Source: a virus
IMG/VR virus record: IMGVR_UViG_3300032116_000761
Coordinates: 1-33,880 of that record
Strand: one strand, 5' to 3'
DNA length: 33,880 nt
In this document: positions 1-33,880 of the stretch, piece after piece
Numbering within the stretch: the stretch's first letter is position 1
Layout: each line of letters opens with the position of its first letter
Program-made: the position numbers and the translations under genes
Notes under the pieces: model-generated
Told to the model about the DNA's origin: nothing
Databases searched by the model: none
The model's input: the letters and a program-made list of their open reading frames with translations, nothing else

Positions 1-62
1 TCCACCTTGTTCTCTTCGAATTCGCGGGCGGTGCCGATGATTGCGTTACCGATGATTTCCAT
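1..62 (-). CDS. 5' end of an unidentified gene, cut by the window edge
   Basis: The first 20 codons of a leftward gene are present (N-terminus MEIIGNAIIG). ATG at 62 follows an AGGAG ribosome site and lies about 30 nt downstream of the promoter at 99-127. Too little is visible to assign a family. Confidence 0.7.
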   Translation of the reverse strand, partial: MEIIGNAIIGTAREFEENKV

Positions 63-98
63 GTGTTTTCTCCTAGAGGTTGTTTAACAGAAGACTAG

Positions 99-127
99 AG
101 TTTAGCTTGAAAGAGTACCCGAGTCAA
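99..127 (-). promoter_or_regulatory. sigma70-like promoter, phage consensus
   Basis: TTGACT (122-127), a 17-nt spacer and TAAACT (99-104) on the minus strand. The predicted transcript starts near 92 and leads into the gene at 62. The leader carries AACAACCTCTAGGAG, which also occurs upstream of the gene at 7699. Confidence 0.75.
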
Positions 128-135
128 GCGTGTGG

Positions 136-627
136 TTATCGCCAGGGAGTTGCATCCCAAGCTTGCTTCGGAGTCAAATTGTTCATGTAATGCTTCGTCC
201 ACGTCTCTTGCTCAGAGACAGAAGGATTGACAGCGGGCACAAGGTTGTGTTTTGCAGCAATCTTGTTGACTTCAGATTTCCACTTCGCAAAGCGAGAGTC
301 AACCTTGTTCAACCATTCGAACGGAGTATATGCAATACCTTGTTCAGCGTAGAGTCGAAGAAACTTCATTCGCATTGCGGTACGAAGCTTTGGTTGATAA
401 CAAACAGGGTGAGGAATCACAGCATCAGGAAGAAATGCTTCCCTACCTAGCGTTGTATTGATTGCACCACGAATGTCTAATCGATGCTTTTGTTCCGGTA
501 CAGCCACAGAACTGATGTACTGGCAGATTCCACCGTCGAAATTCGGATTACCATCCTTCAACGCAGCAGACTTGATTGCCTTAACTGCGTTGCGACGGGC
601 TTGACGACTGAGGGTACTCTTGTACAT
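136..627 (-). CDS. hypothetical phage protein, paralogue of 972-1286
   Basis: 163 residues, basic N-terminus. I do not recognise a named domain. It shares two blocks with the product of 972-1286: an N-terminal M-x-KST-x-SR...RR segment and a central LRxYAEQGxAY segment, so the two genes look like diverged duplicates with different tails. ATG at 627 follows AGGAGATTTC and sits close behind the promoter at 658-686. No transmembrane segment or signal peptide is apparent. Confidence 0.8.
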   Translation of the reverse strand: MYKSTLSRQARRNAVKAIKSAALKDGNPNFDGGICQYISSVAVPEQKHRLDIRGAINTTLGREAFLPDAVIPHPVCYQPKLRTAMRMKFLRLYAEQGIAYTPFEWLNKVDSRFAKWKSEVNKIAAKHNLVPAVNPSVSEQETWTKHYMNNLTPKQAWDATPWR

Positions 628-657
628 GAAATCTCCTGTGTGTGTTGCGATGGATGT

Positions 658-686
658 ACTTTAACAGACTCAGATACCTGAGTCAA
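658..686 (-). promoter_or_regulatory. sigma70-like promoter, phage consensus
   Basis: TTGACT (681-686), a 17-nt spacer and TAAAGT (658-663) on the minus strand, upstream of the gene starting at 627. The leader CATCGCAACACACACAGGAG is nearly the same as the one at the 4022-4049 promoter. Confidence 0.8.
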
Positions 687-694
687 GCGCAAGG

Positions 695-940
695 TTAATC
701 CAGCAGAGCAGAAATCTTCGCAGCAACCGAGGCAGCACGACCGGCTTCCTTCAGCGAATCAGCACGTTGAACTTCCAGTTCAGCGATGGTAGCAGCAGCG
801 GCATCCGCAGCAGCTTCACTCTCAGCACGAACCTGCTCAAGTTGAGCGACAGTCTGACTGAATTGTGCCAGGACGGTAGCAACCGTGACCTTCGGAGTGG
901 TAGGAGCGAATAAAGACTTGACAGTGTTAACGATTTGCAT
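695..940 (-). CDS. small alanine-rich coiled-coil protein
   Basis: 81 residues. From about residue 24 onward the sequence is rich in A, E, Q, L and R with heptad-like spacing, so a helical coiled coil is likely. ATG at 940 is preceded by AAAGGAAATCAA, a ribosome-site form used at several genes here. Function unknown. Confidence 0.8.
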   Translation of the reverse strand: MQIVNTVKSLFAPTTPKVTVATVLAQFSQTVAQLEQVRAESEAAADAAAATIAELEVQRADSLKEAGRAASVAAKISALLD

Positions 941-971
941 TTGATTTCCTTTATGAGTTGAGGGGTTGTGA

Positions 972-1286
972 TTACTTGGTGTAAGGTTGATCAGTGTCTT
1001 GCCAGTGATACGCTACACCTTGTTCAGCATAGATTCGCAGCCACTTGTTGCGAACTTGTTGACGTTCTTTTTCACCGTGGGTATCGAAGACACTCGGGAT
1101 TGTATTGCAGTTCGAACGACTGAGAGTATGTTCGACAGATTTCATGACATCATGGCGAACTTCGAAGTCGTTCGTGTACGAGTCAGCAGCCCAACAGATG
1201 TAATGCCAACCAATATTTTTCAGGCGCTGTTTGTAGAACTTGACAAATGCACGCCGCTTCGCACGGCTAACGGTACTCTTGATCAT
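972..1286 (-). CDS. hypothetical phage protein, paralogue of 136-627
   Basis: 104 residues, with the same N-terminal KSTVSR...RR pattern and LRIYAEQGVAY block as the product of 136-627, but a shorter, different middle part. ATG at 1286 follows TAGGAG and is fed by the promoter at 1321-1349. No known domain recognised. Confidence 0.8.
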   Translation of the reverse strand: MIKSTVSRAKRRAFVKFYKQRLKNIGWHYICWAADSYTNDFEVRHDVMKSVEHTLSRSNCNTIPSVFDTHGEKERQQVRNKWLRIYAEQGVAYHWQDTDQPYTK

Positions 1287-1320
1287 CAGGTTTCTCCTAC
1301 GGGTTGTTTGGACGGGTTGT

Positions 1321-1349
1321 ACTTTAACTGAAAGCTATTGTTGAGTCAA
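1321..1349 (-). promoter_or_regulatory. sigma70-like promoter, phage consensus
   Basis: TTGACT (1344-1349), a 17-nt spacer and TAAAGT (1321-1326) on the minus strand. It overlaps the stop region of the upstream gene at 1346 and precedes the gene at 1286. Confidence 0.8.
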
Positions 1350-1951
1350 GCCCAGTATTGTCGTTGAAGTACAAGATGGTAATCGAACGCAATCTGGTTG
1401 CGGAAAACTTCATCGTCCACGATCACTTGTCCATTTGGATCAATCAGACACCAACGGTCGGTTTTTGCTTTCAGTTCACGAGCATTGGGGTTACCACGTT
1501 GCATCACGAACGTACCGTATGCATTCTTTGCAGTATACCGATCAACACCAATTTCTTTGATGAAGACCATGCCCGGATCAGGGAGAATGATAGGAGGCGG
1601 AACCGGCTTGACTTTCTTACCACCGTTCGTCTTGTATGCGATAGCATCTGCCAACATCAAGAGGAACAGAATACGAGCTTCACTTCTCCACTCATACGTA
1701 CGTGCTTCACGATCCGTTCGTTCAGGATGAGAAAGACTACCGGCAGTGCTAACTTGCATTTCTTTTAGAACATTGTGAAATTCCCGTTTTACACCATTCA
1801 TTTGACGTGAGCCATTTTCAAAGCCTTGTGACGTAGCTTCACGAACCAATGCGTTGCACATGAATTCGTCACCTTCGGTATTCATTTTGATACTACGCAT
1901 ACGCAGTGCAGTATTACGCACAAGGGTAGCAGTGAGGAACTTGAAACGCAT
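1346..1951 (-). CDS. hypothetical phage protein with N-terminal domain shared with 4909-5667
   Basis: 201 residues. The start is set at ATG 1951 because AGGAGATATCAA precedes it; an upstream in-frame extension would cross the promoter at 1983-2011. The N-terminal half resembles that of the 4909-5667 product: MRFKxLTAT at the start and FLLMLADAxAYKT near residue 105. The C-terminal halves differ, so this looks like a common domain with exchanged tails. No enzymatic motif seen. Confidence 0.8.
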   Translation of the reverse strand: MRFKFLTATLVRNTALRMRSIKMNTEGDEFMCNALVREATSQGFENGSRQMNGVKREFHNVLKEMQVSTAGSLSHPERTDREARTYEWRSEARILFLLMLADAIAYKTNGGKKVKPVPPPIILPDPGMVFIKEIGVDRYTAKNAYGTFVMQRGNPNARELKAKTDRWCLIDPNGQVIVDDEVFRNQIAFDYHLVLQRQYWA

Positions 1952-1982
1952 TTGATATCTCCTGTTGATTACGATGATGTGA

Positions 1983-2011
1983 ACTGTACAGACTTCAGTC
2001 GCTGCTGTCAA
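1983..2011 (-). promoter_or_regulatory. sigma70-like promoter
   Basis: TTGACA (2006-2011), a 17-nt spacer and TACAGT (1983-1988) on the minus strand, overlapping the end of the gene at 1995 and upstream of ATG 1951. Confidence 0.65.
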
Positions 2012-2441
2012 CTACATTCACAAAACCACACAGCTTGCAGGTGTATTCAGTGATGCAACGACCGACAGAACGACTGGTAAATTCATGGTTGCATTTTTGG
2101 TACTTGAAGTAGCGGGGTTTGTCAAGCTTCCACTTTGAATCTTTGCTGGAACCGAAGGTAGAGTATGGGTACGCAACAATGATCCACGATTGATCATCAG
2201 CGACGTAAAATGCCTTGATCTTACACCACACTCCATTGTCCACGTTTTCACTGCAAACAACAGTGCTGGCTGCGAAACTGAACATTGTCAACTGTTGCCA
2301 CAATTCAGTATCTGATACCTCTTTAACTGAAGTATCGGTTTCCCATTGACCAAATGTCGGCAACTTGAAAGTGCTCTTTAGATACTTGTAATCAGGATGA
2401 GTATGGTCAATGTACAGATCACGGTTTTGCAGAAAGTTCAT
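1995..2441 (-). CDS. hypothetical protein with C-terminal zinc-ribbon-like cysteines
   Basis: 148 residues. Near the C-terminus there is a C-x-H followed by C, C-x-x-C spacing (KCNHEF, RCITEY, TCKLCGF), which could bind one zinc ion. The rest is unrecognised. The start at 2441 follows GTGGAG and lies 2 nt after the stop of the small gene 2444-2587, so the two are probably translated in sequence. Confidence 0.75.
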   Translation of the reverse strand: MNFLQNRDLYIDHTHPDYKYLKSTFKLPTFGQWETDTSVKEVSDTELWQQLTMFSFAASTVVCSENVDNGVWCKIKAFYVADDQSWIIVAYPYSTFGSSKDSKWKLDKPRYFKYQKCNHEFTSRSVGRCITEYTCKLCGFVNVVDSSD

Positions 2442-2443
2442 GG

Positions 2444-2587
2444 TTACTCCACAGGTTGCATCTTAGCATCACGCTTGCGATTGCGGTGCTTTTGCACAGG
2501 TTTACGCATCACGACTTCTACAGTCGGATTACGAGGCTTCTGCTGCTTGATCTTGATCTTCATTTTGCGTTGGCGTTGAGTTGTCAT
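2444..2587 (-). CDS. small, highly basic protein, possibly leaderless
   Basis: 47 residues, strongly enriched in K, R and Q (MTTQRQRKMKIKIKQQKPRN at the N-terminus). No ribosome site precedes ATG 2587. The -10 box at 2594-2599 puts the predicted transcript start at or next to the A of this ATG. Either the gene is expressed from a leaderless mRNA or the reading frame is not translated. It abuts the 1995-2441 gene. A nucleic-acid-binding role is only a guess from its charge. Confidence 0.55.
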   Translation of the reverse strand: MTTQRQRKMKIKIKQQKPRNPTVEVVMRKPVQKHRNRKRDAKMQPVE

Positions 2588-2593
2588 GTCAGG

Positions 2594-2622
2594 ACTTTAG
2601 CAGAAGGTAATAGTTGAGTCAA
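2594..2622 (-). promoter_or_regulatory. sigma70-like promoter, phage consensus
   Basis: TTGACT (2617-2622), a 17-nt spacer and TAAAGT (2594-2599) on the minus strand. The predicted start, 7 nt downstream of the -10 box, coincides with ATG 2587. Confidence 0.8.
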
Positions 2623-2630
2623 GCGAATGG

Positions 2631-3053
2631 TTAATTTCCGCTAGCAATTCTTTCATACGCTTCGAACAGCATCCGCTTGACCCGAAGGTTCGGTTGCCTG
2701 AACTTTTCAGTGTCTTGGAAACCAAGGGCTGCAACAGCGAATTCTACCACAGCACCACTGCGGCAGACACCCGCGACACAATGCACGATGACGTTCATGT
2801 GGTTGTTACGAGCATGGATCAACCGTTCGACAATATGATCAGCTTCACTTTCATTGATCTTAAAGTGCTCAGGGATACCGTCACCGTCCTCAGAATCGAG
2901 GAACTTGAACTTGGCAGTTTCCTTGAACGGCAACTTGACCTGACCAAACTCCATGTCAGGATCAATGATTCGGATCAGCAGAGAGTTCGGGCCAGGGTCG
3001 AAATGCCAAGCTTTACGGGCATCGTCTAGACTGACATTTTCGATGAACGGCAT
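2631..3053 (-). CDS. protein tyrosine/dual-specificity phosphatase-like protein
   Basis: 140 residues. The signature HCVAGVCRSG (residues 91-100) fits the cysteine phosphatase loop HCxxGxxRS, with nucleophile Cys92 and phosphate-binding Arg98. The size fits a minimal cysteine-based phosphatase domain. It would hydrolyse phosphotyrosine or a similar phosphoester in the host cytoplasm; the substrate is unknown. ATG 3053 lies 9 nt after the stop of the 3063-3488 gene, within the same leftward unit. Confidence 0.8.
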   Translation of the reverse strand: MPFIENVSLDDARKAWHFDPGPNSLLIRIIDPDMEFGQVKLPFKETAKFKFLDSEDGDGIPEHFKINESEADHIVERLIHARNNHMNVIVHCVAGVCRSGAVVEFAVAALGFQDTEKFRQPNLRVKRMLFEAYERIASGN

Positions 3054-3062
3054 ATTGATTCC

Positions 3063-3488
3063 TTAGTGCAAATAGATTACAGGAGGTTGACCTTCGAGCT
3101 TTGCCAGGGAAACAAGCTGGTGCTTTTCAACCGGAATGCATGCATTGTCTTCCTCTCGGTAGAACTTGTCAAGTTTGTACGGATTATACTTGACTCGGTT
3201 GTGGGGTTTTTCAAAAGCGAGAGCATAAGTGCAATCTTTGCGAAACTCTGCCATGTTGTTTTGTTGATCAACGAACGTAAACGACTGAAGATTGCCTACA
3301 ACACCCGCGTGGACATTTTTACGCTTCTCACGCAGGACACGTTGACGACCGGCTTCTGATACTTTGAAAGCACAATTGTAAAGATTAACGTAGGAGGCAT
3401 GGATGATTACACGACCCTTGAGTGCGCCTTCGAGAGCCTTGACGCTGAAGCACTTGCGATGCAGGTTGAAGTAGACGAAGACTTTCAT
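3063..3488 (-). CDS. conserved phage protein of unknown function
   Basis: 141 residues. The block VSEAGRQRVLREKRKNVHAG (about residues 43-62) is one I recognise from many tailed-phage hypothetical proteins. No biochemical function is known to me. Its ATG (3488) overlaps the stop of the 40-residue gene upstream (TGATG), so translation is coupled; AGGAGGT precedes the start. Confidence 0.85.
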   Translation of the reverse strand: MKVFVYFNLHRKCFSVKALEGALKGRVIIHASYVNLYNCAFKVSEAGRQRVLREKRKNVHAGVVGNLQSFTFVDQQNNMAEFRKDCTYALAFEKPHNRVKYNPYKLDKFYREEDNACIPVEKHQLVSLAKLEGQPPVIYLH

Positions 3489-3610
3489 CAGTGACCTCCT
3501 GTAAGATTGATCACGAGTCTATCAGCATCTGCATTAAACGTCAAGCCTTCGCGGACAAGACCAGCAATCACTTCGATGAACTGTTTCATGTCAGAGCAGG
3601 TAATGTTCAC
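3488..3610 (-). CDS. small conserved phage protein, GTG start
   Basis: 40 residues. It starts with GTG at 3610 after AAAGGAAATCAA and ends in TGATG overlapping the next gene. The central FIEVIAGLVREGLTFNADAD resembles a small phage protein often found just before genes like 3063-3488. Function unknown. Confidence 0.75.
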   Translation of the reverse strand: MNITCSDMKQFIEVIAGLVREGLTFNADADRLVINLTGGH

Positions 3611-3621
3611 TTGATTTCCTT

Positions 3622-3990
3622 TCAGAAATGAGGGTCTTGATAACCGTCACGTTGACCAATCCGCAGACCACCACGCTCAGTAGTAGTGCTGAACTTCTTC
3701 TTAGCAAACTCTACATCATTATCTTCGACTTGCAGACGGACCCACACACCTTTCTTGAAGACGAAATACTTAGGGGTAGCTCGCACGCAGGTCTTGAAGT
3801 CACCCAGGTAACCTTCACCAATGTGTGAGTATTCATCCTCGCGCACTTCCACAGCCATGCACTTACGATAGGTGAACACACGGAATATCGTCGCAGGGTA
3901 GCGGTCAGTCATGTACAGCAGAGTTGCACCCATACCAACCACCGGATCAGGTTGACCGAGAGTAGCACGACCGAGGATTTGGTTGATCAC
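3622..3990 (-). CDS. hypothetical phage protein, GTG start
   Basis: 122 residues from GTG 3990, chosen because AGGAGATATCCA immediately precedes it. A longer in-frame version from 4071 would run through the promoter at 4022-4049 and the terminator, so it is rejected. The sequence includes FKTCVRATPKYFVFKKGVWV near the middle. No domain recognised. It is the first gene of the unit that continues into 3488-3610 and 3063-3488. Confidence 0.75.
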   Translation of the reverse strand: MINQILGRATLGQPDPVVGMGATLLYMTDRYPATIFRVFTYRKCMAVEVREDEYSHIGEGYLGDFKTCVRATPKYFVFKKGVWVRLQVEDNDVEFAKKKFSTTTERGGLRIGQRDGYQDPHF

Positions 3991-4021
3991 TGGATATCTC
4001 CTGTGTGTTGCGATGGGTGTT

Positions 4022-4049
4022 ACTTTAACAGAATCACAGAAAGTGTCAA
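4022..4049 (-). promoter_or_regulatory. sigma70-like promoter directly after a terminator
   Basis: TTGACA (4044-4049), a 16-nt spacer and TAAAGT (4022-4027) on the minus strand, immediately behind the T-tract of the terminator at 4052-4080. Confidence 0.8.
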
Positions 4050-4051
4050 GT

Positions 4052-4080
4052 AAAAAGAAAAAACCCTGCACTTGGCAGGG
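4052..4080 (-). terminator. rho-independent terminator
   Basis: The 6-bp GC-rich hairpin CCCTGC/GCAGGG (4064-4080) with a 5-nt loop is followed on the minus strand by TTTTTTCTTTTT. It lies 6 nt after the stop of the 4087-4293 gene. Confidence 0.9.
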
Positions 4081-4086
4081 TCTTCT

Positions 4087-4293
4087 TCACTGTTCGGACT
4101 TTTCGACGATGACGATACTATTTAGGTAAGTACCTTCCGGGATTCGAATGATACTGCCATCTTCAGCAGGCATCTTTAGATTACCAAGCTTTTCGAATTC
4201 AATTTCAGACACTCGAACGGCAGCTTGGTTTTCAAACCACTTGCTGTAGAAGGTACCAAGCGGAGTAATAACCTGCAATCGATACTTCATCAT
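4087..4293 (-). CDS. hypothetical phage protein
   Basis: 68 residues, beta-rich by appearance (MMKYRLQVITPLGTFYSKWF). It starts at 4293 with ATGATG overlapping the stop of the gene at 4290, and GAGGTACA serves as ribosome site. It is the last gene before the terminator at 4052-4080. No family recognised. Confidence 0.75.
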   Translation of the reverse strand: MMKYRLQVITPLGTFYSKWFENQAAVRVSEIEFEKLGNLKMPAEDGSIIRIPEGTYLNSIVIVEKSEQ

Positions 4294-4559
4294 TGTACCT
4301 CGAACGTGACACCGTTGATCTTGAGCTTCGAAATCGTCTCAAGGTTGAGTGTGCGATATGCATTGATCTTCGCATCGAACACAGTCATGTATTGCTCATG
4401 AGCAGCAGTCGAAGGCGTGCCACCAGCAGAGTGCGACTTGACACCGATTCGAGCGTTCATCACTCGGACTTCACCGTTCTTCTTCACGAAGGTAGCAGTG
4501 AAGAATCGACCTTGGCTGGACGCGATAAGATTACGGATAGTTTGCAGACGAGTAGACAT
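4290..4559 (-). CDS. conserved phage protein of unknown function
   Basis: 89 residues. The pattern GRFFTATFVKKNGEVRVMNA, then ARIGVKSHSAGG and a C-terminal YMTVFD...YRTLN segment match a small family I recognise from diverse phages, without known activity. ATG 4559 follows AAGGAAACCTACC. Confidence 0.8.
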   Translation of the reverse strand: MSTRLQTIRNLIASSQGRFFTATFVKKNGEVRVMNARIGVKSHSAGGTPSTAAHEQYMTVFDAKINAYRTLNLETISKLKINGVTFEVQ

Positions 4560-4599
4560 GGTAGGTTTCCTTTCGTAGTTTGTGTGTGGAAATCAGAGA

Positions 4600-4782
4600 T
4601 TATACAGCAGGAGTGATGCGGTTGACAAGCACTCCATCTTCATCACGAATCTCTGCAATCGGGAAGATTTCTTCAGTCCTGACGGTAGCAATAGCAACCT
4701 CAAGAGCTTCATTGCGGTTATCGAACTCGTAACTCATGGAGTCTTGAGTCGTTTCATCATGAAAGAAATACAGAGTGTACAT
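4600..4782 (-). CDS. small hypothetical protein
   Basis: 60 residues (MYTLYFFHDETTQDSMSYEF at the N-terminus). ATG 4782 overlaps the stop of the upstream gene (TAATG) and follows AAAGGTAAAGTA. No family recognised. Confidence 0.7.
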   Translation of the reverse strand: MYTLYFFHDETTQDSMSYEFDNRNEALEVAIATVRTEEIFPIAEIRDEDGVLVNRITPAV

Positions 4783-4892
4783 TACTTTACCTTTCGTGCC
4801 TTGAAGAATTGAATCGAACGTAGCGCATCCACAATCATCAGAGGAACACCCGCTGCAATGATTGCCAGAACATTTGTTAGAACGTGCAGCAT
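4782..4892 (-). CDS. small membrane protein
   Basis: 36 residues from ATG 4892, preceded by AAAGGAAGC. One hydrophobic segment (LTNVLAIIAAGVPLMIV, residues 5-21) followed by a basic tail suggests a single-pass inner-membrane peptide. It ends in TAATG, coupled to the next gene. Confidence 0.65.
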   Translation of the reverse strand: MLHVLTNVLAIIAAGVPLMIVDALRSIQFFKARKVK

Positions 4893-4908
4893 GTTAGCTT
4901 CCTTTGGT

Positions 4909-5667
4909 TCAGTTGTCAAGTCGAGTTGCGTACCAGCCGGTGTATGCATTGTCGTCATAAATACCAAACGACTTTCGTTTTTGACTTTTTGCACCTTCAA
5001 TATCATCAGTCAGGCACCAGAACTTACCATTCCACTTAGAGTAGTGAATGACTTTATTTTTGTGTTGCACAGCATACACACCCGGCTCAACAGGATTGAC
5101 ACTGAACGAAACAAGGTTCGCAGGTTTCTGCTCAATGTGCTTCCAGCGACGGTTTTGATTAATTGCTACAAACGACTGACTCTTAAATCGACTCAGTGTA
5201 TCTTCAACAGTTCGACTGCCGTAGTGCCAAACCCCGTCGAAGTAACCAAACTGAACATGATCCAGAGTATCAAATTCACGCTGATACACACCCGGCTTTT
5301 CAGGCTTGATGCTACCATCGATCCAACCATCATTGGATTTGACACGCTCGGTCTTATACGCAACAGCATCAGCCAACATTAGCAGGAACATGACGCGAGC
5401 TTCACGAAGTTCAGGATCGGTGTCCCAACGACGACCTTGGCGTTCTTCCCACGTCTTACCACTCAGCCACAACCAACCATTGGTAGGAACATTCATTTTT
5501 TCAAGCAGGCTTTCGAATTCTACTGCGACAATCCTGATTGCTTCACTGTAACCGAAACCGTTCTCACGCAGTTCATTACGAATTGCCCAACACATCGGAA
5601 GTGAACTTTCTTGAACACGCATTGCAGCGTTGCGAAGGATGGTAGCGGTAAGAGTCTTGAAACGCAT
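4909..5667 (-). CDS. hypothetical phage protein with shared N-terminal domain and two C-terminal repeats
   Basis: 252 residues. The N-terminal half matches the 1346-1951 product (MRFKTLTAT start, FLLMLADAVAYKT). The C-terminal half carries two copies of a PxxPGVYxx...W/Y unit (KPEKPGVYQ and NPVEPGVYA, each followed by a W-containing strand), suggesting two small beta repeats. ATG 5667 follows AGGAGATACCAA and is served by the promoter at 5703-5730. Function unknown. Confidence 0.8.
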   Translation of the reverse strand: MRFKTLTATILRNAAMRVQESSLPMCWAIRNELRENGFGYSEAIRIVAVEFESLLEKMNVPTNGWLWLSGKTWEERQGRRWDTDPELREARVMFLLMLADAVAYKTERVKSNDGWIDGSIKPEKPGVYQREFDTLDHVQFGYFDGVWHYGSRTVEDTLSRFKSQSFVAINQNRRWKHIEQKPANLVSFSVNPVEPGVYAVQHKNKVIHYSKWNGKFWCLTDDIEGAKSQKRKSFGIYDDNAYTGWYATRLDN

Positions 5668-5702
5668 TTGGTATCTCCTGTTGGTTAATTACGATGGGTT
5701 GT

Positions 5703-5730
5703 ACTTTAGCAGAACTACTCAGCTTGTCAA
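5703..5730 (-). promoter_or_regulatory. sigma70-like promoter, phage consensus
   Basis: TTGACA (5725-5730), a 16-nt spacer and TAAAGT (5703-5708) on the minus strand, overlapping the stop of the gene at 5727 and upstream of ATG 5667. Confidence 0.8.
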
Positions 5731-5957
5731 GCGAATTCTTCGTAGATTCGCAGTTCGTCGCTGAAGGTAAGAACCTGCATGACACTCTGGATTTCACTCA
5801 CGGCTTGTTCGAAAGACTTGTCGTGAAGCTCTTCAGTGTAGACTTTGGTTCCTTGATTGTCAAGCACTTCCATTTCGTAGTGATAACCTGCGATGGACTT
5901 CTGCCAAAGATAACCCTTCAGAGAAGGAGTGCTGACAATGTGTGCAAGATGAATCAC
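5727..5957 (-). CDS. hypothetical protein, GTG start
   Basis: 76 residues. It starts with GTG at 5957, which overlaps the TGA of the HD-hydrolase gene (GTGA), with AAGGAAAATC as ribosome site. Translation is probably coupled to that gene. No known domain; it may be a partner of the hydrolase, but only gene order suggests this. Confidence 0.7.
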   Translation of the reverse strand: MIHLAHIVSTPSLKGYLWQKSIAGYHYEMEVLDNQGTKVYTEELHDKSFEQAVSEIQSVMQVLTFSDELRIYEEFA

Positions 5958-6406
5958 GATTTTCCTTCCAGCTTAGCGGTGATTTCCAGATAGAAAGCAT
6001 GATACTTAGCCATCCGTACAATGTCTTTTTCAGACACACCCTTGAGTCTACGGATATCGCTGTTGTGTGTCAAGTCCGCAAGCTTAACCCTCATGGCATC
6101 GGGGCTTTCCATAACACGAGCCTTGTATTCATCGTAGGTTTCACCGGGAACTTTCGTAAGAATTCGGACAATTGCAATTACTGACTCGTTAATACCTGCA
6201 GCACGAAGATCGGCATATGTAACTTTGGTGTCTTCGATTACATCATGAAGAACTGCTGCACTGTTCAACTCTTCGATTTCAGTGTTCAGAATGTGCATCA
6301 CAGCAAGAGGATGCAGGATGTACGGACGACCACCCTTGTCGAATTGACCAGCGTGAGCATTGGTTGCAATCAGAATCGCTTTGTCGAGCATTTCACCTTT
6401 GCGCAT
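5954..6406 (-). CDS. HD-domain hydrolase of the RelA/SpoT (MESH1-like) type
   Basis: 150 residues, the size of a stand-alone hydrolase domain. Visible motifs are HAGQFDKGGRPYILHP (residues 18-33), LHDVIEDT with the HD pair at 54-55, and KLADLTHNSDI (108-118), as in the ppGpp-hydrolase half of SpoT and in MESH1. The family removes pyrophosphate from (p)ppGpp, so this protein may blunt the host stringent response. No synthetase or regulatory domain is present. ATG 6406 follows AAAGGTAAATT. Confidence 0.85.
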   Translation of the reverse strand: MRKGEMLDKAILIATNAHAGQFDKGGRPYILHPLAVMHILNTEIEELNSAAVLHDVIEDTKVTYADLRAAGINESVIAIVRILTKVPGETYDEYKARVMESPDAMRVKLADLTHNSDIRRLKGVSEKDIVRMAKYHAFYLEITAKLEGKS

Positions 6407-6416
6407 AATTTACCTT

Positions 6417-6728
6417 TCAGTACGATGTAAGACCTTCTTTACCGAAGTGAGCAGCAAGTGTAGTCTGAAACGTCGGCTCTGTCAACCAGTTTTGTACATG
6501 ATATTCAGTGCGTGCAGTGATCACAATGTCACCCTTGACCTCAAGGACTTCACTTGTCTGGACTTGTTGGTGATTCTCAACACAGCCAGGAAAAGCCATG
6601 TGTTGTTCAGGATAGTCTAGCACCGTTCCAATTAGAACGTAGCATTGCTTTGTGTTTGCATCAGACCAAACGACACTTCGTTGCAGAAAAGCATCTTTGA
6701 TTCGAACGATTGGTTTAACCACGGTCAT
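6417..6728 (-). CDS. hypothetical phage protein
   Basis: 103 residues from ATG 6728; an in-frame GTG at 6722 has better spacing from AAAGGA and is an alternative start. The gene overlaps the end of the SleB-like gene. No domain recognised. Confidence 0.7.
   Translation of the reverse strand: MTVVKPIVRIKDAFLQRSVVWSDANTKQCYVLIGTVLDYPEQHMAFPGCVENHQQVQTSEVLEVKGDIVITARTEYHVQNWLTEPTFQTTLAAHFGKEGLTSY
6457..6485 (-). promoter_or_regulatory. possible internal promoter before the HD hydrolase
   Basis: TTGACA (6480-6485), a 17-nt spacer and TACACT (6457-6462) lie inside the 3' end of the 6417-6728 gene on the minus strand, about 50 nt upstream of ATG 6406. Confidence 0.4.
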
Positions 6729-7257
6729 TTCCTTTCAGGAATACATGTTTGGAGCCAGGAAGCATAACAGCTTTCATCTTTCGATTCCACACAGGGTTTA
6801 CACTGTAGGTATGATACCACAGTACGTTTGATGGCAACACAGGCTTGAATTTACCACTCGCAACTTCATATGCAATACTCTTAATCATTTCTAGCTTGGT
6901 TTTTTCAGAGGGTTGAGGCTTCGGTTGCAGGATAGCTTTGCGATTCTTTAGACGATTTCTATAAGAGAACTGCATGTGTTGCTGGATGACACCGCAGATC
7001 GTATTGCTAAACCTGGGGCTCTGGACACGGTTGATAATTACTGTAGCTACAGCACGCTTGCCGATTTCATTGTCATTGCGAGCTTCAAACCACAAGGCTT
7101 CAACCATGCAGTGATAGTCCAAAAAAAACTGCTCTGCTCGTGCCTGTTGTGACTGAAACCAGTACCTTTCGGGACCAGGGTTGAGTGTAACAGGGACAAG
7201 GCAGAGCAGCAAAAGCAAGCCCGTCAGAGGCTTAAAAAAGAGCTTCTTGTTCAGCAT
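6715..7257 (-). CDS. SleB-like cell-wall hydrolase, candidate endolysin
   Basis: 180 residues. The N-terminus is basic then hydrophobic (residues 3-25), like a signal peptide or signal-anchor. The catalytic-type block CMVEALWFEARND (50-62) is followed by GKRAVATVIINRV and a WYHTYSVNPVW segment near residue 147, typical of the SleB/Hydrolase_2 family of peptidoglycan lytic enzymes. It probably degrades the host cell wall at lysis; the N-terminus suggests export by the host Sec system. ATG 7257 follows AGGAGATACCA. No holin is evident next to it. Confidence 0.85.
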   Translation of the reverse strand: MLNKKLFFKPLTGLLLLLCLVPVTLNPGPERYWFQSQQARAEQFFLDYHCMVEALWFEARNDNEIGKRAVATVIINRVQSPRFSNTICGVIQQHMQFSYRNRLKNRKAILQPKPQPSEKTKLEMIKSIAYEVASGKFKPVLPSNVLWYHTYSVNPVWNRKMKAVMLPGSKHVFLKGNDRG

Positions 7258-7444
7258 TGGTATCTCCTACTTTGTCTGAGAGTTTGTCGAATTCAGGAAC
7301 ATGATCTAGTGTATCACGCTTTCTAACCTGCTGCAACAAGACCCCTTTGTAAGTAGGGAAAGGCCAATTCTGAGGTATTTCATTCGGTTGATTCAGAATT
7401 CCACCCTCGCTTTTGTTCACGCTGCCGAGAGAAGTCACGATCAT
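7232..7444 (-). CDS. hypothetical protein, start uncertain
   Basis: The frame ending at 7232 encodes a protein-like C-terminus (PQNWPFPTYKGVLLQQVRKR then DHVPEFDKLSDKVGD) and overlaps the 5' end of the SleB-like gene by 26 nt. I list ATG 7444, but its ribosome site is weak and it would overlap the basic protein gene 7380-7532. A near-cognate ATT at 7399 after GAGGGTGG is another possibility. Confidence 0.5.
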   Translation of the reverse strand: MIVTSLGSVNKSEGGILNQPNEIPQNWPFPTYKGVLLQQVRKRDTLDHVPEFDKLSDKVGDTNAEQEALF

Positions 7445-7532
7445 TGCGCTTGTCACGCTTTGGGTCACGCTGCTCCCGACGCATCTTGGCGTTCTTCGGT
7501 CGAACGATTCGCTCAGTGAACGTGCCTTGCAT
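7380..7532 (-). CDS. small, highly charged basic protein
   Basis: 50 residues, very rich in R, K, D and E (KMRREQRDPKRDKRNDRDFS in the middle). ATG 7532 overlaps the stop of the preceding gene (TAATG), indicating coupled translation. The composition suggests a disordered, RNA- or DNA-contacting protein; no family recognised. Confidence 0.65.
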   Translation of the reverse strand: MQGTFTERIVRPKNAKMRREQRDPKRDKRNDRDFSRQREQKRGWNSESTE

Positions 7533-7699
7533 TACGCACACTCCGTCATCAGAGCTTCCACTGCTTCCTTCTTCATCACAGCGTCATCGTATTCCAGACG
7601 TTCGAACAGCGTGCGAACCGATTCGTTTTCGAAGTCAGCCTCGACAACGTTGAACAGACGCGGGATGCTAGCGTTACGAACGATATGAATTTCTTTCAA
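7532..7699 (-). CDS. small hypothetical protein, TTG start
   Basis: 55 residues from TTG 7699, the only in-frame start correctly spaced behind AGGAGATTCAA. The product is acidic overall (VEADFENESVRTLFERLEYD). The leader after the promoter at 7735-7763 contains AACAACCTCTAGGAG, shared with the leader at position 62. No family recognised. Confidence 0.65.
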   Translation of the reverse strand: MKEIHIVRNASIPRLFNVVEADFENESVRTLFERLEYDDAVMKKEAVEALMTECA

Positions 7700-7734
7700 T
7701 TGAATCTCCTAGAGGTTGTTGAACAGAGAAATGA

Positions 7735-7763
7735 ACTATAGCTTAGAACTTAAACCTTGTCAA
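7735..7763 (-). promoter_or_regulatory. sigma70-like promoter
   Basis: TTGACA (7758-7763), a 17-nt spacer and TATAGT (7735-7740) on the minus strand, overlapping the stop of the gene at 7750. It drives 7532-7699 and the genes downstream of it. Confidence 0.8.
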
Positions 7764-7953
7764 CTGTAGGGTCTTTGGTTTCTTCGAATTGATCAAGTTG
7801 GTTACCCTTGACTTCACACCAAACAACATCAGGTTTATCAACCTTAGCGAATTGATGCCAGAAGCCATTACCACTGAAGTTATCACCAAGATAGATCAAC
7901 CGCTCAGGTTGACCAATCCAGTTATAGCGACCACCGATTACGAACTTAGTCAT
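7750..7953 (-). CDS. hypothetical phage protein
   Basis: 67 residues, rich in aromatic and glycine residues (GGRYNWIGQPERLIYLGDNF), perhaps a small beta-barrel. ATG 7953 overlaps the stop of the upstream gene (ATGA). No family recognised. Confidence 0.7.
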   Translation of the reverse strand: MTKFVIGGRYNWIGQPERLIYLGDNFSGNGFWHQFAKVDKPDVVWCEVKGNQLDQFEETKDPTVDKV

Positions 7954-8105
7954 TGCTTTTCCCGAGCAATACGATCATTGACTGACTTGACCTTTTCATC
8001 AGCTTCACGCTTTAAACGAAAGAGTTCCATGTCGGTGAAAGTATGAGTGTCGAAAGCCTTCCACACACCGTTGTTGAACTTTACCACGAACCGCTTGTTT
8101 TCCAT
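7950..8105 (-). CDS. small charged hypothetical protein
   Basis: 51 residues (MENKRFVVKFNNGVWKAFDT, then a helical, charged C-terminus). ATG 8105 follows AGAGGTAAATTCACT. It overlaps the end of the 8081-8266 gene and ends in ATGA with the next gene. Confidence 0.65.
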   Translation of the reverse strand: MENKRFVVKFNNGVWKAFDTHTFTDMELFRLKREADEKVKSVNDRIAREKQ

Positions 8106-8266
8106 AGTGAATTTACCTCTTGGTTAGATTGATCGAAAGTGTCTTCGTAGAATGTACGCTGTCTTGTTCGATTTGTCAACTGCTGTACTGCGTCTTTTTC
8201 GAAAGTATCGTCGTACAGGTCAAAGTCTTCAGCGAATGGATCAGATTGTTTCTTTTTTTTGGGCAT
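8081..8266 (-). CDS. small hypothetical protein with basic start and acidic body
   Basis: 61 residues (MPKKKKQSDPFAEDFDLYDD at the N-terminus). ATG 8266 follows a GGGGG ribosome site. It lies 3 nt after the stop of the 8270-8800 gene. No domain recognised. Confidence 0.65.
   Translation of the reverse strand: MPKKKKQSDPFAEDFDLYDDTFEKDAVQQLTNRTRQRTFYEDTFDQSNQEVNSLWKTSGSW
8151..8179 (-). promoter_or_regulatory. weak candidate internal promoter
   Basis: TTGACA (8174-8179), a 17-nt spacer and TACATT (8151-8156) on the minus strand, inside the 8081-8266 gene. It could start a transcript for 7950-8105. Confidence 0.3.
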
Positions 8267-8269
8267 CTG

Positions 8270-8800
8270 TCAACCCCCTTTCCCGTCAGGTTCAGAGGGT
8301 TTTTTGTCAGAGAAAAGTCTACCCTCAGAAGGTTCTGCTAGAATGTCGAACTTTTCATAGTGACAGACTGCATCATTGACAAGAGCCTGATGATGAGCAA
8401 CTGCCATTCTATACAGGTTGGTGAATCTGTCAATCAGTTTTGACTTTTCGATTGTTGTTTCACCGATACCTGCGTGTAGCATCTGTACGGTAAGCCTGCT
8501 CGACTCTAGTACAATTGCAAACGTATGAAGTTGAGACTGGTTTACAGCAGTAGCTTCACCCATAAGAATGGAAGCGTTAAGCTTACACATTTCACAAAGG
8601 AACGATGACTCAAGCTCAGTCAAATCCTTGAAGAACTCTACGGTGTTTAGATAACCGGTATTGATTACATGGTGTGCTGCACGATAGACAAACGAAGGTA
8701 GTTCTTTTGCTTTGAATACATCATGAGGATCATTGATTAGGATATCATCATCCTTGGGTGGTTCTGCTGTCATCCAATACGGTGGGTCTTTTACGTTCAT
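8270..8800 (-). CDS. hypothetical phage protein
   Basis: 176 residues, mostly helical in appearance, with polar N- and C-terminal tails. ATG 8800 overlaps the stop of the HU-like gene (ATGA) and follows AAAGGAAGTAA. I recognise no domain; co-expression with the HU-like gene is clear from the overlap. Confidence 0.7.
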   Translation of the reverse strand: MNVKDPPYWMTAEPPKDDDILINDPHDVFKAKELPSFVYRAAHHVINTGYLNTVEFFKDLTELESSFLCEMCKLNASILMGEATAVNQSQLHTFAIVLESSRLTVQMLHAGIGETTIEKSKLIDRFTNLYRMAVAHHQALVNDAVCHYEKFDILAEPSEGRLFSDKKPSEPDGKGG

Positions 8801-9144
8801 TTACTTCCTTTCGATTCAATATCCTGCCTGAGAATACTATCTTTCTTCACTGCACCCTTAATGTCTGCATCACAACGATACCCGACTCTATACTCTTCAG
8901 GTTTAGTCATGTGCAAATCCAGATGAGCATTGTACCACGACCTCTCTGGAATCAGAAAGGTTGCCCACGTACCTAGTCCACGAATCTGAACAGTATTACC
9001 CTTCACTAGTTCAGATTGAGTAATGTATACCATTGCACGTAGAATATCACGCACTTCATACTCATGGTATTTACTGTGAGCGGAAATCAGCTTGATCAGC
9101 TGATGGTCCGTCACTTTAGGTCGATTGCGTTTTACTCTAGCCAT
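8797..9144 (-). CDS. HU/IHF-like DNA-binding protein
   Basis: 115 residues. The region from about residue 11 to 65 follows the HU pattern: a two-helix start, EVRDILRAMVYITQSEL, then a beta turn with VQIRGLGTWATF, comparable to KVQLxGFGTF in HU/IHF. It would bend or compact phage DNA. The C-terminal arm is longer and more divergent than in bacterial HU. The start at 9144 directly abuts the thyX stop (TAAATG). Confidence 0.7.
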   Translation of the reverse strand: MARVKRNRPKVTDHQLIKLISAHSKYHEYEVRDILRAMVYITQSELVKGNTVQIRGLGTWATFLIPERSWYNAHLDLHMTKPEEYRVGYRCDADIKGAVKKDSILRQDIESKGSK

Positions 9145-10056
9145 TTAGCCTCGCTTTACGTGATTAGGAATCAGTTGACGATACTGAATATACCCTTTGA
9201 TATTACCTGACCAGTAGTTACCGTCGAAGTCCATGTGCGTCCATCCTTGCGTCCTAGCAGAAGGGATTGGATATTCTTTAGGATTTCGTACAAGCAATTG
9301 GTGCTCTACAGGGCTAGCATGTACAGGCTCAGACTCGATTAGTCGATCAAAGATTACTTTAGCTTTTTCTACGCTGAAGTCTAGCTTACGGTAAGATACT
9401 TGGGCACATAGACTAGCAGAAACTTTCTTAGCATCTTCAGTGCTAAGTTCTTCATTACCGATGCAGTAATGCAGTTTCAGATTCATACCTGTACCACGAA
9501 CAAGATCGAGGTAAGGCAGGTGCCATTCACCATCGTACAGATTCATAGCTTTAGCTTGATTGTACGCTTTGTGCATAACCTTAGCAAGCTGTCGGATTTC
9601 AGGTTGAGCATCCTTGTGATCACGCAACCACCAGAAGTTATTCCACTCGGTAGCGGTAACGACAACCTTCATCCACACGTAGGGCTCTAGGATTCTGTTA
9701 ACGATTTGTTTGTGTGCTTGGTAATGCGACATGCGTTCAGCAACAATAGAAGCCTGTTCTGCTGAATTAATCCAATCACCCTTAACCATTGCAAGTTCAT
9801 TTCCTTGTAGCTCTTCATTAGCCTGCATCCCAGGTTGATTCTTACCCCAATGCACCGGCATCGCAGGATCAGAGCGAACCATTTCGATTGTCTTAGCAAC
9901 AGGAATAGCCCTCGAACTAGCAGCATTGCGACTGAACATCCGGTGAGTCATGAACTCGCTATGGATGAACCGAGGATACTCTAGTTCGAAGGTGGTTGCA
10001 ACGTCTCCTGTGAAAACGTTCTTGGTTTTGAGTAGAACTTTAGCTGTGATTTGCAT
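9145..10056 (-). CDS. thyX: flavin-dependent thymidylate synthase
   Basis: 303 residues. The ThyX motif appears as THRMFSRNAASSR (residues 37-49), a variant of RHRxxSxxxxSxR. ThyX makes dTMP from dUMP using FAD, NADPH and methylene-tetrahydrofolate, supplying dTTP for phage replication; it pairs functionally with the dCMP deaminase at 26353-26778. I start at ATG 10056, preceded by AAGGATTACACTA; a longer in-frame extension overlaps the phosphoesterase gene and is not homologous-looking. It overlaps that upstream gene by 17 nt. Confidence 0.9.
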   Translation of the reverse strand: MQITAKVLLKTKNVFTGDVATTFELEYPRFIHSEFMTHRMFSRNAASSRAIPVAKTIEMVRSDPAMPVHWGKNQPGMQANEELQGNELAMVKGDWINSAEQASIVAERMSHYQAHKQIVNRILEPYVWMKVVVTATEWNNFWWLRDHKDAQPEIRQLAKVMHKAYNQAKAMNLYDGEWHLPYLDLVRGTGMNLKLHYCIGNEELSTEDAKKVSASLCAQVSYRKLDFSVEKAKVIFDRLIESEPVHASPVEHQLLVRNPKEYPIPSARTQGWTHMDFDGNYWSGNIKGYIQYRQLIPNHVKRG

Positions 10057-10636
10057 TAGTGTAATCCTTATGATGATCATTGATTCGAACGTCTCGGTTT
10101 TCCATGTATCGAACAATGTCTTCCTCTGCAAACGGTCGATGTACACCGTACAGATTGAAAGCATTATCCAAACCAACGTCTAGCACTTTACCTTGAGAGA
10201 ACTCAGGCTTGAGGTTACCGTGACAATGACCATGAAGGTGCCAGCTACCATGACCTTGTTTATGCCATGATGCGATTGGAAAGTGAAATAGAACTACGCT
10301 CTTATCACCAATCCGAATTTCTTCGTAGTCTTTGACACGAGTTACATTACTGCATTCTTGCTTGAGCCACAACAGATCTTCGAATCGGTCGTGGTTACCC
10401 TTGAACAATCGAATGTCGTTGCAGTGCAGATCATCTACAATAGCTCGGGTGTCTCGCTTGTCTCGCGCAAACGAGAAGTCACCCAGGTGATACAGAGTGT
10501 CTTCAGGTCGAACGAAAGAGTTGAGTAAGTTTACCAACCACATATCGTGAGAATCTTGCGAAGTATCCCGTCCCCGATTCGTGAATCGTACAATATTTCG
10601 ATGCGAGAAGTGCAGGTCGCTTGTGAACCATTTCAT
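10040..10636 (-). CDS. calcineurin-like metallophosphoesterase
   Basis: 198 residues. Metal-binding motifs are in order: SDLHFSH (6-12), GDFSF (52-56), GNHDR (80-84), HFP (118-120) and HGHCHG (135-140), so the two-metal site looks complete. Related enzymes act on phosphomonoesters, cyclic phosphodiesters or nucleic acid ends. The next genes upstream are a nucleotidyltransferase-like protein, an RNA ligase and a polynucleotide kinase, so a role in RNA 3'-end healing is possible but unproven. ATG 10636 is preferred over ATG 10642 because AAAAAGGA precedes it by about 6 nt. Confidence 0.85.
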   Translation of the reverse strand: MKWFTSDLHFSHRNIVRFTNRGRDTSQDSHDMWLVNLLNSFVRPEDTLYHLGDFSFARDKRDTRAIVDDLHCNDIRLFKGNHDRFEDLLWLKQECSNVTRVKDYEEIRIGDKSVVLFHFPIASWHKQGHGSWHLHGHCHGNLKPEFSQGKVLDVGLDNAFNLYGVHRPFAEEDIVRYMENRDVRINDHHKDYTNANHS

Positions 10637-11087
10637 GTGCATTCCTTTTTAAATGTTTGTATGTTTGAAATTCTTCCCATGTCATCATCTGACGCAGCAT
10701 CGAGTGTACATCACAACGCAGAGGCTTGTCAAGCGTCACACCTGACTCGTGCAGAAGTCGGCATACGTCAGCAGCGTGACCAAACATATCATACTCGGTT
10801 CGACTGATGACGAAGACGAAGTTGCCCACAACACCATCAATGTCAGTTTTGAACGACACAAACTCTGTACCGTCATCCATCTTCGAACCGTTGAATTCCC
10901 ACCCAAGGTCTTGAGTAACCTCGAATTCATCCTTCAGTCCAAAGTCAGGATAGGCAACGATCATGTCTACATCATTGTTTACACATTGCATGATGTAGCT
11001 GCTACCTACAGGTCGGCATGGAGCATTATGAAAATGCTTAACAATTAGCTGACGCATTACGCTTACGATCACGGTGTATTTATCCAT
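10503..11087 (-). CDS. nucleotidyltransferase-like protein
   Basis: 194 residues in the open frame. GSSYIMQCVNNDVDMIV (residues 28-44) fits the GS...DxD signature of the nucleotidyltransferase fold, with Asp39 and Asp41 as metal ligands. The substrate is unknown. ATG 11087 follows GGAGAATCACT. The last 45 codons overlap the phosphoesterase gene in another frame. A T TTA AAA heptamer at 10647-10653, in the frame needed for -1 slippage, would give a product ending at 10633 in an ATGA overlap instead. Its genes on either side belong to an RNA-repair-like cluster. Confidence 0.6.
   Translation of the reverse strand: MDKYTVIVSVMRQLIVKHFHNAPCRPVGSSYIMQCVNNDVDMIVAYPDFGLKDEFEVTQDLGWEFNGSKMDDGTEFVSFKTDIDGVVGNFVFVISRTEYDMFGHAADVCRLLHESGVTLDKPLRCDVHSMLRQMMTWEEFQTYKHLKRNAHEMVHKRPALLASKYCTIHESGTGYFARFSRYVVGKLTQLFRST
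10703..10732 (-). promoter_or_regulatory. weak candidate internal promoter
   Basis: TTGACA (10727-10732), an 18-nt spacer and TACACT (10703-10708) on the minus strand, inside the nucleotidyltransferase-like gene and upstream of the phosphoesterase. Confidence 0.35.
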
Positions 11088-11931
11088 AGTGATTCTCCAA
11101 AAATAGACGACGTTCTTGTTCGGGTAGTTCACACCAATCTGACCACAGATAATGATCTTGAATCAAATATGGTGCATTTTTCCACATTTTTGGTAGTCGA
11201 TCAATCTTAAAATACGGAGTAGCACGCATCAGCATTTTCTTACCAATGTAATACGGACTCTTCAGCTTACATGGACGATTGTACAGAGGATCACCCTGTA
11301 GCTGATAGACCATGAAACCTTCACCGTGATCACGCTCAGCAAGTTGAATTGCTTCACCGAGGGTAATTCCAATCACAGTATTGGAAGTCGAATAAGCAAG
11401 CCAATTTCCGTTAGAAATGCGAGAACCAAGATAGTGAGCACCATCTTGTTCCTCAACAATGTGTGGATCAAACTTACTGTCGCAGATTTCAAATACCAGT
11501 GTGCAATCAATGTTGTCTTCGTTTTCAAGAGCAGGATGACCAGTCAGCATATTCTGCGCATGCTTGACGTATTCACTATCGAAACTACCAGTAGTCGTAA
11601 TCAACCAGTCACCATCCACCAAGGTTACACATGCCATATAACCATTAAACTTTTTGTCGATACGGACTTCGGTGTTCAATGGAACATCTTTCCACCAATC
11701 ATTCTCAAGATAATTGAACGACTTACGGGGAGCATGTACCACACGCTCACCAGTCGAAAGACGGTACACATGACCACGACACTCCATGAGTTCAGGTCGC
11801 TTGAACCACATGTAGTCGAACATAGCCTTGCGTGAATACTTAAACATTACCAGATCGTCACCATAAAGCTTCTGAATAGCAAGCTTATCTGCGACGAGTT
11901 GCTGCATCTGCTTGAGGGACGGGTAGTTCAT
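11080..11931 (-). CDS. RNA ligase, T4 Rnl1-like
   Basis: 283 residues. Nucleotidyltransferase motifs are in order: KFNG with candidate AMP-accepting Lys94 (94-97), LVFEI (145-149), EGFMVY (204-209) and KLKSPYY (222-228). The upstream RGHVYRL and FNYLENDWW segments are where T4 RNA ligase 1 has RG-x-x-F and FFN elements. Rnl1-type enzymes join 5'-phosphate and 3'-OH RNA ends, classically resealing cleaved tRNA. The kinase gene at 12068 lies one small gene upstream. Motif I has Asn in place of the usual Asp. The start overlaps the small membrane-protein gene (TAATG). Confidence 0.8.
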   Translation of the reverse strand: MNYPSLKQMQQLVADKLAIQKLYGDDLVMFKYSRKAMFDYMWFKRPELMECRGHVYRLSTGERVVHAPRKSFNYLENDWWKDVPLNTEVRIDKKFNGYMACVTLVDGDWLITTTGSFDSEYVKHAQNMLTGHPALENEDNIDCTLVFEICDSKFDPHIVEEQDGAHYLGSRISNGNWLAYSTSNTVIGITLGEAIQLAERDHGEGFMVYQLQGDPLYNRPCKLKSPYYIGKKMLMRATPYFKIDRLPKMWKNAPYLIQDHYLWSDWCELPEQERRLFLENHYG

Positions 11932-12068
11932 TAGTAGTAGACTCCGAGGTTAGCTAAGAAGAAACCGATCATTAATCGAATGCCAGGATCGAGGTATGAT
12001 ACAGTGAAAAGAACTCCTGTCAATGCCCCAAAGACACCGATCAGGAGTGTAAAGATGAACTTTTTCAT
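11931..12068 (-). CDS. small membrane protein
   Basis: 45 residues with a hydrophobic N-terminal segment (FIFTLLIGVFGALTGVLFTV, residues 4-23) and a second moderately hydrophobic stretch. ATG 12068 overlaps the kinase stop (TGATG), and its TAA overlaps the ligase ATG, so it is translated between the two. Its role is unknown. Confidence 0.7.
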   Translation of the reverse strand: MKKFIFTLLIGVFGALTGVLFTVSYLDPGIRLMIGFFLANLGVYY

Positions 12069-12490
12069 CAGAGACTGTGTTCGAACCTATCACGCATCTT
12101 GGTGACAGTTTCTTCAGGAACACCGTGAGTGGACTTATTACCGTGGATGTTGTTCATCGTAATGACAAAGATATTGTAGTTTGCTCTTGATGCCATCGTC
12201 AAGTATTCATCGTATTCCCACTCACGGGTGAAAGTGTTGGACACAATAACATTATTCCTGTCATCAATTGCACGTTGGACTTTCTGACGACACCAAGCAT
12301 GAGCATCTGCAATACGTCGAGGTTCAAAAACACCATCAAACTTTTCGACAAAGTATTGATCAGCTTCGGCAATGACAATGGGTTCAACTGTCATGTGTGA
12401 AATCAGTTCAGCAAACGTACTCTTACCGGAGCCGGGAAGACCCCGGATGATAAGCATGAACGGTTTATCAATCATGTCTTTGATGTTCAT
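12068..12490 (-). CDS. P-loop kinase, N4BP2/polynucleotide-kinase-like
   Basis: 140 residues. The Walker A motif is GLPGSGKST (17-25). It is followed by EADQYFVEKFDGVFEP, an AHAWC segment and VIVSNTFTREWEYDEY, an arrangement resembling the kinase domain of N4BP2 and phage 5'-polynucleotide kinases. The likely reaction is phosphorylation of 5'-OH RNA ends, preparing them for ligase. No phosphatase domain is attached, unlike T4 Pnkp. It is the first gene of the contiguous kinase, membrane protein, ligase, nucleotidyltransferase, phosphoesterase series. Confidence 0.75.
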   Translation of the reverse strand: MNIKDMIDKPFMLIIRGLPGSGKSTFAELISHMTVEPIVIAEADQYFVEKFDGVFEPRRIADAHAWCRQKVQRAIDDRNNVIVSNTFTREWEYDEYLTMASRANYNIFVITMNNIHGNKSTHGVPEETVTKMRDRFEHSL

Positions 12491-12498
12491 TTTTACCC

Positions 12499-12789
12499 TT
12501 ACAGGTTATCGATATCCATCGTCTTCAGCAATTCGACTTGACCTTCACTCATCGCAACAGGCTTCTGCTTAGCGGAGTCAGCAAGCATCGAGGACAGCAA
12601 CACACCCATCCATTCATCAGAAAGAGGTTCGCCGGATTCAATGCGATCCTTCATTGCTAATGCAACCACTTTTGCCATGTTAGCCAGATAGAACTGAGCA
12701 ATAGCTTCAACGTTATCGGGAAACGTGTCAAACATGGCACTGAGTGCCACGAGTTGACCAGCGGTAAAGTTAGCGGACAGGTTTTTCAT
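12499..12789 (-). CDS. hypothetical phage protein
   Basis: 96 residues, helical and alanine/leucine rich (NVEAIAQFYLANMAKVVALA in the first half). It starts at ATG 12789, overlapping the stop of the 12786 gene. No family recognised. Confidence 0.7.
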   Translation of the reverse strand: MKNLSANFTAGQLVALSAMFDTFPDNVEAIAQFYLANMAKVVALAMKDRIESGEPLSDEWMGVLLSSMLADSAKQKPVAMSEGQVELLKTMDIDNL

Positions 12790-13013
12790 TTGATTAGTTC
12801 CTTCAGTTCGAGTTTAAGACGGCGAGCATCTTCGCCACGGAAAGTGTTTGCATTACCAAGAAAGTATTGCACGATTGACTCTGCGCTGTCAAGTCCGTAC
12901 TTGTCGTTTTTATCGACTAGACACAACATTGCTTGCAAGTATGGTACTGCACCAAAGTACGGCTTTTTCCATACGTTGATGATTTCAGCAGCGACTTCGC
13001 AGATACGTCTCAT
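12786..13013 (-). CDS. small conserved phage protein
   Basis: 75 residues. The segments YFGAVPYLQAM, YGLDSAESIVQYFLGNA and TFRGEDARRLKLELK fit a small protein family I know from many phages and prophages, without a described function. Start and stop overlap the neighbouring genes by 4 nt each. Confidence 0.8.
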   Translation of the reverse strand: MRRICEVAAEIINVWKKPYFGAVPYLQAMLCLVDKNDKYGLDSAESIVQYFLGNANTFRGEDARRLKLELKELIK

Positions 13014-13402
13014 TTGAGGATAATACCTTGCTTTTTCATTGCAGTACGAATGACTGCTGCGGTTTTCTTGAAAGTACGACCTTCATCATTTCTAGACGCA
13101 AGGTGTGTGCAATCAGTGTGTCTATTAAGAAGACTGTCGATTACTTTTTGCACAGTATCGGTAGGCATTTCATGCTCATTGCTGTAGTGAACGGTACCAG
13201 ATGCCAAAACTTTCTTTGACACCAATCCATCTTCAGCAAGGATATCACATGCAAGACCAAGGCAGCACATACCGTTACCGTTATTTAGTGCTCCACCGAT
13301 TCGCTTAATCTTGCCACTTTCAAGCCCATTAACCCACTTTTGGACAAATGCTTCACCTGTATCACCATATTTAGCTTTAAAGTTTTGCTCAAACTTACTC
13401 AT
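13010..13402 (-). CDS. conserved hypothetical protein (CCLG motif family)
   Basis: 130 residues. The pattern WVNGLESGKIKRIGGAL, then MCCLGLACDIL near residue 46, and a C-terminal SRNDEGRTFKKTAAVIR matches a family of phage and bacterial hypothetical proteins with ALRSGxY...CCLGVLCDL...NDxGxSFxxIA. No activity is known to me. ATG 13402 follows AAAGGAAATCAT. Its mRNA leader contains a strong 93-nt secondary structure (13425-13517), so expression may be RNA-regulated. Confidence 0.8.
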   Translation of the reverse strand: MSKFEQNFKAKYGDTGEAFVQKWVNGLESGKIKRIGGALNNGNGMCCLGLACDILAEDGLVSKKVLASGTVHYSNEHEMPTDTVQKVIDSLLNRHTDCTHLASRNDEGRTFKKTAAVIRTAMKKQGIILK

Positions 13403-13424
13403 ATGATTTCCTTTATGTTAAGAA

Positions 13425-13517
13425 GTGATGTGTGGACTCTGCTCCGTAACTCACGTTACTTGTCAATGTCTCCGGTTAAGCGGGAGTCTTGACTGCACCT
13501 GCACTCTCACACATCAC
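13425..13517 (-). ncRNA. structured mRNA leader, possible riboregulator
   Basis: On the minus strand the element begins GTGATGTGTG and ends CACACATCAC, a perfect 10-bp closing helix. Inside are GUAAC-GUGA-GUUAC, a hairpin with a GNRA tetraloop on this strand only; GUCAA/UUGAC with CUCC/GGAG nested; and a competing GACUC/GAGUC pairing. The promoter at 13524-13552 predicts transcription start at about 13517, the first base of the closing helix. It ends 22 nt before ATG 13402. I match it to no known riboswitch class. Confidence 0.6.
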
Positions 13518-13523
13518 AAAACT

Positions 13524-13552
13524 AGTTTATACCGTCAGCAGATACTTGTCAA
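13524..13552 (-). promoter_or_regulatory. sigma70-like promoter at the 3' end of nadV
   Basis: TTGACA (13547-13552), a 17-nt spacer and TAAACT (13524-13529) on the minus strand; the -10 box includes the nadV stop codon. It drives the structured leader and 13010-13402. Confidence 0.7.
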
Positions 13553-15050
13553 CAGCAGTGTTGACCTTAGCTCGAATCTCATCGATGGTAAACATCTTGG
13601 TGATTCGACCGTTGAGGAACACCGTCTGCAAAGCACCAGTCTGTTCTTGTTCAACCGTGCAGTCATTGTGCAGGACAAAGTTACCGTTGTCAAGCTCTTG
13701 AACCTTCAGCAGACCGCGAGCACTACGCTTCAGACCATCGTCAGTCTTGGGGTCTTTGAACAGTGCGCGACGTTGACCATTCACCACAGCAGAAGTAGCC
13801 TTCATTGCCATGCCGAAAGTGTCACGAGTCAGGTACTGATACGTGAAGCTACCGATACCGAACACCACGTTAGCGGAAGCGAATCCCTTCAGGTGCAAAC
13901 GCTGCATGATTTCTTCAGCACGTTCGAGCGTGATGCTATCACCGTAGATCAGACCCACACGTTGATTCAGAAGCTTGTGACCAGTTTCAGTCTCAGTACC
14001 ACTGAAGATTTCCCACAGACATTCCACAGCACCCTTCGACTCAGGACTACCAGCAGGAGCCTTCGGATCACCACAGAGAATGTCAGCAGGATTACCACTG
14101 TCAGGACGGAACACAACCTTGGCAAGACCAAGTGCATTCGGTTGACGATTCAGGATAACATCCTTGAGTTCAGTAGCAGTTTCAGTAACAACCTTGAAGA
14201 AGTCCCAGGTGTCAGAAACAACCGACACAACACCACTCGGATAAACATCTTGAATCAGGTGACGAATGGTTTCCTTCTCATCTTCCATGCCACCAGCACA
14301 CATCACACTGTGTTCAGTTGCAGGAACCGAACCACCGACGAAGGTTGCAAGACCGTTGTAGAACTTTTCGATAGCTTCGATTGCAGGGATCGTGTCAGTA
14401 CCAAGGAAGCTGAATAGGTGGCCCATGCCAGATTGAGCAGCATCGGAGATACCCGACATACCACGCATCGAGAAGTCGTGACCTTGCCACAGAACGAAAT
14501 CCTTCGGAGAACCAGTTCGCTTAGCCCAACGCTCAAGCAGTTTACGGTATTCGAACGCGACAGTTGCGCAAGTAATAATCTTCCAGATTTCAGCACTGAG
14601 AGCAGTTTCGATGAAGTTCGTCAGCCAGTAGAACTCAGGCAGAGTATTGTGAACAGTCAACATCGGGACACCCATCGGAACGAGCGAGCCTTCAGGAAGT
14701 GCCTTGATTTCCAGAGGCAGGTAACCCAGGTCGTGCAGCGCAGCAATGTGCGAGCTATCAACCGAGCCAGGACCGAGAGCACCATCATTACGACGATTGA
14801 ACTCAGCAACAACATCAGCCTTTGGCTTATCAAAGAAAAGCTTTTGGAATTGCTCTTGCAGGAATTGCATCAGGAATACTTGCAAACCAACAAATACAAC
14901 CTTGTCAATGTATCGACCGTTTGCAAGCGGAGCACGCTTGTTCGAACGAGCAGTCAGGTTGGAATAGATTTCGCTGGTACCAAGCGGATACTGGAAAACG
15001 TGACCGATTTTGTAGAAGTCAGCAGCGAGAATTGGGTTAGGTTGAAACAT
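13527..15050 (-). CDS. nadV: nicotinamide phosphoribosyltransferase-like enzyme (NadV/NAMPT; candidate NARP1 Namat)
   Basis: 507 residues, full NAMPT length. Recognisable blocks are GHDFSMRGMSG (about 195-205), a RPDSGNPADILCGDP phosphoribosyl-binding region (about 315), YGDSITLERAEE and FGIGSFTYQYLTRDTFGMAM. The classical reaction makes NMN from nicotinamide and PRPP. When paired with a Prs-like gene in phages, homologues (Namat) join nicotinamide to ADP-ribose pyrophosphate and so rebuild NAD+ after host NADase defence. The prs gene lies just upstream here, separated by an HNH gene. ATG 15050 follows AAAGGAAAAGTAA. Confidence 0.92.
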   Translation of the reverse strand: MFQPNPILAADFYKIGHVFQYPLGTSEIYSNLTARSNKRAPLANGRYIDKVVFVGLQVFLMQFLQEQFQKLFFDKPKADVVAEFNRRNDGALGPGSVDSSHIAALHDLGYLPLEIKALPEGSLVPMGVPMLTVHNTLPEFYWLTNFIETALSAEIWKIITCATVAFEYRKLLERWAKRTGSPKDFVLWQGHDFSMRGMSGISDAAQSGMGHLFSFLGTDTIPAIEAIEKFYNGLATFVGGSVPATEHSVMCAGGMEDEKETIRHLIQDVYPSGVVSVVSDTWDFFKVVTETATELKDVILNRQPNALGLAKVVFRPDSGNPADILCGDPKAPAGSPESKGAVECLWEIFSGTETETGHKLLNQRVGLIYGDSITLERAEEIMQRLHLKGFASANVVFGIGSFTYQYLTRDTFGMAMKATSAVVNGQRRALFKDPKTDDGLKRSARGLLKVQELDNGNFVLHNDCTVEQEQTGALQTVFLNGRITKMFTIDEIRAKVNTAVDKYLLTV

Positions 15051-15080
15051 TTACTTTTCCTTTCGTTATTGCGATGCAGA

Positions 15081-15109
15081 ACTGTATCACTGAGGTTGAG
15101 TGTTGTCAA
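15081..15109 (-). promoter_or_regulatory. sigma70-like promoter for nadV
   Basis: TTGACA (15104-15109), a 17-nt spacer and TACAGT (15081-15086) on the minus strand, overlapping the stop region of the HNH gene. It gives nadV a start independent of prs. Confidence 0.7.
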
Positions 15110-15668
15110 GTGGTTGAGACTTGAAGTAATGTTCCTTGTGATATTTTCGTTTACCTTGCAGACAAGCATTGACAAGTCTGAAGTCGAACCCATGCAGTTT
15201 CATTTCTTTATTGCCACACAATGTGAGCTTGTGGTTTCCAGACTTATCAAATACAAGCACTTTGAATTTGGTTCTAGGTGCTTTTTCTGCATACGAAATT
15301 GTTTTTAGTCCTGATTCTATTGCATGAATTTGATTTTGAGAGTTGTCACACCACTCAAGATTACTGACACTGTTGTTTTGTTTGTTACCGTCTTTATGGT
15401 TAACTTGAGGTTTGTTTTCTGGATTAGGTATGAACACAATAGCTACTTCACGATGCATTCTGATCGTGATTTTTTTGTTAGAATGAGACAATCTTGCTCG
15501 CACATAACCATTTCTGTCTATTTGCGTTTTAAGCTCTTTTCCGGTTAGAAGAGCAATATTACCGTTTGTTTTGCTTACTAGTCTATTTACAGAACGAATC
15601 TTACCGCAAGAAGAAACTTCATATCCTGGGACAGTGCTATTTTGCCAGAAGAGGATGGTCTGCAACAT
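15087..15668 (-). CDS. NUMOD4-HNH homing endonuclease
   Basis: 193 residues. A NUMOD4-like start (FWQNSTVPGYEVSSCGKIRS, 7-26) is followed by an HNH core with MHREVAIVFIPNP, VNHKDGNKQNN and NLEWCDNSQNQ, and a C-terminal DNA-binding-like tail. Such free-standing enzymes cut intronless alleles and spread themselves. The gene begins inside the last 32 nt of prs and ends just before nadV, so it was probably inserted between them. The ribosome site is weak. Confidence 0.85.
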   Translation of the reverse strand: MLQTILFWQNSTVPGYEVSSCGKIRSVNRLVSKTNGNIALLTGKELKTQIDRNGYVRARLSHSNKKITIRMHREVAIVFIPNPENKPQVNHKDGNKQNNSVSNLEWCDNSQNQIHAIESGLKTISYAEKAPRTKFKVLVFDKSGNHKLTLCGNKEMKLHGFDFRLVNACLQGKRKYHKEHYFKSQPLDNTQPQ

Positions 15669-16461
15669 CTGGATTCATCAGATTATAGGTGTAAACAACA
15701 TCGAACATACCGTTTAGAATGTCCAATCCTTTTGAAAAGATACCATGTGTGACCATCACTCCAAGTTTAGTGATACGAGGCTGTGTAGCTTTCAGCATCT
15801 GTGCTGCACTAATAAAAGTCGCCATACCGTCTCCAATATCGTCCACAATCAGGACTTTACCTGAAAGAGTATCAGGTGTCAAGTCTTCATGGTGAACCTT
15901 ACCCTCTTTACGAGTCTTAGTCAGCGTGACATACGGTACAAAGGTTTCACGCGAAAGTACGTTGATCTTTCTGGTAGAACCTTCATCGGGTCCGACGAGC
16001 CAGTCTGCCTTGAAGTGCTTCTTCACCGTTTCAAATGCAACAGTGTTTTGACCAATGTTTTGGATGTAAGGTTTTTCAGAGCTATTGATATTTGCATAAA
16101 CGTCACTATGAACATCCGTTGTAATCAACCGAACGTAGGATGGAATTGCACGCAAGAAAACAGCAAGTGCAAAAGATTCACCCGGATGACACATTCGGTC
16201 TTGACGAGAATAAGGAAGGTAAGGCATGTCCAGATATACAGGTTCACGATTCTTTCGATTTGCAGTAGCACGAGCGATTGCATCACACAGATTCATGATA
16301 ATGAAAAGCTCTTCATGATCAACCAGACCACGATGTTCAATGGTAGCTGCAAGTGGAACATCGTGAGGATGCGTCAACCACTCAGGATCAAGCTTTACAC
16401 CGATTTCACCACCTGGGAACTTCCAGTGCTTGAAACCATAAGGTTTAGTTGTAATAGTCAT
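15637..16461 (-). CDS. prs: ribose-phosphate pyrophosphokinase-like enzyme (Prs; candidate NARP1 Adps)
   Basis: 274 residues. Motifs include YLPYSRQDRM (81-90), TTDVHSD (114-120) and the ribose-5-phosphate loop VLIVDDIGDGMATF (203-216). Prs makes PRPP from ATP and ribose-5-phosphate; phage homologues next to NadV (Adps) pyrophosphorylate ADP-ribose. The loop reads DDIGDGMAT rather than the bacterial DDxxDTGGT, so substrate use may differ. The C-terminus (VADHPLLAK) is where the HNH gene overlaps, and may have been altered by the insertion. Confidence 0.88.
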   Translation of the reverse strand: MTITTKPYGFKHWKFPGGEIGVKLDPEWLTHPHDVPLAATIEHRGLVDHEELFIIMNLCDAIARATANRKNREPVYLDMPYLPYSRQDRMCHPGESFALAVFLRAIPSYVRLITTDVHSDVYANINSSEKPYIQNIGQNTVAFETVKKHFKADWLVGPDEGSTRKINVLSRETFVPYVTLTKTRKEGKVHHEDLTPDTLSGKVLIVDDIGDGMATFISAAQMLKATQPRITKLGVMVTHGIFSKGLDILNGMFDVVYTYNLMNPDVADHPLLAK

Positions 16462-16464
16462 TTG

Positions 16465-16695
16465 TTACCTCCCGTGAACTAGAATTAACATGGCAGGAGT
16501 GTTCCCACTCCAGTTACCGTTGTCAATAAACTTTTGCATGGCATCTAGTGCCATTCCAACTGTCTTGAACCCAAGACCATCTATGGAATACGAAACATTA
16601 ATGTTTTCAATTTCAGAAAACGGTACTCGTTGACCTGTAACTTCTTCAAGTTCACCACGATGATTTTTGTAAAACCATTTGTATCGAATGTTCAC
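16465..16695 (-). CDS. hypothetical phage protein
   Basis: 76 residues (MNIRYKWFYKNHRGELEEVT at the N-terminus). ATG 16695 overlaps the stop of the next gene upstream (ATGA-type). It ends 4 nt before prs. No family recognised. Confidence 0.65.
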   Translation of the reverse strand: MNIRYKWFYKNHRGELEEVTGQRVPFSEIENINVSYSIDGLGFKTVGMALDAMQKFIDNGNWSGNTPAMLILVHGR

Positions 16696-16877
16696 TTTTT
16701 ACCTTTTTCTTTGAATACAACAGGTTCAAAGTCTAGCACTTCTTCAATCAGTTGGTCTACTCGCTGTTTCCAAATTGGAACATCAAAGTTGCCTTCATCA
16801 CGACAGGCAAAACCACACGGTTCACGACGAGAACAACCGTCTGCACTACAGATTGGACCTTCATTCTTCAAACTCAT
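16692..16877 (-). CDS. small cysteine-rich protein
   Basis: 61 residues from ATG 16877, which follows AAGGGAAAGACG. The N-terminal third contains four cysteines (ICSADGCSRREPCGFACRDE), which could bind zinc. It overlaps the polymerase 3' end by 17 nt. No family recognised. Confidence 0.65.
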   Translation of the reverse strand: MSLKNEGPICSADGCSRREPCGFACRDEGNFDVPIWKQRVDQLIEEVLDFEPVVFKEKGKK

Positions 16878-19020
16878 CGTCTTTCCCTTCTGCCATCTTG
16901 GCAAGTTCTTCACGAGTAAACACAGGTGGTACCAGAAGCTTTCTTGCTTCATGAACGTAGTAAGCATAGTCGATCTGTCCGTCGAAGTCAAGCATGTTGT
17001 TGCAAGTCTTCACCTTCCAAGCTGACTCGATGCCGATTTCACGAACGTCATCGGGTTTCTTCGGTAGTGGAGGCATGACCTTGATCAGCTTACCACTGTC
17101 AGGAGACTTTGACACGTAGTATCGACAGATATTCTGTTGCTTTACTCTGACAGGTTTGTCTTCAGCATCCAGTTCATCTTTCTCAAGATATAGACTTGAG
17201 CTACGAGGCACCTTTGTACGCATCAGGAAGTCATACTTGTCAGTATGCGCCTTGATGAACTCTTCGATATCTGTACCATGAACCATTGCAGCTTCAGCAG
17301 CCTTGGCGATAACCAGACCGCCCTGGTTTTGGTGCCAACCCAGGTCTTCGTACTGATACACACCTTTACGCTTGACCTTACCGTTAGTGTACACCGCGAT
17401 ATAGTTATTGCAATCTCTAATGAACATCTTCGAATACTCCGCATACTCAAGCTCAAGCTTAACTTGCTTTTGCCATGCTTCACATACTGCGTTGTACTCA
17501 GCACGCTTGGCACGAGGAATCTTCACAGTAACACCGTCAGTGTTGACTTGGATCAGTTGCAGACCTTCGATTGTCATCAGCTTTTCAGCAAGTAGACAGA
17601 GTGTGAGCTGTCCGTTAATCGTAATCGTCATCGTGTACTTAGGATCATAGAACGGACTGTACTGGTTATTCGAGTCACCGTAAACACCGTTCAGAGCCAG
17701 CTTGAGCATCAGGTTCTCAGGTGTACCTTTCTTGTAGGACTTACGCATTTCATACACTGCTTTGTAAATCGTACAGAATTCAATACCAAGGTGTTCAGGG
17801 TAAACGTCATTGGAGATAGCCAGATTAGGATACATTGAGCTAACGTCAGCATCTACAATCTCGTATTCACTGTCAGCTTCCACCAGCGTGAACTCTAGGC
17901 TACCGTGAATACCACCTGTACCAAAGTCGAATTGAAAACCATCAACTACCACGTTCAGGTTGTCTGCCACGTTCCAGCACTTCCAGTAACTCTTCTTGAA
18001 CTCACCCTTGAGTTTCTGCTTCAGTTCTACTTCGTCAATCCATCCGCAGGGATACTCATTCTTGAACAGGTTTTCTACAATCTCACTAGGCTTCATTGGA
18101 TAACGTTGACGTTTGGTACGCATCTTCGCATACTTCGCAACTTCACCAAGACGATGCTCTGCAATATCAGCAAACACACCTTTGGTTTCACGAATGCGTT
18201 GGTGCTTGAACCATTCCAGAATTGCAATGAACTCAGGACGCTTGAAGTCATAGTAATCAAACAAGCAGTCTGCGATATTGATGTAAGGACGACGAGTTTG
18301 TACAGGCGCAGTCTTACCGTTTTGCTTGATATAGCACTTCACACCTTGCTTCTCTAGCTCCATGATGAAGTAGTCTTTACCGATCTTCGTGTCGTTATGG
18401 TTCATGAAATTGCGACCATACTTAGCAGTCAGTTCTTCACGGAAGTGAATTTGAGTAAGACTATGACCGAAGAACTTCAGAGTTTCCTTGATATCGTGCT
18501 GGTTGTAATGAATCAACACATCAATCTCATGGTCTTCCAGTTCGGTGCCGACAGCATACGGAAGGTCTTCAATATTGTCTGAGCGCATGTTAAACTCAAG
18601 CATCTTCAGACCTGTAGCCTTGGCCTTGTTGTCGAAGTGCCAAATCTTATACAAATCTACCTGGGGAACAATCCAGTCGTACACAGGAACGGTCTTAGGG
18701 AAACCTTGCTTGGTTGAATCAATCTGTGCCTGAGCTAGCTTATACGCCAGCTTTGCTACACCAAGACCTGACATTTGGTCAACGCCAGGATGCAGCAGTA
18801 GACCATGCAGGACAGGATAGTCGAATCCCAGGTTGTTGAAACCGACCATGACTGCATCGTTTTCTTCGAGATATTCCACACAGGTGCGAATTTTGGCGAA
18901 ATCATTCTTCCGACGACTGCACTCGAAAGAACGAAGGTGCTTACCGTCTTGACGAATGATGCTGATGGTGAAACAGTTAGGGTACGTTTCAATATCCCAA
19001 ATCCAGTATTTAAGTGTCAT
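16861..19020 (-). CDS. family B DNA polymerase with 3'-5' exonuclease
   Basis: 719 residues. Exonuclease motifs are DIETYP (9-14), GFNNLGFDYP (60-69) and YNQHD (172-176). Polymerase motifs are A, DVSSMYPN (392-399); B, KLALNGVYG (440-448); and C, VNTDGV (492-497). It is the likely replicative polymerase, working with the primase-helicase encoded next upstream. Motif C has Asn where most family B enzymes have the first Asp of DTD; the second, catalytic Asp is kept. The start overlaps the HNH stop by 4 nt, so translation is coupled to that gene. Confidence 0.92.
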   Translation of the reverse strand: MTLKYWIWDIETYPNCFTISIIRQDGKHLRSFECSRRKNDFAKIRTCVEYLEENDAVMVGFNNLGFDYPVLHGLLLHPGVDQMSGLGVAKLAYKLAQAQIDSTKQGFPKTVPVYDWIVPQVDLYKIWHFDNKAKATGLKMLEFNMRSDNIEDLPYAVGTELEDHEIDVLIHYNQHDIKETLKFFGHSLTQIHFREELTAKYGRNFMNHNDTKIGKDYFIMELEKQGVKCYIKQNGKTAPVQTRRPYINIADCLFDYYDFKRPEFIAILEWFKHQRIRETKGVFADIAEHRLGEVAKYAKMRTKRQRYPMKPSEIVENLFKNEYPCGWIDEVELKQKLKGEFKKSYWKCWNVADNLNVVVDGFQFDFGTGGIHGSLEFTLVEADSEYEIVDADVSSMYPNLAISNDVYPEHLGIEFCTIYKAVYEMRKSYKKGTPENLMLKLALNGVYGDSNNQYSPFYDPKYTMTITINGQLTLCLLAEKLMTIEGLQLIQVNTDGVTVKIPRAKRAEYNAVCEAWQKQVKLELEYAEYSKMFIRDCNNYIAVYTNGKVKRKGVYQYEDLGWHQNQGGLVIAKAAEAAMVHGTDIEEFIKAHTDKYDFLMRTKVPRSSSLYLEKDELDAEDKPVRVKQQNICRYYVSKSPDSGKLIKVMPPLPKKPDDVREIGIESAWKVKTCNNMLDFDGQIDYAYYVHEARKLLVPPVFTREELAKMAEGKDDEFEE

Positions 19021-19568
19021 TGTTCTTCCTTGTATTTTGATACGAGTTTTCTACAAAACTCTAAGAATTCCGAGTCGGACGTTTCACCTTTGCCCATATT
19101 ATATTGCCACACTACCATTCTACAGTTTTCTTTTTGATAACCAAGAGATGAGTTGATTCTGTCGATAGATGGTGACATTGGGTTCTTCTTGTAAACAGGG
19201 TGAGGGTTGAAATCAAACGGAATACCTGTAACTTCACACTTACCGACCTGAAGCTTGTCAATGAACCATTGTAGATCAAGATCGTGAGAAACATCTCTAT
19301 CCTTGACACCTTTCAATAGAGTCTTGGCCCTACCTTCTACTGTGGAATAGTGTTTTGTACTTCTAGCTTTTGCTCTTTCTCTATCGAGACTATCAAGTCT
19401 TTTCTTTCGTTCTATGTTTTTTTGCTCTTCTGATAGATTTGCGTATTTACTTCTAGACTTTAATTTTGTACATTCTTTACACGACGAGTAGTAACGCAGA
19501 GGTTTTTTATTGCAGATATAGTAGTCTGTGAGGCTTCGATATTCTTTGCAGTCTTTACATTGTTTCAT
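19017..19568 (-). CDS. HNH endonuclease upstream of the DNA polymerase
   Basis: 183 residues. The N-terminus has paired CxxC sites (QCKDCKEY and SSCKECTK), then a basic helix and a C-terminal nuclease-like part with GKCEVTGIPFDFNPH, SPSIDRINSSLGY and NCRMVVWQYN. This resembles phage and mobile HNH enzymes. It sits between promoter 19606-19634 and the polymerase and shares ATGA with the polymerase start, so polymerase translation passes through it. It looks like a homing insertion. Confidence 0.8.
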   Translation of the reverse strand: MKQCKDCKEYRSLTDYYICNKKPLRYYSSCKECTKLKSRSKYANLSEEQKNIERKKRLDSLDRERAKARSTKHYSTVEGRAKTLLKGVKDRDVSHDLDLQWFIDKLQVGKCEVTGIPFDFNPHPVYKKNPMSPSIDRINSSLGYQKENCRMVVWQYNMGKGETSDSEFLEFCRKLVSKYKEEQ

Positions 19569-19605
19569 TGATATTCCTGTAAGGTGGTTAAAGACAAAGA
19601 ATACT

Positions 19606-19634
19606 ATTCTACATCATAAATACAGAAAAGTCAA
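19606..19634 (-). promoter_or_regulatory. sigma70-like promoter for HNH and DNA polymerase
   Basis: TTGACT (19629-19634), a 17-nt spacer and TAGAAT (19606-19611) on the minus strand, directly downstream of the terminator at 19636-19669. Confidence 0.75.
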
Positions 19635-19635
19635 G

Positions 19636-19669
19636 TGTAAAAAAGGAAAGCCTACCACACGGGTAGGCT
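19636..19669 (-). terminator. rho-independent terminator
   Basis: An 8-bp hairpin AGCCTACC/GGTAGGCT (19649-19669) is followed on the minus strand by TTCCTTTTTT. It ends the primase-helicase unit, 7 nt after the stop of 19676-19906. Confidence 0.85.
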
Positions 19670-19675
19670 ATTTGT

Positions 19676-19906
19676 CTAGCGCACGTTTGGGCAAGATTCA
19701 TGATGTCCCCACCAATTACCACCATCACAACACGATGGTGTTTCCCCTGGTCCACTAGGTTCAATCACCACAGGGACATTCACCCATCTACCATTTTCTG
19801 AATAGTCTAATCCTGACAATTCACTCATGATGGATTCCCGTTGCCAGAACTGTAGCACAGGTCTAGAGTTTGGAACATCACTCTGGATTTTCCATCTTAG
19901 TCTCAT
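19676..19906 (-). CDS. small hypothetical protein
   Basis: 76 residues. ATG 19906 overlaps the helicase stop (ATGA), so I prefer it to the internal ATG at 19828. The middle (GRWVNVPVVIEP) resembles short phage proteins with a WxDVPVV segment; the C-terminus is rich in C, H and W. It is the last gene before the terminator. Confidence 0.7.
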   Translation of the reverse strand: MRLRWKIQSDVPNSRPVLQFWQRESIMSELSGLDYSENGRWVNVPVVIEPSGPGETPSCCDGGNWWGHHESCPNVR

Positions 19907-21618
19907 GTCGTTCCACCAAAGAACTCTGCCTTGTTAAACAGAGTATGGGTTTCATTGTCGTAGTAGATTTCACCAGCAGGACCAGTAATACCTGTGATAC
20001 GATTCTTCGGCATGACCATTCTTGTTGTGTTTCGCATAACAGGGTCTTCGTGGTTCTTATCACGATACAGAAGAATAGTCACAGAAGCCGACTTGATGAT
20101 GGTCGAACTACCTTGAATATCTTCTTCACCGAATTCACCACTGTTGGAACCAGCCGCTGACTTTCGGATGTGGTTAATCAGAATGAAAGAAACCTTGTGG
20201 CTCTTGATCATACCTTTCATCCACTGCATGAACTCTTCCTGCTTTTCAACCGAAACACCAGCCATGATATCCTGCAATGGGTCTAGAACGATCACACGAC
20301 AACCACACGCAACGATCAGTTCCTCGATGGCAGCTTGGATTTCTTCAACACTTCCGTCTCGGTTATCTAGGACGTAGAAGCGGTGATTGCTACCATCCTT
20401 CATAAACAATTCTGTAGCTTTAGTCTTGACCTCTTCTGAGGTAAGGAATCGCATGCGTGCTTCGTCGTCAGAGAACAGGGCAATCTTGCGGCTCAAGTGT
20501 CGGCTAAGCAGTGCTTCACCATACTGACCCTTGTCGAGTTCCAGACTCACAATACCGAGCATATGTGGTGAAGTGAAAATCCACTCGTAGATGATTTCGT
20601 TAACTACAGTCGTCTTACCTGCACCAGTCAGTGCTGCAAGGTTGATGATGTGTCCAAGTGGAATACCACCACAGAGCATGATGTTCGCTTCACCCATGAA
20701 CTTCGGAAACGGAATACGTTTCATCAGTGCTTGATTCAACACAGCATCATACAGAGAACCAGAGCCTACTACACCAAGAGGGACATAAGGTTGTGCGTCA
20801 TAGAACGCTGTGATAAAGTCTCTAGGATTCTCACGCTTGAGGTATTCGTTAGCATCCTTGAACTTCAGCTTCATTACCTTGATCTTACCCTTTGGGAGAA
20901 CCTTGACGATTTGCTCCTGGGCATCCTGACCAGCTTCGTCTGTATCAAGACAGAGGATGATGTTGTCGAACGAGTCAAAGAACTTATACTGCGCAGCAAT
21001 TTGCTTATAGCTATTCGCGCCAGTTGTCGCAGAAACCACGGCAGTCTCGAAATCGGAACCACGCGAACGGTTGTAGTCGTTGAGCATTTGATACGCTGAG
21101 AGCGCATCGATTTCACCTTCCGTAAGGACAACGTACTTGCCTCCTGACTTGAACTTGTGCTGCATAAACAGATCGCACTCTGCGCCTGTCACAGCAATAC
21201 CTGAGAATTCTTTCGGGTGATCCCGACGCTTCAGGCCGGATAGCTCACCGCCTTTTGTGATAGGGCAATACTGCGTGAGAACGTTACCTTCTGCGTCTAC
21301 AGCGTATCGTACTCCGAATTTACGATTAGTCTCTGGACGAATACCACGATAAGAAACATCCGTTGTGGTATTATCTTTGATATTCTGCCAATCTTCTGCA
21401 CTGATTCGTTCTTTACCGCTAGGTTTGATTGTTAGGTCAAGCAATGGCTTCTCCTGTCGTTTTGGTTTAGACTTGTCACCACCTAGTGACTCTATGTATT
21501 CCTGTGATGCTTTACCTTTTTGGCAAACCCAACAATAAAACGAGCCGTCTTGGTAGAGGGCTCGCCCGTCTGAGCTTCCACAGGAGTCACAAGATGTGTG
21601 TCTTACGAAAATTCCTAT
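19903..21618 (-). CDS. T7 gp4-like primase-helicase, near-cognate start codon
   Basis: 571 residues if translation begins at ATA 21618. A primase zinc-binding domain has Cys10, Cys13, Cys29 and Cys32 (CDSC...CWVC). TOPRIM motifs are EGEIDALS (167-174) and DTD (225-227). The helicase has Walker A GAGKTT (332-337), Walker B VIVLDPLQD (442-450) and LINHIRKS. It primes and unwinds DNA for the family B polymerase. From the upstream stop to beyond the zinc domain there is no in-frame ATG, GTG or TTG; AGGAGG lies 6 nt before ATA 21618. A TTG at 21444 would give a shorter form without the zinc domain. Confidence 0.9.
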   Translation of the reverse strand: MGIFVRHTSCDSCGSSDGRALYQDGSFYCWVCQKGKASQEYIESLGGDKSKPKRQEKPLLDLTIKPSGKERISAEDWQNIKDNTTTDVSYRGIRPETNRKFGVRYAVDAEGNVLTQYCPITKGGELSGLKRRDHPKEFSGIAVTGAECDLFMQHKFKSGGKYVVLTEGEIDALSAYQMLNDYNRSRGSDFETAVVSATTGANSYKQIAAQYKFFDSFDNIILCLDTDEAGQDAQEQIVKVLPKGKIKVMKLKFKDANEYLKRENPRDFITAFYDAQPYVPLGVVGSGSLYDAVLNQALMKRIPFPKFMGEANIMLCGGIPLGHIINLAALTGAGKTTVVNEIIYEWIFTSPHMLGIVSLELDKGQYGEALLSRHLSRKIALFSDDEARMRFLTSEEVKTKATELFMKDGSNHRFYVLDNRDGSVEEIQAAIEELIVACGCRVIVLDPLQDIMAGVSVEKQEEFMQWMKGMIKSHKVSFILINHIRKSAAGSNSGEFGEEDIQGSSTIIKSASVTILLYRDKNHEDPVMRNTTRMVMPKNRITGITGPAGEIYYDNETHTLFNKAEFFGGTT

Positions 21619-21628
21619 GATGTACCTC

Positions 21629-22690
21629 CTATTCGTACTTCTCCAGCCAGTCGTTGCTGATTACCTTGAAGCTAAAACGATCCTTAGAATTCAGCTTGAA
21701 CACCAGACCTTCTCGTGGTGTTTTATTAAACACTGAACAATCCTTGGCGTCTTCCAGTAGCACATCACGATTAGCACTTTGTAGTGTACCCATCACGATA
21801 ACAGGAACATGCTTTAGACCTAGTGCCTCCACAATGGATTGTCGAATACCTGGAGGACAATATGTTGCAGTACCGGGGTCATACATGTCGTACACAAAGA
21901 AATCCGGTTCAGTAAATTCATACTGATTGCCTTGAATACCAGGACCGCAGATTTCACCTTGAATAGCCATTGAACCACCAAGAGCAATCAGTTCACGAAG
22001 CTTAGCTTTAACATCATACTTGATAGCCATTTGCCAGTAGACATTCGACTCATCACGTTCGAGGTCAACGTTACGAGAGCATACATGAAACAGACCTTCA
22101 GAGTCAAGCAGCATGGTACAGCTTGAACCGTCCATCTTTTCAGTTACTTCGAAATGATGACCAACGTACTGCTCAAGAACGGAAGTCTTGATGTTTTGCA
22201 CACGCTCTTGATCAGTCTTCGGTACACACGAAGGGAAGTTACCACGCATGATACCTTGCATGTTCGAAGGAATAGGCTTTTCCCACTTCTGAACATTCAA
22301 CTTTTCAGTGAAATCATCACCTTCGTTATAGTTACCTGTAACAAAAAAACCATTAACAGTAAAACCAATAAAGTCCATTCCACATGTGTCAATAATGGGC
22401 AGCAGTAGACCTTGCGAGATTTGACCACGCAGACGAACCGTGCGCAGACGCTGACCCTTGACACCATTGAACTCAGCAGGTTCCTTGCCAGGACGAGTCA
22501 GGAACGGAGCAAGATCGTGAGGAATCCACGAGTCGATTTCGAAGTATACAGCGAGTTGACCGACTTGGAATTCACCCTTCTTCACGACAACACGCCAGCC
22601 ACCAACACGGGCAACTTCGATCTTGTCTGCCCCTTCAATGGGGGCAATTTCTTCAATCTTACGGATGGTAGCTAGAGCACGTTCTGTCAT
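21629..22690 (-). CDS. RNA ligase, DraRnl/Rnl5 type
   Basis: 353 residues. The N-terminal part (ADKIEVARVGGWRVVVKKGE, 21-40, and following) resembles the OB-fold of Deinococcus DraRnl. The ligase part has motif I EKMDGSSC with Lys185, IQGEICGPGIQGN near 245 and EGLVFKLNSK near 335. DraRnl-type enzymes seal RNA 3'-OH ends at nicks in duplexes. This is a second, distinct RNA ligase in the window. ATG 22690 follows AAAGGAAACATA. Its stop lies beside the ribosome site of the primase-helicase, suggesting coupled translation. Confidence 0.85.
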   Translation of the reverse strand: MTERALATIRKIEEIAPIEGADKIEVARVGGWRVVVKKGEFQVGQLAVYFEIDSWIPHDLAPFLTRPGKEPAEFNGVKGQRLRTVRLRGQISQGLLLPIIDTCGMDFIGFTVNGFFVTGNYNEGDDFTEKLNVQKWEKPIPSNMQGIMRGNFPSCVPKTDQERVQNIKTSVLEQYVGHHFEVTEKMDGSSCTMLLDSEGLFHVCSRNVDLERDESNVYWQMAIKYDVKAKLRELIALGGSMAIQGEICGPGIQGNQYEFTEPDFFVYDMYDPGTATYCPPGIRQSIVEALGLKHVPVIVMGTLQSANRDVLLEDAKDCSVFNKTPREGLVFKLNSKDRFSFKVISNDWLEKYE

Positions 22691-22700
22691 TATGTTTCCT

Positions 22701-22847
22701 TTATTGAATCTGGTTGTTCAAAACACCGAGTACGATGTTGATGCTGTGAATGATAGCAGCTTGCTGGTTCGGTGTCAACTGGTGCCACGTTCGATTGTCA
22801 CCAGTCTTGGTGGCGACTGCTTGCCAGTATTTCTCTACTTCACTCAT
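22701..22847 (-). CDS. small hypothetical protein
   Basis: 48 residues (MSEVEKYWQAVATKTGDNRT at the N-terminus). ATG 22847 overlaps the upstream stop (ATGA), and its own stop forms part of the ribosome-site region of the ligase gene. Function unknown. Confidence 0.7.
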   Translation of the reverse strand: MSEVEKYWQAVATKTGDNRTWHQLTPNQQAAIIHSINIVLGVLNNQIQ

Positions 22848-23083
22848 AGTGCTTTTCCTGTAAAGTCTTGGGGATAATGCAGAATGGGTTTCTGCACAGC
22901 TTCCTGCATGCGGTCAAGTGTCCATCGGATAGAAGCCTTCGGATCACCGTCTGTGTCGGGAGTTGTGAATAGCTTAGCAGCACAGTAACCGTGAGGCACT
23001 TGATCGTGGTCGTAGTAAACCTCACAGACTTCTACTGTAATGTCACCAAGTTCTTCAATTTGTACTAGTCGATAGTTCCACAT
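22844..23083 (-). CDS. small conserved phage protein
   Basis: 79 residues. MWNYRLVQIEE at the start and VCEVYYDHDQVPHGYCAA in the middle fit a short family found in many phages, with no known activity. It is the first gene after the terminator at 23092-23118; its own promoter is not obvious. Confidence 0.75.
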   Translation of the reverse strand: MWNYRLVQIEELGDITVEVCEVYYDHDQVPHGYCAAKLFTTPDTDGDPKASIRWTLDRMQEAVQKPILHYPQDFTGKAL

Positions 23084-23091
23084 GTTTTTCC

Positions 23092-23118
23092 AATCAAAAG
23101 AAGGGAGCCGAAGCTCCC
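23092..23118 (-). terminator. rho-independent terminator with UUCG tetraloop
   Basis: GGGAGC-TTCG-GCTCCC (23103-23118) followed on the minus strand by TTCTTTTG. It lies 4 nt after the SPFH gene stop. Confidence 0.85.
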
Positions 23119-23122
23119 TGGT

Positions 23123-23932
23123 TTACTTAACGTTCACGAAACCCTTGAAGTCGTGCGGCACGACGATAGTCGAAACCTTACCGAGCTTCACAGCCTCAGA
23201 GATATTCAACCGAGCTTGTGCGTCCATGTATGCAATCGACTGACCAGAGTTAGCACTCAGAGCACGCATACGTTCGGCTTCTTTTTCAGCAATCGCAACT
23301 TCGTTGGCTTTCACAGCAAGCATATTCTGTGAACGCACAACTTCTGCTGCACTGTCACGAATGTTGTCAGGAAGATCAATTGCACGAACTTGTACACTAG
23401 TCAGTGTCAACACACCTTCGAGCTTGTCGTTCTTCAGAGTTCGAGCAACGATGTCGTTTACATCTTGTTCAATTGCTTGTCGCTTGTCGTTAACTTCTTT
23501 GGTGCCGTACTTGCGAACAGCTTCATAGAGGGCGTTGTTAACGAGAGTTTGCATTCGAACTGCCATCAGGAACGTGTCACCTGACTTGGTATCTACAAAG
23601 TGAAACGAGCGTGGTTGCTTAGTCCAAAGTTCAGCAACAGCGGTAGGACTAACACCGTATACATACGACAGGTCAACTTGCTTCAGTGCAACATCATCTT
23701 TGGTAAGCGGACGTTTGTCTTCAAGACTACCACCAATGTCTCGCACAGGGAACGTCAGCACATCACCAACAAGAGTCTGGTTCCAGCTACCGGGCATCAG
23801 TTCACCCATCTGTACCTGTTTCGACATGTCAACACGCAGACCAACTTCACCCGTTTCGACACGAGTACAAGCAGCAGCAGAAATAGCAATCAGAGCGATT
23901 GCAAGAGTACGACCAATATTACGAATGTTCAT
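23123..23932 (-). CDS. SPFH/prohibitin-like lipoprotein
   Basis: 269 residues. A lipoprotein signal peptide (IALIAISAAAC, lipobox Cys22) is followed by a prohibitin/SPFH-type domain: GEVGLRVDM, VALKQVDLSYVYGV, and an alpha-helical AEVVRSQNMLAVKANEVAIA segment. In this family helices oligomerise at membranes and modulate FtsH-type proteases or lysis timing. The product would be anchored in the envelope. It closes with the terminator at 23092-23118. Confidence 0.8.
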   Translation of the reverse strand: MNIRNIGRTLAIALIAISAAACTRVETGEVGLRVDMSKQVQMGELMPGSWNQTLVGDVLTFPVRDIGGSLEDKRPLTKDDVALKQVDLSYVYGVSPTAVAELWTKQPRSFHFVDTKSGDTFLMAVRMQTLVNNALYEAVRKYGTKEVNDKRQAIEQDVNDIVARTLKNDKLEGVLTLTSVQVRAIDLPDNIRDSAAEVVRSQNMLAVKANEVAIAEKEAERMRALSANSGQSIAYMDAQARLNISEAVKLGKVSTIVVPHDFKGFVNVK

Positions 23933-23945
23933 GTTTCTCCTTTAG

Positions 23946-24116
23946 TTAGAACAATACAACAACACCTGTCAGCAAAGCAAATGCACCAATTGCTAGTGTA
24001 GTACCGATACCGACATATTTCCAGAAAGTTGAGCGGCTTTTGTTTACCGCACCGAAGTATGCTACCACAAAGACAACGAGCATTGCAAGTAGAAATGCAA
24101 CAAGAAGTTTAACCAC
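23946..24116 (-). CDS. small membrane protein with two transmembrane segments
   Basis: 56 residues from GTG 24116, chosen because GGAGGT lies 8 nt upstream; ATG 24134 is an alternative. Two hydrophobic stretches (about 3-21 and 36-56) flank a short polar loop. It precedes the SPFH lipoprotein gene and may work with it at the membrane. Confidence 0.7.
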   Translation of the reverse strand: MVKLLVAFLLAMLVVFVVAYFGAVNKSRSTFWKYVGIGTTLAIGAFALLTGVVVLF

Positions 24117-24522
24117 GTTTACGTACCTCCACATGTTTGACGATTGATTCTTCTGCTCTCCATGCTACTTCGTTTAGAAATTGCTCATGGATGTAAGCGG
24201 GAAGATGATGTTGAGTAGCGATGATAGCCTGAAGGTGTTCAGCAGTCAAGTCCTTCAGAAGAGTCTTTCGACCATCACTGGAAAACCACATGAAATGTTT
24301 ACGAATTTCAGAATGAGGATCACCGTAGGACAGACTAGCTTCCATATAGTCTAGCTCATCGTAATTTCTCTTGAGATAATCTCGACCACCATCTACAGCG
24401 TAGTATCGACCGTTCTTGTCAATGTGTGACTTGTAGTCGTGACGATGATGAGAGTACAGTCGAGTGCCATCAGGTGTAACGATGGAGTTGACTACGATTA
24501 GGTTTTTGTCAGGCAATGGCAT
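24109..24522 (-). CDS. conserved phage hypothetical protein
   Basis: 137 residues. YYAVDGGRDYLKRNYDELD near residue 38 resembles a phage family with a VDGGxDYLxRN motif. It is the first gene of the leftward operon, right behind the promoter at 24549-24576; the start follows GGAGGAACC. Function unknown. Confidence 0.75.
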   Translation of the reverse strand: MPLPDKNLIVVNSIVTPDGTRLYSHHRHDYKSHIDKNGRYYAVDGGRDYLKRNYDELDYMEASLSYGDPHSEIRKHFMWFSSDGRKTLLKDLTAEHLQAIIATQHHLPAYIHEQFLNEVAWRAEESIVKHVEVRKRG

Positions 24523-24548
24523 GGTTCCTCCAAGTTGTAAGGGTTGGC

Positions 24549-24576
24549 ATCATATCATGACTTCTGGGATTGTCAA
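24549..24576 (-). promoter_or_regulatory. leftward promoter of the divergent control region
   Basis: TTGACA (24571-24576), a 16-nt spacer and TATGAT (24549-24554) on the minus strand. It is back to back with the rightward promoter at 24581-24609. Confidence 0.8.
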
Positions 24577-24580
24577 GGGG

Positions 24581-24609
24581 TTGACTTCAACTTTGTGATC
24601 GGTTACAAT
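24581..24609 (+). promoter_or_regulatory. rightward promoter of the divergent control region
   Basis: TTGACT (24581-24586), a 17-nt spacer and TACAAT (24604-24609). The predicted start near 24616 leads into the structured RNA at 24616-24850. Confidence 0.75.
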
Positions 24610-24615
24610 GCCAGC

Positions 24616-24850
24616 AAGGGTATGGGAAGTCCGTAAGGCTCTCGGGTGTGTGCAATTCACCAAGAATCCCTAGTTACACTTGACTTGAGCAGTAGCACAA
24701 GTTAATCCTGGACTAGAAGGACATCGACAAGTCACTGACCTCGATGGATAACAGGATTAGAGAACCCTCACAACGAGAGTATCCAAGACCGAGCCGCTAC
24801 AGGGTGATTTTGTATCACGCCGTTGTAGAAGGCTTGTCTTTTCCTACAAC
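24616..24850 (+). ncRNA. structured RNA of unknown class
   Basis: This gene-free stretch is full of helices. CTCTCG (24639-24644) pairs with CGAGAG (24774-24779) and encloses a branched domain: GGTG/CACC (24645-24661), ACTTG/CAAGT, and TAATCCTG (24703-24710) with CAGGATTA (24752-24759), which encloses CATCGA/TCGATG (24722-24746). Next comes a long hairpin at 24785-24840 with stacked helices AAGAC/GTCTT, AGCC/GGCT, CTACA/TGTAG and GTGAT/ATCAC. GTTGTAG (24822-24828) can instead pair with CTACAAC (24844-24850), so two states are possible. No reading frame of note lies here. Confidence 0.6.
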
Positions 24851-24925
24851 GAAACATTTAAAGTATAGAATAATATCAGTGTGTTAAGTATAGTAATAAC
24901 AGTATTTAGCATTACAGGAGTATTT

Positions 24926-25420
24926 ATGAAACTAAGACAAGTTAAAATATGTGAAGACATAGCAATTGTTCCTTTAACAAAAGGTTATGAAACAGTTATT
25001 GGTATTGTTAGCATTCCATTGGTTGAAAAGTACAACTGGTATTTCAATAGTGGATACGCTGCTACGGATGTAAGGAAATCTGACGGTAGTTGGCAAAAAA
25101 TATTGATGCACAGATTGATCATAAATGCTCCTGACGGATACGATACCGATCATATTAACTGCAACAAGCTGGACAATCGAATCTCAAATCTCAGGATTGC
25201 AACACGTATGCAAAATAACTGTAATCAGAAATTAGGAAGTAACAATACTAGCGGATACAAAGGTGTATATTTTGATAAACGTAAATCAAAATGGAAATCA
25301 TGTATATCAATCAATGGTGTTATTCATCACCTCGGCTACTTTGCTGACAAGGAATCTGCTCACTCTGCGTATTGTGCTGCCGCAATGAATGTGTATGGCG
25401 AGTTTGCTAGATTTGCTTGA
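24926..25420 (+). CDS. HNH-AP2 homing endonuclease
   Basis: 164 residues. The HNH core is MHRLIINAPDGYDTDHINCN and NRISNLRIATRMQNNCN (about 68-107), followed by an AP2-type DNA-binding domain (GVYFDKRKSKWKS...HHLGYFADKESAHSAY, about 120-155). Codon use is more A/T-rich than in neighbouring genes, which suggests separate mobility. ATG 24926 follows AGGAGTATTT; I do not use the further upstream in-frame TTG. It lies downstream of the structured RNA. Confidence 0.85.
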   Translation: MKLRQVKICEDIAIVPLTKGYETVIGIVSIPLVEKYNWYFNSGYAATDVRKSDGSWQKILMHRLIINAPDGYDTDHINCNKLDNRISNLRIATRMQNNCNQKLGSNNTSGYKGVYFDKRKSKWKSCISINGVIHHLGYFADKESAHSAYCAAAMNVYGEFARFA

Positions 25421-25427
25421 GACGCTG

Positions 25428-25450
25428 GAATACTCAAAATTTAAGTATTC
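25428..25450 (+). terminator. hairpin after the HNH-AP2 gene, weak terminator
   Basis: GAATACT/AGTATTC is a 7-bp stem with a 9-nt loop, 7 nt after the stop codon. There is no clear T-tract, so it may be a processing or stabilising hairpin rather than a terminator. Confidence 0.35.
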
Positions 25451-25503
25451 ATCTATCTATTCATTGATTCATCTAAGTATATGATCCTGTTACACTTTCA
25501 TGC

Positions 25504-25532
25504 TTGCTTTTCTATTCATGCTGCTATAAACT
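25504..25532 (+). promoter_or_regulatory. sigma70-like promoter
   Basis: TTGCTT (25504-25509), a 17-nt spacer and TAAACT (25527-25532). It precedes the operon beginning at 25564. Confidence 0.6.
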
Positions 25533-25563
25533 GATGCTTCCTCAACTCAACTAGGAGATACAA

Positions 25564-25833
25564 ATGACAAATCGTACTAACCATCTGACCGAAGGTGACA
25601 TCGCTCGCCTTATCACGTTCAACCGGCGTCTTCTGCGCACCACCAACGAACGTCTGTTCCAACTGAAGGGTATCGCTAACACGCTGTACGATCAGGTTGA
25701 CAAGACGAAGCCTGAAACCGAAGCGAACTTCCATATCATGAACATTGTTCGTGACTCGATTCGCACTGGTAAGCAATTCCGCGCCAACCAAGAACGCATT
25801 CAGAAGTCGCTGAAGAAGATGATCAAGGGGTAA
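25564..25833 (+). CDS. small helical phage protein
   Basis: 89 residues, predominantly charged helices (HLTEGDIARLITFNRRLLRT near the N-terminus, FRANQERIQKSLKKMIKG at the C-terminus). ATG follows AGGAGATACAA. First gene of the rightward operon. No family recognised. Confidence 0.75.
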   Translation: MTNRTNHLTEGDIARLITFNRRLLRTTNERLFQLKGIANTLYDQVDKTKPETEANFHIMNIVRDSIRTGKQFRANQERIQKSLKKMIKG

Positions 25834-25835
25834 TC

Positions 25836-26063
25836 ATGCAACTGCGTGATCTTCCTTGGATGTATCTTTTGAAAGTAACAGGTATTTCAGTTTGGATTGC
25901 TGCACTATTTCTTGGAGCAGTTTTTAACAGTGCATACATGATGATTCCCGCAGTCATTATTGCAGTGGTTGTTATTGCTCACATTTTTGCATCCGATTCA
26001 CCTGATTACCAAGAGTTCATCTACAGAGTAAAATTATGGAGAGAAAATGGTGGAGGACGATGA
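25836..26063 (+). CDS. small membrane protein with two transmembrane segments
   Basis: 75 residues. Hydrophobic stretches at about 10-29 and 34-52 are followed by a polar C-terminus (SPDYQEFIYRVKLWREN). It starts 2 nt after the previous stop and ends overlapping the next gene by 4 nt. Function unknown. Confidence 0.75.
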   Translation: MQLRDLPWMYLLKVTGISVWIAALFLGAVFNSAYMMIPAVIIAVVVIAHIFASDSPDYQEFIYRVKLWRENGGGR

Positions 26064-26353
26064 CTTCAACGACTACTTCAGAGACGACAGCAGAAACTAC
26101 AGAGTCCACGGGTACTTTAAATCCGATGAGTTCACGAACGATGATAGTGTCGGGTCCAAACGGCTATGCAGTCATTCGACTCTCACCCGAGAAAGACCTG
26201 ACAGTAGCCAAGCACCGAATCGAAGAACTTATTCTTCAGCTTCAGGACTTGACGGGTGACGATAACGACGAGTACATTTTGACTGTTACTAATGGTTGGG
26301 ATAAACCAAAACCAAAGTGTGTTGTACCTCAAGCCGAAAGGATCATGGGATAA
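26060..26353 (+). CDS. hypothetical protein with Thr/Ser-rich N-terminus
   Basis: 97 residues from ATG 26060, which follows GGAGGACG and overlaps the upstream stop. The first 25 residues are low-complexity (T, S, E); the rest (IVSGPNGYAVIRLSPEKDLT and a helix) looks folded. An overlapping frame from 26047 also opens but loses protein-like character. It ends in TAATG with the deaminase gene. Confidence 0.65.
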   Translation: MTSTTTSETTAETTESTGTLNPMSSRTMIVSGPNGYAVIRLSPEKDLTVAKHRIEELILQLQDLTGDDNDEYILTVTNGWDKPKPKCVVPQAERIMG

Positions 26354-26778
26354 TGAAACCAGAAGAACACAGCTTGCATATGCAGCAGGCTTTGATGTAT
26401 GCTCGACGCTCCAAAGGTGTCAGAGCTAAAGTAGGAGCACTGCTGGTTACAGCCAACGGTGTTCTTCTTCCTGGCTACAATGGAACTGCCCCAGGTCGTA
26501 GTAACGATCTTGAGCGAGTAGACATGAAAACAGGTGAGCTTGTCACAAAGACAGAAGTCATTCATGCTGAGCTTAACTGCATCATCAAAGCTGCCAGAGA
26601 AGGAATCTCTTGCAAAGGATCGACAGTCTATGTTACGCTATCACCTTGTGAGCACTGCGCTGCGCTGCTGCTTAGCTGTGGAGTAAGCAGTGTATTCTAT
26701 GGTGAAGTATATAAGTCCGAAGATGGTATCAATCTTCTCAAACAATCAGGAGTTCAAGTACATCATGTTGAAACCTAA
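26353..26778 (+). CDS. dCMP deaminase
   Basis: 141 residues. The zinc-dependent deaminase site is HAE (71-73) with PCEHC (98-102), and NGTAPGRSND around 43-52 fits the dCMP-deaminase group. It converts dCMP to dUMP, the substrate for ThyX at 9145-10056, supporting dTTP supply. ATG 26353 overlaps the previous stop (TAATG). A cytidine or other nucleotide substrate cannot be excluded. Confidence 0.88.
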   Translation: MKPEEHSLHMQQALMYARRSKGVRAKVGALLVTANGVLLPGYNGTAPGRSNDLERVDMKTGELVTKTEVIHAELNCIIKAAREGISCKGSTVYVTLSPCEHCAALLLSCGVSSVFYGEVYKSEDGINLLKQSGVQVHHVET

Positions 26779-27199
26779 TCAAATCTTCGTATTCGGATCA
26801 AACCGTCGTGGTCGTCACGGTAGTGGTGCAGCTAAAGTTGCGCTTGACAAATACGGTGCGATCTACGGTCAAGGTCTTGGTCTGCAAGGTCAGTCGTATG
26901 GTATCCCTACCAAGTACGAAGGTCGAGCCATTCCTAGTGATACTCTTGAACTTGGAGTCATCAGCTTCTACGTTGATCTGTTCATCCGATTTGCTCGTGA
27001 TAATCCGAACCTAGAGTTCATGGTAACTGCCATCGGTTGTGGTCTTGCTGGTCATAAGGCAGAAGACATTGCACCGATGTTTGCTGGTCGTTCTGAAAAC
27101 GTGAAGCTACCTGAAGAATTCTTAGAAGTTCTTCTTGGTCGTGAAGTGCCTGAGTATATCCAACGTACACAGATGAGCTTTAAGAAAGGTATAAAATGA
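26765..27199 (+). CDS. A1S_2505-type phage protein, possibly macro-like
   Basis: 144 residues. QIFVFGSNRRGRHGSGAAKV near the start, YGQGLGLQGQSYGIPTKYEG and a central VTAIGCGLAGHKAEDIAPMF match a phage family annotated as non-structural (A1S_2505). The glycine-rich pattern is reminiscent of macro/ADP-ribose-binding folds, but that is my inference. The start lies within the last codons of the deaminase gene. Confidence 0.75.
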   Translation: MLKPNQIFVFGSNRRGRHGSGAAKVALDKYGAIYGQGLGLQGQSYGIPTKYEGRAIPSDTLELGVISFYVDLFIRFARDNPNLEFMVTAIGCGLAGHKAEDIAPMFAGRSENVKLPEEFLEVLLGREVPEYIQRTQMSFKKGIK

Positions 27200-27525
27200 A
27201 AACACTGAACGAACTGAAAACTCAAATTGCACTTGCAAAAAAACAACTAGAAGATGCAGAGGCTGAACTGTTTGACTTTGAATCAAAAGCTGAAAACAAT
27301 GTGTTTGAATCTCTTGACGTTGCTTTGCGTGAAGTGGAAGAAATGCTTGAGCAAAGAGCATACCAAGACTGTCAAGGTGCATACAATGTCGGATGCGACG
27401 AGTACAGGCAAGAATTTATCGTAGATGGTGTCATGTACAGGGGTACACTCACCTGTGAGTACAACAGGCATGATAAAACGTATTACTACTTGGAAGAGTC
27501 CGAATTTACTTACGAAAAAGTATGA
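27196..27525 (+). CDS. hypothetical protein with N-terminal coiled coil
   Basis: 109 residues. The first half is a heptad-rich helix (TLNELKTQIALAKKQLEDAE), the second half is beta-like with two cysteines. ATGA overlaps join it to both neighbours. No family recognised. Confidence 0.75.
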   Translation: MKTLNELKTQIALAKKQLEDAEAELFDFESKAENNVFESLDVALREVEEMLEQRAYQDCQGAYNVGCDEYRQEFIVDGVMYRGTLTCEYNRHDKTYYYLEESEFTYEKV

Positions 27526-27911
27526 AAGTAATCATCGCAGGTAGTCGTGACGTACCAGAGCAAGTTCGACAGTGCAAAGCAGCAGTGCTTGACTTCGAGC
27601 AGCGTTATGGTAAAATCACGGAAGTAGTCTCTGGTTGTGCTCGCGGAGCAGATCGTGTCGGTGAGTTGTTTGCAGAAATGCGACAAATTCCAGTTGACAA
27701 GTATCCTGCTGACTGGTATCCTAACGGTAAATTCTTCAAAGGTGCTGGTCATGTTCGCAATTCGCAAATGGCAAATGTAGCACAAGGTCTTATTGCATTG
27801 TGGGATGAAAAAAGTCCTGGCACTCGCAACATGATTGAAACTGCTAGAAACAAAAAGTTACAAATAGTAGTCTGGAACTACTTGACAAACAAGAAAGTCA
27901 TGATAGAATAG
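27522..27911 (+). CDS. SLOG-superfamily (DUF2493-like) protein
   Basis: 129 residues. MKVIIAGSRDV at the start, VVSGCARGADRVGE (about 37-50), YPADWYPNGK and AGHVRNSQMANVAQGLIALWD fit the DUF2493/SLOG fold, a Rossmann-like nucleotide-binding family. Some SLOG proteins bind NAD-derived or other signalling nucleotides; this one could sense or process such a ligand, but nothing here proves it. It is the last protein gene before the tRNA island. Confidence 0.8.
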   Translation: MKVIIAGSRDVPEQVRQCKAAVLDFEQRYGKITEVVSGCARGADRVGELFAEMRQIPVDKYPADWYPNGKFFKGAGHVRNSQMANVAQGLIALWDEKSPGTRNMIETARNKKLQIVVWNYLTNKKVMIE

Positions 27912-27923
27912 CAGACCTTTTTA

Positions 27924-28013
27924 GCTGGATTCGCCTAGTTGGTCGATGGCACCTGCCTTGTAAGCAGGTATGAGTAATCTACGTCGTGGGTTCGAATCCT
28001 ACATCCAGCACCA
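27924..28013 (+). tRNA. tRNA-Thr (UGU) with extended variable region
   Basis: Acceptor GCTGGAT/ATCCAGC, D-arm GCC/GGC, anticodon arm CCTGC-CTTGTAA-GCAGG, T-arm GTGGG-TTCGAAT-CCTAC and encoded CCA. The variable region is 17 nt (TATGAGTAATCTACGTC), much longer than in ordinary class I tRNA-Thr. Confidence 0.88.
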
Positions 28014-28028
28014 TGAAATTTAAAGAAT

Positions 28029-28490
28029 ATGAAAAGAAAAATAGTATCAGACAGTGAATTAATAGAAGCTGTCCGCACTTCTTTTAGTGTATATGAAGTA
28101 TTGCGAAAAATAGGAAAAAAAGAAGCCGGTGGGAATCACGCTCATTATTCTAGAAAGATTAAGCAACTGAATGCTGATACTTCACACTTTTTACGTTGTG
28201 CTCATAACAAAGGTAAGTCTTCACCTAAAAAACGAAAACCAGATTCAATTCTTACATTAAGAACATCAGGTGGTCGTACTAAAGCAAGATTACTAGTTAG
28301 AGCAATGTTGGAGTCTAATGTTAAACATGAATGCAGTAAATGCGGTCAAAAACCAGAGTGGTTAGGCTCACCATTGACTCTAGATGTAGATCATGTGAAC
28401 AAAAATTGGCTAGATGACAGATTAGAGAATTTGCGATTTCTATGTCCAAATTGTCATAGTCAATTTAGCAGAAATCTATTGGGTAATTGA
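28029..28490 (+). CDS. HNH endonuclease in the tRNA array
   Basis: 153 residues. The N-terminal domain (VRTSFSVYEVLRKIGKK) is shared with the product of 31467-31913. The C-terminal zinc-stabilised HNH core has ECSKCGQKPEW, LDVDHVNKNWLDDRLENLRF and LCPNCHSQ. Codon use is A/T-rich. The stop codon lies within the first 10 nt of tRNA-Leu (28481-28558), so gene and tRNA overlap. The ribosome site is weak. Likely a homing enzyme targeting tRNA-array DNA. Confidence 0.85.
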   Translation: MKRKIVSDSELIEAVRTSFSVYEVLRKIGKKEAGGNHAHYSRKIKQLNADTSHFLRCAHNKGKSSPKKRKPDSILTLRTSGGRTKARLLVRAMLESNVKHECSKCGQKPEWLGSPLTLDVDHVNKNWLDDRLENLRFLCPNCHSQFSRNLLGN

Positions 28491-28558
28491 CGGGAATTGG
28501 TATACCTTTCTGCCTTAGAAGCAGAAGCCTCTCAGTTCGAGTCTGAGATTACCCACCA
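28481..28558 (+). tRNA. tRNA-Leu (UAG) with short variable loop
   Basis: Acceptor GGGTAAT/ATTACCC, Leu-like D-loop (GGAATTGGTA), anticodon arm TCTGC-CTTAGAA-GCAGA, T-arm CTCAG-TTCGAGT-CTGAG, discriminator A and CCA. The variable loop is only 5 nt, whereas bacterial tRNA-Leu normally has a long variable arm. Confidence 0.8.
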
Positions 28559-28567
28559 AAGTTTTAT

Positions 28568-28688
28568 GGCGACTTAGTTTAGCGGCAAAACGTTAAGAAA
28601 GTCATTCCTGTGTAGGAATCAAACAGCACACAAATTCAATTACCTTGTCACGGTAAAGTCACGGGTTCGAATCCCGTAGTCGCCGCCA
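28568..28688 (+). tRNA. tRNA-Asp (GUC) interrupted by a 47-nt insertion
   Basis: Acceptor GGCGACT/AGTCGCC, D-arm GTTT/AAAC, anticodon arm TTACC-TTGTCAC-GGTAA, T-arm CGGG-TTCGAAT-CCCG, G73 and CCA. Between the D-arm and the anticodon arm (28593-28639) lies an extra 47 nt containing hairpin ATTCC/GGAAT. Without it the molecule is a normal tRNA-Asp. Confidence 0.8.
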
Positions 28689-28708
28689 ACAAAAACTGCA
28701 CAAGACGC

Positions 28709-28737
28709 TTGACAACACAATCAACATCAGGTACAGT
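28709..28737 (+). promoter_or_regulatory. sigma70-like promoter for the Ro-like gene
   Basis: TTGACA (28709-28714), a 17-nt spacer and TACAGT (28732-28737). The predicted start near 28744 is followed at once by hairpin TGGCT-AACA-AGCCA (28746-28759). Confidence 0.75.
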
Positions 28738-28768
28738 TCAATCACTGGCTAACAAGCCAACCGATCAT

Positions 28769-28897
28769 AGGATGCTCACAGCAAACTTTAAAATTCAACT
28801 TTCAAATGATGAAAAAGAATGCATCCTGCTATTTTTGGGATAGATACAGCAAACCTAATACATTTGACTTGTAATCAAAACCGTAAAAACCTATCCC
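28769..28897 (+). ncRNA. two tandem tRNA-like elements in the leader of the Ro-like gene
   Basis: Element 1 is closed by AGGATGC (28769-28775) and GCATCCT (28821-28827); element 2 by GGGATAG (28837-28843) and CTATCCC (28891-28897). Both have 7-bp stems and loops of 45 and 47 nt that share ACAGCAAAC near the 5' side, so they look duplicated. Element 2 contains TTTGA-CTTGTAA-TCAAA, a perfect anticodon-arm lookalike, but no T-arm and no CCA. They lie between promoter and ATG 28924. Confidence 0.6.
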
Positions 28898-28923
28898 GTT
28901 TAACATGAAAAAGGAGAAACTTC

Positions 28924-30315
28924 ATGACTACTTTCCGTAACGCCGTTCTTTCTGAAGGCAACTTTACTCAAACTGAGAACGGCATGGCTGCTCTCAAGAG
29001 TTCGCTGAATGCTAACGTTGACCTGTTCTTCTCTGCGGCTGCAAGTCGTGGTAAGGATATCAGCGCAAAGTTCGCTGCTGCTCTGTCGGAAAACCGCGAG
29101 CTTGCCCTGCGTCTTGCTCTGTGGCTGCGTGATGCCCGCGAAGGTGCTGGTGAACGTGAACAATTCCGTAGTCTTCTGAAGTTCCTTGAGAAGCACGACG
29201 AGTCCGCTCTTCTGCACGTTATTCCGGTCGTACCGCATGTCGGTCGTTGGGATGACCTGTTGATCTTCACGAATCCTACTTGGAAGGCTGCTGCTTTCTC
29301 GGTGATCGCTGAAGGTCTTGCTGAAGGCAATGGTCTGTGCGCAAAGTGGATGCCTCGCAAGGGTGCAACTGCTGCTGAACTGCGTGACTTCCTGGGTGTA
29401 AGCCCTAAGCAGTACCGCAAGGGTCTGGTGTCGCTCTCGAACACTGTCGAGCAATTGATGTGTGCAAAGCGCTGGAATGATATCGAATTCGGTAAAATTC
29501 CTTCACTGGCTGCTAAGAACTACCAAAAGGCTTTTAATCGTAACTGTGCTGCTCAGTACCAAGCGTACAAGCTGGCTCTGACGAACGGTAACGCGAAGAT
29601 CAATGCTTCGGCAATCTTCCCGTATGACGTTCTGAAGGGTAGCGACCGTGTGGTTGCTCAAGCTCAGTGGAATGCTCTGCCTAACTTCCTGACGGAAGAT
29701 GCAAAGATTCTTCCAATGATTGACGTATCTGGTAGCATGTGCAGTCCGCAGGTTTCACCGGGTCTTGCTCCGATTGACGTTGCAGTGTCACTTGGTCTGT
29801 ATATCGCAACCAAGCAGACTGGTTCTTTTGGTGGTGTTTACCTGACGTTCACTGACCGTCCTACGCTGACGACAGTTGATCAGTCTAAGAACATTGTCGA
29901 TCTTAACCGTTGGGTTGTCAGTCACGATGTTGGCTACAGCACGAACATCGAACGTGCGTTTGGTGAAATCCTGCGTGTTGCAAAGACGAACGGTGTACCG
30001 CAAGCAGAAATGCCGAAGTACCTGTTGGTGTTCAGCGACATGCAATTCAATGGAAGCACTTTCGGTTACCGTGAGACTGCGTTCGACAATGCTAAGCGTC
30101 AGTTTGAAGCTGCTGGTTACGAACTACCAAAGCTTGTGTGGTGGAACATTGCAGACCGTGGTAACAACACGCCTGTGAAGTACGATGCACAAGGTAACGC
30201 ACTGGTGTCGGGTTTCAGCCCTTCGCTTGTGAAGTCGATCCTGGCAGCTAAGACTTTCACTCCTGAAGGTGTGATGCTTGAGACGCTGTTGCAAGAACGC
30301 TACGATCTTGCTTGA
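28924..30315 (+). CDS. Ro60/TROVE-like protein with vWA domain (DUF2828-type)
   Basis: 463 residues. The N-terminal two-thirds is helical, with LRLALWLRDAREGAGEREQF and ALLHVIPVVPHVGRWDDLLI as in TROVE/DUF2828 proteins. The C-terminal vWA domain has the metal-site motif MIDVSGSMCS near 264-273. Ro proteins are rings that bind misfolded RNAs and Y RNAs; bacterial Rsr genes are often adjacent to Y-RNA genes. Here the gene sits among tRNA genes behind two tRNA-like elements. ATG 28924 follows AAGGAG, and a terminator follows at 30393-30416. Confidence 0.82.
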   Translation: MTTFRNAVLSEGNFTQTENGMAALKSSLNANVDLFFSAAASRGKDISAKFAAALSENRELALRLALWLRDAREGAGEREQFRSLLKFLEKHDESALLHVIPVVPHVGRWDDLLIFTNPTWKAAAFSVIAEGLAEGNGLCAKWMPRKGATAAELRDFLGVSPKQYRKGLVSLSNTVEQLMCAKRWNDIEFGKIPSLAAKNYQKAFNRNCAAQYQAYKLALTNGNAKINASAIFPYDVLKGSDRVVAQAQWNALPNFLTEDAKILPMIDVSGSMCSPQVSPGLAPIDVAVSLGLYIATKQTGSFGGVYLTFTDRPTLTTVDQSKNIVDLNRWVVSHDVGYSTNIERAFGEILRVAKTNGVPQAEMPKYLLVFSDMQFNGSTFGYRETAFDNAKRQFEAAGYELPKLVWWNIADRGNNTPVKYDAQGNALVSGFSPSLVKSILAAKTFTPEGVMLETLLQERYDLA

Positions 30316-30327
30316 TTGATCAAAATC

Positions 30328-30389
30328 GGATACATTTGCCTCTAGTGCCACTTGTATCCTTTCACGCCGATTCGAGCGGATTCTCGAAT
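30328..30389 (+). other. two hairpins in the 3' region of the Ro-like transcript
   Basis: GGATACA/TGTATCC (30328-30359, 18-nt loop) and ATTCGAG/CTCGAAT (30370-30389, 6-nt loop) lie between the stop codon and the terminator. They could stabilise the mRNA 3' end or be part of a small RNA. Confidence 0.5.
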
Positions 30390-30392
30390 GAC

Positions 30393-30416
30393 AGACCGGA
30401 AAGCACGGTCTTTTTC
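30393..30416 (+). terminator. rho-independent terminator
   Basis: AGACCG-GAAAGCA-CGGTCT followed by TTTTT, 77 nt after the Ro-like stop codon and 4 nt before tRNA-Met. Confidence 0.8.
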
Positions 30417-30419
30417 CGT

Positions 30420-30509
30420 TGCGGGGTAGAGCGTAGCTTGGTAGCGTGTCGGGCTCATAACCCGAAGGTAGCAATATCCCCGTGGGTTCGAGTCCCACCC
30501 CCGCAACCA
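30420..30509 (+). tRNA. tRNA-Met (CAU), initiator-like, with extended variable region
   Basis: Acceptor TGCGGGG/CCCCGCA, anticodon arm with CGGG-CTCATAA-CCCG (three G-C pairs beside the loop, as in initiators), T-arm GTGGG-TTCGAGT-CCCAC and CCA. The first pair is T-A instead of the bacterial initiator mismatch. The variable region is about 16 nt. Confidence 0.8.
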
Positions 30510-30541
30510 TACCTAAGAATTTGTTAAGAGTTTTTAGATAT

Positions 30542-30678
30542 GGTTCTATTGTACGGTTGAACGATTGAACATGCTGTAAGTACGTATCAGGGAACATAGC
30601 GTAAGTATTTCTAGTAGATGCATCGGGAACGTACACAGCCTGATACACTGAGGGTTCGAATCCCTATAGGACTTCCCA
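30542..30678 (+). other. tRNA-like remnant or interrupted tRNA
   Basis: A T-arm-like GAGGG-TTCGAAT-CCCTA is followed by TAGGACT, which can pair with GGTTCTA at 30542-30548, and by TCCCA. The interior is over 90 nt and includes GTATCAGG/CCTGATAC. No convincing D-arm or anticodon arm is seen, so this may be a decayed tRNA or a tRNA mimic. Confidence 0.4.
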
Positions 30679-30683
30679 ATTGT

Positions 30684-30757
30684 CTCTCTAGATTGTGATG
30701 GTGCATACGGGCCTCCAAAGCCTTGTGGATGCGGTTCGATTCCGTGTGGGGAGCCCA
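30684..30757 (+). tRNA. tRNA-Trp (CCA), weakly paired
   Basis: Anticodon loop CTCCAAA, acceptor CTCTCTA/TGGGGAG with two G-U pairs, T-arm with TTCGATT loop, CCA encoded. The first anticodon-stem pair is mismatched and the discriminator is C rather than G. Confidence 0.65.
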
Positions 30758-30766
30758 ATAAATAAT

Positions 30767-30844
30767 GCGACCGTAGCTCAGTGGAATTAGAGCAGGCGGC
30801 TTCTACCCGACAGGTCGGGAGTTCGAATCTCTCCGGTCGCGCCA
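30767..30844 (+). tRNA. tRNA-Arg (UCU)
   Basis: Acceptor GCGACCG/CGGTCGC, D-arm AGCTC/GAGC, anticodon loop CTTCTAC with one G-A mismatch in the stem, T-loop TTCGAAT, discriminator G and CCA. UCU reads AGA/AGG, codons common in the A/T-rich HNH genes here. Confidence 0.88.
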
Positions 30845-30845
30845 G

Positions 30846-30874
30846 TTGACAAGATTCACGAACACATGTATAGT
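30846..30874 (+). promoter_or_regulatory. sigma70-like promoter within the tRNA array
   Basis: TTGACA (30846-30851), a 17-nt spacer and TATAGT (30869-30874). The start near 30881 precedes tRNA-Lys by about 4 nt. Confidence 0.8.
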
Positions 30875-30884
30875 TCACCACATT

Positions 30885-30960
30885 GGGAGTCTAGCCGAGT
30901 GGTCAGGCATCACCCTTTTAAGGTGACTAAGGTCGGGTTCAAATCCCACGGCTCCTACCA
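30885..30960 (+). tRNA. tRNA-Lys (UUU)
   Basis: Acceptor GGGAGTC/GGCTCCT with G-U first pair, D-arm GCC/GGC, anticodon arm TCACC-CTTTTAA-GGTGA, T-loop TTCAAAT and CCA. The T-stem has only three strong pairs. Confidence 0.82.
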
Positions 30961-30967
30961 GTTCTAA

Positions 30968-31043
30968 TCCGTCTTAGCTCAGTTGGTAGAGCAATGGTCT
31001 TTGAAGCCATGTGTCCTTGGTTCGAACCCAAGAGGCGGTGCCA
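30968..31043 (+). tRNA. tRNA-Gln (UUG)
   Basis: Acceptor TCCGTCT/AGGCGGT with an unpaired first position, D-arm AGCTC/GAGC, anticodon arm ATGGT-CTTTGAA-GCCAT, T-arm CTTGG-TTCGAAC-CCAAG, G73 and CCA. A weak 1-72 pair and G73 are typical of tRNA-Gln. Confidence 0.9.
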
Positions 31044-31054
31044 ACTTTATTCGT

Positions 31055-31066
31055 TCTTTAACAATC
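31055..31066 (+). promoter_or_regulatory. boxA-like sequence
   Basis: TTCTTTAACAAT resembles the boxA antitermination element of proteobacterial rRNA operons. It sits directly at the 5' edge of the RNA closed by the 21-bp helix, and by analogy could recruit host Nus factors. Confidence 0.4.
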
Positions 31067-31273
31067 AATTAAGTAACTGTTGTCACATGAAGACCTAAGA
31101 GTAGAGAGTGACTCTTTGCCAGCTTCAGGGACTACCTAAAAGCAGATAAGCGGAGGATGTGCTTTGCAAGGCCGAACCTCTTTAAACCATTATGATATTT
31201 CTGTAGATAGGGTTGCGTAGTCTGAATCTAATGAAGCAACCATTGGATAATAACAACAGTTACTTAATTGATT
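31063..31273 (+). ncRNA. RNA enclosed by a perfect 21-bp terminal helix
   Basis: Positions 31063-31083 are perfectly complementary to 31253-31273. The enclosed 169 nt contain AAGAGT/ACTCTT, GGTTGC/GCAACC and GAGG/CCTC helices and a possible GACTAC/GTAGTC pairing. No reading frame of note is present. Such a long terminal stem recalls rRNA processing stems and the closing helix of Y RNAs. It lies between tRNA-Gln and tRNA-Tyr, 4 nt before the latter. Confidence 0.7.
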
Positions 31274-31277
31274 CAAT

Positions 31278-31363
31278 GCGTCGATATACATTTATGGAGG
31301 ATGCCCGGACTGTAACCCCGGTGCCTTCGGGCTCGCTAAGTTCGATTCTTAGTCGGCGCACCA
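31278..31363 (+). tRNA. tRNA-Tyr (GUA)
   Basis: Acceptor GCGTCGA/TCGGCGC, anticodon loop CTGTAAC, class II variable arm (GTGCCTTCGGGCTC), T-arm CTAAG-TTCGATT-CTTAG, A73 and CCA. The D-arm is weak and there is one A-C mismatch next to the anticodon loop. Confidence 0.82.
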
Positions 31364-31369
31364 AAATTA

Positions 31370-31453
31370 GCCTTTGTGACCTATGTAAACTGGTACAGCA
31401 AACTGATTCAAAATCAGTGGTTATTGCTGGTTCGAATCCAGCCAAAGGCACCA
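31370..31453 (+). tRNA. tRNA-Leu (CAA) with short variable loop and enlarged D region
   Basis: Acceptor GCCTTTG/CAAAGGC, anticodon arm ACTGA-TTCAAAA-TCAGT, T-arm GCTGG-TTCGAAT-CCAGC, A73 and CCA. The variable loop is 7 nt rather than a long arm, and the D region is about 25 nt. Confidence 0.78.
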
Positions 31454-31466
31454 AATACTTATTCTC

Positions 31467-31913
31467 ATGACAAAAGTAAAATACTCCAAAGAACTATTAG
31501 AATCAATCGTAAAGCAATGTGAGTCTTTGTCTCAAGTATTGAGAATACTAGGACTGAAAGCAAGAGGTAGCAATTACAAGACACTTCAAAAATACATAGA
31601 ACTTTATGATGTAGACATTGCTCATCTAAAAGGAAAATCAATCCACGCTGGTAAAGAGTATACTCCTTTTGAAAACCTTAGAGGTAAAACACAAATACGA
31701 GAAAGACTAATCAAACTACTTGGTTATTCTTGCAAGCACTGTGGTATAGATAACTGGAACAATAAACCAATAACTCTTGAAGTTGAACACGTAGACGGTA
31801 ACCCAAGAAATAATTCAAGAGAAAATCTAACACTCTTATGTCCAAATTGTCATAGTCAAACATCTACTTTCAGAAATAGAAAGAGATTGCCGAGCAAAGA
31901 GGGTATGGCGTAA
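31467..31913 (+). CDS. HNH endonuclease in the tRNA array
   Basis: 148 residues, same family as the 28029-28490 product: N-terminal VKQCESLSQVLRILGLKARG, then CKHCGIDNWNN, LEVEHVDGNPRNNSRENLTL and LCPNCHSQ. Codons are A/T-rich. The last 15 nt, including the stop, overlap the 5' end of tRNA-Leu (31899-31981), repeating the arrangement at 28481. The ribosome site is weak. Confidence 0.85.
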   Translation: MTKVKYSKELLESIVKQCESLSQVLRILGLKARGSNYKTLQKYIELYDVDIAHLKGKSIHAGKEYTPFENLRGKTQIRERLIKLLGYSCKHCGIDNWNNKPITLEVEHVDGNPRNNSRENLTLLCPNCHSQTSTFRNRKRLPSKEGMA

Positions 31914-31981
31914 TCGGCAGCCGCATCGAGCTTAAAATTCGACGTTCATTCGTACAGGTTCGAACCCTGTTACCCTCACCA
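31899..31981 (+). tRNA. tRNA-Leu (UAA)
   Basis: Acceptor GAGGGTA/TACCCTC, Leu-like D-arm (GGCGTAATCGGCAGCCGC), anticodon arm TCGAG-CTTAAAA-TTCGA, variable arm of 11 nt, T-arm ACAGG-TTCGAAC-CCTGT, A73 and CCA. The 5' end overlaps the HNH stop codon. Confidence 0.88.
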
Positions 31982-31984
31982 TCC

Positions 31985-31998
31985 GCTTCAAACGAAGC
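31985..31998 (+). other. small hairpin after tRNA-Leu
   Basis: GCTTC-AAAC-GAAGC lies between tRNA-Leu and the ribosome site of the vWA gene. It may mark a processing site separating tRNA and mRNA; no T-tract follows. Confidence 0.4.
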
Positions 31999-32025
31999 AT
32001 CTTAGTCTGTAGGAGAAAACTCTAT

Positions 32026-33048
32026 ATGAAACAGTATATCGGTATCACTCGTGATCACAGTATCAGTATGCAAAACATTGCTCATCTTGCAATGAAAGAC
32101 TACAACGAGCAGATCGCTGCCATCAAAGAAAGCGCAATTCGTTATGGTATTGACACTATCCTGAGTGTTGTGTCGTGTAGTATTCGTCACGGTTATGGTA
32201 ACACATTCAATGAATTCGATGTTCAACTTTCGAGCATTGGAGCAGTGAAGCGTATGCTTGACTACAAGACGACTGGTAACAACACCCAACTGTTTGATAG
32301 CGTTAACATGCTGATTGATCAGTTTGAACGTGTGCCTGATTACAACAGTCCAGATGTTGCTTTCAGTATTCAAGTTCTGACTGACGGTGGTGACAACGCT
32401 TCGAAGACAAGCGGTCGAGCACTCGGTGAACGAATCAAGCGTTTGCAAGCTACTGACAAGTGGACGATCAGCTTCCGTGTTCCGAAGGGTTATGCTTCGC
32501 AATTGACTCGTCTTGGTATTCCTGCTGGTAACATCCTTGAAGTTGACTACAACGATGAACGCAACATTGAAACCGCTACTGTTCTGACCAAGAATGCTAC
32601 TACTGCATTGTATGTTGGTCGCACCAAGGGTATTCGTGGTAGCTCTAGCTTCTATGCGGATACTTCGGCAGTATCTACTGCTCAAGTCAAGGCTGAGCTT
32701 CGCAACATCACGAAGAAAGTCAAAGTGATTCCTGTACCTGCTGCTTACGATGGTTACAAGATTCAAGACTTCGTTGAAGAAAAGCACGGTGGATACATCC
32801 TCGGTTCTGCTTACTATGAACTGAGCAAGCGTGAAGAAGTTCAAGACAGCAAGCAGATCATTGTGTGGGACCGCAAGTCGGGTAACTACTACACTGGTCG
32901 TGAAGCTCGGGACTTGATCGGTATCCCGCATATTGGTACAGTCAAGCTTGTTCCTGCACAGATGCCTCAGTTTGAAATCTTCATCCAGAGCATGAGTGTC
33001 AACCGTAAGTTGGTTGGTGGAACTAAGATCGTTCTGTTTACGGGTTGA
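32026..33048 (+). CDS. vWA-domain protein between tRNA genes
   Basis: 340 residues. A vWA metal-site motif DHSIS occurs at residues 10-14, followed by IAAIKESAIRYGIDTILSVV and FSIQVLTDGGDNASKTSGRA, consistent with a vWA fold. The C-terminal part (IVWDRKSGNYYTGREARDLI) is a separate unrecognised domain. It lacks the TROVE half seen in the 28924-30315 product. ATG follows AGGAG. It may cooperate with the Ro-like protein, but only location and the shared fold suggest this. Confidence 0.75.
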   Translation: MKQYIGITRDHSISMQNIAHLAMKDYNEQIAAIKESAIRYGIDTILSVVSCSIRHGYGNTFNEFDVQLSSIGAVKRMLDYKTTGNNTQLFDSVNMLIDQFERVPDYNSPDVAFSIQVLTDGGDNASKTSGRALGERIKRLQATDKWTISFRVPKGYASQLTRLGIPAGNILEVDYNDERNIETATVLTKNATTALYVGRTKGIRGSSSFYADTSAVSTAQVKAELRNITKKVKVIPVPAAYDGYKIQDFVEEKHGGYILGSAYYELSKREEVQDSKQIIVWDRKSGNYYTGREARDLIGIPHIGTVKLVPAQMPQFEIFIQSMSVNRKLVGGTKIVLFTG

Positions 33049-33065
33049 CACCTGTTTGGTTAAAT

Positions 33066-33154
33066 ACTAGAATCACTCAGAGGCCGAGAGTACCGTGTTG
33101 ATAACGCGGCTAGCGAAAGCTACATCGTTGGTTCGAATCCAACTTCTAGTACCA
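33066..33154 (+). tRNA. tRNA-Ile (GAU) with a hairpin variable arm
   Basis: Acceptor ACTAGAA/TTCTAGT, anticodon arm CCGTG-TTGATAA-CGCGG, T-arm GTTGG-TTCGAAT-CCAAC, A73 and CCA. The variable region includes TAGC-GAAA-GCTA, a GNRA-capped hairpin not usual in tRNA-Ile. Confidence 0.85.
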
Positions 33155-33172
33155 CTTGACAAAGGAAATCAC

Positions 33173-33298
33173 ATGCGACATACTTACGCTATGAGTCATG
33201 ACGTTGCACTAAAGCTTGCTGCACAAGACATTTGGATGTCAATGCAGCGATTCAACGGTCGTCCTGACCAAGTGCATTTTGCTGGATTTGCTTACTAA
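33173..33298 (+). CDS. small hypothetical protein
   Basis: 41 residues from ATG 33173, preceded by AAAGGAAATCAC. The N-terminus is MRHTYAMSHDVALKLAAQDI. It ends in TAATG with the next gene. No family recognised. Confidence 0.65.
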   Translation: MRHTYAMSHDVALKLAAQDIWMSMQRFNGRPDQVHFAGFAY

Positions 33299-33510
33299 TG
33301 TTTGATCTTAACGCTATTGTTTGGGAAAAGATTGATCCTCCTTACTATTGGTCGAAGTATAATCTATATGTTATCGGAGACTATCACGATGAACAAGGTC
33401 AGAGGTATCATCTTGTCAGAGGTAAGTTTTTCGGTACGTTAGCAAACGCTTTCGTTGTTGGTGAAGATGATCTTTTTGAAATCAAATACTTGACAAAGGA
33501 TGTAAAATAA
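33298..33510 (+). CDS. hypothetical phage protein
   Basis: 70 residues, rich in aromatic residues (WEKIDPPYYWSKYNLYVIGD). TAATG overlaps join it to both neighbours, so the three small genes at 33173-33650 form one translational unit. No family recognised. Confidence 0.7.
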   Translation: MFDLNAIVWEKIDPPYYWSKYNLYVIGDYHDEQGQRYHLVRGKFFGTLANAFVVGEDDLFEIKYLTKDVK

Positions 33511-33650
33511 TGTATTATCGTGATCTTGAAACAGTACCGGGTGCAAAAGAACTTCATGATGCACGCCAAAGACAAATGGCGGCTGAGCGTTTGAAGAATC
33601 TTGCTGCACGTAAGAAGCTGAAGAAACAACAAAAGCAAGAACAATTGTAA
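33510..33650 (+). CDS. small basic helical protein
   Basis: 46 residues; the C-terminal half is a lysine- and glutamine-rich helix (ARKKLKKQQKQEQL). ATG 33510 overlaps the previous stop. It ends 7 nt before tRNA-Ala. Function unknown. Confidence 0.65.
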   Translation: MYYRDLETVPGAKELHDARQRQMAAERLKNLAARKKLKKQQKQEQL

Positions 33651-33657
33651 AAGTTAT

Positions 33658-33730
33658 GGGCTGTTGTAGAAGACTACGATCCTGCTTTGCAAGCAGCGAT
33701 AGAAGGGAGCGTTACCCTTATGGTCCACCA
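33658..33730 (+). tRNA. tRNA-Ala (UGC), atypical
   Basis: Acceptor GGGCTGT/ATGGTCC has G3-U70, the alanine identity pair. The anticodon loop is TTTGCAA, followed by stem AAGGG/CCCTT in the T-arm position and an ACCA end. The T-loop is AGCGTTA instead of TTCRANY, and the D-arm is reduced (TAG-AAGA-CTA). Confidence 0.6.
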
Positions 33731-33736
33731 ATCAAC

Positions 33737-33852
33737 GGGAACCGTGGTTCGCAACCACGTACAGTTTGTAAGTACACAATAGTAACGTCTAGGCTAGCTA
33801 GTGATGTGACGTAGGGTAGTGTATACTGCAAAAAGTAAGCTGGTTCCTACCA
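33737..33852 (+). other. CCA-ended tRNA-like RNA of about 116 nt
   Basis: GGGAACC (33737-33743) pairs with GGTTCCT (33842-33848), followed by ACCA, like a tRNA acceptor. The 98-nt interior has hairpins CGTGG-TTCGCAA-CCACG, ACGTC/GACGT and TACT/AGTA but no standard T-arm. It may be an interrupted tRNA or a tRNA mimic. The remaining 28 bases of the window show nothing further. Confidence 0.5.
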
Positions 33853-33880
33853 ATCAATAGTGTAGTGTTCAACGCACATT

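Follow-up and report, generated by a model that had tools for sequence, protein, structure and literature searches.

The 47-nucleotide insert that interrupts a tRNA-Asp gene in the 33,880-nucleotide stretch of viral DNA analyzed here (hereafter the window) is a copy of an RNA element, not listed before, that occurs in many phage tRNAs and in some bacterial ones. Its copies form a conserved family in which a covarying hairpin is followed by ACAGCAA. The tRNA that holds the element is normal in other respects, and in phages and bacteria alike the element shows genetic linkage to genes for Ro60-fold proteins. We regard as evenly balanced the proposal that the insert is a Ro60-associated RNA element, that the interrupted tRNA is a tRNA-shaped, Y-RNA-like partner of the Ro60-like protein, and that the insert is probably retained.

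The interrupted gene occupies positions 28568-28688 (plus strand) and corresponds to tRNA-Asp(GUC), with the 47 extra nucleotides lying between the D-arm and the anticodon loop. A sequence-only reading of this region had described the tRNA as complete and well paired, and our results agree. The Rfam tRNA model (RF00005) matches 28568-28685 at 49 bits (E 9.9e-8), the acceptor (7/7), D (4/4), anticodon (5/5) and T (5/5) stems are fully paired, and GCCA is encoded at the 3′ end. ARAGORN missed the gene without its intron mode, and in that mode reported a tRNA-Asp(gtc) carrying a 47-nt insertion. On the basis of the Rfam model, ARAGORN and pairing, the 5′ part of the tRNA (28568-28592) comprises the acceptor 5′ strand, the D-arm and position 26, and the 3′ part (28640-28688) comprises the anticodon arm (TTACC-TTGTCAC-GGTAA), the T-arm, the acceptor 3′ strand and GCCA. 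The insert boundaries proposed earlier, 28593-28639, are right to within 3 nt; both edges carry the repeat TTA (GTTA...ATTA), so that 28596-28642 fits equally well, and the consensus of relatives favors edges between GT and TAAG and between CAAT and TACC. The 5′ strand of the anticodon stem, TTACC, is contiguous in the 3′ part and forms five of five pairs, an arrangement that is compatible with either fate of the insert, retention or removal.

The ATTCC/GGAAT hairpin reported within the insert is real and has 6 bp (ATTCCT-GTGT-AGGAAT). Folding energy is uninformative here, because the insert is no more stable than shuffled sequence of the same composition (z -0.46). The significance of the hairpin instead derives from conservation, since a 34-nt core model built without the window matches positions 28599-28632, where the hairpin is followed by CAA and then by ACAGCAC. 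Two other candidate features were rejected: a TGTGT/ACACA pseudoknot between the loop and downstream sequence, which is not conserved in relatives, and an exact 17-nt match to the hairpin in a coding gene (L032), which is a coincidence.

Several other genes of the window were observed in passing. The genes for tRNA-Thr(UGU) (27924-28013), tRNA-Met(CAU) (30420-30509) and tRNA-Ile(GAU) (33066-33154) have 13-14 extra nucleotides in the variable region; these form small hairpins (TAGC-GAAA-GCTA in tRNA-Ile, GGTA-GCAA-TATCC in tRNA-Met) that resemble class II arms on class I tRNAs. Conversely, tRNA-Leu(UAG) (28481-28558) and tRNA-Leu(CAA) (31379-31453) lack the long variable arm that is usual in bacteria; in the Otagovirus phage PPSC2, too, the leucine tRNAs are short (78 and 77 nt). 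Four HNH homing-type endonuclease genes lie within the 34 kb (15087-15668, 24881-25420, 28029-28490 and 31467-31913), two of which abut tRNA genes. An NAD+ rebuilding pair is formed by a nicotinamide phosphoribosyltransferase (13527-15050) and a ribose-phosphate pyrophosphokinase (15637-16461).

The family emerged when IMG/VR was scanned with two patterns for tRNAs whose D-arm and T-arm are 55-85 nt apart, a spacing that is normally about 26 nt. A first, narrow pattern gave only chance matches outside tRNAs and hinted at a singleton, and it was the broader D-arm/T-arm spacing patterns that revealed relatives. These scans returned 88 and at least 120 matches, 129 of which passed a cloverleaf filter for well-paired acceptor and T stems, and a single motif recurred in about 33 distinct IMG/VR tRNAs among the filtered matches. 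The motif consists of a hairpin of variable sequence, 1-4 nt, the consensus A-C-[A/U/C]-G-C-[A/G]-A and, in most cases, an A/U-rich segment of about 7-13 nt. The hairpin followed by ACAGCAA is now evident in about 70 interrupted phage tRNAs, with insert lengths of about 41-60 nt and isotypes that include Asp, Asn, Lys, Arg, Pro, Ile, Thr, Gly, His and Phe. All six hairpin pairs covary (95.5% paired; 0/500 shuffles), and the C, G and C of the ACAGCAA-type motif are invariant in the family alignment (A4). Rfam contains no such family. In practical terms, tRNA finders give the interrupted tRNAs wrong annotations, also in cultured phages: GenBank lists that of Aeh1 as tRNA-Val (AY266303, 96384-96505), that of PX29 as a joined tRNA-Leu (GU396103, 83777-83893) and that of S13 as tRNA-Ser/OTHER (KC954775, 132703-132945).

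Two further RNAs were noticed among these collections. A second set of phage tRNAs has inserts of 50-60 nt close to the anticodon stem, marked towards the 3′ end by a GGTTATC/AGTTACTT motif (L216, L233, L250, L202, L311, L171, L176, L278, L299 and L153), and none of these 10 records encodes DUF7788. Aeromonas phages also have, next to their interrupted tRNAs, a conserved RNA of about 116 nt that combines the ends and D-arm of a tRNA with two T-arm-like hairpins (9177-9292 in Aeh1, L119; 1143-1259 in L163; 4733-4849 in L332).

Membership of the window insert in the family was assessed with two models, both built without the window and both giving only rough E-values. The model of the full tRNA plus insert (R1) scores the window tRNA-Asp at 76.1 bits; tRNAs with other inserts reach 75.7-80 bits, so R1 alone is not decisive, and the core-only model (R2) was therefore built. 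The best R2 match in the whole window is the one at 28599-28632, exactly at the insert (20 bits, E 0.01), and R2 found no match in the tRNA inserts of 50 control loci. Because the R2 score is weak for the window, membership also rests on the motif alignment, in which the insert reads ATTCCT-GTGT-AGGAAT CAA ACAGCAC with the invariant C, G and C in place, and on the neighboring gene.

That gene (28924-30315, plus strand) begins 236 bases downstream of the end of the tRNA-Asp and encodes a DUF2828 and DUF7788 protein, with HEAT and vWA regions and a MIDAS motif, that we propose as the partner of the insert. An AlphaFold model of the product (pLDDT 80.1, pTM 0.73) yields seven Foldseek matches in the PDB with E <= 0.001, all of them Ro60 (best E 3.4e-7), and the top match is the Ro60 of Thermus phage phiLo (PDB 9l5y). 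The protein is thus predicted to adopt the Ro60 fold of helical repeats plus a vWA domain, with a MIDAS site, as in the phiLo and vertebrate (1yvr, 1yvp; human 9nen) Ro60 structures and in Deinococcus Rsr (2NVO), which the annotators of phage OC had noted. However, it is only about 11-17% identical to Ro60 in the structural alignments, a Pfam scan matches DUF7788 and DUF2828 and not the TROVE profile, and phmmer against the PDB gives nothing significant. DUF7788 is not in PADLOC, and the literature collection searched returned no paper on DUF2828/DUF7788 function, on small phage tRNA introns or on these tRNAs. A TROVE protein has been noted in a small subset of jumbo phages (PMC7824862).

Among phages, DUF7788 occurs in 23 of 31 records that carry the element and in 0 of 50 tRNA-bearing controls, which were picked from tRNAs with other inserts and are not random. 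The association holds without the window (Fisher 8e-14) and is significant in both size classes. By our own tally, 15 of the 23 records have an interrupted tRNA no more than about 3 kb from the DUF7788 gene. No DUF7788 was detectable in the other eight carriers; many of the searched records are fragments, and some of these eight are long (208 and 148 kb, for example). The Ro60-like gene can lie more than 100 kb from the interrupted tRNAs in huge phages. A search that started from the protein found interrupted tRNAs in 8 of 13 named or deposited phage records, two of which (phiAS5 and the 735-kb LR756501) had been reached through the tRNA. The eight are KVP40, S13, Erwinia phage SNUABM_47, BUCT-ZZ01, APT65, LAh_6, LR756501 and, more weakly, phiAS5; in S13 and BUCT-ZZ01 the interrupted tRNA adjoins the Ro60-like gene. 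No clear interrupted tRNA was seen in the other five (DLP_6, phiN3, Astolliot, Munch and OC). Aeh1 and PX29 also carry both interrupted tRNAs and DUF7788. The Ro60-like gene is KVP40.0300 in KVP40 and Aeh1ORF154c in Aeh1.

The same linkage is found in bacterial chromosomes. A scan of GTDB genomes with the Ro60-like protein gave 498 relatives, and 20 of the best 80 of these loci have strong R1 matches to interrupted tRNAs upstream of the gene in the same orientation, mostly no more than a few hundred bases away and often several in a row (L373, L403, L386). When 12 whole bacterial genomes were searched, strong long matches were present in nine, all of the listed ones beside the Ro60-like gene, and the other listed tRNAs of those genomes are of normal length. 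The surroundings of the L373 locus are ordinary chromosome, with genes for dehydroquinate synthase, pseudouridine synthase and ABC transporters. Upstream of some bacterial Ro60-like genes, the core is also found in non-tRNA or degenerate RNAs (three copies in L366; also L410 and L394).

This arrangement recalls the YrlA Y RNAs (RF02553) that accompany the Ro60 orthologue Rsr, which, like the window RNA, have a tRNA-like body beside a Ro60-family gene. The window RNA shares with YrlA the adjacent gene and, as judged by its RF00005 and R1 scores, the tRNA-like body. In the YrlA model structure, paired ends lie at the anticodon-arm position of this body. YrlA is circularly permuted, with the T-arm preceding the D-arm and the ends at the anticodon position, whereas the window tRNA is unpermuted, retains a real anticodon arm, and carries the hairpin and ACAGCAA element, which differs from that of YrlA. 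No match to YrlA above the Rfam gathering threshold was found in the window, and the bacterial L373 locus scored 31.6, 26.4 and 25.2 bits where 69 are needed. The two best of these matches run from the T-arm of one tRNA into the D-arm of the tRNA that follows, and the third also extends into the next insert. Furthermore, the Ro-binding stem of paired 5′ and 3′ ends is not seen in the window RNA, whose ends form a normal acceptor stem and whose conserved element is internal. Because both of these YrlA tests fail, we do not file the element as a Y RNA.

We nevertheless favor the possibility that the interrupted tRNA and the protein would work as Ro60 and Y RNA do in their particle. The product of the neighboring Ro60-like gene would bind the element, and the interrupted tRNA would act as its RNA partner, the counterpart of bacterial Y RNAs. 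Rather than being removed to yield a tRNA for decoding, the insert may stay in the functional RNA and dock the tRNA body and anticodon arm onto the protein, for instance to present tRNA-cutting enzymes of the host with a decoy or to sense them; we are less certain of this part. This proposal is based on the linkage to Ro60-like genes, the core copies in non-tRNA RNAs, the lack of a consistent nuclease or ligase in carriers, the redundancy of interrupted tRNAs with intact isoacceptors, and the position of the paired ends in YrlA. With regard to redundancy, an intact tRNA with the same anticodon is present for 23 of 32 interrupted tRNAs (72%) compared to 52 of 332 normal tRNAs, although the 72% may partly reflect the completeness of these phage tRNA sets. 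Interrupted tRNAs thus mostly duplicate an intact isoacceptor and do not complete the tRNA set. Against a partner-RNA role, the phage anticodon arm is kept perfect, which would be needless for a pure scaffold, and the exons fit ordinary tRNAs without gaps. The eight carriers without DUF7788, the distant genes in huge phages and the five DUF7788 phages that lack a clear interrupted tRNA also count against it.

The strongest competing explanation, which we rate as less probable but a genuine contender, is that the insert is a tRNA intron of a new, very small class. It would be cut out and the halves joined, with the Ro60-like protein as a splicing factor or chaperone and with phage or host enzymes (RNA ligase, kinase, RtcB) providing the nuclease and ligase. 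The position of the insert speaks for this explanation. Although the sequence-only reading placed the insert between the D-arm and anticodon arm, as is true of the window, most relatives have it within the 5′ strand of the anticodon stem. In an alignment of 25 members (A1), the insert separates the two outer from the two inner pairs of the anticodon stem; these helices are 90% and 82% paired, with changes on both sides in all of them (0/500 shuffles); therefore, the insert usually splits the 5′ strand at 28/29 or 29/30. A perfect 5-bp anticodon stem results from skipping the insert in 50 of 72 members, compared to 13.4 +/- 2.7 after 5′ parts are swapped, and a contiguous perfect stem exists in only 10 of 72. 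Among the 50, U33 is kept in 43 and a purine at position 37 in 46. Joined exons align with ordinary tRNAs without gaps and match across the junction at up to 93-95% (e.g. L251 versus L218, 93% over 58 nt), and CCA is encoded as often in interrupted tRNAs (16/85) as in normal ones (13/65). The wide range of isotypes also fits an intron, as does the recurrence of the same core in several tRNAs of a single genome. Conversely, the split stem could equally form around a retained insert, inserts of 41-60 nt are far below the size of known self-splicing introns, and neither the non-tRNA core copies in bacteria nor the redundancy of interrupted tRNAs is expected of an intron.

Known tRNA introns provide little precedent for such an element. 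Group I introns likewise interrupt tRNA genes in phages and bacteria, but these are ribozymes of more than 200 nt located in the anticodon loop. The window insert, at 47 nt, has no room for a ribozyme core of about 200 nt and no Rfam match, which upholds the earlier conclusion that it is not a group I intron. The bulge-helix-bulge introns of archaeal tRNAs are small, spliced by proteins and can lie outside the anticodon loop (PMC4090602). However, they need a tRNA splicing endonuclease (PF01974), which is encoded by 0 of 31 carriers of the element in a search whose control was positive in four archaea, and they are not known to contain a conserved internal core.

Other enzymes also failed as consistent partners. 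The two RNA ligases and the polynucleotide kinase to which the sequence-only reading drew attention are indeed encoded in the window: an Rnl1-type RNA ligase (11080-11931, minus strand; PF09511, 36.8 bits), a second RNA ligase (21629-22690, minus strand; PF09414, 94.9 bits) and a polynucleotide-kinase-like P-loop ATPase (12068-12490, minus strand; AAA_33, 49.3 bits; phrog_505, E 6.9e-8). However, they do not generally accompany the insert, as RNA ligase families (Rnl1, Rnl2-type) occur in at most 11 of 31 carrier records and RtcB in 1 of 31, making the ligases possible but inconsistent accessories. In keeping with splicing, Erwinia phage SNUABM_47 and Salmonella phage Munch (L322, L326) have an RNA ligase gene immediately upstream of the gene for the Ro60-like protein. 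A ligase was also observed about 2 kb from the Ro60-like gene in two 371-kb IMG/VR phages (G021/G023). A splicing enzyme could still be supplied by the host. More specifically, small introns might be removed in a Ro60-dependent manner by neither a group I ribozyme nor an archaeal endonuclease, possibly from spare tRNAs held inactive until host nucleases cut others, a version that we consider somewhat unlikely.

Far less probable is that the insert is retained as an extra arm on an ordinary translating tRNA and that the Ro60 link is incidental. The contiguous anticodon stem of the window tRNA (5/5) makes an arm at position 26/27 sterically imaginable, but most relatives are split at 28/29 or 29/30, the region of the anticodon stem where the small ribosomal subunit grips P-site tRNA, and the linkage to Ro60 is stronger than an incidental one would be. 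Equally improbable is a decaying tRNA with a random insertion, or an assembly error. The sequence-only reading had listed a pseudogene among its options, and there is a single copy of this exact tRNA: a near-identical contig (L033) stops short of the region, and no close relative of the window tRNA-Asp was found in the collections searched. Yet the insert contains the family core, all stems are intact, and the family is present in isolated phages (Aeh1, PX29, KVP40, S13) and bacterial genomes. Least probable of all is a mobile element that lands in tRNA genes and is moved by a neighboring HNH endonuclease, for although near-identical cores recur in several tRNAs of one genome (e.g. L316, L373) and an HNH gene adjoins the tRNA pair upstream in the window (28029-28490, plus strand; phrog_10822, E 1.1e-51), nothing ties this gene to the insert or the Ro60-like system, HNH genes are not consistent neighbors in the annotated phage loci examined, the insert is too short to encode a protein, and the Ro60 linkage would be left unexplained.

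A role against host RNases would have some precedent in phage biology. The defense system Septu cuts tRNA-Tyr, and phage tRNAs have been described as a countermeasure to tRNA-cutting defenses (PMC13096335). Those are ordinary tRNAs that have neither an insert nor a Ro60 partner, and what they would share with the interrupted tRNAs is this possible role.

Knowledge of Ro60 and Y RNAs goes back decades, and their role in bacteria is still largely open. The present findings add many natural Ro60-family genes, not listed before as a set, that are linked to RNAs recognizable as tRNAs, spanning cultured phages (KVP40, Aeh1, PX29, S13 and BUCT-ZZ01) and bacterial chromosomes. The proximity of the element to Ro60-like genes points to an uncharacterized tRNA-based RNA-protein system, whose readings are testable in the cultured carriers KVP40, Aeh1, PX29 and S13. 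If the insert is removed, an unknown tRNA splicing pathway would exist in bacteria and phages. If it is retained, tRNAs would have been recruited as Y-RNA-like partners, possibly to serve as bait for anticodon nucleases.
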